Virus record (IMG/VR): IMGVR_UViG_3300021963_000437
Span: 1 to 31,924 of that record
Source of the DNA: a virus
Length of the DNA stretch: 31,924 nucleotides
Strand: one strand, 5' to 3'
Numbering within the stretch: the stretch's first letter is position 1; the number at the start of each line of letters is the position of its first letter. The translations under genes and the position numbers were made by a program. The notes beneath the pieces were generated by a model. The model ran no database searches, had not been told where the DNA came from, and was given only the letters and a program-made list of their open reading frames with translations. This document shows, piece by piece, positions 1 to 31,924 of the stretch.

Positions 1-453
1 TGATGTTTCTTGTTTAGGATTAGGATAACCCACTGCAACGTGACCGCCTGCACATCTCAAATTAGTATTATTAGATGGCGGTTGGTTAACACGTCGATCA
101 TACACATTGAAATCTGGTTCACAACCAAATGTACGTGCTTGTTTTGATTTCAAATAAATTGGATTAATCATAGCACTTACAGATTTATTCAATGTATAAC
201 CATTAGCTTCTGCTAATACAGTTAAATAATCTTGAACATATTGATGATGTTCAACCCATTCTTCTGATGTAGCACATGGTGGAATATTATACTCAAACAT
301 TATGCCATCCTCTTGAATCATGTGACCATTATCAGTGATTGGCATTGGATTTTGTTTATTACCGCCTGTTAAACCTTCAGCAGATACAATTTCAATTTCA
401 TCCTGAATAAAAATCTCAGGATCTGAACCTAGTGTTATGTTATGTTTATTCAT
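1..453 (-). CDS. Phage amidoligase (COOH-NH2 ligase type 2), C-terminus outside window
   Basis: My own translation of the minus strand gives 151 codons from an ATG at 453 without a stop, so the gene continues past the left edge. It opens with GSDPEIFI near residues 9-16, followed by VSAEGLTGG and then GIMFEYNIPPC near residue 60. This pattern is typical of the phage COOH-NH2 ligase type 2 family of phiEco32-like phages, a glutamine-synthetase-fold amidoligase that joins a carboxylate to an amine using ATP. The next gene ends 4 nt before this ATG, so it is the last visible member of a five-gene cassette with an ATP-grasp ligase, two amidotransferase-type hydrolases and a GGCT-like protein. The family call rests on motif recall. 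The substrate is unknown. Confidence 0.75.
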   Translation of the reverse strand, partial: MNKHNITLGSDPEIFIQDEIEIVSAEGLTGGNKQNPMPITDNGHMIQEDGIMFEYNIPPCATSEEWVEHHQYVQDYLTVLAEANGYTLNKSVSAMINPIYLKSKQARTFGCEPDFNVYDRRVNQPPSNNTNLRCAGGHVAVGYPNPKQETS

Positions 454-457
454 TTTG

Positions 458-1132
458 TTATAAATTTAGTGTATTTTTAATTAATTTTAAACACAATTGT
501 TTTGTTTCTTCTGGACAATTTGCAAATTCTGGATGACCTTGAATGCATAAAGAATTACTATTATTATAGTATACAATCTCGCATTCTAAGAAGTTAGTTG
601 GTAATTCTTTTTCCTCATCATTACCATTTAGATATGTATCACTTAAATAATATTTAGATGCTGCATGAATTGTATATGCTTGTGGATCTAAATTGTAAGG
701 ATACATCATTTGATGATGTGTTGAGGTCATTTCATATACATTACCATTTCTAAGTAGTTCAATAAGATGTGAATTACCATGATTTGCAACATGTTGAATC
801 AATGAACCACCTGAAGCTACTGTTAAGAATTGTGCACCTCTACAAATTCCTAATTTAGGAATTTTACTACTCAATCTGTGAAACATATAATCAAATTCAA
901 ATTCATCACGTTTACGATTAGTAAATGTACGTGAACCTATTTTCTCACCATAATGTGCAGGTGATACATCTTCACCTCCTGCAAATAATATTAAATCAAT
1001 TTGATCATCGATATTCATATTTTTAGCACAAATTGGATTAACATCATATGCTAAATTTAAAAAATCTATATAATTACGAGGTGTATCATTTGAATTAATT
1101 AATACGTTTAGTTTCTTTTTAGTTTCTTTCAT
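458..1132 (-). CDS. Class I glutamine amidotransferase / gamma-glutamyl hydrolase, PuuD-like (copy 1)
   Basis: This is a 224-aa protein of the peptidase C26 / class I amidotransferase fold. The glycine-rich FAGGEDVSPAHYGE segment (residues 50-63) precedes the nucleophile elbow GICRGAQ, with Cys97. His200 and Glu202 in QGHPEF complete the triad, so it should be active. PuuD-type enzymes cut gamma-glutamyl-amine bonds, and its short single-domain form fits a free-standing hydrolase better than an amidotransferase subunit. The next gene upstream encodes a diverged relative with the same triad. The spacing is 1 nt, so the two are probably co-translated. In this cassette it could trim or release gamma-glutamyl products of the two ligases. 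The precise substrate is not visible. Confidence 0.8.
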   Translation of the reverse strand: MKETKKKLNVLINSNDTPRNYIDFLNLAYDVNPICAKNMNIDDQIDLILFAGGEDVSPAHYGEKIGSRTFTNRKRDEFEFDYMFHRLSSKIPKLGICRGAQFLTVASGGSLIQHVANHGNSHLIELLRNGNVYEMTSTHHQMMYPYNLDPQAYTIHAASKYYLSDTYLNGNDEEKELPTNFLECEIVYYNNSNSLCIQGHPEFANCPEETKQLCLKLIKNTLNL

Positions 1133-1133
1133 G

Positions 1134-1853
1134 TTATTTTAATAAATCATTAATAATATTTTTTGCAACATCGCAATTAAATTCTTCAGGATGATATTGA
1201 AATCCCCATATTGGTAATGCAGTATGTCTAAATATTTCAACAACTGTATGTGCTACACTAGTAGATTTAACAATACCATTTTTATCAAATTCTCTCCATG
1301 TACTAAGGTTATTAGTATCTGAATAACATCCTTCATACACTTGTGAATAAGCAATAACTTCTAAATCATCACCTAGTTTCTTAACTGATTGATGATGCAT
1401 TGAATTTACAAAATGAAATCCATCATTATCAATAAATTGGATCTCTTGATCTGTAGAACTTCTACTACCTCCTTGTTGATGACCAACAATATGTTGATTC
1501 AATGTACCACCAAACCAAGTATTCAATCGTTGCATACCTCTGCAGATACCTACAATTGGTTTACCTGCACGAATAAACTTTGGTAATAACATATCATCTA
1601 GATATTCATAATGTTGATTACCTCTACCTGTCATAACTCCTGGTGCTTCACCATATGTTTGTACATACACATCTGCACCGCCTGGTAATACAAGCATATC
1701 AACTTCATTTTCAATGTTATCTAAATTATCTAATGTTGAAATTAATCTAACATGACCAAACTGACTCAAGAATTGCATATATGGAAATGTCTGACCTACT
1801 TTATTGTCAGAACAATCTGCATACACACCTATAATTTTATTTTGTTTTTTCAT
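1134..1853 (-). CDS. Class I glutamine amidotransferase / gamma-glutamyl hydrolase, PuuD-like (copy 2)
   Basis: This 239-aa protein has LVLPGGADVYVQTYGE near residues 54-69, the nucleophile elbow GICRGMQ with Cys104, a FVNSMHHQS segment near 148-156, and QYHPEEF with His221 and Glu223. The complete triad points to a working class I hydrolase of the gamma-glutamyl-gamma-aminobutyrate hydrolase (PuuD) type. It clearly differs from the neighbouring copy outside the motifs, so this is an old duplication or two separate gains rather than a recent tandem copy. Its start overlaps the end of the ATP-grasp gene by 17 nt, which suggests translational coupling of ligase and hydrolase. Confidence 0.8.
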   Translation of the reverse strand: MKKQNKIIGVYADCSDNKVGQTFPYMQFLSQFGHVRLISTLDNLDNIENEVDMLVLPGGADVYVQTYGEAPGVMTGRGNQHYEYLDDMLLPKFIRAGKPIVGICRGMQRLNTWFGGTLNQHIVGHQQGGSRSSTDQEIQFIDNDGFHFVNSMHHQSVKKLGDDLEVIAYSQVYEGCYSDTNNLSTWREFDKNGIVKSTSVAHTVVEIFRHTALPIWGFQYHPEEFNCDVAKNIINDLLK

Positions 1854-2742
1854 TGTATTTTTTTGTTAATAATTTTGGCAATTCTATTTTATATTTTTCT
1901 AGTGTCATTTCACCAAAAGATGGTGCTGAATTGATTTCTACAACAATAAAGTTTGGATCATTTCTAAATTCTCCATCTTTATCTGTGTTATTCTGAACTC
2001 TTAAATCACATGCACCGAAGTCAAGTTTACAACTTTTCAATGCTCTCACACAATTATCAACAATAGTTTGCCAATTGTTAGGTTTATCAAATAGTTCATT
2101 TTCTTCTAAAATCCATATGCAGTTATCATCATGTCTTTGCCATGAATTTGGATGATCTTTAAACTCTTGTTTAAGCATCTTTCTGCATGAATAAAAGCAA
2201 CCATTTTCTGTAACATGTAATCTATATTCCTTGTTATAGTTATAATACTTCTCAAAGATATAGTTGGTTAGCTTTTTATTAATTAACCAAGATTGTAACT
2301 CAATCTGTGATTTAATCAATGTATTACCTGTACCTCTGCTACCATAGATATGCTTTGCAACTAATGGATATTCCATGTCTGATGGTTTGATATCAAAATC
2401 TTCACTTTCAGTAGTATTACTTCTATCTTGAAAGTGATTTCCATCAAAACAATACCATACTGCTGTTTGAACACCTTCTTGGCTAAAACATTCCTTCATT
2501 TGAAACTTATTAGAGCTGTTTCTAATAGCTTCTCGTGAATTCAATTCTATTCTAGTACCCTTTAATGTAGCAGGATCTGTAAGCTCTGTTAGAGAGCCTA
2601 ATCTAATCACTGATCTAAATGGTAATTTAACCAATTGATATCTTAATTGAGAATGACTAGGATGTCTACTTCTAATCATAGGTCTAAAATTACCTTTTAG
2701 TTTTTTCTCAAGGACTGCTTTTTTAAATTTTAATGTTATCAT
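1837..2742 (-). CDS. ATP-grasp ligase
   Basis: This 301-aa protein reads as an ATP-grasp carboxylate-amine ligase. The nucleotide-binding loop is PLVAKHIYGSRGTGNTL around residues 146-162, the EYRLHV strand follows near 192, and the C-terminal metal-binding segment has DFGACDLRV and then VVEINSAPSFG (acidic Glu plus Asn near 270-280). Such enzymes activate a carboxylate as an acyl-phosphate and form an amide with an amine, for example adding glutamate to a peptide end. A basic N-terminus with a RSRHPSHSQLR stretch precedes the core. It lies between a GGCT-like gene and a PuuD-like hydrolase, which supports peptide or gamma-glutamyl chemistry. The substrate cannot be read from the sequence. 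Confidence 0.8.
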   Translation of the reverse strand: MITLKFKKAVLEKKLKGNFRPMIRSRHPSHSQLRYQLVKLPFRSVIRLGSLTELTDPATLKGTRIELNSREAIRNSSNKFQMKECFSQEGVQTAVWYCFDGNHFQDRSNTTESEDFDIKPSDMEYPLVAKHIYGSRGTGNTLIKSQIELQSWLINKKLTNYIFEKYYNYNKEYRLHVTENGCFYSCRKMLKQEFKDHPNSWQRHDDNCIWILEENELFDKPNNWQTIVDNCVRALKSCKLDFGACDLRVQNNTDKDGEFRNDPNFIVVEINSAPSFGEMTLEKYKIELPKLLTKKYNEKTK

Positions 2743-2743
2743 A

Positions 2744-3199
2744 TTATTCCATTCCGTATCTAGCTGTTAATAATTGATCGTCATTAAATGACATTTTGTG
2801 TTTTTTCCAATCACCTGATTCAATTTTATGAGCTGTGTTTGTTCCACAATTGAAAATATATGTATAACATTCTCCATATGGACTATCAATTACAACTCTA
2901 TTATAATAGTTATCAGTACAGTCTTCCTCATAGCCTTCCAATCTGTCAAGGCTATGTAATACTTCTTTTTCTACAGCATATACTTCCATTTTTACAGAAG
3001 TAGATCCGTTTTCTTTCAATGCTGGATAAGAACCTAATGAAAATAAATCATATACAGGTTCTGTATCAAATTCTCCTACAAATTTAGAATTTCTTAAAAA
3101 ATGATGATTGTGTAAATCTTGTCGTAAAGATCCATACACAGCAACCAACTCGTGATCTTCAATCTTTTTTGTTTTTGGATTAAAATAAGATGTTTTCAT
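2744..3199 (-). CDS. Gamma-glutamylcyclotransferase-like (GGCT/AIG2) protein
   Basis: This 151-aa protein has the family's signature loop, VAVYGSLR at residues 19-26, and the likely catalytic acid Glu88 in LDRLEGYEED. The length is usual for the single-domain GGCT/AIG2 fold. These enzymes release 5-oxoproline from gamma-glutamyl amines or peptides. It is the first gene of the cassette in reading direction, 1 nt after the primase stop and 1 nt before the ATP-grasp ATG, so the whole group appears to be one transcript with the replication genes. Together with two PuuD-like hydrolases it gives the phage three potential gamma-glutamyl-cleaving activities beside two ligases. Confidence 0.8.
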   Translation of the reverse strand: MKTSYFNPKTKKIEDHELVAVYGSLRQDLHNHHFLRNSKFVGEFDTEPVYDLFSLGSYPALKENGSTSVKMEVYAVEKEVLHSLDRLEGYEEDCTDNYYNRVVIDSPYGECYTYIFNCGTNTAHKIESGDWKKHKMSFNDDQLLTARYGME

Positions 3200-3200
3200 T

Positions 3201-4223
3201 TTAAAATGGTAATTTTATTAGGTTTAATAAATATTCTTTTGCTATTATAGCACCGTGATTTTTAACTAAATCACTAAAATCTTTTGATTGATAACCTTCA
3301 TCTATTTCTATCTGAATTAAATCATAATCATCTGCTAGTTTAATACCAAACTGTCTGCCCCAATTCTGTTCTTTATCATAATCATTGTCATACAACAAAA
3401 ATAATGTATCAAATCTACGACGTAATTGATCAATAATATGATCTTTTGGTCTTGCAGCTTCTGTTTGTAAACTAATTGCTGGTATTCCACATACATCATG
3501 GATAGCCATAACATCTTTTAATGATTTAGTAATAATTAATGACTCTCCTGTAACAGGAAGTTGTTCCCAACCTTGCCACACAGATTCATTATGATTATTT
3601 AACCATTTATAACTAGGATTAGCTGGTTGATAAATCTTGTAAGTTTCCTTATTATCTTTAAATTCCTTAAAGCAATATGCATTTTTATCTGCAGGAATGA
3701 TTTTATCACCTATAAATACATAACTAATTGGCTCTACATTGTATTTAATCAATGTATTCTTAGTAATAGCATATTGATTCCAAAACGCAAGATCTTGAAT
3801 TGTCCAATCTCTAGATTTTTTTCTTAAACTGTGTGTGTTTAAATCAGAAATAATATCATCTCTTGTCTTTGTATAAGGTGTAGTGTTTACATTTGTTCTA
3901 AATGTATTTTTGATATAAAATTCATCCTGTAAATTAGCATCTAATGCAATTTTACTTAATGCTTCAAAATATGTCAATCCAAACTTCATTTGTACAAATT
4001 TTATACAATCGCCTGAACCTAACACAAAATCTTTAAAGCATAGCTCATGATTTTCACCAATAAAGAAACCAAATGAAGGTTTTTCATCAGTTCTTAACGG
4101 AGATTTCATATTACCTTTAGTAGTAATATCTTCATCCATGTACATTCTATATATTTCCAAATCTGTTAGATATTGAAACAATAGATCTTTTGTAACTGTT
4201 TTTTTATTTAAATTAATTTGCAT
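3201..4223 (-). CDS. DnaG-like primase
   Basis: This 340-aa protein resembles a DnaG-type primase. Residues 35-95 follow the layout of the N-terminal template-binding domain (SPLRTDEKPSFGF, then FKDF, GSGDCIKFV and FGLTYFEAL), but the zinc-binding Cys and His of the usual CPFH motif are replaced by Ser41 and Arg44. A TOPRIM-like core follows: ESLIITKSLKDVMAIHD at 227-243, GIPAISLQ near 246, and FLLYDNDYD at 275-283 with the acidic DND. It should make RNA primers for the phage fork beside the DnaB-like helicase and family B polymerase. A tRNA gene lies just upstream. The usual TOPRIM Glu position reads as Lys-Ser-Leu-Lys-Asp, so this is a diverged form. Confidence 0.75.
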   Translation of the reverse strand: MQINLNKKTVTKDLLFQYLTDLEIYRMYMDEDITTKGNMKSPLRTDEKPSFGFFIGENHELCFKDFVLGSGDCIKFVQMKFGLTYFEALSKIALDANLQDEFYIKNTFRTNVNTTPYTKTRDDIISDLNTHSLRKKSRDWTIQDLAFWNQYAITKNTLIKYNVEPISYVFIGDKIIPADKNAYCFKEFKDNKETYKIYQPANPSYKWLNNHNESVWQGWEQLPVTGESLIITKSLKDVMAIHDVCGIPAISLQTEAARPKDHIIDQLRRRFDTLFLLYDNDYDKEQNWGRQFGIKLADDYDLIQIEIDEGYQSKDFSDLVKNHGAIIAKEYLLNLIKLPF

Positions 4224-4255
4224 GTTTCATAATATTTATTTTAGTTATTAATTGT

Positions 4256-4327
4256 TACTAGTGGGGGAATCGAACCCCCATCTAAGCAGCTGATTGCTAC
4301 TCATGTTACCATTTACACCAACTAGTA
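4256..4327 (-). tRNA. tRNA with unusual anticodon loop (A at position 33)
   Basis: A full 72-nt cloverleaf folds on the minus strand. It has a perfect 7-bp acceptor (TACTAGT with ACTAGTA), a D-arm GTGT/ACAT with loop AAATGGTA, an anticodon stem AGTAG/CTGCT, a 5-nt variable loop, and a T-arm of five G-C pairs around TTCGATT. No CCA end is encoded. The anticodon loop reads CAATCAG, which places A rather than the nearly invariant U at position 33 and would give anticodon ATC (Asp) if read normally. The C32-G38 pair may shrink the loop to five bases. The amino-acid identity is therefore uncertain. It sits between the primase and the SSB-like gene. Confidence 0.85.
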
Positions 4328-4364
4328 CCCCTAGTATTCTACGCATAGAATCTAGAATTTGATA

Positions 4365-4982
4365 TTACAACCAACTTGTAGTTGGTGCAGTTGTACCATT
4401 AGATTCTAAAGATACTGGTGCCTGAACATCATCTTCAACAACTCTTTCCATCAAATCATTATATTGTGGTTTTGATGGATTAGAAGTTTGACGCAGTCTT
4501 GATGGACTAGCACCTGCTTCCTCGATGAAATCAAAGTTTTTGTAAATACCTAAATATTTTTTAGGTGAACCCATAGTTCCATAAGTAACAAAGACATTTA
4601 CTTTCTTATTAACTGCATTTTGTGCAGTTAATTTCATACAAACATCTACTGCCTCTTTAGCAGAGTTAACTGGTGGAAACTCATAATCTTTACCAAGCAC
4701 TGATCGCGCAATAGATAATACTTTACCAACTGAAAGTTTAGCTAAACTCTCGTTCTTAGCATCATCAAATTGTGCATTTGGTGTTGGATAATAGATACCC
4801 ATATTTACTTGTGCTTTATTATTGTCTGTAAAAATAACTTTGTAATCTGGCGCATTATCTGCCATATCAGCCGTTTTCTTCTCAACACTAATTGCAACGT
4901 TTTCAACTTTTCCCGCTTCTCCATTATTAAAAATCACTGTTCCTTGTGATTTAAATTCTTCTCCATTTAAATTAAAACTCAT
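4365..4982 (-). CDS. Possible single-stranded DNA-binding protein
   Basis: This 205-aa protein starts MSFNLNGEEF, has a beta-rich first half with DYKVIFTDNNKAQVN (about residues 46-60), a middle segment with KVNVFVTYGT near 124-133, and a polar, disordered-looking tail from about 150 that is rich in Ser, Pro, Asp and Glu and ends in SWL. I do not recognise it by sequence. The suggestion of an SSB-type or recombination-partner protein comes from this architecture (compact domain plus flexible acidic tail) and from its place immediately downstream of a Sak4-like ATPase; Sak4 genes are often paired with an SSB. A weak hairpin lies in the 57-nt gap between the two genes. Confidence 0.45.
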   Translation of the reverse strand: MSFNLNGEEFKSQGTVIFNNGEAGKVENVAISVEKKTADMADNAPDYKVIFTDNNKAQVNMGIYYPTPNAQFDDAKNESLAKLSVGKVLSIARSVLGKDYEFPPVNSAKEAVDVCMKLTAQNAVNKKVNVFVTYGTMGSPKKYLGIYKNFDFIEEAGASPSRLRQTSNPSKPQYNDLMERVVEDDVQAPVSLESNGTTAPTTSWL

Positions 4983-5039
4983 ATCTATTATTTTTTAAAA
5001 ATTATTATTTGGCTTATAGTACTTTTTATAGAAGTATAA

Positions 5040-5807
5040 CTATTCTTTTAAGAAAATTTGTGACCAATCTACTTTTAAGTTACCTGCATCATCTGATTCA
5101 ATTAGTGTAACTTTTTTGTTTTTTAGATGTTCACTCCTTGAACCACAAATAATTGATTCAGAAGGTGCAAAGTTTACAATAGTTTGATTTTCATCTCTAT
5201 ACATATAACCAATTGCATCAACTTGTGAACATAGAATAGCTGCTGATTTACCAATCAAATCTAGACCACGCTCAGTCATTTCTTTACCTTCTTTCTCGAC
5301 TAATTTGTCTTTTAGGTGTCCAAGAATAATCAATATGTCAAAACATTGTTCTAACTCCTCAAGTACTAACCATAGGGCTTGGCGAGTATATTGATAACCT
5401 GCACCATTGGGCAATGTAAGCACGTTATCACCTTGAAAGTTTCTACCCATAGCAGTTTGTTTGTACAAAGATACAGCAATGGGCATTACCATATCTTCCA
5501 ACATACTGATGGTGTCGATAGCTCCATACTTATAAACAAAACCATTATTTTCTTTATTGGAACTTTTCAACTTGTCAATAATCTGTTTTAACACAGCTAT
5601 TGGAGTTTGATTGTTTGCTCTTGATATTTCCAAAATATCAATCTTTACAGCATCAACATAAGAAGAACCACCTTCTAAGTCTAATATTAAACAATTCTCT
5701 AAATTACTTAAAGCTGTGGTTTTACCAACCTTTGGTTTACCAAAAATAATAATCTTTTTTGGATTAATTCTTGTAGCTTTAACTTTTTTTAAGGGTAATT
5801 CTATCAT
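5040..5807 (-). CDS. Sak4-like RecA-fold ATPase (phage recombination)
   Basis: This 255-aa protein has Walker A GKPKVGKTT at residues 23-31, ILDLEGG near 41-47 where such proteins carry an acidic strand, a Walker-B-like strand KYGAIDTISMLEDM near 91-105, and ILGHLKDK (about 160) matching the sensor segment of the AAA_24 / Sak4 family. These are short RecA-like ATPases of phage single-strand annealing or strand-exchange systems. It lies in the replication block next to an SSB-like gene and 1 nt from a gene of unknown role. Confidence is good for the ATPase fold and moderate for the recombination role. Confidence 0.75.
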   Translation of the reverse strand: MIELPLKKVKATRINPKKIIIFGKPKVGKTTALSNLENCLILDLEGGSSYVDAVKIDILEISRANNQTPIAVLKQIIDKLKSSNKENNGFVYKYGAIDTISMLEDMVMPIAVSLYKQTAMGRNFQGDNVLTLPNGAGYQYTRQALWLVLEELEQCFDILIILGHLKDKLVEKEGKEMTERGLDLIGKSAAILCSQVDAIGYMYRDENQTIVNFAPSESIICGSRSEHLKNKKVTLIESDDAGNLKVDWSQIFLKE

Positions 5808-5808
5808 T

Positions 5809-6291
5809 TTATAATAACGTATTCAACGTCATGTTTAAATTTGTAAACTGATTTCTAAGATTATATTTACTAATTCTATCATATGCAGCATAAGAAGTTA
5901 GACCTCGAATATTATATTTTCTTATAGCAGGACATCTGCTAAATACAAAATATTTATTTTCTTCCTTTAATAGTCGTTCTTCTTCATTTAATAAGAATAA
6001 AAACACGTCTTTTACATTTGTTTGTGGAAAATAACATTTACATATTTTAATAAAATCATCTAAACTTCTATATTTTGATTCAACACATTGTTGCGTTCCA
6101 TTTTTATAGTAAGTTGCAGGTGCATATTTAAAAGCTGTTGTTACAACATCATTTTCAATTTTTTGAGCATATAATGTATAATATATATCTTCAATAGATT
6201 CTATCTTTTCATTACTGTCAAATTTCATTTTACGAGTTTTATTATAGTATTCATCTAACTTTTCAATACTATCCACGTCTGTTTTTTTCAT
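5809..6291 (-). CDS. Hypothetical protein in replication block
   Basis: This 160-aa protein is not recognised. It begins MKKTDVDSIEKLDEYYNKTR and is rich in Lys, Asn and Tyr. A central AFKYAPATYYKNGTQQ segment and a long charged helix around FLLNEEERLLKEENKY (about residues 100-115) can be seen, with no membrane segment and no clear zinc motif. It is packed tightly between the Sak4-like gene (1 nt gap) and the helicase gene (stop and start adjoin at 6291/6292), so it is most likely a replication or recombination accessory. No function is assigned. Confidence 0.6.
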   Translation of the reverse strand: MKKTDVDSIEKLDEYYNKTRKMKFDSNEKIESIEDIYYTLYAQKIENDVVTTAFKYAPATYYKNGTQQCVESKYRSLDDFIKICKCYFPQTNVKDVFLFLLNEEERLLKEENKYFVFSRCPAIRKYNIRGLTSYAAYDRISKYNLRNQFTNLNMTLNTLL

Positions 6292-7404
6292 TTAGTTTCT
6301 GATTTTTTTTATAAATTCGTGTACGTGTTTGATAGCTTGTGTATCTGTTGGCAGTGGTAATTCTTTAAAGTAATTTACTGCACCATCAAAATACAATGGG
6401 CATATTGTACCACCACCGCCTTCACGACCACCCAAGATTTCTAAGAATCTTATATTATCTTTAAACACTGTAATATCATAGCCTAAATAATCAGGTATTT
6501 CATGTCTAAACGGACTAAATAAGCCAATAATATAATCAAAATCTCGTTGCGTTGTTTTATTGTCAGCAAGACCATCAAGAGAAGGTTTTAATTTGTTATA
6601 CTTTTTATTCTCTAAACTTTCTTGCGAACTCATTTGTTGTTGGATAGCTACTGGTATATATTTAAACCTATTTCTAAGTTTAACAAAATAATCAGAACTT
6701 AGTTTACCTATAGTCTCGTGAAGAGTCATAGCCATACCATTGTCTGGATTTTTTTCTACAGTTAATAAACTAATATGATCGACAATTACAAAGACATATT
6801 CTTCAGGATCATTTGGTTCATAATGATCTTCTACTTTAATAACTTGACCATTATTGTTTATCTCTCTATATATAACCTTACCATTATCTAATGCGTAATT
6901 TCTAACCAACTTGTAAATGCCATATGGATTTCTAACATCATCAATAAACTCAACAACTTCTTCAATCTTTTTAAAGTAAGGTTCATATTTTTTAATTATC
7001 TCCAATATTTCCTCAGATAATATTCTATCTGCTTTAGTGGATCTCAAATCCTTGGGAGCAATCCTAATACCTTCTTTAACATATAATATATTTGAAAATG
7101 CCGATAACATTTTTTGTTCAGCTGTCATTTCAAGAGTAAAATAAAATATTTTTAGTCTTACATCTAAACCGTTATCAATAACTTGTTGAATTGTGTTATA
7201 TAGAAATAACCAATCAGCAATTTGTGATTTACCAACCTTTGAATTAGCAGTTATCAAAAATGATTTACCTTGTTCTATACCTGCCAATTCATTCTCAAAT
7301 CTTGGCAGTCCAAGTGGTATACAATTTATTCTACCACTTAACAATCTATCACGTTTGCTTTCTATAATGCTTAATGTTCTGGAAAATAAGCTATTTTCAC
7401 TCAT
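6292..7404 (-). CDS. DnaB-like replicative helicase
   Basis: This 370-aa protein has the RecA-type core of superfamily 4 helicases. It starts with the segment IPLGLPRFENELAGIEQGK (29-47), followed by Walker A TANSKVGKSQ (52-61), a typical DnaB spot FYFTLEMTAEQKM near 107-119, Walker B YVFVIVDHISLL near 200-211, and the motif H4-like stretch with IPVAIQQQMSS and LADNKTTQRDFDYI. It lacks the N-terminal DnaG-interaction domain of bacterial DnaB (about 470 aa), as is common in phage versions. It would unwind the fork together with the primase and polymerase of the same transcript. The upstream winged-helix-like gene ends 8 nt away and is a candidate loader. Confidence 0.85.
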   Translation of the reverse strand: MSENSLFSRTLSIIESKRDRLLSGRINCIPLGLPRFENELAGIEQGKSFLITANSKVGKSQIADWLFLYNTIQQVIDNGLDVRLKIFYFTLEMTAEQKMLSAFSNILYVKEGIRIAPKDLRSTKADRILSEEILEIIKKYEPYFKKIEEVVEFIDDVRNPYGIYKLVRNYALDNGKVIYREINNNGQVIKVEDHYEPNDPEEYVFVIVDHISLLTVEKNPDNGMAMTLHETIGKLSSDYFVKLRNRFKYIPVAIQQQMSSQESLENKKYNKLKPSLDGLADNKTTQRDFDYIIGLFSPFRHEIPDYLGYDITVFKDNIRFLEILGGREGGGGTICPLYFDGAVNYFKELPLPTDTQAIKHVHEFIKKIRN

Positions 7405-7412
7405 ATATTATA

Positions 7413-8012
7413 TTAATTTAATGTTGTTGTCCAATCATCAACTTGTACATCATTTACTTCATCAATAAATGCTGACAATCTAGAACTCTCACCATGAGCA
7501 TCTTTCTTAAATATAAAATAATCTGCCTGTTGTATAAATCGCAAATCATTTAGTGACCTGATATACAATTTAGCAGCTTTTAATATATCTTCTTTTGTAT
7601 AAGATGGATTCATTTGCATCCATTTATACATCTTATCTCTACAGCTAATCTCAGAGCCCATACTTCCTGGTTTTAAACCTTTCCATAAAGCTCTGAATTC
7701 CTGTATGAAATCATTAAGTTCAGCATTGATTGCTCTTGATGATTTCTTTACCAATTTTTTATCTTTTACAGAATTTATACTTTCTATTTCTAAAAATTCT
7801 ATTAAAAGTTTACCTTTTTCCCTTATTGTGATTTCTTCATTGTTGTTTATGTTTAGTTTTATAAATTGTTTATCTTGTAAACTATTCAAATGATTAATTG
7901 ATGTTTTTCTTAATGAATTCTCACTCAAATATAATAGTGTAACGAACTCATCAACTGAAAGATTCTGCTCTGATAATAAATTAAAATCTAATATAAAAGC
8001 TTTATCTTTCAT
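7413..8012 (-). CDS. Putative winged-helix replication protein / helicase loader candidate
   Basis: This 199-aa protein has an N-terminal part (residues 15-70) that reads like a winged helix: SVDEFVTLLYLSENS, then a second helix with NHLNSLQDKQFIKLN, then a charged wing with EITIREKGKLLIEFL. After a Lys/Ser linker a second helical domain (about 110-185) contains FRALWKGLKPGSMG, a basic KMYKWMQMNPSYTKEDIL stretch, and AKLYIRSLNDLRFIQQADYF. The two-domain layout and the position directly before a DnaB-like helicase fit an origin-binding or helicase-loading protein. This is inference from context; no specific family is recognised. Confidence 0.5.
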   Translation of the reverse strand: MKDKAFILDFNLLSEQNLSVDEFVTLLYLSENSLRKTSINHLNSLQDKQFIKLNINNNEEITIREKGKLLIEFLEIESINSVKDKKLVKKSSRAINAELNDFIQEFRALWKGLKPGSMGSEISCRDKMYKWMQMNPSYTKEDILKAAKLYIRSLNDLRFIQQADYFIFKKDAHGESSRLSAFIDEVNDVQVDDWTTTLN

Positions 8013-8015
8013 TAA

Positions 8016-8204
8016 TTATAAAATTTCATCAATAATAATATCTTCATTTAAAGATAAAACATAATCATCTGCAACATCACTTGGGACCATTCCTGTTGCA
8101 TAACATAACGGACAGTCTACATATTGAAAGCCTTTGGTTTCTTTAGCTTTCATAAACTGCTTCGCTCCTAAACAATTCGGACATTCTTCTTGACTCATAC
8201 TCAT
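8016..8204 (-). CDS. Small zinc-ribbon protein (DnaJ-type cysteine pairs)
   Basis: This 62-aa protein carries two cysteine pairs, CPNCLGAKQF near residues 8-17 and CPLCYATGMV near 31-40, which resemble half of the DnaJ cysteine-rich domain (CxxCxGxG). It should bind one zinc ion. An acidic tail ends in DEDIIIDEIL-like residues. The start, either of two ATGs 6 nt apart, lies inside the end of the upstream gene and gives a 62-nt overlap. The zinc pattern cannot be completed from a start outside that overlap, so if both genes are real they truly overlap. Confidence 0.6.
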   Translation of the reverse strand: MSMSQEECPNCLGAKQFMKAKETKGFQYVDCPLCYATGMVPSDVADDYVLSLNEDIIIDEIL

Positions 8205-8373
8205 AATCTTCTAATCTATTAATATCTAAATAATCTGAAATTTGATGGATTGTATAATTCATACCCAAATCTTCTTGAAGCTTTTCAGCAATAATAATAG
8301 GGTTGCTTGTTTTGTATTCATAAGATACTAAATCAATACCAACAGCTATTTCTCTGTATAATTTTTTAGACAT
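8143..8373 (-). CDS. Small hypothetical protein
   Basis: This 76-aa protein starts MSKKLYREIAVGIDLVSYEY and contains AEKLQEDLGMNYTIHQIS and SDYLDINRLEDYEYESRRM. The middle may form a helix-turn-helix (residues 28-55), but this is weak. Its ATG lies 5 nt downstream of the polymerase stop in reading direction, which supports it as a real gene, and its last 62 nt overlap the zinc-ribbon gene in another frame. Function unknown. Confidence 0.6.
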   Translation of the reverse strand: MSKKLYREIAVGIDLVSYEYKTSNPIIIAEKLQEDLGMNYTIHQISDYLDINRLEDYEYESRRMSELFRSEAVYES

Positions 8374-8377
8374 ATTG

Positions 8378-10360
8378 TTAATTTAAAGCGTTAATAATTT
8401 TATTACATTCATTAATATAATAATCATAATTTAAATCATATGGACCCTCATTATACTTATTAAATGTTGTGCATTTGTATCCAGCTTCGAGATTTTCTTC
8501 TCTATCACCTGGATTTACTTTAACATCATCTATAACATCAAATATATTTAGTTGATTTGCATCAACTTTTGATTTATATTTGTCAGTTTCTGTTAAAAAG
8601 TTCTTTTCCAATGGATCTAGCTTCTTAACTAAATCTACACCATCGTTTGAAACATAATAGCGAGTCATTTTAGACATCTCTTTTACAACAAGAGTATTAT
8701 CTATCCACTCCTTACTAATAAGCTCGTTAGAACCTTTCATTTTAGCTCCTAAACAAAAATCATATATATGATAATTATTAGCAAATGAATAATCTGAATT
8801 ACTCAAATGATTGTAAATGGTTTGCTTAACAGGTGTATTATTTATAAAGTAATTTGCTAAAGCTAATGGTACGATTCGTTTGCTATGATTTTTGTGAAAA
8901 TCCCTATCAATTTCAAACACACCTTTAAATTTAATTACTTTATCATCAATAATATTAATATAATTATTTACATCTCTAATTATGATCTTGCTACAAACTT
9001 GTGTTTCTAATGGTATATTAACTATCTGCTCTACTTCCTTGCATGCAGTAATAATATCATTAACACTGTGTCGTGGTATCTTGTACATAGCACCGTCAGT
9101 GTTTTCAAATATTATTTCCGCATCTGGTATAACATCAAATACTTTTTCTGTTAATAGGGTGAGAATTAATTGACCATTAATACAAATTGCTAGCTGCCAT
9201 TTAGGATCATATAAATAAGCATACTTGTCTTTACTTAAACCATAACTACCATTTAGAATAATTTTTAATACATAGTTACGAGGATCTTTTTTATCATAGA
9301 GCTTTCTATCTTTGTAAAATCCTTCATAAATACGATTAAATATTGGCTCAGGTATATGTTTAGGATGTAACTTATTCCTAAATGATATATGTGGATAAAA
9401 TGATGCATAATCTACATCTATTAGCACATAATCATCATTTGTTTCATATATACCTGCTTTACCAAAAGAATGTAACCCACCCTCTGCATACTCTCGTATG
9501 ACATTCTTGTAAGGTGTTGAAAACTTAATCTTGTTTAATGCTTTCTCTGAATCAATATCATACTCCCACATAGATTTGTTAAACCTATCTAATGTTTCTT
9601 TATTAATATCATCATTGAATTTCAGATAATCAAATATAATATCTTTTATAAATATTTTACTTCTGTATGTACGCATCTGTGTCAATTCTTTAACACTGAT
9701 ACCCATCTCTTTAGATAAATATTTACCAAATATATCTTTTGACATCTTAATCTCTGAAGCATTCATCAAATTTAACTCTTCGTGATTACTATAGAACTGT
9801 CTAATCTCTATATGCTTTAAAGATTTGTTATAAAACTCCTCTGTTGCATTAATATCATTTTGACAATAACTAATAATGTTATCCATTTGTTCTGATGTTA
9901 AGATTGTACCTGGTTTGTAAGGTAAATCTTCAACATTTTCCAATCTCATTGCGAACTCTAACCATTTAAGAGAAGTTGATTTGTTTTTATTATCATAATG
10001 CCATATCTTGTATAAATCTAGTTGTGGAATAATAATTTGATTATCCCATATACTACTATACTTTGTGGCTATTACGCGTGTAACTTCTTCAAATATTTGG
10101 TAAGAATTCCAATCTTTATTATTTTTCAATATTGTGTTATGTAAGATAGGATAATCAAAATTTAGATTATTAAATCCTATACCACCTTTTACATTGTTGT
10201 AAAGAAATCTTCTTAACTCTGCAGTTTGGTTTACTCTATCACTTATTTCAAAATAATAAAACGTGCCTGTTTTTATTGACTTAAACATGGCTAAAAACAT
10301 ATTAGGATATGTTTCTAAATCATAAATAAATAATTCTTTTTCTACTTCATACTCAATCAT
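8378..10360 (-). CDS. Family B DNA polymerase with proofreading exonuclease
   Basis: This 660-aa polymerase has exonuclease motifs YDLETYP (Asp14, Glu16), GFNNLNFDYPIL (Asn67, Asp69) and YCQNDINAT (Tyr165, Asp169). Polymerase motif A is DVDYASFYPHIS (315-326), motif B is KIILNGSYG (366-374) and motif C is ENTDGAMY with Asp422. All catalytic acids needed for proofreading and synthesis are visible, except that motif C reads TDG instead of DTD, as in viral and plasmid-type B polymerases. It is shorter than cellular enzymes (about 780 aa or more), similar to compact phage versions. It anchors the replication block and lies between the radical SAM gene (12 nt gap) and small helper genes. Confidence 0.92.
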   Translation of the reverse strand: MIEYEVEKELFIYDLETYPNMFLAMFKSIKTGTFYYFEISDRVNQTAELRRFLYNNVKGGIGFNNLNFDYPILHNTILKNNKDWNSYQIFEEVTRVIATKYSSIWDNQIIIPQLDLYKIWHYDNKNKSTSLKWLEFAMRLENVEDLPYKPGTILTSEQMDNIISYCQNDINATEEFYNKSLKHIEIRQFYSNHEELNLMNASEIKMSKDIFGKYLSKEMGISVKELTQMRTYRSKIFIKDIIFDYLKFNDDINKETLDRFNKSMWEYDIDSEKALNKIKFSTPYKNVIREYAEGGLHSFGKAGIYETNDDYVLIDVDYASFYPHISFRNKLHPKHIPEPIFNRIYEGFYKDRKLYDKKDPRNYVLKIILNGSYGLSKDKYAYLYDPKWQLAICINGQLILTLLTEKVFDVIPDAEIIFENTDGAMYKIPRHSVNDIITACKEVEQIVNIPLETQVCSKIIIRDVNNYINIIDDKVIKFKGVFEIDRDFHKNHSKRIVPLALANYFINNTPVKQTIYNHLSNSDYSFANNYHIYDFCLGAKMKGSNELISKEWIDNTLVVKEMSKMTRYYVSNDGVDLVKKLDPLEKNFLTETDKYKSKVDANQLNIFDVIDDVKVNPGDREENLEAGYKCTTFNKYNEGPYDLNYDYYINECNKIINALN

Positions 10361-10372
10361 TTAGGTTTCTAT

Positions 10373-11230
10373 TTAAAATATATATCTTATCGTATTCCAA
10401 GGTATAATATCATTATGTAATGTTTTAAAATCATTAATGAAATGTACCTTATCAAGATGATGATATCTAATATTATCTCCACCGTATTGAGATATCTTAG
10501 TTTCTTGTATTTCAGGAAACCATAACAACTCCTCACCTGGTAAATTATTTATTATATTGTAATCATGCTTTGCTTTATTGTGTGTTAAGAATATAACCTC
10601 AGCTAGTACTTCATCTTTGTATTTTACAATAGAATCAACTAATTCAAACAACGCTGTGTATTCTTCTAACCAACCATCTACTACAATAACAGGACTAAAA
10701 TTTATATGCACATCATAACCTGCCTCCACAAAATCATTTATAGCATATATTCTATCTATAATTGATGATGTATTAGGCTCAAGTTTATCAGCATATACTT
10801 GTGGCATTAATGAAAATCTAATTCTAATCTTTTTGTTTGGATTATACTCCAACAGTTTCTTGTTCACATACTTTGTAGCAAATGAACCCATCGCTAAATC
10901 ATGGTGTTTAAAGAAATCAAATATCTTTTTCCAATCATAATATTTAGCATGCAATGCCAAATCTTCATTACAACCTAAATCATATGTGATATACTTGTAA
11001 TGTGTTTGATTAGGCTTATCTGTTGTATCAAAATATACATGAGAGTTTATTTCTGTTAAAATATCATTTATATTTGTTGCAACATCTAACCCTGATGACT
11101 TATGACGCTTCATATAACAATATGTACAGTTATATAAACAACCATAACCAAAGCTAGGAGCAATAAAATCTGTACTCCTACCTGATGGTCTAATCATCAT
11201 TGATTTCCTAACTAACTGTTTTACAATCAT
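10373..11230 (-). CDS. Radical SAM protein, spore photoproduct lyase-like
   Basis: This 285-aa protein has the radical SAM cluster motif CLYNCTYC (Cys31, Cys35, Cys38) in SFGYGCLYNCTYCYMKR. The rest follows the spore photoproduct lyase pattern: a DLGCNEDLALHA segment with Cys87, then IRFSLMPQ near 137-144, NTSSIIDRIYAINDFVEAGY near 153-172 and FSPVIVVDGWLEEY near 178-191. In SplB a cysteine about 43 residues after the cluster donates a hydrogen atom; Cys87 lies 49 residues after, with a small insertion, and may be its counterpart. It could repair thymine photoproducts or modify nucleic acid. SplB is about 340 aa, so this copy is shorter. It adjoins the DNA polymerase gene. Confidence 0.75.
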   Translation of the reverse strand: MIVKQLVRKSMMIRPSGRSTDFIAPSFGYGCLYNCTYCYMKRHKSSGLDVATNINDILTEINSHVYFDTTDKPNQTHYKYITYDLGCNEDLALHAKYYDWKKIFDFFKHHDLAMGSFATKYVNKKLLEYNPNKKIRIRFSLMPQVYADKLEPNTSSIIDRIYAINDFVEAGYDVHINFSPVIVVDGWLEEYTALFELVDSIVKYKDEVLAEVIFLTHNKAKHDYNIINNLPGEELLWFPEIQETKISQYGGDNIRYHHLDKVHFINDFKTLHNDIIPWNTIRYIF

Positions 11231-11231
11231 T

Positions 11232-11381
11232 TCACACTTTTATTTTTATATATCGGGTTAAATTAAACACTGCTAATGTAATCCAAATGATTGCTGTAAT
11301 ACTATACTCCATGCAATCTTTTACAAAAAAAGATATGCAAATCATATATAATACAAAATGTAACCCTTTAAAAAATTTCAT
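11232..11381 (-). CDS. Small membrane protein (49 aa)
   Basis: My own reading of the minus strand gives a 49-residue frame, MKFFKGLHFVLYMICISFFV onward. Two hydrophobic stretches are visible (residues 8-20 and 28-40) and it ends in a basic TRYIKIKV tail. An ATG one codon earlier (11384) is an alternative start. It fits exactly between the lipoprotein gene and the radical SAM gene, whose ATG starts 1 nt after the stop. It is probably a two-pass inner-membrane protein. Function unknown. Confidence 0.55.
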   Translation of the reverse strand: MKFFKGLHFVLYMICISFFVKDCMEYSITAIIWITLAVFNLTRYIKIKV

Positions 11382-11388
11382 CATGTTG

Positions 11389-11637
11389 TTAAGGTTTATC
11401 TGTTAAACAAAATTCTTCAATAATATCTGAGCCATAAGACCCATTACTACTTTTATAATAAATTTCGTATTTAGGTTGATCTGTACATAAAGTAAATGGT
11501 CTTGATATCATCATTTTAGTTTTATCTAATTTTAGATATACAACATCTCCTCTTTTGTATTTATAAACAACAGGTTTTTCTATTTTTTCATTACAACCTG
11601 TTAGTAATATTAATAATACTATAATTAATTGTTTCAT
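11389..11637 (-). CDS. Small lipoprotein
   Basis: This 82-aa protein has a classical lipoprotein signal: MKQLIIVLLILLTGC, with lipobox LLTGC and lipidated Cys15. The mature part is about 68 residues with YKYKRGDVVYLKLD and two cysteines (in FTLCTDQP and EEFCLTD) that may form a disulfide outside the membrane. Its ATG overlaps the previous stop by 4 nt (ATGA). A phage lipoprotein made with early genes could alter the cell surface, for example for superinfection exclusion, but that is speculation. Confidence 0.7.
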   Translation of the reverse strand: MKQLIIVLLILLTGCNEKIEKPVVYKYKRGDVVYLKLDKTKMMISRPFTLCTDQPKYEIYYKSSNGSYGSDIIEEFCLTDKP

Positions 11638-12152
11638 TTTAAAAATATTTTAAGTGTTTTACCATCATCTTGAAATTGTATCTCAACATCCTTAGCAAAA
11701 TAGTTTGTGTATGCTCTACCATTATATGGAAACGAATGTTGTATAACTTCAACTCTCGTTACTTTTGATGCATCGTTTTGTTCTGCTTGCCATTTAGCAC
11801 CAAATAAAGCACCTCTTTTAAACCATTTTGCATTATAACCTGCTTCTGCTTGATTAAAGTTGTGTTGTGATGCTCTAAATAACCCCTCTTTTGTAGAAAC
11901 TTCTTCAAGTGTTTCTTGTTTAGGTTTTGCTAAACCACCCCAATAGGTAATAGGTTTACCATTTTCATCTGTTTGTTTAAGTTCTTCAACTACTCTTTTA
12001 CCCCAAGTATCTGGATTACCTATTTCAGATTTATCATTGTCAAATCTTTCAGAATACTTTTCAGGTCTTTGTTTGTGTGTATCAATCAACTCCTTAACAC
12101 CTTGTCTCTTCTCGTCGTTGAAGATATCTTCTAACTTGATTTCTTTTTTCAT
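11634..12152 (-). CDS. Hypothetical protein with an Ala/Lys/Trp 'GAKWQAEQ' repeat-type segment
   Basis: This 172-aa soluble protein is not assigned. It has a charged N-terminal part (MKKEIKLEDIFNDEKRQGV), a Gly/Pro-containing centre with ITYWGGLAKPKQET, and a helix AGYNAKWFKRGALFGAKWQA near residues 104-123. I recall the last motif from many short proteins of Bacteroidota phages without known function. It overlaps the genes on both sides by 4 nt (ATGA junctions), so it belongs to a coupled run of small genes. Confidence 0.6.
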   Translation of the reverse strand: MKKEIKLEDIFNDEKRQGVKELIDTHKQRPEKYSERFDNDKSEIGNPDTWGKRVVEELKQTDENGKPITYWGGLAKPKQETLEEVSTKEGLFRASQHNFNQAEAGYNAKWFKRGALFGAKWQAEQNDASKVTRVEVIQHSFPYNGRAYTNYFAKDVEIQFQDDGKTLKIFLK

Positions 12153-12379
12153 AATAGCATTGTTACTTTAATTACTGGACAACTTAATTTGTGATTACCA
12201 TTTTCTAAACCACAGTATTGACATTTATTATTATTCCAAAACATATCACAATTATCTGCATCAGATTCTCTATTGAAAGAACCATATGATTGCCGTGATT
12301 CATTTGTTGGTGCAGTATATCTGTAACACTTTTCTTTTGATGGGCAATGTATATCCCTACATTTTGCTATATCACTCAT
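12149..12379 (-). CDS. Small cysteine-rich, zinc-ribbon-like protein
   Basis: This 76-aa protein has seven cysteines: CRDIHCPSKEKCYRY near residues 7-21, one in NCDMFW, and a pair CQYCGLENGNHKLSC near 53-67 that looks like a zinc ribbon. No membrane segment is seen. It overlaps the preceding gene by 8 nt and the following one by 4 nt. Function unknown; zinc-binding nucleic-acid or protein contacts are likely. Confidence 0.6.
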   Translation of the reverse strand: MSDIAKCRDIHCPSKEKCYRYTAPTNESRQSYGSFNRESDADNCDMFWNNNKCQYCGLENGNHKLSCPVIKVTMLL

Positions 12380-12587
12380 GATTTTTTTCTTGTTTAATTA
12401 TATAACAAATTCTTTTTTTCTTATTATATATTACATTTTCTTTTGGTATTATTTTTACTTCACTTTTTAATACTTTGCAAGGTTCATCATAATAATAAAT
12501 GTAATCAGGATCTGTTTCTAAAATCACACCTGCTTCACAAATGTCATGTTTCATACCTGGTGGTTGAAAATAAATTGTATTATTCAT
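12372..12587 (-). CDS. Small hypothetical protein
   Basis: This 71-aa protein starts MNNTIYFQPPGMKHDICEAG and has a Tyr-rich centre (DPDYIYYYDEPCKVL) and a basic end. A beta-rich fold is likely. No family is recognised. The main support is the coupled layout: it overlaps the upstream gene by 4 nt (ATGA) and the downstream one by 8 nt. Confidence 0.55.
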   Translation of the reverse strand: MNNTIYFQPPGMKHDICEAGVILETDPDYIYYYDEPCKVLKSEVKIIPKENVIYNKKKRICYIIKQEKNHE

Positions 12588-12805
12588 AATTCTTTTTCTT
12601 CTTTATAAATTTTTAATAATTCTCTTACGTTTTCAAAATCATAAGGTCTTTGTTTTAATTTACAAACTCTAATCCACTCTGCAAATGCAATAGCAAAATC
12701 TTCTGCTATATATTCCATAGTTCCTGCTTCTCCTTCAGTTACTTTAGTTCTATGATTTGGTCCTATCATAATATCTATTTGTGTAAATTTTTCTATTAGT
12801 GTCAT
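12584..12805 (-). CDS. Small hypothetical protein
   Basis: This 73-aa, mainly helical and acidic protein contains GEAGTMEYIAEDFAIAFAEW and ends with a charged helix (ELLKIYKEEKEL). It is not recognised. Four-nt overlaps (ATGA) on both sides put it in the coupled run 11634-12996. Confidence 0.55.
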   Translation of the reverse strand: MTLIEKFTQIDIMIGPNHRTKVTEGEAGTMEYIAEDFAIAFAEWIRVCKLKQRPYDFENVRELLKIYKEEKEL

Positions 12806-12996
12806 AATTTCTTAATTTCGTTTTTAACTTCTTCCCAAAATGGTTTCATTACTTCATAACAATGTTGTAATATTTCATTACACACATATATAGCTATGTC
12901 TTTAGCTGTTAAATGATTCTTATCATGAGATAGTTCATAACACCATCTCATATATGCATCATTGTATAATTCTTTTGCTTTATCTTTTGAATTCAT
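12802..12996 (-). CDS. Small hypothetical protein
   Basis: This 64-aa helical protein starts MNSKDKAKELYNDAYMRW and includes HLTAKDIAIYVCNEILQHCY. It is the first gene after the RNA cluster terminator at about 13.05 kb, so it probably opens a transcript that runs to the left. Function unknown. Confidence 0.55.
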   Translation of the reverse strand: MNSKDKAKELYNDAYMRWCYELSHDKNHLTAKDIAIYVCNEILQHCYEVMKPFWEEVKNEIKKL

Positions 12997-13029
12997 ATTT
13001 TTAATTATTTATTATTTAATCTAACAAAA

Positions 13030-13074
13030 AAAATGTGAGCTACTAATATAATATTATATTTTCACTCACATTTT
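13030..13074 (-). terminator. Strong hairpin, probable terminator of the RNA cluster
   Basis: A 10-bp perfect stem (AAAATGTGAG with CTCACATTTT) encloses a 25-nt AT-only-like loop. On the minus strand it lies 43 nt after the tRNA-like gene and the 3' arm runs into a stretch of T (from the A-run at 13026-13033), as in an intrinsic terminator. It could also act on the plus strand, where TTTT follows. Confidence 0.6.
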
Positions 13075-13116
13075 CTAACTAACTAACTATTAAACAAACA
13101 TTATGAAGTTCATTTG

Positions 13117-13174
13117 GCATAAGTATGAGATTCGAACTCATTTAAGATGTTTTACCTTATAAACTAACTTATGC
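13117..13174 (-). tRNA. tRNA-like gene lacking an anticodon arm
   Basis: The minus strand holds a near-perfect tRNA scaffold of 58 nt. The acceptor is 8 bp (GCATAAGT with ACTTATGC), followed by the two-base TA linker, a D-arm GTTT/AAAC with loop ATAAGGTA, one A, and then only the six bases TCTTAA before a perfect T-arm ATGAG-TTCGAAT-CTCAT. A normal anticodon arm plus variable loop is 22 nt, so about 16 nt are missing and no anticodon can be formed. The extra first G opposite C resembles the G-1:C73 pair of tRNA-His. All three remaining stems are perfectly paired, which argues against simple decay. It cannot decode; it may be a pseudogene or a tRNA mimic. Confidence 0.7.
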
Positions 13175-13250
13175 TTTTAAATATCCTGTAACGAAGACAT
13201 ATTATAACAGGTTTCTTCAATCACTTCTGTGATAGTTCGGAATATTTAAT
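13175..13250 (-). ncRNA. Structured three-way-junction RNA upstream of the tRNA-like gene
   Basis: On the minus strand, TTAAATATTCC pairs with GGATATTTAA (one bulged T) to close a junction containing the hairpin ATCAC-AGAA-GTGAT and a second stem CCTGT/ACAGG with a 17-nt loop. The closing stem ends right where the tRNA-like acceptor begins, so the two may be processed from one precursor. The layout does not fit a tRNA (no TTCRA T-loop, four-base anticodon-like loop) and lacks the hammerhead core. The strand is inferred from the neighbours. No family is recognised. Confidence 0.4.
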
Positions 13251-13264
13251 ATGATAAAATTTAG

Positions 13265-13295
13265 AAAGATGGGAAGTAACATTCTCCCCATCTTT
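13265..13295 (-). terminator. Hairpin between gene 13421-13693 and the RNA cluster
   Basis: A 9-bp perfect stem (AAAGATGGG with CCCATCTTT) with a 13-nt loop is followed on the minus strand by CTAAATTTT. It may stop transcription after the 90-aa gene or form part of the RNA cluster. The remaining non-coding sequence to 13420 contains no frame I could support. Confidence 0.4.
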
Positions 13296-13420
13296 AATTA
13301 TTAGTTAATCTAGTGGCTAGTGCTAGAAAGTACACTATAACTTTACTCTTAATGACCTAATACAATAAATTGTTTTCAGCAGATTGATGAGGTTTATATT
13401 ATAGCACACTTGTGACCATT

Positions 13421-13693
13421 TTACTTAACCGTTAATTTTTCTAAATTTAATTTTAATTGGTCCAAGTTTTTAATACTTGAAACAATTTCACTTTGTGTTG
13501 TAGTTATTTGATTAGTTCTATGCTCTATTAAATTTGCTTTAATAGCATCTAGTATAACTAATTGTTGTTGTTCTGTGAATTTATCAGCAATGTAATGAGC
13601 TAATCTTTTTGCTTCATCTGCTGCTAATAAATTGTTACCTGGGATATATCTATGCATGTAATGCGTAACCCATCTGTTAAATCTCTTTTTCAT
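13421..13693 (-). CDS. Small hypothetical helical protein
   Basis: This 90-aa protein has a basic, aromatic N-terminus (MKKRFNRWVTHYMHRY), then DEAKRLAHYIADKFTEQQQL near residues 26-45, and a helical C-terminal half with regularly spaced Leu and Ile that may form a coiled coil (SSIKNLDQLKLNLEKLTVK). Its ATG shares one base with the stop of a 51-aa gene upstream (TAATG). Function unknown. Confidence 0.55.
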   Translation of the reverse strand: MKKRFNRWVTHYMHRYIPGNNLLAADEAKRLAHYIADKFTEQQQLVILDAIKANLIEHRTNQITTTQSEIVSSIKNLDQLKLNLEKLTVK

Positions 13694-13848
13694 TACTTTA
13701 AAAATGTTATTGGCACTCTTAAATCAAAATTGATTTTAGCTTTTGATAGTGCATTAATAAAATAATTTCTCATTTCATCACGTGTTTTAAATTTAACACC
13801 TTGAAATTGATGGTTTGGTTTCTTGTTTTGTTTTTGTAAGTTAATCAT
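13693..13848 (-). CDS. Short hypothetical protein (51 aa)
   Basis: I read this frame by hand: MINLQKQNKKPNHQFQGVKF, then KTRDEMRNYFINALSKAKIN and a short end. It is strongly basic. The support is contextual. It fills the gap between two genes exactly, its stop overlaps the next ATG by one base, and it starts 2 nt after the upstream stop. A basic 51-residue protein could bind nucleic acid, but no family is recognised. Confidence 0.5.
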   Translation of the reverse strand: MINLQKQNKKPNHQFQGVKFKTRDEMRNYFINALSKAKINFDLRVPITFLK

Positions 13849-13850
13849 AA

Positions 13851-14174
13851 TTATTTATTTAAGTTGTTAAACATTTGTAACCCAATGTGTTCAGGTAATA
13901 CTACTTTAGTTGATGTAATGACAGTATATTCTTTGTCTTTATCATCAAATCTATAATCGTTCAAAACAAAATTCCAATAGACATTCCACAGAAGAGTCAT
14001 TTCTGGTTTGGATATGTAACCTAATTTGAAATATTTGTTTTTAATCAATGATAACTCATCGATTTGCACTAATCTCAAATGATTTTTGATTTCATTTGAT
14101 AAACAAGCATTAAGCATAGATGATACTTTAACACCATTGTAACCTTGTTTTTGTAAGTTTGTAATTGTTTTCAT
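13851..14174 (-). CDS. Hypothetical protein
   Basis: This 107-aa protein starts MKTITNLQKQGYNGVKVSSM and has a mixed helical composition with aromatic stretch LLWNVYWNFVLNDYRFDD near residues 61-78. No membrane or zinc motif is seen. It lies between the HNH gene (24 nt gap) and the 51-aa gene. Function unknown. Confidence 0.55.
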   Translation of the reverse strand: MKTITNLQKQGYNGVKVSSMLNACLSNEIKNHLRLVQIDELSLIKNKYFKLGYISKPEMTLLWNVYWNFVLNDYRFDDKDKEYTVITSTKVVLPEHIGLQMFNNLNK

Positions 14175-14198
14175 AATTTTTATTTAGTTAGTTATTAA

Positions 14199-14627
14199 TT
14201 ATTTGTTGTTAATATGAGATAATTTAGATTTTAGTTTTTCTCTATATTTTTTACCTATTGCACTTTGAACAGCTTTGCAGCCATCGCATCGACATCCTTT
14301 ACTATAAGAACTTTTACTTGGGTGTTTTTTTAACTTTTCTGTATCAATACCTCCTTGTAATTTTATTCTACCTTTATCAAATCCATCTTGCCAATTTTCT
14401 TTAGGTGTTCCTAAAAATAAATGTTCAGGATTTACACATTTTCTATTATCACATGTGTGACAAACATACATTCCTTCAGGTATTTTACCATTATGTAATT
14501 CATAAGAAATTCTATGTGCATCTATAACTTTACCATTAAGTTTAAAAGCACCATAACCTCCTCTAATTGCAGCTGTCCATATCCAGCAAGTATCTGTTTT
14601 TTCTATTTTATTTAAAAATCTTTCCAT
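14199..14627 (-). CDS. HNH endonuclease
   Basis: This 142-aa protein follows the HNH_3 homing-endonuclease layout. [15 protein letters not shown] (14-28) is followed by [17 protein letters not shown] (35-51) with the first His, then [19 protein letters not shown] (56-74) with the cysteine pairs, Asn and final His. The C-terminal part has a further CRCDGC cluster near 111-116 that may bind a second zinc or DNA. Such nucleases are free-standing mobile genes in phages and often sit next to tRNA genes or introns. Here the next element is a tRNA with a swollen anticodon region, 24 nt upstream. It nicks or cuts DNA; the target is unknown. Confidence 0.85.
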
Positions 14628-14650
14628 ATATTTATATTATATTATTTAGT

Positions 14651-14751
14651 TGTCAAGGTGAGATTCGAACTCACATAACACTCCCACCAAGGGAGTAAGT
14701 CTAATATGGTTAATTACTCCATACCTGCGTCTACCATTCCGCCACCTGACT
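14651..14751 (-). tRNA. Leu-like tRNA with abnormal, enlarged anticodon region
   Basis: The minus strand has a clear class II tRNA frame: acceptor GTCAGG with C(U)UGAC, the Leu-type stretch TGGCGGAATGGTAGACGC (D-stem GCG/CGC), a variable-arm hairpin CTCCC-TTGGT-GGGAG, and a T-arm GTGAG-TTCGAAT-CTCAC. Between the D-arm and T-arm lie 51 nt; a normal Leu tRNA has about 32. No 5-bp/7-nt anticodon arm fits. Alternatives are GGTATGG/CCATATT around a 9-nt loop, or GGAGTAA/TTACTCC (7 bp) around 15 nt, the latter competing with the variable arm. The gene may carry an insertion of about 19 nt or be non-decoding. No CCA end is encoded. Confidence 0.7.
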
Positions 14752-14759
14752 ATTTTATT

Positions 14760-15345
14760 AGCACCCTCTTTCATTATATGAAGTGGAGTAGGGTCACGTA
14801 GTTACTGGATGAACCCAAATAACTACTTGCTGAGAACTCATTTGTGTTGTAGTAGACATCAATATCTACTCTTTCTCACCTAGTATTCCTTTCTCAAGGG
14901 AACAACACATCTACCATTACTGATAGTATCTTTATGTAAATAATATTTAGACCTTATACTGAACTAATCCTGGTAGTATCTAATCTGAATTTACAAAGGT
15001 ATTCAATGTTTAACCTTTAATTAATCATATTACCTACTGATTTCCCCTTACAGACAGTCTTGGCTTATCTTAGACTTCCAGTGCTGTACAACACTTTGAC
15101 TTAGGGAGTACTGATGATAAAACTAAACACACCCATCAAGATTGGTAGGGATTATTAGTGATAACTTTCGTTTTACGCATTGTATATTCAGCAACTAATA
15201 TCTTCTTTCCTAATACTAAACAAACATAACACCTCTTGATAGTGTTGTAATATGAAGGGAAATTACTCACTGTTATCGTCCCTTGTGCATTGATACAGCT
15301 TTTATATCTCTATTACTTATTTGTCTTTCTATGTGTTTAGTTTTT
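14760..15345 (-). ncRNA. Large structured non-coding region, candidate ROOL/GOLLD-like RNA
   Basis: About 590 nt hold no supportable reading frame but many clean hairpins. They include GTAGTTA/TAACTAC (14798-14826), a TGTGTTGT/ACAACACA stem (14843-14850 with 14902-14909) enclosing AGTAGA/TCTACT, AAAGGT/ACCTTT near 15.0 kb, AACAC/GTGTT near 15.23 kb, and AAGGGA/TCCCTT near 15.26-15.28 kb. The base composition is less A+T-rich than the neighbouring genes, as expected for structured RNA. It lies directly upstream of a tRNA on the same strand. Large ornate RNAs named ROOL (about 580 nt) and GOLLD (about 800 nt) are known from phages and lie near tRNAs, so length and place fit. I cannot confirm the family; strand is inferred. 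Confidence 0.45.
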
Positions 15346-15350
15346 ATTAA

Positions 15351-15665
15351 TTATTTTTTAGTACGTCTAGGTCTACCTTTTTTAACTAATACTTCATCAG
15401 TTTTAGTTACAGGTTTCTTTGTTGGTACAGTTTTTTCTTTTACCACTTTTTCAATGTGTGGTGTAAGTTTTCTAGTAGGTAAGTCTTTTTCTTGACTATT
15501 CAAATAATCTTGTGCACAACCTATTTCACCACATATTTGAGGTGTTGGACATGTTGTTTCACAAATAATTGGTTTAGTTTTGATAAGATGACTTGTAATT
15601 ACTACTGCTAAAATAATTAAACCAAATAAACCTAACATCATTAATGCTACTAATAGTACATTCAT
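15351..15665 (-). CDS. Membrane-anchored protein with AT-hook-like basic tail
   Basis: This 104-aa protein has an N-terminal membrane helix (residues 3-27, VLLVALMMLGLFGLIILAVV) followed by a cysteine-rich patch (CETTCPTPQICGEIGC, about 35-50), a Lys/Thr/Pro-rich linker with imperfect repeats (KEKTVPTKKPVTKTDE), and the end KKGRPRRTKK, which matches the GRPR core of AT-hooks. It could tether A+T-rich DNA to the membrane if the tail is cytoplasmic. With a single N-terminal anchor the tail could instead face the periplasm, where DNA binding would make no sense. It precedes the large non-coding RNA region. Confidence 0.6.
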   Translation of the reverse strand: MNVLLVALMMLGLFGLIILAVVITSHLIKTKPIICETTCPTPQICGEIGCAQDYLNSQEKDLPTRKLTPHIEKVVKEKTVPTKKPVTKTDEVLVKKGRPRRTKK

Positions 15666-15688
15666 AATAATATAAAATAATTAATTAA

Positions 15689-15707
15689 AGTGATTTGCCT
15701 AATCACT
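15689..15707 (-). terminator. Small hairpin, possible terminator or attenuator
   Basis: A 7-bp perfect stem (AGTGATT/AATCACT) with a 5-nt loop lies between two membrane-protein genes and is followed on the minus strand by TTAATTAATTATTTT. It may partly stop transcription before the AT-hook gene. Confidence 0.4.
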
Positions 15708-15732
15708 CAATACCTCTAAGAGTCAAAGATTG

Positions 15733-15906
15733 TTATTTGTTCATTTCATGGTCCATACCTGCAAATACAGGTAATGTAATTGGTGAGAACAAATATATCA
15801 ACCAAGCTGATGCTGAAACATCTTGTGGTGATTTATGTGCACCTACGATTCTACCAAACATATATAAATATGCAAGAACTGAATAAAAAATAAATAATGT
15901 TGTCAT
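15733..15906 (-). CDS. Small two-pass membrane protein
   Basis: I chose the ATG at 15906 (57 aa, MTTLFIFYSVLAYLYMFGRI). A start at 15963 would run through the end of another small membrane gene. Two hydrophobic segments (residues 2-18 and 33-48) flank a polar loop AHKSPQDVSASA. The C-terminus is DHEMNK. It belongs to a run of tiny membrane proteins; function unknown. Confidence 0.5.
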   Translation of the reverse strand: MTTLFIFYSVLAYLYMFGRIVGAHKSPQDVSASAWLIYLFSPITLPVFAGMDHEMNK

Positions 15907-15920
15907 AATGTTAATTGTTT

Positions 15921-16022
15921 TTAAATATGTGATTTTACTAATGTGAACATAAATATTCCCCATACTATAACCAAACCTATCTTGGCTACGTTGGCTGCTA
16001 ATTGAATTGAATCTTTTTTCAT
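15921..16022 (-). CDS. Very small membrane peptide (33 aa)
   Basis: A frame read by hand, MKKDSIQLAANVAKIGLVIV and so on, gives one membrane helix (about residues 15-28, including LVIVWGIFMFTLV). It ends 14 nt before the ATG of the 57-aa membrane gene and begins 4 nt after the preceding stop. The tight tiling supports it, but at this length the call is tentative. Confidence 0.4.
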   Translation of the reverse strand: MKKDSIQLAANVAKIGLVIVWGIFMFTLVKSHI

Positions 16023-16026
16023 AATA

Positions 16027-16206
16027 TTAATAGTTTGTTGTTAATGAATCTGATTGTGTTTCTACTATCTCTAATGAGACAAATTTATACTCTTTACTTG
16101 TGTCAGTAAATAATCTCTGAGCACATGACTTATGTTTACCTCCTAAAAAGAAAGCCATTGTGAGGATAGTTGTTATCCCCACAATTAGAAATGTTTCTTG
16201 TTTCAT
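16027..16206 (-). CDS. Small membrane-anchored protein (59 aa)
   Basis: A frame read by hand starts MKQETFLIVGITTILTMAFF, a signal anchor without a lipobox, followed by a polar tail with KSCAQRLFTDTSKEY. It starts 2 nt after the stop of the 66-aa membrane gene. Function unknown. Confidence 0.5.
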   Translation of the reverse strand: MKQETFLIVGITTILTMAFFLGGKHKSCAQRLFTDTSKEYKFVSLEIVETQSDSLTTNY

Positions 16207-16208
16207 GA

Positions 16209-16409
16209 TTACTCAAGATTTGCATCCATATCATAACCAATAATAACACTTGGTATCCAACCAAATACTAACATTAGCATTATAGTTGCACCATTTGTCA
16301 TACAAGCTTTGTACGATAAATCAGATAATAAATATCCAATCATTCCCATTACACACCATGTAATAAGAAATGTAGCTATTACAGCTAACATAATTTTTGT
16401 TGATTTCAT
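16209..16409 (-). CDS. Small two-pass membrane protein (66 aa)
   Basis: Two hydrophobic segments are visible (IMLAVIATFLITWCVMGMI at about 6-24 and GATIMLMLVFGWIPSVIIGY at about 40-59), with a short polar loop between them and an acidic end DMDANLE. It is not recognised. It is part of a series of tiny membrane proteins between 15.7 and 16.4 kb. Confidence 0.6.
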   Translation of the reverse strand: MKSTKIMLAVIATFLITWCVMGMIGYLLSDLSYKACMTNGATIMLMLVFGWIPSVIIGYDMDANLE

Positions 16410-16421
16410 TTTGTTTGTTTT

Positions 16422-16517
16422 TTAATAGTTTGTTAGTTTTGCTTCAATTTTTCGTAAGAACTTATAGAGTCCGTATCCATAAGTTCTTGTTCCTAATAAT
16501 GCGATTAATGTTTTCAT
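16422..16517 (-). CDS. Possible 31-aa peptide
   Basis: The frame MKTLIALLGTRTYGYGLYKF and a basic end starts on an ATGA overlap with the stop of the 99-aa gene. The coding stretch contains a perfect 10-bp inverted repeat (AAGAACTTAT / ATAAGTTCTT at 16457-16466 and 16479-16488), so the region may be mainly an RNA hairpin rather than a gene. Both readings remain open. Confidence 0.35.
   Translation of the reverse strand: MKTLIALLGTRTYGYGLYKFLRKIEAKLTNY
16457..16488 (-). promoter_or_regulatory. Perfect 10-bp hairpin
   Basis: AAGAACTTAT and its exact complement flank a 12-nt loop. No T-run follows on the minus strand, so a terminator is unlikely; an mRNA-stabilising or processing hairpin between the 99-aa gene and the membrane gene group is more likely. 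Confidence 0.4.
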
Positions 16518-16813
16518 AATTCAAAAACTTGAGATTCAAAAGCATTTAAATCGCTTTCATTTTTTCTATCTTCATAACATTGTTGACATTCGTGATGTTC
16601 ATCACATGTACAAGTTAATTCAGGACTGATGCTGTATAACATTGCGTTATCAGCATCATTTTTTGCTATTTCACCTAACATCTCAAATGATGTAATTAAT
16701 ACAGATGAATTTCTTTTTATCAACATCTTGAGAGTATTTCTCAAATGATTTAAATCCATGTGGTCTACGTTAATTCGTGTACCACTTTTTGTTGTCCAAT
16801 AAACAGCTTCCAT
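16514..16813 (-). CDS. Hypothetical protein with CxC / CxxC cysteine cluster
   Basis: This 99-aa protein starts MEAVYWTTKSGTRINVDHMD, then LNHLRNTLKMLIKRNSS, a layout I recall from small phage proteins without known function. Near residues 68-80 it has CTCDEHHECQQCYEDRK, four Cys and two His that could bind zinc. It lies 1 nt from the upstream 66-aa gene and overlaps the 31-aa frame by 4 nt. Confidence 0.6.
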   Translation of the reverse strand: MEAVYWTTKSGTRINVDHMDLNHLRNTLKMLIKRNSSVLITSFEMLGEIAKNDADNAMLYSISPELTCTCDEHHECQQCYEDRKNESDLNAFESQVFEL

Positions 16814-16814
16814 A

Positions 16815-17015
16815 TTAATATACTTCTTCTTCTATTAATATTGCTCGTTCAACACTAAATGGAAACTCAGGACTATCTTGGTCAATAGTTTCTTTTTCCA
16901 ATAGTAATTCTTGTTGGTATGCTTTAGCTTCATCTCTGTCAATAAACATCTTTTTGTTGTGATTTAGAAAATGTTCATCACATTGATGTTGATACAATAC
17001 TGTGTATACTTTCAT
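16815..17015 (-). CDS. Small hypothetical protein, first of a transcript
   Basis: This 66-aa protein starts MKVYTVLYQHQCDEHFLNHN and continues with IDRDEAKAYQQELLLEKE. Many phages have short proteins of the kind 'Tyr-rich strand then ...AKAYQ' that I cannot assign. It is the first gene left of the 13-nt repeat array, so it probably opens a leftward transcript. No clear promoter of the Bacteroidota type was found by eye. Confidence 0.55.
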   Translation of the reverse strand: MKVYTVLYQHQCDEHFLNHNKKMFIDRDEAKAYQQELLLEKETIDQDSPEFPFSVERAILIEEEVY

Positions 17016-17328
17016 AATTTTTTTGTTTTATTATTAGTTTTTTTGTTAGTTTTGTTGTTGTATTGTGTGTATATTGTATAACTTATTTTATTATGTGGTA
17101 TAACAAAAAAGCTATATATAATATCTTGGGTAATGGAAAATGTGTGATAATAAATAATAGGATAATGGATGGATTAATATAGTCCAACATATACATTCCT
17201 ATCACTTTTGTGAGAAAGTGTCTTAAATCGCCTCTAAATAGCCTTAAACGAGGTGTTATGATTTATTATCTAACTGCCAAAAACAAATCACCAACAGTTT
17301 GAGATATGTACGCTCACAAAAAAAATAA
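17016..17328. other. Non-coding leader region left of the repeat array
   Basis: About 310 nt without a supportable gene. It has a T-rich upstream tract (17016-17060), a palindrome-like TGGATTAATATAGTCCA (about 17170), and the hairpin CACTTT-TGTGAG-AAAGTG (about 17200-17218). It probably holds the leader and promoter of the leftward transcript that starts with the 66-aa gene. I could not locate a convincing promoter box. Confidence 0.4.
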
Positions 17329-17484
17329 TGTTGGCACACACACTCGGCAAATAATGTTGGCACAACAAGTGTGCAAATAACAGTGAACACACACAGTGAA
17401 CACACAACGTCGGCACAAAGTGTTGGCACGAACAGTGAACAAACTATGTTGGCACACAAAGTAACCACAAACAAATACGCAAAC
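17329..17484. repeat. Array of twelve 13-nt degenerate tandem repeats (iteron-like)
   Basis: Cutting from 17329 in exact 13-nt steps gives 12 aligned units, for example tgttggcacacac, tgttggcacaaca, cagtgaacacaca (twice in a row), acgtcggcacaaa, gtgttggcacgaa, atgttggcacaca, then more diverged units such as aagtaaccacaaa. The shared core is about GTTGGCACA or GTGAACACA. Because 13 is not a multiple of three, the frames seen here (Cys-rich on the minus strand) are artefacts. Phased direct repeats in an intergenic gap between divergent arms suggest protein-binding sites: a replication origin, a partition-like site or an operator. Confidence 0.8.
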
Positions 17485-17511
17485 TATGACAAAGAAAGTC
17501 AAAAAAATATA

Positions 17512-17529
17512 AGGCACCCGAAGGTGCCT
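17512..17529 (-). terminator. Intrinsic terminator with UUCG tetraloop
   Basis: On the minus strand AGGCACC-TTCG-GGTGCCT (7 bp, UUCG loop) is followed by TATATTTTTTTG. It lies 5 nt after the stop of the 149-aa gene and should end its transcript before the repeat array. Confidence 0.85.
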
Positions 17530-17534
17530 GTATA

Positions 17535-17984
17535 TTATGCCTCAACCTGAACATCAGATTTAGCAAGAATGCTTGCAAGACTACGAGTCTTGGCAACAAT
17601 AGCTTGCGCAGGTGCGAAAGATTTAGGTACAAGAATCTCAACACCGTCCTGATTAGGACGAAGATGACAAATCAAAGTACCTGTAATACCTTTGGACACA
17701 TTACGAGCTTGCTCAACATTCATTCGTAAAGACATATTTCTATTCACTGCTGATTCGTAGTCTTCATTTTTGAAGTCCTCAACAGATTGCTCAAAGCCAT
17801 ATTCATTAACAGCTCTGAAAGAAACAATAGCATACTCGCTACCGTCTTCCCAAATAAATGCGTCACCCTCTGAATCTGTGTAACCGACATAAGTAACCTC
17901 AATACCTTTATAAGGCACCATAGGTTGGTCAATTACAGGTTTAGACTCAATGATTTTCATAGCAATTTCTTTAGTAAATTCCAT
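17535..17984 (-). CDS. Hypothetical protein in its own transcription unit next to the repeats
   Basis: I chose the ATG at 17984 (149 aa); a GTG at 17993 would add three residues. The protein has KGIEVTYVGYTDSEGDAFIW near residues 25-45 and FRAVNEYGFEQSVEDFKNED near 52-75, a beta-rich acidic fold, then a more basic second half with SLRMNVEQARNVSKG and KTRSLASILAKSD. Composition differs from the neighbours: more G+C and fewer Lys/Asn codons, as in a well-expressed gene. It has its own terminator and is followed by the 13-nt array. A DNA-binding or SSB-like role is possible but not shown. Confidence 0.65.
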   Translation of the reverse strand: MEFTKEIAMKIIESKPVIDQPMVPYKGIEVTYVGYTDSEGDAFIWEDGSEYAIVSFRAVNEYGFEQSVEDFKNEDYESAVNRNMSLRMNVEQARNVSKGITGTLICHLRPNQDGVEILVPKSFAPAQAIVAKTRSLASILAKSDVQVEA

Positions 17985-18390
17985 AATTTGCACGTATTGT
18001 AGCCGCCGCTATTGTTTGTATTGGAAGTTGCGATACAAGCATACTTTCCAATTGTTAGACATAGTTAGGAATATCTCGTGACAAAGCCACGGGTATATCC
18101 CAAAATTTTAAAAGGGTCGGGGCATGATTTTTGGTTAGATCACACTTACCATCATAAACAAATTTTTCAAAAAATAAAAAAAATTTTTTTTGCTAAAGGG
18201 GTCTCCATACCTCTACCAAAGTTTAGTTATTATTTATTATTATTATATATTATTATATATTATATATATATTCCTATTACGCGCGTGTATATAGCTTTTT
18301 TTTGCATTATGAAAAGTTTTTTAAAAATAATTGCAAAAAAATTTGGAAATGTCAAAAACATTTTGTATCTTTGTATCAAATATTAAAATT
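17985..18390. other. Divergent intergenic region; AT-rich tract and candidate origin/control region
   Basis: This 406-nt gap separates the two arms. It contains an imperfect inverted repeat TTGGAAG (18021-18027) / CTTTCCAA (18044-18051) upstream of the leftward gene, a segment of higher G+C around 18.0 kb, an extremely A+T-rich tract of TATTAT and TATATA (about 18220-18285) and runs of A and T near 18.17-18.19 kb. The rightward promoter follows at 18342. Together with the 13-nt array these look like origin parts (easily melted DNA plus iterons). Frames in this gap are low-complexity and not supported. Confidence 0.45.
18342..18373 (+). promoter_or_regulatory. Bacteroidota-type promoter of the right arm
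   Basis: TTTG at 18342-18345, 20 nt, then TATCTTTG at 18366-18373, the TTTG / TAnnTTTG boxes of the Bacteroidota primary sigma factor. The first ATG follows 17 nt later at 18391. The stretch from the -20 area to just after the -7 box is closely copied at the second promoter near 19.08 kb. Confidence 0.8.
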
Positions 18391-18633
18391 ATGTATGAAG
18401 GAAACAACGAATTAGATGAACCATGGTTTGAAATCAACGTCTTAGATTCAGATCAACATCCTGCAGGTTTTATGACTTGGACACAGGGTATAACACAAGA
18501 GAATTATACAGTAATACTTCCAGATAAATCAACAGTTGATGTTAGGTTATTTAGAGATTTACAACAAGTTTACAACGAAGGAGATTATACAACCTATCTA
18601 TTGCATAGATACCAAGAACTACAACAAGCATGA
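18391..18633 (+). CDS. Small hypothetical protein, first gene of the right arm
   Basis: I place the start at the ATG at 18391 (80 aa, MYEGNNELDEPWFEINVLDS), since the upstream in-frame ATGs lie within or before the promoter. The protein is acidic, with a beta-rich half (GFMTWTQGITQENYTVILPD) and a helical end. Its stop overlaps the next ATG by 4 nt (ATGA). Position suggests early expression. Function unknown. Confidence 0.6.
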   Translation: MYEGNNELDEPWFEINVLDSDQHPAGFMTWTQGITQENYTVILPDKSTVDVRLFRDLQQVYNEGDYTTYLLHRYQELQQA

Positions 18634-18860
18634 CATATTTTAATGACGAGTGGAATAAGAAAGAAACTCCAACATACACAGAATGGTTCAAATCAGTTAA
18701 ATTTTTAAAAGATAAAATTATTTTACCAGAAGGCACTACAATTGACAAGAATTCTTGGGTAAAAAAAGATGGATTTGATATAGATGGATTTAATAAAACA
18801 TTGTTCAAGGTTTATAATGAACAATATCCCGTAAGCGATGGGAGAAGATACAAAAAGTAA
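18630..18860 (+). CDS. Small hypothetical protein
   Basis: This 76-aa, basic and aromatic protein starts MTYFNDEWNKKETPTYTEWF and ends YPVSDGRRYKK. It is coupled to the gene before (ATGA) and adjoins the gene after without a gap. Function unknown. Confidence 0.55.
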   Translation: MTYFNDEWNKKETPTYTEWFKSVKFLKDKIILPEGTTIDKNSWVKKDGFDIDGFNKTLFKVYNEQYPVSDGRRYKK

Positions 18861-19046
18861 ATGAAAAAACCAAGATTCCAAATAGGACAAGAAGTATATC
18901 ATATAACACCTGAATCAGATACAGGCGTTGTTATAGAAATAAATTACTCGTATGCTTTTAATATTCATACATACACAATAGCTACAGGTTGGGGTGTACA
19001 ACATGAATGTGCAGAACACGAATTAAGTGATTCAAAAATATTTTAA
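18861..19046 (+). CDS. Small beta-rich hypothetical protein
   Basis: This 61-aa protein reads like a small SH3-type barrel: FQIGQEVYHITPESDTGVVI near residues 6-25, then YAFNIHTYTIATGWGVQHEC. Such modules of the 'GdeVyh.tpe...GvV' kind occur in many phages without assigned role. It closes the first right-arm transcript; a new promoter follows. Confidence 0.6.
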   Translation: MKKPRFQIGQEVYHITPESDTGVVIEINYSYAFNIHTYTIATGWGVQHECAEHELSDSKIF

Positions 19047-19064
19047 AAAATAATTGATAAAAAA

Positions 19065-19096
19065 CTTGCATGTGTCAAATTAATTTTGTACCTTTG
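19065..19096 (+). promoter_or_regulatory. Second right-arm promoter
   Basis: CTTG at 19065-19068, 20 nt, then TACCTTTG at 19089-19096, with the next ATG 17 nt later at 19114. Spacing and flanks match the promoter at 18342: both have TGTCAAA in the spacer, ATTTTG just before the -7 box, and ATCAAA after it. Confidence 0.8.
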
Positions 19097-19113
19097 CATC
19101 AAAATAATAAAAT

Positions 19114-19308
19114 ATGTTTATATCAGACTACATTGAAATAAAATTAAACAACCCAAGTGAAGAGTTCACACTGGGTATTCACCAACAAAGAGGTGATGCT
19201 ATTGAAATAGATAAAGAAACAGGAGAGATCAAAGAAGATACGGAAGTAAGAGATATCTACAGACTCATATTTGGCTTTTTATTCTTTAACGTAATAATCT
19301 ACTGGTAA
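19114..19308 (+). CDS. Small protein with C-terminal membrane helix
   Basis: This 64-aa protein has a polar part MFISDYIEIKLNNPSEEFTL, an acidic middle (EIDKETGEIKEDTEVRD) and a C-terminal membrane helix LIFGFLFFNVIIYW (about 51-64), so it would be tail-anchored. It shares one base with the next start (TAATG). Function unknown. Confidence 0.6.
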   Translation: MFISDYIEIKLNNPSEEFTLGIHQQRGDAIEIDKETGEIKEDTEVRDIYRLIFGFLFFNVIIYW

Positions 19309-19574
19309 TGATATATCACATACACGACGTAATCAGACAAGATTTGATAGCAAATCAAAAAGATCTATTCAACATGCAGCATTATTACACGCATAAGTTC
19401 AGAAGTAATAACAGATTGATAGATATCAACGTTGGATTGTTCAGAAATGATAAACAACAACTAACAGCGCAGATATATGTTGCTGATAAACATTTAAAAA
19501 TTAGAGAACAACTATTTTTAGATGAAAGAAATAATATAATTGATAATGATTTAATAATTAAACGCTATGAGTAA
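19308..19574 (+). CDS. Small hypothetical protein
   Basis: This 88-aa protein starts MIYHIHDVIRQDLIANQKDL, then has HKFRSNNRLIDINVGLFRND and a beta-rich, charged end. It is not recognised. It is coupled by TAATG to the gene before and overlaps the next by 8 nt. Confidence 0.55.
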   Translation: MIYHIHDVIRQDLIANQKDLFNMQHYYTHKFRSNNRLIDINVGLFRNDKQQLTAQIYVADKHLKIREQLFLDERNNIIDNDLIIKRYE

Positions 19575-19851
19575 ACAAACCTCTGAGATATTTATACATC
19601 ATAAACAGAAGACAGGTATGCATACGCTTAATGGTATGTTAAATCAGTCAAATTTAGAGTTCCAAAAGAGAACAATACTGTTTGATGCTGTAAGAAACCA
19701 CACAGATTTAGTAAAGACTAAACAATTCTATCCAGTTGATGATATATCAGAAGTAGAATTTGAAGTTGAGATTGTTTTATTAAGCTTAGAAAGATACAAA
19801 GAGCTTATTGAACTAGAAAATAACTCAAAATTAGACACGTATGGGATTTAA
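19567..19851 (+). CDS. Small hypothetical protein
   Basis: This 94-aa protein starts MSKQTSEIFIHHKQKTGMHT, then VRNHTDLVKTKQFYPVDD and a mixed end with VEFEVEIVLLSLERYKELI. No family is recognised. It overlaps both neighbours (8 and 11 nt). Confidence 0.55.
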   Translation: MSKQTSEIFIHHKQKTGMHTLNGMLNQSNLEFQKRTILFDAVRNHTDLVKTKQFYPVDDISEVEFEVEIVLLSLERYKELIELENNSKLDTYGI

Positions 19852-20107
19852 CAAAGCTGGATTAAGAGCAAGTAAGCGCAGTGAAGACAGAACTGTTAAA
19901 AAGCATATTAAAGCTTTCTACAATATCATGAATGATATGGATGATATTGCTAAACAACTAAAAGGTATTGATGTTGAGTTCGATGAAGATAACATTGATG
20001 AGTATGTACTGCCAATTTATGGTAGAGAATTAGATCCTATGGAAAAGTTTTTAGTACTAGGTAAATTACATTACAAAGAAGATGAGCAAAAAAATAACGA
20101 TAAGTAA
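19841..20107 (+). CDS. Small hypothetical protein
   Basis: This 88-aa protein has a basic start (MGFNKAGLRASKRSEDRTVK) and an acidic middle around EFDEDNIDEYVLPIYG, and ends with EDEQKNNDK. It overlaps the gene before by 11 nt and the next by 26 nt. Function unknown. Confidence 0.55.
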   Translation: MGFNKAGLRASKRSEDRTVKKHIKAFYNIMNDMDDIAKQLKGIDVEFDEDNIDEYVLPIYGRELDPMEKFLVLGKLHYKEDEQKNNDK

Positions 20108-20366
20108 TATAAAGCAGTTCATTGAGGGTAACACACAGATGTTATTAGCTGAAGCAGGAATGCAAACTCCTCATTTAAAAGAACAAGTGGCCTATAGAAT
20201 GTTAATATGCCAGTCATGCATGGAAGTGGGTAAATGTGAAGTGTGTAATTGTAGTGTTCCTGGTAAATTATATGTTAAAGAATCATGTAATAAAGGGGAA
20301 AGGTTTCCAGACTTAATGGGAAAGACTGAATGGGAAAAATATAAAATAGACAATGACATTAAATAA
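20082..20366 (+). CDS. Small zinc-binding-like protein
   Basis: This 94-aa protein has six cysteines in the order CQSCMEVGKCEVCNC, then CNKG (residues about 45-76), and ends with FPDLMGKTEWEKYK. The Cys pattern and the KLYVKESC end resemble small phage proteins next to early genes. One zinc site is likely. The start lies 26 nt within the gene before. Confidence 0.65.
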   Translation: MSKKITISNIKQFIEGNTQMLLAEAGMQTPHLKEQVAYRMLICQSCMEVGKCEVCNCSVPGKLYVKESCNKGERFPDLMGKTEWEKYKIDNDIK

Positions 20367-20598
20367 CACATACACGATTCAAAGTAAGTCCTTACATGAT
20401 CTATTAAATGATGTTGATAAGTTTACTACGAACATGAATACTTTTACCTCTAAGCATGATGGATACAAGTATAATATTAATATAATTAATAATAAATATA
20501 ATAAAGAATTATGGGATGCTGAAATAATTATTAAACATGAAAAAAAAGTTACTCCTAAAGCATCTCAAGATGCTGTCGAACCATCTACATTACTATAA
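20353..20598 (+). CDS. Small hypothetical protein
   Basis: This 81-aa protein starts MTLNNTYTIQSKSLHDLLND and has a polar, Asn/Tyr-rich centre (GYKYNINIINNKYNKEL) and a charged end. It is not recognised. It overlaps the gene before by 14 nt. Confidence 0.5.
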   Translation: MTLNNTYTIQSKSLHDLLNDVDKFTTNMNTFTSKHDGYKYNINIINNKYNKELWDAEIIIKHEKKVTPKASQDAVEPSTLL

Positions 20599-20854
20599 TG
20601 GATTAGCTCCATTTCCAGTGTATGATACTGAATATGTAAGCGATGTAGATACTAAAATTAAACAAATAATGAAAGATAAAGAACACGATTATGATCAAGA
20701 ACCCGTGGTGGCTTGTAAGTATTGCAAAAGTTTACATATTGTATCAGATGAAGTTGATAACAACATCTGCATGAAGTGTGGATCGATTAATGAGTTGCAA
20801 ACTTTTGATAATATAAACAAATACCTCGAGTTTAAAAATGACAAAGATTCTTAA
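20570..20854 (+). CDS. Zinc-ribbon protein
   Basis: I take the ATG at 20570 (94 aa) as the more economical start; an upstream ATG at 20537 would add eleven residues and widen the overlap. A classical ribbon is seen: CKYCKSLHIV, then CMKCGSINELQ about 18 residues later. The N-terminal part is helical and acidic. It overlaps the PhoH gene by 17 nt. A nucleic-acid or transcription role is possible. Confidence 0.6.
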   Translation: MLSNHLHYYNGLAPFPVYDTEYVSDVDTKIKQIMKDKEHDYDQEPVVACKYCKSLHIVSDEVDNNICMKCGSINELQTFDNINKYLEFKNDKDS

Positions 20855-21497
20855 TACAGAAAAAAGACAGTTAAAGACTGAACCAAAATTGCTAGTTGAT
20901 CTAGACGAACAACAAAAAGAGTTTGTAGAATTGTTTTATCAATACGATGTAAACTTTTTATTAGGGGATTTTGGATCAGGTAAATCATTAGCTGCAGTGC
21001 ATACAGCATTAAAATCATTTAGAAAAAAACAATTTGATAATATCTGGATCACACGACCAATGTTAAAGAATAGTTTAGCCGCATTACCAGGTACACTGGA
21101 AGAGAAGATGGCACCATATACATTTCCTATCATACAGAATTTAGAAGTATGTCAAGGAAAAGAACAAACAGATAAGATGTTGAAAGATGGGTTGATTAAA
21201 GTCATGCCAATTGAGGTTGCAAAAGGAGTTTCATTTATGAAGTCAGTTGTTATTGTTGATGAGTTCCAAGATATGGATTATGTAGATTTTAGAACAATCT
21301 TAACCAGGCTTGGAAAAAACAGTAAGATGATTTTTTGTGGATCAAAACAACAGATAGACAAGGCTATTGGAAAGAATAGTTGTTATTACAAAGTTGAGAA
21401 GTTAGAGAAAAGTAATTTAGTAGGATTTAAGACTCTAACAGCTAATCATAGAAATCCTATACTAACAGATATAATTAATTATTTGGAAAATGAGTAA
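20838..21497 (+). CDS. PhoH-like ATPase
   Basis: This 219-aa protein carries the PhoH P-loop ATPase core. Walker A is GDFGSGKSLAAVHTAL near residues 43-58, followed by a basic ITRPMLKNSLAALPGTLEEK (a helicase-like PhoH segment) near 72-91, Walker B VVIVDEFQDM near 137-146, and GSKQQIDKAIGKN near 169-181. PhoH proteins are widespread in phages and linked to RNA or nucleotide metabolism and phosphate stress, though the exact role is unclear. The length is near the family's usual 200-250 aa. It overlaps the next gene by 8 nt (coupled). Confidence 0.88.
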   Translation: MTKILNTEKRQLKTEPKLLVDLDEQQKEFVELFYQYDVNFLLGDFGSGKSLAAVHTALKSFRKKQFDNIWITRPMLKNSLAALPGTLEEKMAPYTFPIIQNLEVCQGKEQTDKMLKDGLIKVMPIEVAKGVSFMKSVVIVDEFQDMDYVDFRTILTRLGKNSKMIFCGSKQQIDKAIGKNSCYYKVEKLEKSNLVGFKTLTANHRNPILTDIINYLENE

Positions 21498-21885
21498 CAT
21501 AAAAACGGCTAATCTCAATGTTACATTAAAAGATTTATTTTTTAGATGGTTAGATATAACTAAAGCCTTTCACAAATTAAATAATCAACAACAGAAAGTA
21601 TTAGCTTTATTTTTATATTATCATTATCTTTACAGAAAGGATATAACAAATAATAAAATACTTTGGAAGATTGTATTTGATTATGACACCAAGATGAAGA
21701 TTAAAGAAGATCCGATCTTTGACGAGGGGTTAAGTGACAATGCTTTAAACAATGTATTAACTATATTAAGAAAGAAAAAGATTATTGTTGATGGGCAGAT
21801 AGCACCCCTTTTTATACCAGAGCTTGATGTAAAAAGTAAACAATTTAGAGTAATATTTAATTTTAATATTGTAGATAATGAGTAG
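21490..21885 (+). CDS. Hypothetical protein, possible winged helix
   Basis: This 131-aa protein starts MSNIKTANLNVTLKDLFFRW and has hydrophobic helices KVLALFLYYHYLYRKDI (about 37-53) and then SDNALNNVLTILRKKKIIVD near 86-105, which reads like a recognition helix plus wing. It may be a regulator. It is coupled to PhoH upstream and to the 92-aa gene downstream by 8-nt overlaps. Confidence 0.5.
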   Translation: MSNIKTANLNVTLKDLFFRWLDITKAFHKLNNQQQKVLALFLYYHYLYRKDITNNKILWKIVFDYDTKMKIKEDPIFDEGLSDNALNNVLTILRKKKIIVDGQIAPLFIPELDVKSKQFRVIFNFNIVDNE

Positions 21886-22156
21886 ACTTGATGAGGATAA
21901 AGTTAAATTACTAATTCATAAAATTGGATTAGATTATAAACTACAAGATGAGGTAATCAAAAAGATTGTTAATTCGCCATACAAGTTTACACGAGAAACA
22001 ATAGCTAATTTAGATGTTAACCCTGAGATAACAGAAGAAGAATTTAATAAATTAAAAACAAACTTTATATATTTATATATTGGGAAGCTATATACCAGTT
22101 ATGACATATATAAAAAATTAAAAAACCTTAATAACAAAAGATGGAAGAAAGAGTAA
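21878..22156 (+). CDS. Hypothetical protein
   Basis: This 92-aa, charged, helical protein starts MSRLDEDKVKLLIHKIGLDY and ends KKLKNLNNKRWKKE. No family is recognised. It overlaps the GroES-like gene by 16 nt, so the two are likely coupled. Confidence 0.55.
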   Translation: MSRLDEDKVKLLIHKIGLDYKLQDEVIKKIVNSPYKFTRETIANLDVNPEITEEEFNKLKTNFIYLYIGKLYTSYDIYKKLKNLNNKRWKKE

Positions 22157-22509
22157 ATTTAACACAAGATGATGTGTTAGACAAAATTGGGAGTTTTGCA
22201 GTTAAGCCTTTATTTAACAAAGCTATTGTAACTTTAAATAGTTTAGAACCAGATGGTAACTTAGTATTATCAGATAACACACTGTCAGATGTACAATATG
22301 TAATGGCAGTTGGTGATACAACATTTAAACAAGTTGTACCTGGACAAAAAGTTATTATTGACATTGAAAAGATGATGGTCCCTGTTAAGCAGGAAACTAC
22401 AAATCAGTATGAGTCAGTAATGCAAATTAAAGTTGACCCAATTGAAGTAGATGGAATTGTGTATGCAATTATAGATGATAGAATGATTAAAGCAATTGAT
22501 AATAGATAA
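22141..22509 (+). CDS. groS: GroES-like co-chaperonin
   Basis: This 122-aa protein has a GroES-type core after a roughly 20-residue N-terminal extension. AVKPLFNKAIVTLNSLEPDG (20-39) matches the IRPLHDRVIVK strand. GNLVLSDNTLSDVQ (39-52) takes the place of the mobile loop, YVMAVGD (53-59) matches the EVLAVGxG turn, VVPGQKVIID (64-73) matches the KVGDxVIF turn, and the end VYAIIDDRMIKAI matches the ILAIV strand. The mobile-loop segment is short and diverged. It is therefore a gp31-type lid for the GroEL-like ring encoded 760 nt downstream. Similarity is by pattern only. Confidence 0.75.
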   Translation: MEERVNLTQDDVLDKIGSFAVKPLFNKAIVTLNSLEPDGNLVLSDNTLSDVQYVMAVGDTTFKQVVPGQKVIIDIEKMMVPVKQETTNQYESVMQIKVDPIEVDGIVYAIIDDRMIKAIDNR

Positions 22510-22513
22510 AAAG

Positions 22514-22702
22514 ATGAATTTAGAACAAGCAATTAAAATTATGGAGCAAGCTTTGAACGCTGCTTCTAAAGCAGGAGTATTTAATTTACAAGACTCTGCA
22601 ACAGTGTATCAAGCATTAGCTACAATTAGTAATACATTAAATGTAGGAGGTGAAACTTCTTCACCAGAAGTACCGCAAACAAAGGTATCTAAAGCAAAAT
22701 AA
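22514..22702 (+). CDS. Small hypothetical protein between the chaperonin genes
   Basis: I chose the ATG at 22514 (62 aa, MNLEQAIKIMEQALNAASKA); an in-frame ATG at 22496 would overlap the GroES gene. A helical first half with regular Ala and Leu is followed by a disordered, Ser/Pro/Thr-rich end. The stop overlaps the next ATG by one base (TAATG). Function unknown. Confidence 0.55.
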   Translation: MNLEQAIKIMEQALNAASKAGVFNLQDSATVYQALATISNTLNVGGETSSPEVPQTKVSKAK

Positions 22703-23268
22703 TGAAATTATTTGAAATGAGAGATTTTAACCTCCAAGTTACAGAAGAAACTTGGGGGTTATTGCCTTTTAAGGCTATCTTAAAAAGAGACAAATCTAGA
22801 ACAAAAGATACTGCTTTTAAAGAAATGCTTTTTATATATTATTACTCTGACATTAGGTCTGATTATATTTATATAGTTAATAACAAAGATAGAGAAAGGG
22901 AAATAAAAAAAGACATTGGACTACCTACGGATTGGACGATGGATAAAGTAATACAAGATGCAATTGCATATTATGAACATATGTCAATTAGTCCGATTGC
23001 TAAATTATATAAAAGCTCACTAAAAGCAGCAGATGATATTTCTAGATATTTGGAGATGACAGATGTATTATTATCTGAAAGAACTGCTAATGGTAGCACA
23101 GTTACTACATTAGCTACAATCACAGGTTCACTTAAATCAGTGCCTATTATTATGCGTGATTTAAAAGCTGCTTACAAAGAAGTAGTTAAAGAACAGATTG
23201 AATTAGAAGGAAGAGCTAAAGGAAGTAGAACATTAAACCCATTTGAAGATGGGTTATCATTTGAATAA
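22702..23268 (+). CDS. Hypothetical protein upstream of GroEL, probably virion- or assembly-related
   Basis: This 188-aa protein starts MKLFEMRDFNLQVTEETWGL and includes FKAILKRDKSRTKDTAFKEM, IYYYSDIRSDYIYIVNNKDR and a helical C-terminal half (SISPIAKLYKSSLKAADDIS, then LKAAYKEVVKEQIELEGRAK). I recall similar proteins next to head genes in Bacteroidota phages but have no firm function. Position between the two chaperonin genes and before terminase suggests head assembly. Confidence 0.55.
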   Translation: MKLFEMRDFNLQVTEETWGLLPFKAILKRDKSRTKDTAFKEMLFIYYYSDIRSDYIYIVNNKDREREIKKDIGLPTDWTMDKVIQDAIAYYEHMSISPIAKLYKSSLKAADDISRYLEMTDVLLSERTANGSTVTTLATITGSLKSVPIIMRDLKAAYKEVVKEQIELEGRAKGSRTLNPFEDGLSFE

Positions 23269-23269
23269 T

Positions 23270-24739
23270 ATGAAAGAAATATACTTTAGAGAAGAAGCAA
23301 GAGAGAAGTTATTTAGTGGAATAAATAAGTTACATGATGCAGTAGCATCTACTATGGGACCAAGTGGTAAGACAGTAATTATTAGTGATATATACGGTCA
23401 ACCACAAGTAACTAAAGATGGCGTATCTGTAGCTAAAAGCATTCAATTAAAAGATCCTGTAGAGAATATGGGAGCTACATTAATCAAACAAGTTGCTGAA
23501 AAGACAGCATTTGAAGCTGGTGACGGAACTACTACAGCAACTGTATTAGCAACTGCATTTATTAACAACTTAAAGAAGTTTAAATCTGTAGAAATTAATA
23601 AAGCATTTGATGAAATTATACCTGAGATACTTAAACAATTAAAAACAAACTCAAGAGAACTCAAACGTGAGGATATTAAATATGTTGCTAATATATCTGC
23701 TAATAATGATATACAAATTGGGAATACTATTCAGCAGGCTTTCAATCATTCTGATATAGTAAAGGTTGAAGAATCAAATTCTAATAATGATATACTAGAA
23801 TTAGTTGATGGTATGCAACTCAATGTATCATACTTTTCTAAAGCTTTTGTTACAGATGACCGCAAGGCTGAATGTGAATTACTTGAACCATATGTATTAT
23901 TAGTTGAAAATAAGTTAGATTCATTGAAGTCTTTTGAAACTGTACTTAATAGTATTGCTGCTAATGGTCAGTCATTGTTAATTATTACAGATCATGTATC
24001 AGAGCAAATATTAAAGCTACTTGAAACAAATGCTTTGTCAAAAAATCTTAATTTATGTGCAATTAAAACTCCTGGGTTTGGTCAGCATAGAAAAGATCTC
24101 ATTAGGGACCTCTCAGACTTTACAGGAGCTGCTATTATAAGTGATCTTAGTAAGACACATGGATTCAATCAGTTTGGTAGATTAAAGTCTTGTAAGATCT
24201 CTAAAACTAATTCAATATTAGTAAAGCACGATGAGATAGATATTAAAGAATTAGTAGATGCATTAGGTGACTTATCTAAATCAAAAGACTTATCAACAAC
24301 TGATAAAGATTTAATATTACAAAGGTATCAAAACCTATCAGGTAAGGTATCCATCATTAAAGTTGGCGGAGGTTCTGAAGTAGAGATGAAAGAACGTAAA
24401 GATAGATATGATGATGCTGTATTAGCTGCTGCATGTGCATTAGAAGAAGGTATTGTTAAAGGTGGAGGTATTGCATTGTATGATGCTGTACAAAAGGTTC
24501 CAAACAAGCATTTATTAACTACTGAGAGTGCAGACTTTGCAGTTGTTAAAAGTTTACTTGCTCCATATGAAACAATCTGTGATAATGGAACATGTATACC
24601 TGTTTTAAATGATGTGTTTGATCAAAATATCATTGATCCTCTTAAAGTAACTAGATGTGCTTTAGAGAATGCGGTATCTGTTGCTAAGACAATACTATCA
24701 ACCAATACGGTTGTGTTAAATGAAAGACAATGGAATTAA
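23270..24739 (+). CDS. groL: GroEL-like chaperonin
   Basis: I place the start at the ATG at 23270 (489 aa), 1 nt after the upstream stop. The sequence follows GroEL closely at the active sites: HDAVASTMGPSGKTVIISD (22-40), TKDGVSVAKSIQLKDPVENM (48-67) with the ATP-site Asp50, and GDGTTTATVLA (84-94) with Asp85. The late segment KVGGGSEVEMKERKDRYDDA (about 366-385) holds the equivalent of E. coli Asp398. The apical region (about 165-350) is more diverged and shorter, the protein is about 50 residues shorter than bacterial GroEL, and the Gly-Gly-Met tail is absent. It should form the folding ring for virion proteins together with the GroES-like lid. It overlaps terminase by 10 nt. Confidence 0.92.
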   Translation: MKEIYFREEAREKLFSGINKLHDAVASTMGPSGKTVIISDIYGQPQVTKDGVSVAKSIQLKDPVENMGATLIKQVAEKTAFEAGDGTTTATVLATAFINNLKKFKSVEINKAFDEIIPEILKQLKTNSRELKREDIKYVANISANNDIQIGNTIQQAFNHSDIVKVEESNSNNDILELVDGMQLNVSYFSKAFVTDDRKAECELLEPYVLLVENKLDSLKSFETVLNSIAANGQSLLIITDHVSEQILKLLETNALSKNLNLCAIKTPGFGQHRKDLIRDLSDFTGAAIISDLSKTHGFNQFGRLKSCKISKTNSILVKHDEIDIKELVDALGDLSKSKDLSTTDKDLILQRYQNLSGKVSIIKVGGGSEVEMKERKDRYDDAVLAAACALEEGIVKGGGIALYDAVQKVPNKHLLTTESADFAVVKSLLAPYETICDNGTCIPVLNDVFDQNIIDPLKVTRCALENAVSVAKTILSTNTVVLNERQWN

Positions 24740-26952
24740 ATAGATTTCAAACAGAACTAACTGACGAACTAAAAGAAACAGTTCCAAGAGAAGTCTGGGA
24801 TAATCTAATTGAATATATAGCTGGTGTAAAATTTATACAACGGCTGATAGCACCAGAACGTGTGCGGGGATTTGCGAAGGATCGACCAAAGGAAACAGAG
24901 TTCTACAATGATGGTAGAATTCAGGTCGATCTGACAAATCCTCATATTCTAGAATCATTAGATTATTTTAGACAACCTGCATTATTTTTTGAGAAAAATG
25001 GTAAATATACTAATATAATCCCAAACAGTAATCCAAAGTCAGAGTATGCTGAGTTTTGGAAAGAAGAACTAAGGAAATGGAAACATGGCTTAGTTAGAGA
25101 ATCAGATGGGGAGTGGATTCCTGGAACATTATATTTCTATTGGAATTATAACCCTATCTGGTTAGTTGAGGCTGTAGGTAAAGTTTCTTCTAATAAGAAA
25201 ACAAAAGGAGAAAGGGTACGTAAGTTTCCTAAACCTTGGCTAGGTGATTATTTATATTTTCATTACACACAACAAGCAAAAGATAATGGTAAACATGGTA
25301 AAATACTTAAAACTCGTGGTATTGGATTTAGTTTCAAGAACGCCTCCGAATCACCTAGAAATATGTATGTATACCCTGGTTCAGGTAATCCAAATTTTCA
25401 TTTAGCATCTGATAAAACCTTTTTATCTGGTGATAAAGGAATCTGGGGTAAGATTCTGGATTGTTTAGATTGGGTTGCAGAACATACACCATTCTCTAAG
25501 ATGAGAACTGTAGATGGTAAGAAAGCCATGGAGTTACAGTTAGGTTATAATGATGAGTATGGTAATCGTAAGGGATTATTATCATCAGTGTTTGGTATAT
25601 CATTAAAACATGATCCAGATAAAGCTAGGGGTATTAGGGGACCACTTATTCACTATGAAGAAGATGGTTTGTTTCCAGACTTAGAGAAAGCTTGGAACGT
25701 TAATAGAAAAGCCGTGGAAGATGGGGATGTAGCTTTTGGATTCATGCTAGCTGGAGGTACAGGTGGTACACAAGGTGCTTCATTTGCTGGATCTGAGAAG
25801 TTATTTTATAAACCAGATGCTTATAACATATATGGCTTACCTAATGTGTTTGATAAAAACAGTAATGGTGAATCATTATGTGGATTCTTTTGGGGAGCAT
25901 ATCTAAATCGTAATAATTGTTATGATCCAGATAATGGTGAACCAGATGTAATCAAAGCAATGCTAGAGATCTTAACAGATAGGTTTACTGTAAAGTATGG
26001 GTCATCTGATGCTTCTGCTATTACACAGAAGAAAGCAGAGGAACCTATTACACCTCAAGAAGCTATTATGCGTACAGAAGGAACAGTGTTTCCTGTAGCA
26101 GATATAAAAGAATACCTTGAAAGTGTGGGACCTAGAAAAGAAAGTTTCTTAGCCGAGCATTACATTGGTGATTTAATTGTTAATAACACTGGTGGGGTAG
26201 AATGGAAACCTAATGCTGATAAATATCCTTTAAGAGCATTTGATTCATCTGAAACAGATAGAACAGGATGCTTAGAGATATTTGAGATGCCTCGTAAGAA
26301 TGCTAATGGTGAAGTACCACGTGGTAGATATATTGCTGGTATTGACCCCATTGACTCTGATGCAGGTAACTCTTTGTTTAGTATATTAGTAATGGATACT
26401 TTTACAGATAAGATAGTAGCTGAGTATACTGGTAGACCTAAGCTTGTAAATGATGCATATGAGATTGCACTTAGAACATTAAAGTTTTATAATGCAGAAG
26501 CTAATTACGAGAGTAACTTAAAAGGTTTATTTAGTTACTTTGATGCTAGAAATTGCTTGCATTATCTATGTGATATACCTCAAATCCTTAGAGATATGGA
26601 TATTGTAAAAGCTACTGGGTTATATGGTAACAAAGCTAAAGGTACACACGCTAATGCTAATGTAAATAGCTGGGGTAGACTACTTCAAGCAGAATGGATG
26701 AAGACAAGAATTAGTCCTGAAGATGAAGAAGATGAAAGATTACACTTACACCGAGTGAGAAGTATACCATATTTAGAAGAATGTATAGCATGGAATAGTG
26801 ATGGTAACTTTGATAGGGTGTCTGCTGCTGGTATGTTGTTTATTTTAAGAGAAGATAGATATAAAAGAACTAACTCAATTAGAGAGAATCAACATAAGCA
26901 ACAAAAGAAACTGTCTAACGATGCTTTCTTTAATAGAAATTTTAATAAATAG
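24730..26952 (+). CDS. terL: Terminase large subunit
   Basis: This 740-aa protein is the packaging motor. In the ATPase part LKTRGIGFSFKNASE near residues 195-210 takes the place of a Walker A loop, LIHYEEDGLFPD near 306-317 is the Walker-B-like strand with catalytic acids, and FMLAGGTGG near 338-346 the coupling motif. The RNase H-type nuclease opens with RYIAGIDPIDSDAGN near 532-546 and continues with NYESNLKGLFSYFDARN near 593-609. Length and motif style match crAss-like terminases. Its ATG lies within the end of the GroEL gene. The TAG stop lies inside the 19-nt repeated element, and a promoter follows. Confidence 0.9.
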   Translation: MELNRFQTELTDELKETVPREVWDNLIEYIAGVKFIQRLIAPERVRGFAKDRPKETEFYNDGRIQVDLTNPHILESLDYFRQPALFFEKNGKYTNIIPNSNPKSEYAEFWKEELRKWKHGLVRESDGEWIPGTLYFYWNYNPIWLVEAVGKVSSNKKTKGERVRKFPKPWLGDYLYFHYTQQAKDNGKHGKILKTRGIGFSFKNASESPRNMYVYPGSGNPNFHLASDKTFLSGDKGIWGKILDCLDWVAEHTPFSKMRTVDGKKAMELQLGYNDEYGNRKGLLSSVFGISLKHDPDKARGIRGPLIHYEEDGLFPDLEKAWNVNRKAVEDGDVAFGFMLAGGTGGTQGASFAGSEKLFYKPDAYNIYGLPNVFDKNSNGESLCGFFWGAYLNRNNCYDPDNGEPDVIKAMLEILTDRFTVKYGSSDASAITQKKAEEPITPQEAIMRTEGTVFPVADIKEYLESVGPRKESFLAEHYIGDLIVNNTGGVEWKPNADKYPLRAFDSSETDRTGCLEIFEMPRKNANGEVPRGRYIAGIDPIDSDAGNSLFSILVMDTFTDKIVAEYTGRPKLVNDAYEIALRTLKFYNAEANYESNLKGLFSYFDARNCLHYLCDIPQILRDMDIVKATGLYGNKAKGTHANANVNSWGRLLQAEWMKTRISPEDEEDERLHLHRVRSIPYLEECIAWNSDGNFDRVSAAGMLFILREDRYKRTNSIRENQHKQQKKLSNDAFFNRNFNK

Positions 26953-26965
26953 CTATTACTAAATA
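26947..26965 (+). repeat. 19-nt intergenic repeat, copy 1
   Basis: aaatagctattactaaata is found identically at 29441-29459. It contains the 10-bp palindrome AATAGCTATT and in this copy includes the terminase stop TAG. Both copies stand at the end of a long structural gene, just before a new promoter. Confidence 0.8.
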
Positions 26966-26994
26966 AGAAAATATATCAAATATGTTTTAAATCG

Positions 26995-27026
26995 TTTGGA
27001 AAATGGAACGAAATTTAGTATATTAG
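26995..27026 (+). promoter_or_regulatory. Promoter of the portal gene
   Basis: TTTG at 26995-26998, 20 nt, then TATATTAG at 27019-27026 (one mismatch to TAnnTTTG), with the start ATG at 27049. Spacing equals that of the other three promoters. Confidence 0.6.
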
Positions 27027-27048
27027 CAAGTTAATATAAAAAAATGAT

Positions 27049-29439
27049 ATGACTCCACGTATAAACAGTCTTATTTTACCAAGACAAAGGTTAGCTTACT
27101 CAAAGAAAGATCAAGAATGGCGTAAAAATAATCTTGATTATGCTGATAGACATTCGTTTTATAACAATGAAAGAGTTAGAAAAAGTCTTCAAAATAAAAT
27201 TATTAATCTAAACATGTACAATGGTATCATTGATGTTAGAGATTTAACTAATGTAGTTAATCCACATCAAATTGATGCTAGCTTTGTACCAGATAATATA
27301 CCTCATCACCCAATTATAGTTCCTAAGATTGATCTATTAGTAGGTGAAGAAGTTAAAAGAAGATTTGATTGGTCTGTTATTGTTACTAATCCAGATGCAA
27401 TTAGTAAAAAAGAAGAGGATAAAAAAGCTTTCTTACAACAAAAGTTAACTGAGTTCTTTCAAGCAAGATATTCTGATGAAGAATTGAAAGCAAAGATGGA
27501 GGAACTTAATAAACATATGAAGTATTCTTGGCAAGACATTCGTGAAAAAACTGCCAATCAGATACTTAAACATTATAGTCAAGAACAAAGGTTTGATAGA
27601 ATATTTAATGATGGATTTAAAGATGCATTGATATTTGCAGAAGAGATTTATCAATGTGATATTATTCATGATGAACCTGTGTTACTTAAACTTAATCCAT
27701 TAAAAGTACACTCCGTGCGTGCTGGTAACTCAGATAGAATCGAAGATTCATCTATTATTATCATACAAGATCACTGGAGCCCTCATAAAATCATTGATGT
27801 ATATCATGATGAATTGAAAAATGAAGATATTGATTATATCATGGAATATACTCAAACTTCTTCTAAAGGTTCATATGCTGATGATCAAAATAATCACGTA
27901 TTGCTACGTGATGCTTTGAATACAGGAGTTGAGGGAATGTATGATACCATCTTTAATTTAGCTGAGTTAAATGGTCACTTCTTTGGTTCTAACTATACAG
28001 ATGATACAGGAAACATTCGTGTATTAAAAGTATTTTGGAAATCACTTAAACAAATTAAGAAAGTTAAGTATTATGATGAGTATGGTGAAGAGCAATATAA
28101 AATTGCATCTGAAGAATACATTGCAGATAAAAACTTAGGGGAAGAAGTAACTTCTATGTGGGTTAATGAATGGTGGGAAGGTGTTAAAGTAGGTAAAGAT
28201 ATTTATCTTAATATTAAACCACGAAAAGTCCAATATAATAAAGTTCATAACCCATCTATATGTAGTCCTGGTATTATTGGTCAAATTTATAATACAAATC
28301 AATCTAAAGCAGTATCATTGATTGATAGAATGAAAAACTATCAATATATGTATGATGTTATTTGGGATAGACTTAATAAAGCTATATCTACTAATTATGG
28401 TAAAATCTTTGAATTAGATTTAGCTAAAATTCCTGAAAACTGGGAAGTAGATAAATGGATGCACTTTGCTGTAGTTAATAAGATTGCAGTTATTGATTCA
28501 TTCAAAGAAGGTAACCAAGGTGCTGCTACTGGTAAATTAGCTGGTAGTATGAATACACAAGGTGGTCGTGTAATGGATATGGAAACTGGTTCTTATATTC
28601 AACAACATGTTCAGTTACTGGAGTTTATTAAAGCTGAGATGGGTGAGATTGCTGGTGTAACTCAACAACGTCAAGGTCAAATAGAAAACAGAGAAACTGT
28701 TGGTGGTGTTGAAAGATCTGTTAATCAATCTTCACATATTACTGAGTATTGGTTTATGCTTCATGAGCAAGCTAAGATTAGAGTAATGGAATGTTTCTTA
28801 GAAACAGCTAAGATTGCTTTAAAAGGTAAAAACAAAAAAGTACAATATCTTTTAGATGATCAATCTATTCAAGCATTGAATATTGAGTCAGAAGAGTTTG
28901 CTGATAATGACTATGGTGTTGTTATTACTACATCTTCAAGAACAATGGAACTTGAACAGATGATTAAACAAAATGCACAAGCATTCTTACAAAACGGTGG
29001 ATCATTATCTACAATTATGGATATTTACTTTAGTCCATCATTAATGGATATGAGAAGACGTTTAGAAGAAGCAGAAGAACAAATGCATCAACGTCAATCA
29101 GAACAATCTGATCAAGCTAATAAGATTCAAGAGGCTAACAATAAAGCTACTATTGATTTAGAAAATAGAAAACTTGATTTAGAAGATATAAAAAACCAAC
29201 GTGATAATCAAACTAAATACGATATTGCATTATTAGAATCAGAAGATAAAATTACTGATTTAAATGGCGATGGTATTGAAGATCCTTTGGAAAGAGAAAA
29301 ATTTAATTTAGACATTGAAGAAAAAAGAAAATCATATATACTCAAAATGAAAGAACTTCAGAATGATATGAAGAAACATAAAGACAATGTTGAGTTAGAA
29401 AAAGAATCTCATAAGATAGCTAGAATGAAAAAGAAATAA
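27049..29439 (+). CDS. Portal protein
   Basis: This 796-aa protein follows terminase and precedes scaffold and capsid genes, the portal's place. The first part has PRQRLAYSKKDQEWRKNN and then LLVGEEVKRRFDWSVIVTN (about 100-118), a segment usual for portals of this group. The centre has GEIAGVTQQRQGQIENRET (about 543-561), a typical portal stretch before the clip. The last 150 residues are a long charged helix, probably the barrel, with an inserted DLNGDGIED loop (737-745) of calcium-binding type. The ATG at 27049 is the only one that leaves a frame open (an ATG 5 nt earlier meets TGA at once). No Shine-Dalgarno motif is seen; the leader is A-rich. Confidence 0.85.
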   Translation: MTPRINSLILPRQRLAYSKKDQEWRKNNLDYADRHSFYNNERVRKSLQNKIINLNMYNGIIDVRDLTNVVNPHQIDASFVPDNIPHHPIIVPKIDLLVGEEVKRRFDWSVIVTNPDAISKKEEDKKAFLQQKLTEFFQARYSDEELKAKMEELNKHMKYSWQDIREKTANQILKHYSQEQRFDRIFNDGFKDALIFAEEIYQCDIIHDEPVLLKLNPLKVHSVRAGNSDRIEDSSIIIIQDHWSPHKIIDVYHDELKNEDIDYIMEYTQTSSKGSYADDQNNHVLLRDALNTGVEGMYDTIFNLAELNGHFFGSNYTDDTGNIRVLKVFWKSLKQIKKVKYYDEYGEEQYKIASEEYIADKNLGEEVTSMWVNEWWEGVKVGKDIYLNIKPRKVQYNKVHNPSICSPGIIGQIYNTNQSKAVSLIDRMKNYQYMYDVIWDRLNKAISTNYGKIFELDLAKIPENWEVDKWMHFAVVNKIAVIDSFKEGNQGAATGKLAGSMNTQGGRVMDMETGSYIQQHVQLLEFIKAEMGEIAGVTQQRQGQIENRETVGGVERSVNQSSHITEYWFMLHEQAKIRVMECFLETAKIALKGKNKKVQYLLDDQSIQALNIESEEFADNDYGVVITTSSRTMELEQMIKQNAQAFLQNGGSLSTIMDIYFSPSLMDMRRRLEEAEEQMHQRQSEQSDQANKIQEANNKATIDLENRKLDLEDIKNQRDNQTKYDIALLESEDKITDLNGDGIEDPLEREKFNLDIEEKRKSYILKMKELQNDMKKHKDNVELEKESHKIARMKKK

Positions 29440-29440
29440 A

Positions 29441-29459
29441 AAATAGCTATTACTAAATA
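29441..29459 (+). repeat. 19-nt intergenic repeat, copy 2
   Basis: Identical to 26947-26965, here starting 1 nt after the portal stop and directly before the terminator hairpin. The palindrome AATAGCTATT could be a binding site or an RNA-processing signal. Confidence 0.8.
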
Positions 29460-29460
29460 G

Positions 29461-29503
29461 ACAAAAAGCAAACAAAACTTAAAAAACGTTTGCTTTTTGT
29501 TTT
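29461..29503 (+). terminator. Intrinsic terminator after the portal gene
   Basis: ACAAAAAGCAAAC pairs perfectly with GTTTGCTTTTTGT (13 bp) around a 14-nt loop and is followed by TTTAAAAT. The 3' arm contains the TTTG box of the next promoter. Confidence 0.8.
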
Positions 29504-29520
29504 AAAATATGTTATATTTG
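29489..29520 (+). promoter_or_regulatory. Promoter of the scaffold gene
   Basis: TTTG at 29489-29492, 20 nt, then a full TATATTTG at 29513-29520. The start ATG at 29548 has an SD-like AGGGAG at 29536-29541, rare in this window. The -33 box lies in the terminator's 3' arm. Confidence 0.8.
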
Positions 29521-29547
29521 CAAACTTTATAAAATAGGGAGAAAATT

Positions 29548-30630
29548 ATGGAAGAGAATGAAGATTTAATGTCAATCTTTGGTTCCAATATGGAACTAAA
29601 TTTTGAAGGGTTCGACACTGGAGATAGTGACGAGCCAATTGATGGTGCAGATGATGCATCAGCAGATGATGATACAATATTAAAAGATAATCCTATCGAG
29701 GGTGATAAAGATCCGGAAGGTGTAGATGGGGAAGAAGATGATATAAGTGATGGTGATGATTCCAATGATGAATCTTCTCCCAATCTCTATTCTTCCATTT
29801 CAAATGTTCTTTTTGAACAAGGGGTCATTCCTTCACTTGAGTCTTCTGAAAATATTAAGACAGTTGATGATTTTACTAATGTTTTAAAGAAAGAGATTGA
29901 TATTCAAACTCAAATTAGATTAGAGGAGTATTTAGCTAATCTAGATTTAGAAAAAATTGCATTATCAAGACAATCACAACTAGAATTAGAAAACATTGAT
30001 GAAGATTATTTAAAAGATAATCTTGAAGTTGCTAAAGAAATTATTTATCGTGATTATCTTAATCAAGGCTTGTCTGAAGATAGAGCAAGAAAGATGTTAC
30101 GTAAAACAGTTGATTTAGGAGAAGATGTTATTATTGAAGATGCACTTGAGTCAAAAGAAAGTTTGAAATCATTTGAAGCTCGACAAGAAGCTTTAGAGAG
30201 AGAACGTTATCAAGAAAACATTAAGTTGCAACGTGAGCAACAAGAACAAGTAGAGAATTCTATTAAAAATTATATTTTTAATTCTCAAGAAATTGTAAAA
30301 GGGTTACCTAATACAAAAGCTCTACAAGAAAAAGTATATAAAACAATGACTGAAGTTGTTTCTAAAAATCCACAAACTGGTGATTTAGAAAACAAATTTA
30401 TGAAAGACCGTTCAAGTAATCCAATTGAGTTTGATACAAAAATGTATTACTTCTATGAATTAACAAATGGTTTTACTGACTTGGGTAAAATATCAACAAC
30501 TGTAAACTCAAAAGCTGTTAAAAATTTAGAAAAAGCATTGAGAACAACTAAGTTTGAAGATAATGGTACTCCAGGTTATTTATCAGATCCAAATAGTTAT
30601 AGTGGATTTGGTTCAGAACTTGTACTTTAA
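29548..30630 (+). CDS. Acidic scaffold-type head protein
   Basis: This 360-aa protein lies between portal and major capsid genes. Residues 20-75 are extremely rich in Asp and Glu (for example DGADDASADDDTILKD), followed by long charged helices with coiled-coil character (SLKSFEARQEALERERYQEN near 206-225). The end is more compact, with KNLEKALRTTKFEDNGTPGY near 326-345. Acidic plus helical architecture and place fit an internal scaffold or head-assembly protein that binds the shell's inner face. An RBS-like AGGGAG stands 6 nt before the ATG. The assignment is from layout, not from sequence family. Confidence 0.7.
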   Translation: MEENEDLMSIFGSNMELNFEGFDTGDSDEPIDGADDASADDDTILKDNPIEGDKDPEGVDGEEDDISDGDDSNDESSPNLYSSISNVLFEQGVIPSLESSENIKTVDDFTNVLKKEIDIQTQIRLEEYLANLDLEKIALSRQSQLELENIDEDYLKDNLEVAKEIIYRDYLNQGLSEDRARKMLRKTVDLGEDVIIEDALESKESLKSFEARQEALERERYQENIKLQREQQEQVENSIKNYIFNSQEIVKGLPNTKALQEKVYKTMTEVVSKNPQTGDLENKFMKDRSSNPIEFDTKMYYFYELTNGFTDLGKISTTVNSKAVKNLEKALRTTKFEDNGTPGYLSDPNSYSGFGSELVL

Positions 30631-30681
30631 ATAACAAAAACAAAAAATAAAAAATAAAAATTAATAATTAAATAATTAAAT

Positions 30682-31924
30682 ATGTCGTTAGGTAAGTTTG
30701 TAATGACCAAAGGTAAAGCTTGGTCAGGTTTGACTCTAAAAAATCACATTGGTGCAATTTTTGGAAGTCAGCCACAATTGGTTTCTCCATTAACAACTGT
30801 ACTTTTGCAAAATTCAGGAATGAAAAACTTAGATACTACTTTATCTTTGTTTCCTGAAAAAGTATTAAATACAGCGGATGATTTTGTATGGAAAGTAGTT
30901 GGTAGTGATGAGAGAAACATTGCTCTTGTAGAAGCAAGATTTCAAGGTAGTACTGTAACTTCAGGTACAACTGGAGTAGGTATTGCACGTTCAAAATTCC
31001 AATTAGTATTTGGAGAAAAATGGTTTACTAAAATGCATGTAATTGCAGGACCTCGTCCAGATGTTTACCAAATTAGAATTTTAGATGAACCTTATGAAGA
31101 AGGGACTAACTATGTTTACGATTGTGAAGTATGGGGTGGTCAAGAATCATTAGCTGGTATCCCTGGGGATGAGTTAGTTGGTGGTAACCGTTTCTCTATC
31201 GAGTCTGCTTATTCTGAAGATGAGTTGTCAATCCAAGGTGCTGGTATTCAGTTTACTTCTCCTTATTTAATGAGAAACTCAGTTTCTACATTGCGTATGG
31301 AGCATAAAGTTTCTGGTGCTATGATTGATGCTAAAGTTGAGCCAGTTTATTTTGCTGGTATTGAAACTAGAGATCCTAACACAGGAAAAGTACACAAATC
31401 TGCTACTTGGATGCAAGAAGTTTACTGGCAGTTTGAAAAAGCATTCTCTCGTATTAAATCACGTACTATTATGTTTGGTAAAACAAACCGTGATGAGAAT
31501 GGACGTTTCTTGAACAAAGGTAATGCTAACATTGAAATCAAAGCTGGATCTGGTATTCGTGAGCAAATGGAAGTATCTAATACTATTACTTACAACCGAT
31601 TCTCAATTCGTCTTTTAGAAGATGTATTGTCTGAGTTGTCTGAAGGTAAATTAGATTTCACTGAAAGAAAGTTCATGCTACGTACAGGTGAAAGAGGGGC
31701 TGCCCAATTTAACCGTGCTTGTACTGCTGCTGCTTCAGGTTGGAAAGCTATCTTTGATAACACAAACCAAAATGCTGTAAAACAAGTTTCTTCTAAATTT
31801 AGTGAGAATGCTTACAAAGCTGGTTTCCAATTTACTGAGTGGGTTGCTCCTAATAACATTCACATTATGTTAGAAGTAGATCCTATGTATGATGATAAAG
31901 TTCGTAACAAAGTATTGCACCCTG
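30682..31924 (+). CDS. Major capsid protein, C-terminus outside window
   Basis: I translated this frame from the ATG at 30682; it stays open for 414 codons to the right edge. It starts MSLGKFVMTKGKAWSGLTLK and includes FPEKVLNTADDFVWKVVGSD near residues 57-76, ARSKFQLVFGEKWFTKMHV near 100-118 and VYDCEVWGGQESLAGIPGDE near 141-160. Long strands and Gly-rich turns fit a HK97-type shell protein of the crAss-like group, and it directly follows portal and scaffold. Codon use differs from the neighbours (more CGT, TTC, ATC and GGT), as in the most abundant phage protein. The leader is nearly pure A/T (AACAAAAACAAAAAATAAAA), common before strongly translated Bacteroidota genes. Confidence 0.85.
   Translation, partial: MSLGKFVMTKGKAWSGLTLKNHIGAIFGSQPQLVSPLTTVLLQNSGMKNLDTTLSLFPEKVLNTADDFVWKVVGSDERNIALVEARFQGSTVTSGTTGVGIARSKFQLVFGEKWFTKMHVIAGPRPDVYQIRILDEPYEEGTNYVYDCEVWGGQESLAGIPGDELVGGNRFSIESAYSEDELSIQGAGIQFTSPYLMRNSVSTLRMEHKVSGAMIDAKVEPVYFAGIETRDPNTGKVHKSATWMQEVYWQFEKAFSRIKSRTIMFGKTNRDENGRFLNKGNANIEIKAGSGIREQMEVSNTITYNRFSIRLLEDVLSELSEGKLDFTERKFMLRTGERGAAQFNRACTAAASGWKAIFDNTNQNAVKQVSSKFSENAYKAGFQFTEWVAPNNIHIMLEVDPMYDDKVRNKVLHP

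Follow-up and report, generated by a model that had tools for sequence, protein, structure and literature searches.

The window analysed here is the entire virus record IMGVR_UViG_3300021963_000437 (31,924 nucleotides), and at its left end five genes, all on the minus strand, stand in one tightly packed run. The leftmost (1..453) is cut by the end of the record, which leaves the N-terminal 151 amino acids of a COOH-NH2 ligase type 2, a GS-fold amidoligase (phrog_3815, E 2e-37). Next to it lies C26a (458..1132), a Peptidase_C26/class I glutaminase-like protein (PF07722, E 1.7e-20; PF00117, E 5e-8), then its paralogue C26b (1134..1853; PF07722, E 3.7e-25), an ATP-grasp carboxylate-amine ligase of RimK/LysX/Ddl-like type (1837..2742; phrog_2599, E 9e-26) and a gamma-glutamyl(amine) cyclotransferase of the GGACT family, here called GGCT (2744..3199; PF06094, E 2.4e-20; phrog_2520). 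The ligase and C26a are separated by 4 nt (453/458), and gaps of 1 nt separate C26a from C26b (1132/1134), the ATP-grasp gene from that of GGCT (2742/2744) and the latter from a crAss-like DNA primase (3199/3201), while the C26b and ATP-grasp genes overlap by 17 nt (1837-1853). The primase (3201..4223, minus strand; phrog_12622, E 2e-63) provides context outside the pathway, and its position upstream of the cassette is kept in crAss-like relatives. A first-pass annotation made from the letters alone had described the same five reading frames with this spacing, and the identities it gave them were upheld by the profile searches. Judged from its proteins, the source genome is crAss-like, because its terminase is about 41% identical over the full length to those of Steigviridae phages and because its portal and major head proteins match phage head families.

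The 151-residue ligase fragment gave no match in a Pfam search, and its complete homologue in a related locus, L016 (68% identical to the fragment over 151 aa), scores 33.2 bits against PF14395, above the cut-off of 25. The AF2 model of this homologue (pLDDT 92) retrieved in a fold search the glutamine synthetase 4bax and YbdK 1r8g (both Z 14.4), the GshF-type 3ln7 (Z 14.1) and Dop (Z 13.9), so that a glutamine-synthetase-type fold can be confidently predicted for it, as had been proposed for the edge gene. A PDB sequence search with the ligase profile found nothing, the relation to glutamine synthetase being visible only by fold search. Glu194 and Arg196, in the C-terminal half of the ligase, are kept in at least 90% of relatives, at positions which fall past the end of the window record.

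The catalytic residues visible in the window, which the first-pass annotation had reported as present, were found in the proteins and largely conserved in the family alignments. The two Peptidase_C26 paralogues score 74 and 89 bits (cut-off 20.5) and carry the triads Cys97/His200/Glu202 (C26a) and Cys104/His221/Glu223 (C26b); in the 110 rows of the family alignment, Cys and His are each kept in 107 and Glu in 109. The nearest PDB entries of C26a are 3fij and 7d4r, a 'probable glutamine amidotransferase' which we take to be a polyamine-pathway enzyme, and those of C26b are 3fij (Lin1909) followed by the glutaminase of GMP synthase. Neither paralogue can be named PuuD or gamma-glutamyl-CDP-amidate hydrolase proper, and the assignment stays at the level of the C26 superfamily: against the NCBIfam equivalogs for PuuD gamma-glutamyl-GABA hydrolase and gamma-glutamyl-CDP-amidate hydrolase they reach 21-41 bits (39-41 for the latter model, whose cut-off is 250) where 250-266 are required. 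GGCT scores 73.7 bits against PF06094 (cut-off 22.8), carries the YGSL motif (Y22-G-S-L) and the catalytic Glu88, kept in 52 of 60 rows, and has YtfP (1xhs, E 3e-15) as nearest PDB entry.

The ATP-grasp profile matches cyanophycin synthase and RimK, and phrog_2599 is described as an S6-glutaminyl-transferase-like ATP-grasp family. The model (pLDDT 92) is closest to LysX (Z 20.3), ArgX and RimK (Z 19.6), with Ddl at Z 17-18. K79, E172, R174, K188, D246 and E269 are kept in all 102 rows, and the Mg-binding residues D246, E269 and N271 are conserved. LysX, ArgX and RimK act on protein C-termini or on a carrier protein; the match to RimK and LysX nevertheless leaves the substrate unfixed, because Ddl is also among the relatives. 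A RimK alpha-L-glutamate ligase proper was rejected, the protein falling below the cut-offs of TIGR00768 (34.5 bits against 143.4) and PF08443 (15.3 against 21).

The cassette had been presented as a five-gene unit, a description which has to be enlarged. Off the edge corresponding to the left end of the window, nearly all complete relatives go on with two more genes, for a glutamine amidotransferase of class II and for another GS-type amidoligase (Amidoligase_2), and the full unit would therefore comprise about seven genes, of which the five in the window appear to be the first part; two further genes should sit past its left edge. In the class II enzyme, the Cys, Arg, Asn-Gly and Asp of the glutaminase site are invariant in 17 rows and the profile matches PurF and GlmS; a PDB search with the Amidoligase_2 profile gave no meaningful match. 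In some relatives, an HNH-like insertion adds a membrane leader ahead of the catalytic Cys of the class II enzyme, and no Rfam match to a group I or II intron was found at this site in two examples. This leader was considered as a sign of a lipid-linked target, an argument we set aside because the leader is repeatedly gained and lost (17 changes over the ligase tree) and accompanies an apparent mobile element.

Co-occurrence in related phages, which had been predicted, was measured on 69 non-redundant loci flanked on each side by 5 kb or more: the ATP-grasp ligase, the class II amidotransferase and Amidoligase_2 are each present in 68, C26 in 59 and GGCT in 45. Two neighbour pairs are nearly fixed, C26 with the COOH-NH2 ligase (81 of 86) and the class II amidotransferase with Amidoligase_2 (94 of 95), while other pairs vary (49/101 and 40/95), and this glutaminase-ligase pairing holds across several distinct gene orders. 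Gene fusions, which would prove the pairings, were not found among the relatives' loci. A narrow scan of genome contigs with one exact peptide pattern returned five loci, each on a contig from a metagenome-assembled genome, two of them holding a whole podophage-type run; an origin from host genes was not retained on this one-pattern result, and cellular relatives may still exist.

Since each glutaminase stands beside one GS-type ligase, the pairing suggests a glutamine-fed amidation, and it fits ammonia transfer at least as well as the gamma-glutamyl tagging favoured by the first-pass annotation, which becomes one option among several. None of the present results speaks to the virion or DNA modification that the annotation had also considered. 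We tentatively prefer, at somewhat less than an even chance, a glutamine-fed pathway of amidation and peptide ligation, acting most plausibly on a host cell-wall peptide precursor. Its genes would run in the order GGCT, ATP-grasp ligase, one or two C26 enzymes, GS-fold COOH-NH2 ligase, class II amidotransferase and second GS-type amidoligase. C26a would hydrolyse glutamine or a gamma-glutamyl intermediate and serve the COOH-NH2 ligase, and the class II amidotransferase would supply ammonia to the second amidoligase; both ligases would activate a carboxylate with ATP and convert it to an amide, the RimK/LysX/Ddl-like enzyme would add an amino acid, and GGCT would release, as 5-oxoproline, gamma-glutamyl groups that are left over or had served as protection. 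The phage would alter the precursor while it infects the cell, perhaps as a measure against competing phages or lysins. The analysis itself establishes gene content, conservation, the folds of two enzymes, the catalytic residues and the neighbour pairing; the ammonia channelling and the order of the reactions are what we infer, and the cell-wall target and its purpose are suggested more weakly. Against channelling, the C26 enzymes are at least as similar to gamma-glutamyl hydrolases as to glutaminases that channel ammonia. Against a cell-wall target, no gene of the cassette is peptidoglycan-specific, RimK/LysX relatives act on proteins or carriers and Ddl on D-Ala, and the surrounding replication genes (primase, Sak4, uracil-DNA glycosylase or UDG) would suit a nucleotide target too. 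It is also conceivable, though rather unlikely, that the cassette encodes a novel pathway in which the two pairs, class I with the COOH-NH2 ligase and class II with Amidoligase_2, work in series with the RimK-like ligase and their target lies outside both peptidoglycan and the known modified molecules, the unit being passed between unrelated phage lineages.

One alternative is a Puu-like cycle, in which the GS-fold ligase makes gamma-glutamyl amines (e.g., of polyamines) and C26 and GGCT cleave them, the gain being polyamine, GABA or nitrogen supply, or amine detoxification. A GS fold, C26 hydrolases and GGCT are the enzyme set of such a metabolism, and the weak scores of C26a and C26b against the two hydrolase models and the match of C26a to 7d4r point the same way; yet the cycle has no place for the RimK-like enzyme, the second amidoligase or the class II amidotransferase, although these are the most constant members (68/69), GGCT occurs in no more than 45 of the 69 loci, and an unsystematic look at the loci noticed no other polyamine gene, so that we hold this cycle to be unlikely. 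The ATP-grasp ligase, with LysX, ArgX and RimK as closest structures, could instead extend a protein of the phage or of the host (ribosomal protein S6, RNA polymerase) by amino acids, the remaining enzymes trimming or amidating the tag, and the GS fold also includes the Pup ligase PafA and Dop. We consider such protein or virion tagging distinctly improbable: a LysW-like carrier, that is, a small conserved family with a C-terminal Glu, was sought in 49 crAss-like loci and none was found, and the presence of Ddl among the relatives deprives the structural match of a fixed substrate.

Two further explanations were weighed. In crAss-like phages the cassette lies between the primase and, in many, UDG, which would agree with amide enzymes decorating a nucleotide or DNA base and with both neighbours belonging to the same programme; we judge this very unlikely, as the podophage examples compared show no UDG next to their cassettes and no known base-hypermodification gene was recognised among the window genes scanned. 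The product could also be a soluble small molecule, either a diffusible antimetabolite of glutamine or peptide type or a metabolite directed against defence, since linked ligases often act serially in the synthesis of peptide-derived secondary metabolites (PMC4431377). This appears quite unlikely, no recurring export or carrier gene having been recognised in the loci. The cassette also matches none of the PADLOC defence families, and a role in anti-phage defence was accordingly rejected.

Both glutaminase classes of the cassette also serve in bacterial cell-wall amidation, which speaks for the preferred reading: GatD is a class I glutaminase and AsnB/LtsA a class II enzyme. GatD is described as working with MurT, and both systems resemble the cassette in coupling a glutaminase, of class I or class II respectively, to an ATP-dependent ligase step; MurT is, however, a Mur ligase without the GS fold, and AsnB is a single polypeptide. 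Closer counterparts exist in phages, and the likeness to phiEco32-type cassettes noticed at first is borne out. RIO-1/PSA-HP1-like podophages carry a seven-gene 'peptidoglycan modification cassette' (PMC5498523, citing Hardies 2013 and Iyer), in which two amidoligases, an ATP-grasp ligase, GGCT and a glutamine amidotransferase are clustered within the replication region, and its function is as hypothetical as that of the crAss-like one. Of its genes the window shows five, and the last two, which nearly all complete relatives have, would lie off the edge; the crAss-like version differs in its constant location behind the primase, in many cases ahead of UDG, and in often having two C26 paralogues, and the ATP-grasp ligase of the window is only about 23% identical to its HP1 counterpart. 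A cell-wall target was proposed for this type of cassette, as a proposal only, in accounts that report no experiment on peptidoglycan modification (PMC5498523, PMC11945000, PMC10580990), and we found in the literature no substrate, product or phenotype for any member. LUZ24-like phages (UFV-P2, PMC3890496; Clew-3) share the PF14395 ligase, a PF12224 amidoligase and a GATase_6 class II amidotransferase, and UFV-P2 also the ATP-grasp and AIG2/GGCT proteins, but the gene order differs, no Peptidase_C26 gene is named in UFV-P2, and the class II enzyme and the amidoligase are shorter (486 and 385 aa versus 650 and 709 in L016).

Among crAss-like phages, Cellulophaga phage phi14:2 (NC_021806, Crassvirales, Steigviridae) carries in g037-g041, between primase and UDG, GGCT, the ATP-grasp ligase (51% identical), the COOH.NH2 ligase (36%), the class II amidotransferase and the amidoligase, without a C26 gene where the window has two. 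The uncultured phage cr108_1 (MT774385) has the ATP-grasp ligase (41%), a class I amidotransferase, the COOH-NH2 ligase, the class II amidotransferase and, before UDG, an amidoligase-like protein, with no GGCT found and two extra paralogous genes of unknown function. Because most of the cassette is annotated gene by gene in phi14:2, finding it in another crAss-like genome is no novelty, and the window is a good but unsurprising additional example of the published phage cassette. This cassette is common to unrelated phages of Pseudomonas, Escherichia, Vibrio, Cellulophaga and a cyanobacterium; the window adds to them a well-resolved crAss-like version, the fixed glutaminase-ligase pairing narrows 'amide chemistry of some kind' to specific testable enzyme pairs, and the existence of cultured carriers, phi14:2 and the LUZ24-like phages, makes experimental tests practical.

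The window is one complete virus record of 31,924 bases whose end falls within its first gene, and the genome is crAss-like, its terminase being about 41% identical over the full length to those of Steigviridae phages such as cr126_1. On the minus strand and in the order of transcription, the DNA primase gene (4223-3201) is followed by those of a GGACT-family gamma-glutamyl cyclotransferase (GGCT, 3199-2744), an ATP-grasp protein (2742-1837), two Peptidase_C26 proteins (C26b, 1853-1134, and C26a, 1132-458) and a COOH-NH2 ligase, of which the first 151 residues (453-1) precede the cut made by the record end. The family matches of the cassette genes are far above chance, and the intergenic gaps and the 17-nt overlap reported in the first-pass annotation were confirmed. 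A tRNA-Asp predicted at 4254-4327 (minus strand), in the interval separating the primase gene from the following replication gene, has an unusual anticodon, ATC, in which position 34 is A; it may represent a miscall or a modified tRNA. Farther along, the gene at 10373-11230 (minus strand), which adjoins the DNA polymerase gene, matches PF20903 (E 5e-26), the family of radical-SAM spore photoproduct lyases, and possibly encodes a phage DNA-repair enzyme. A GroEL-like chaperonin gene (23243-24739, plus strand; PF00118, E 5e-47, 418 of 490 profile positions covered) lies directly before the terminase gene, and in cr126_1 a putative 10-kDa chaperonin is encoded close to the corresponding position.

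The catalytic residues that the first-pass annotation had recognized in the visible proteins are indeed present. The C26 triad is conserved in 107-109 of 110 aligned family rows, both window proteins included, the ATP-grasp residues K79, E172, R174, K188, D246 and E269 in 102/102 rows and the GGCT Glu88 in 52/60, and the visible half of the ligase retains the family-invariant D11, E13, E55 and H139 (numbering of the ligase from the related locus L016). This complete homologue, 68% identical to the window ligase over the shared part, scores above the PF14395 cut-off, and its AlphaFold2 model (pLDDT 92) resembles glutamine synthetase (Z 14.4, 183 residues aligned, rmsd 3.0), YbdK (Z 14.4, 218 residues, rmsd 3.4), a GshF-type bifunctional ligase (Z 14.1) and the pupylation enzymes Dop and PafA. 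The amidoligase fold proposed for the edge gene, incomplete in the record, is thus supported by the predicted glutamine synthetase fold of its homologue. The model of the window's own ATP-grasp protein (pLDDT 92) is close to LysX (Z 20.3, 235 residues, rmsd 3.0), RimK (Z 19.6) and D-Ala-D-Ala ligases (Z 17-18).

Co-occurrence of the cassette genes, also anticipated, was borne out over 69 non-redundant loci in which the ligase is flanked on either side by at least 5 kb: ATP-grasp, class II glutamine amidotransferase and Amidoligase_2 (a second amidoligase) were each found in 68, C26 in 59 and GGCT in 45, counts which describe ligase-bearing phages rather than crAss-like phages at large since the loci were gathered through the ligase and partly through the ATP-grasp gene. 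The crAss-like order is Sak4, primase, GGCT, ATP-grasp, (C26b), C26a, COOH-NH2 ligase, class II amidotransferase, Amidoligase_2 and often uracil-DNA glycosylase (UDG). Because relatives nearly always have the class II amidotransferase and Amidoligase_2, these two genes are missing from the window and should sit just beyond its left edge. Among the matches listed, phi14:2 and cr108_1 are the only named Crassvirales with ATP-grasp relatives. Two further families accompany the module. One is a fast-evolving small protein, mostly of about 120-165 aa, whose gene separates ATP-grasp from C26b in crAss-like relatives; it is represented by L016:5149-5565 (without Pfam match) and some 30 homologous ORFs at module loci, and the window lacks it. 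Podophage-like cassettes encode the other, a conserved protein of about 200 aa (L041:7774-8373 in another ligase-bearing locus, and 40-odd homologues; no Pfam match for the family), between the COOH-NH2 ligase and Amidoligase_2, and it may be a further functional member of them.

Several rearranged gene orders exist among relatives. C26 adjoins the COOH-NH2 ligase in 81/86 loci and the class II amidotransferase adjoins Amidoligase_2 in 94/95, numbers inflated by shared ancestry, but both pairings nonetheless persist in several different arrangements, while other neighbours vary. The class II enzyme matches PurF and GlmS, and its glutaminase-site Cys, Arg, Asn-Gly and Asp are invariant; no gene fusions supporting the pairing were found in the cassette loci. 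The simplest reading is that the two glutaminase/ligase pairs would carry out glutamine-fed amidation, with the RimK-like enzyme ligating and GGCT clearing up. We tentatively favor glutamine-fed amidation and ligation acting on a peptide-like carboxylate, which most plausibly belongs to a cell-wall precursor; the parallel with bacterial cell-wall amidation, which employs both glutaminase classes, supports this reading. A gamma-glutamyl-amine cycle remains a rival, if an unlikely one, because the named proteins that the C26 enzymes match best, with low score, are gamma-glutamyl hydrolases. Tagging of proteins and a small molecule as product are both more doubtful still, and modification of nucleotides seems the least probable.

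In 23 relatives, including the window's nearest complete ones (L003 and L016), the class II amidotransferase carries a hydrophobic leader of 23-33 residues which ends just before the catalytic Cys (e.g., MEVKIILILLIIHLLGIIIFKPKMNILS-CGIFGW); 63 of 108 copies start with Met-Cys. The leader frame has an in-frame stop in 0/23 cases and the other two frames have stops in 23/23 and 22/23, a difference partly expected as ORF calling favors open frames. A small ORF, judged HNH-endonuclease-like by eye, separates the module's upstream gene from the leader in 5/23 loci (ORF plus leader at L043:6545-7256, L081:8517-9189, L106:9822-10581, L118:9792-10489 and L122:10907-11582); the one ORF tested had no Pfam match, and the leader occurs without it in L003, L016, L056 and others. 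L043 and L045 have near-identical ligases, and copies of TGTGGAATAAT bound the ORF and leader in L043 where L045 has a single TGTGGAATAAT. From this comparison, the ORF with its leader reads as an insertion at the start of the amidotransferase gene, immediately before the codon for the catalytic Cys, and in L043 it is accompanied by a short duplication of the target. Class II amidotransferases require a free N-terminal Cys, and the leader should therefore be removed.

The cassette of the window is another instance of one already described in phages. The seven-gene "peptidoglycan modification cassette" of Pseudoalteromonas podophages is the same (PMC5498523), LUZ24-like phages carry it as a putative module (PMC11945000; gene table in PMC3890496), and in crAss-like phi14:2 the same genes, except C26, are annotated one by one; the finding is therefore not of a new kind. 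Published accounts propose, as a proposal only, that the cell wall is changed to exclude other phages (PMC5498523, PMC11945000, PMC10580990), and no experiments on the cassette's role were found in these descriptions. Compared with the published podophage and LUZ24-like cassettes, the crAss-like version has a different gene order, is placed beside the primase and often UDG, and often includes a second C26 gene.

Follow-up and report, generated by a model that had tools for sequence, protein, structure and literature searches.

The virus record is 31,924 bases long, and the window analysed here covers all of it. Two divergent halves meet at about 18 kb, the minus strand carrying the replication genes and the plus strand those for packaging. 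The packaging half carries the terminase large subunit (TerL) of Crassvirales type (24730..26952, +; phrog_6681, 1.9e-107), which starts at ATG 24730, and the portal protein (27049..29439, +; phrog_6547, 1.6e-160). In the PHROG search both are crAss-like families, and the TerL is 36-41% identical over its full length to those of the Steigviridae crAss001, cr126_1 and cr116_1. Judged from these genes, the record is a fragment of a Steigviridae-like member of the Crassvirales. No major capsid protein was identified within the 31.9-kb record. Four adjoining genes on the minus strand (458-3199) include, by resemblance, two glutamine amidotransferases (phrog_7218, twice), an ATP-grasp S6 glutaminyl transferase-like gene and a gamma-glutamyl cyclotransferase-like gene. 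Together they may make up a cassette for peptide or amide modification, here carried by a crAss-like phage.

Upstream of the terminase lies a block of plus-strand genes in the order PhoH, two small genes, GroES, (small gene), 188-aa gene, GroEL, TerL and portal. It begins with a PhoH-like ATPase (20838-21497; Pfam PhoH, 3.2e-41) and two small genes conserved in synteny (21490-21885 and 21878-22156). The GroES-like co-chaperonin (122 aa, 22141..22509) follows, recognised by its AlphaFold2 fold and by profile comparison. Two genes conserved in synteny separate this lid from the ring, so that the two are not adjacent in the record: a small gene of 62 aa from its ATG (22514..22702), which is found in only part of the clade described below, and the 188-aa gene (22702..23268; phrog_16390, 2.3e-6). 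The GroEL-like group I chaperonin (489 aa, 23270..24739) was identified by Pfam, PHROG, AlphaFold2 and fold match. The synteny map showed the block to be conserved in at least 26 other IMG/VR contigs, with GroEL adjoining TerL. An earlier sequence-only reading had placed lid and ring in the head module and had the GroEL gene overlap the terminase start by 10 nt. Both statements agree with our map, in which the block ends with GroEL, TerL and portal, and GroEL ends at 24739 while TerL begins at 24730 (overlap 24730..24739, +). The identical overlap was found in 14 of 15 aligned loci and, by the synteny map, in 22 of the 26 other contigs; a 198-nt gap takes its place in L014. Translational coupling of GroEL and TerL is probable from this arrangement.

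The GroEL open reading frame (23243-24739) matched Pfam Cpn60_TCP1 at 5e-47 (161.1 bits versus a cut-off of 34.3) and PHROG 5725 (groEL) at 1.5e-117. Its AlphaFold2 model (pLDDT 89.5) has the three-domain chaperonin fold, and 484 of the 489 residues were aligned with E. coli GroEL-ADP (Z 39.8, rmsd 3.5). This family and fold match is far beyond chance. The score against the GroEL equivalog model NCBIfam TIGR02348 was 390.1 bits, under the curated cut-off of 582.1. The ATG at 23270 is likelier to be the start than the TTG at 23243, because it aligns with the N-termini of other GroELs; no Shine-Dalgarno sequence was visible at the GroEL start. All of the ATP/Mg residues are kept (T30, G32, P33, K51, D52, G53, D87, G88-T91, D398, G414 and D495, E. 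coli numbering), and D52, D87, D398 and D495 are present in all 28 sampled members of the clade. The earlier claim of a chaperonin with key ATP-site residues holds. The protein ends in NERQWN without a Gly-Gly-Met tail, and its apical domain is the most diverged part (27.8% identity to E. coli GroEL, versus 38.6% for the equatorial and 40% for the intermediate domain, gaps excluded), both as had been read from the letters. Structurally, the ring differs most through losses in the equatorial domain, which the sequence-only reading had not mentioned.

The lid gene had no match of its own in Pfam, PHROGs or PDB by sequence search, and it was recognised only through its fold and through profile-profile comparison. 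The Cpn10 model of Pfam gave the crAss001 lid relative 17.7 bits, under the cut-off of 21.1. The AlphaFold2 model of the lid is a beta-barrel (pLDDT 82.8), and its first matches in a Foldseek search of PDB were GroES/Cpn10 (E 1.3e-4). Structure prediction of the single proteins, which had been proposed as a check, thus returned both folds. Comparison with GroES/Cpn10 structures reached Z 9.2 (84 residues, rmsd 2.9), and T4 gp31 gave Z 7.1 with 8% identity over the structural alignment. The best non-chaperonin structure, an alcohol dehydrogenase-type enzyme, gave Z 5.9, and a GroES domain of the dehydrogenase type was rejected on this difference. HHalign aligned the whole domain of 22 crAss-like lids with known GroES (E 6e-7), and the lid profile also matched phi14:2 g096 (1.6e-35) and the '10kDa chaperonin' of cr116_1 (1.6e-30). 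The small gene therefore encodes a GroES barrel, as the sequence-only reading had supposed.

The mobile loop of the lid lies at about aa 36-46 and contains a hydrophobic LVL, with aa 39-41 modelled at low confidence. Its G-x-Phi-x-L motif is kept, and is of the GxLVLS type in most of 16 sequences. The GroES roof hairpin is missing between VG(44) and GD(62), and a hairpin of about 20 aa at about aa 76-95 is extra relative to GroES. T4 gp31 is also without roof loops, which is thought to help accommodate the 56-kDa capsid protein gp23 (PMC6318259). Between close pairs, dN/dS was 0.16-0.27 for GroES and 0.14-0.42 for GroEL, indicating purifying selection. Together with the family scores, this rules out a chance open reading frame.

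Two deletions affect the contacts between rings, as found from anchor distances and alignment. At the first junction (24593..24598, +), about 23-25 aa are missing, comprising the inter-ring helix with E461, S463, V464 and N467 and the stem-loop 472-485. In the alignment the four helix residues are deleted in all 28 clade members sampled, and the stem-loop, which bears N479-A481 near the nucleotide, is absent along with them. The distance from GGG(414-416) to DPxK (D495) is 58 aa in the record and 44-70 in the clade, versus 77-82 in bacterial GroELs and 74-88 in most other phage GroELs; phi14:2, cr111_1 and L060 are intermediate (58-71). At the second junction (23567..23572, +), 5 aa of the loop between helix D and helix E are missing, which is the K105-A109 contact region of E. 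coli. The GDGT-to-ISAN distance is 58 aa in the record's subclade versus 62-66 in bacteria. The loop is 5 residues shorter in this subclade (22 of 28 sequences), and the subclade of L014, L016, L017 and L019 retains it. The strands that make contacts within a ring (aa 36-39, 45-48 and 480-483) are present in the AlphaFold2 model. The sequence-only reading had named a loss of ring contacts as refuting it. This applies by half: contacts between rings are deleted and the strands for those within the ring are kept, a combination that points to a single-ring machine and not to a non-chaperonin.

Chaperonins of known ring number were used for calibration. SR1 is a single-ring GroEL obtained by R452E/E461A/S463A/V464A (PMC5653362); apart from R452, the positions changed in it are among those deleted in the clade. 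The phage chaperonin OBP, which is single-ring by experiment (PMC9598537), shows the deletion in the helix D-helix E loop and is also shortened at the other contact site. EL, a double ring that splits with ATP (PMC7185714, PMC5934643), has the loop deletion only, and keeps and lengthens the other contact region. Single-ring AR9 has neither deletion. Since AR9 lacks the deletions although it is single-ring, and EL has that of the loop although it is double-ring, deletion length alone cannot give the ring number, and segment length was rejected as a sure marker of it. The deletions in the clade favour a single ring, short of proof.

The hydrophobic groove of the apical domain (Y199, Y203, F204, L234, L237, L259, V263 and V264) is not intact as a set. 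Y199, F204, L237 and L259 are mostly kept in the clade, and Y203 is replaced throughout. L234 has become K/E/R/A/Q, V263 E/K/R and V264 S/T/D/E/N. These three positions are polar or charged across nearly all of the clade, whereas they are hydrophobic in the bacteria sampled. R197 is lost in 28 of 28 sequences and E386 stays. In E. coli, work on GroEL mutants places the binding of both substrate and GroES at L234, V263 and V264. Because these residues are replaced, binding of host GroES to the phage ring is unlikely, and the cognate lid would be the natural partner. The suggestion that the ring is specialised relative to host GroEL is supported. The same changes may also mean that classical GroES and substrate binding has been lost, which would count against the explanation we prefer, as does the loss of the stem-loop near the nucleotide.

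We consider it probable that the locus encodes a specialised chaperonin-lid pair, presumably acting as a single ring, for late phage proteins. That the pair is a working chaperonin with its cognate lid is very likely. The phage would thus make its own chaperonin system, in which the GroEL-like protein would most likely assemble into a heptameric ring, binding and hydrolysing ATP, the GroES-like protein would cap this ring, and the closed chamber would fold late proteins of the packaging/head module. The loss of both classical sites of contact between rings suggests one ring as the functional unit, the state of mitochondrial Hsp60 and phage OBP, and we lean slightly towards it. The lid would then have to come off with no signal from an opposite ring. 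A weak, co-evolved contact between lid and ring would be expected in such a machine, and the rebuilt apical groove fits this expectation. The T4 precedent and the gene position make the capsid protein the obvious choice of candidate client; we give nearly an even chance to the main client being the capsid protein or another protein of the head. Against this client, relatives that have only the lid assemble their capsids with no ring of their own. In its fullest form, the preferred reading would be a natural one-ring machine with a deleted interface and a co-evolving roofless lid, performing encapsulation and lid release within one ring and tuned to virion proteins. We put this form forward tentatively, at a little below even chances.

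One alternative is a double ring with its own lid, stacked through a different and possibly in-register interface, as reported for EL. That EL forms double rings in spite of its helix D-helix E loop deletion is in its favour, but the clade is also without the whole of the other contact region, which EL retains, and we regard a stacked double ring as rather unlikely.

Whether lid and ring belong together was judged from their distribution. Exactly one lid and one ring were found in 13 of 13 clade records searched whole, a count that leaves out L060 and L062, which lie outside the clade. Of these two, L062 carries a diverged lid but lacks a ring, and L060, a partial contig, holds a ring but gave no lid match. 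Both genes are present in phi14:2 and cr111_1. Four complete genomes of gut relatives (crAss001, cr116_1, frurule and bajarodcaudo) hold the lid but no Cpn60 gene anywhere. From this comparison of lid-only and two-gene phages, the lid stays constant across Steigviridae-like phages and the presence of the ring varies. Since complete gut relatives carry the lid without GroEL, the lid need not pair with a phage ring, which counts against obligate pairing.

The lid could accordingly be a gp31-type replacement of host GroES that works on host GroEL, with the phage GroEL separate and lidless like EL, OBP and AR9. These three work without a co-chaperonin, and searches of their genomes gave no Cpn10 match; the absent roof loop, shared with gp31, and the lid-only gut phages also fit. 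Against this, both genes always occur together in the clade and their divergence is correlated (Mantel r 0.83 for GroES-GroEL distances; 0.51 for GroES-TerL). Such a division of labour is improbable to about the same degree as the double ring.

A third alternative is a diverged chaperonin whose folding activity has been lost, serving as a holdase, as a decoy mixing into host GroEL or as a host-takeover factor. Replacement of L234, V263, V264 and R197 in 28 of 28 sequences would agree with it. However, the catalytic residues of the ATP site are invariant, the gene stays beside the terminase under purifying selection and the lid is retained, which makes this alternative quite improbable.

The sequence-only reading had asked whether the source was a host or an older phage lineage. 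In a tree of 69 sequences, a single branch (SH-aLRT 99, stem of 0.68 changes per column) separates the TerL-linked GroELs from the rest, and all sampled bacterial GroELs group together (support 93). phi14:2 appeared as sister of the clade with weak support (82). Several branches are long, which weakens the placement of phi14:2 and cr111_1 beside the clade and limits deeper inference. Among about 85,000 species genomes, scanned by short exact patterns, the best bacterial GroEL match had 38% identity. These results support an old phage lineage, a deep and phage-only clade. Recent capture of a host groESL operon, with which the group I type and the nearest PDB entry (an ancestral Fibrobacteres-Chlorobi-Bacteroidetes chaperonin) would agree, is all but ruled out by the tree and by the identities in the genomes scanned, and neither a gene order unlike groESL nor a lid below Pfam detection fits it.

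Phage GroEL genes had been called uncommon, and the pair of lid and ring rarer, which our survey did not bear out. GroEL relatives were found in 287 records of a 50,697-record phage collection, and annotated GroEL and GroES pairs occur in several Bacteroidota phages, among them Flavobacterium immuto and elemo phages and Cellulophaga Calle, and also in a Manatee Spring phage and in crAss-like cr111_1. Our literature search for GroEL/GroES in crAss-like phages gave PMC11348598 and PMC5332604 only. The latter, in the passages covered, reported GroEL in 36 marine crAss-like environmental genomes in 2017. Phage GroEL/GroES is thus a kind already known, and GroEL has been known in marine crAss-like genomes since that year.

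Compared with known systems, the record's pair shares the three-domain fold, the ATP site and the GroES barrel with E. coli GroEL/GroES and SR1. Its ring is about 35% identical to E. coli GroEL and has lost the inter-ring helix, the stem-loop, groove residues and the GGM tail, and its lid is without the roof hairpin of E. coli GroES. phi14:2 (GroEL g105 and GroES-like g096) and cr111_1 (GroEL and 'putative 10kDa chaperonin') have the same order, with lid and ring upstream of TerL in the packaging module. The phi14:2 GroEL is 36.7% identical to that of the record and lies about ten genes upstream, and the cr111_1 GroEL is very diverged. Unlike the record, both have only a partial deletion and no GroEL/terL overlap. 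The gut Steigviridae phage crAss001 has a homologous lid, Gp15 ('putative 10kDa chaperonin'), at the same place upstream of terL, but no GroEL anywhere in its genome. T4 gp31 is a phage lid with the GroES fold and no roof loop, like the record's lid; T4 has no ring of its own, and gp31 works with host GroEL. EL, OBP and AR9 are phage-encoded like the record's ring, single-ring forms are known among them and OBP has the same loop deletion, but they come from jumbo phages, lack a co-chaperonin and are far from the record in sequence. The GroEL of marine Bacteroidetes EVG group 2 was related to Cellulophaga phage homologues (Nishimura 2017, PMC5332604); a text search of that paper gave no mention of GroES, and the passages covered hold nothing on a ring deletion, the groove or a lid.

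As far as the literature searched goes, it is new that a whole clade has lost the interface between rings and kept a lid that lacks the roof. Studies of lid release without a trans ring have so far relied mostly on engineered GroEL-SR variants and mitochondrial Hsp60 (PMC5575113). The present phages, which combine a deleted interface with a probable cognate lid, offer many natural variants for testing it. Comparison with the lid-only gut crAss-like phages can be used to test whether the ring is a later gain on top of an older gp31-like, lid-only strategy or has been lost from it.

Several minor observations concern the neighbouring genes. The 188-aa gene is retained even without GroEL in cr116_1 and L062. 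The crAss001 gene directly 5' of the lid (L102, 4730-5014) is annotated 'protein HU'; the 92-aa gene of the record (21878-22156) occupies the same place, and a profile match was found there in cr116_1. GroEL, TerL and portal are each broken into two frames in L036 (5833-12080), probably by sequencing or assembly frameshifts. L058, L060 and L066 belong to a more distant TerL group (60-63% identity) and carry a different, longer GroEL upstream of the 188-aa gene, which suggests a separate gain or replacement.
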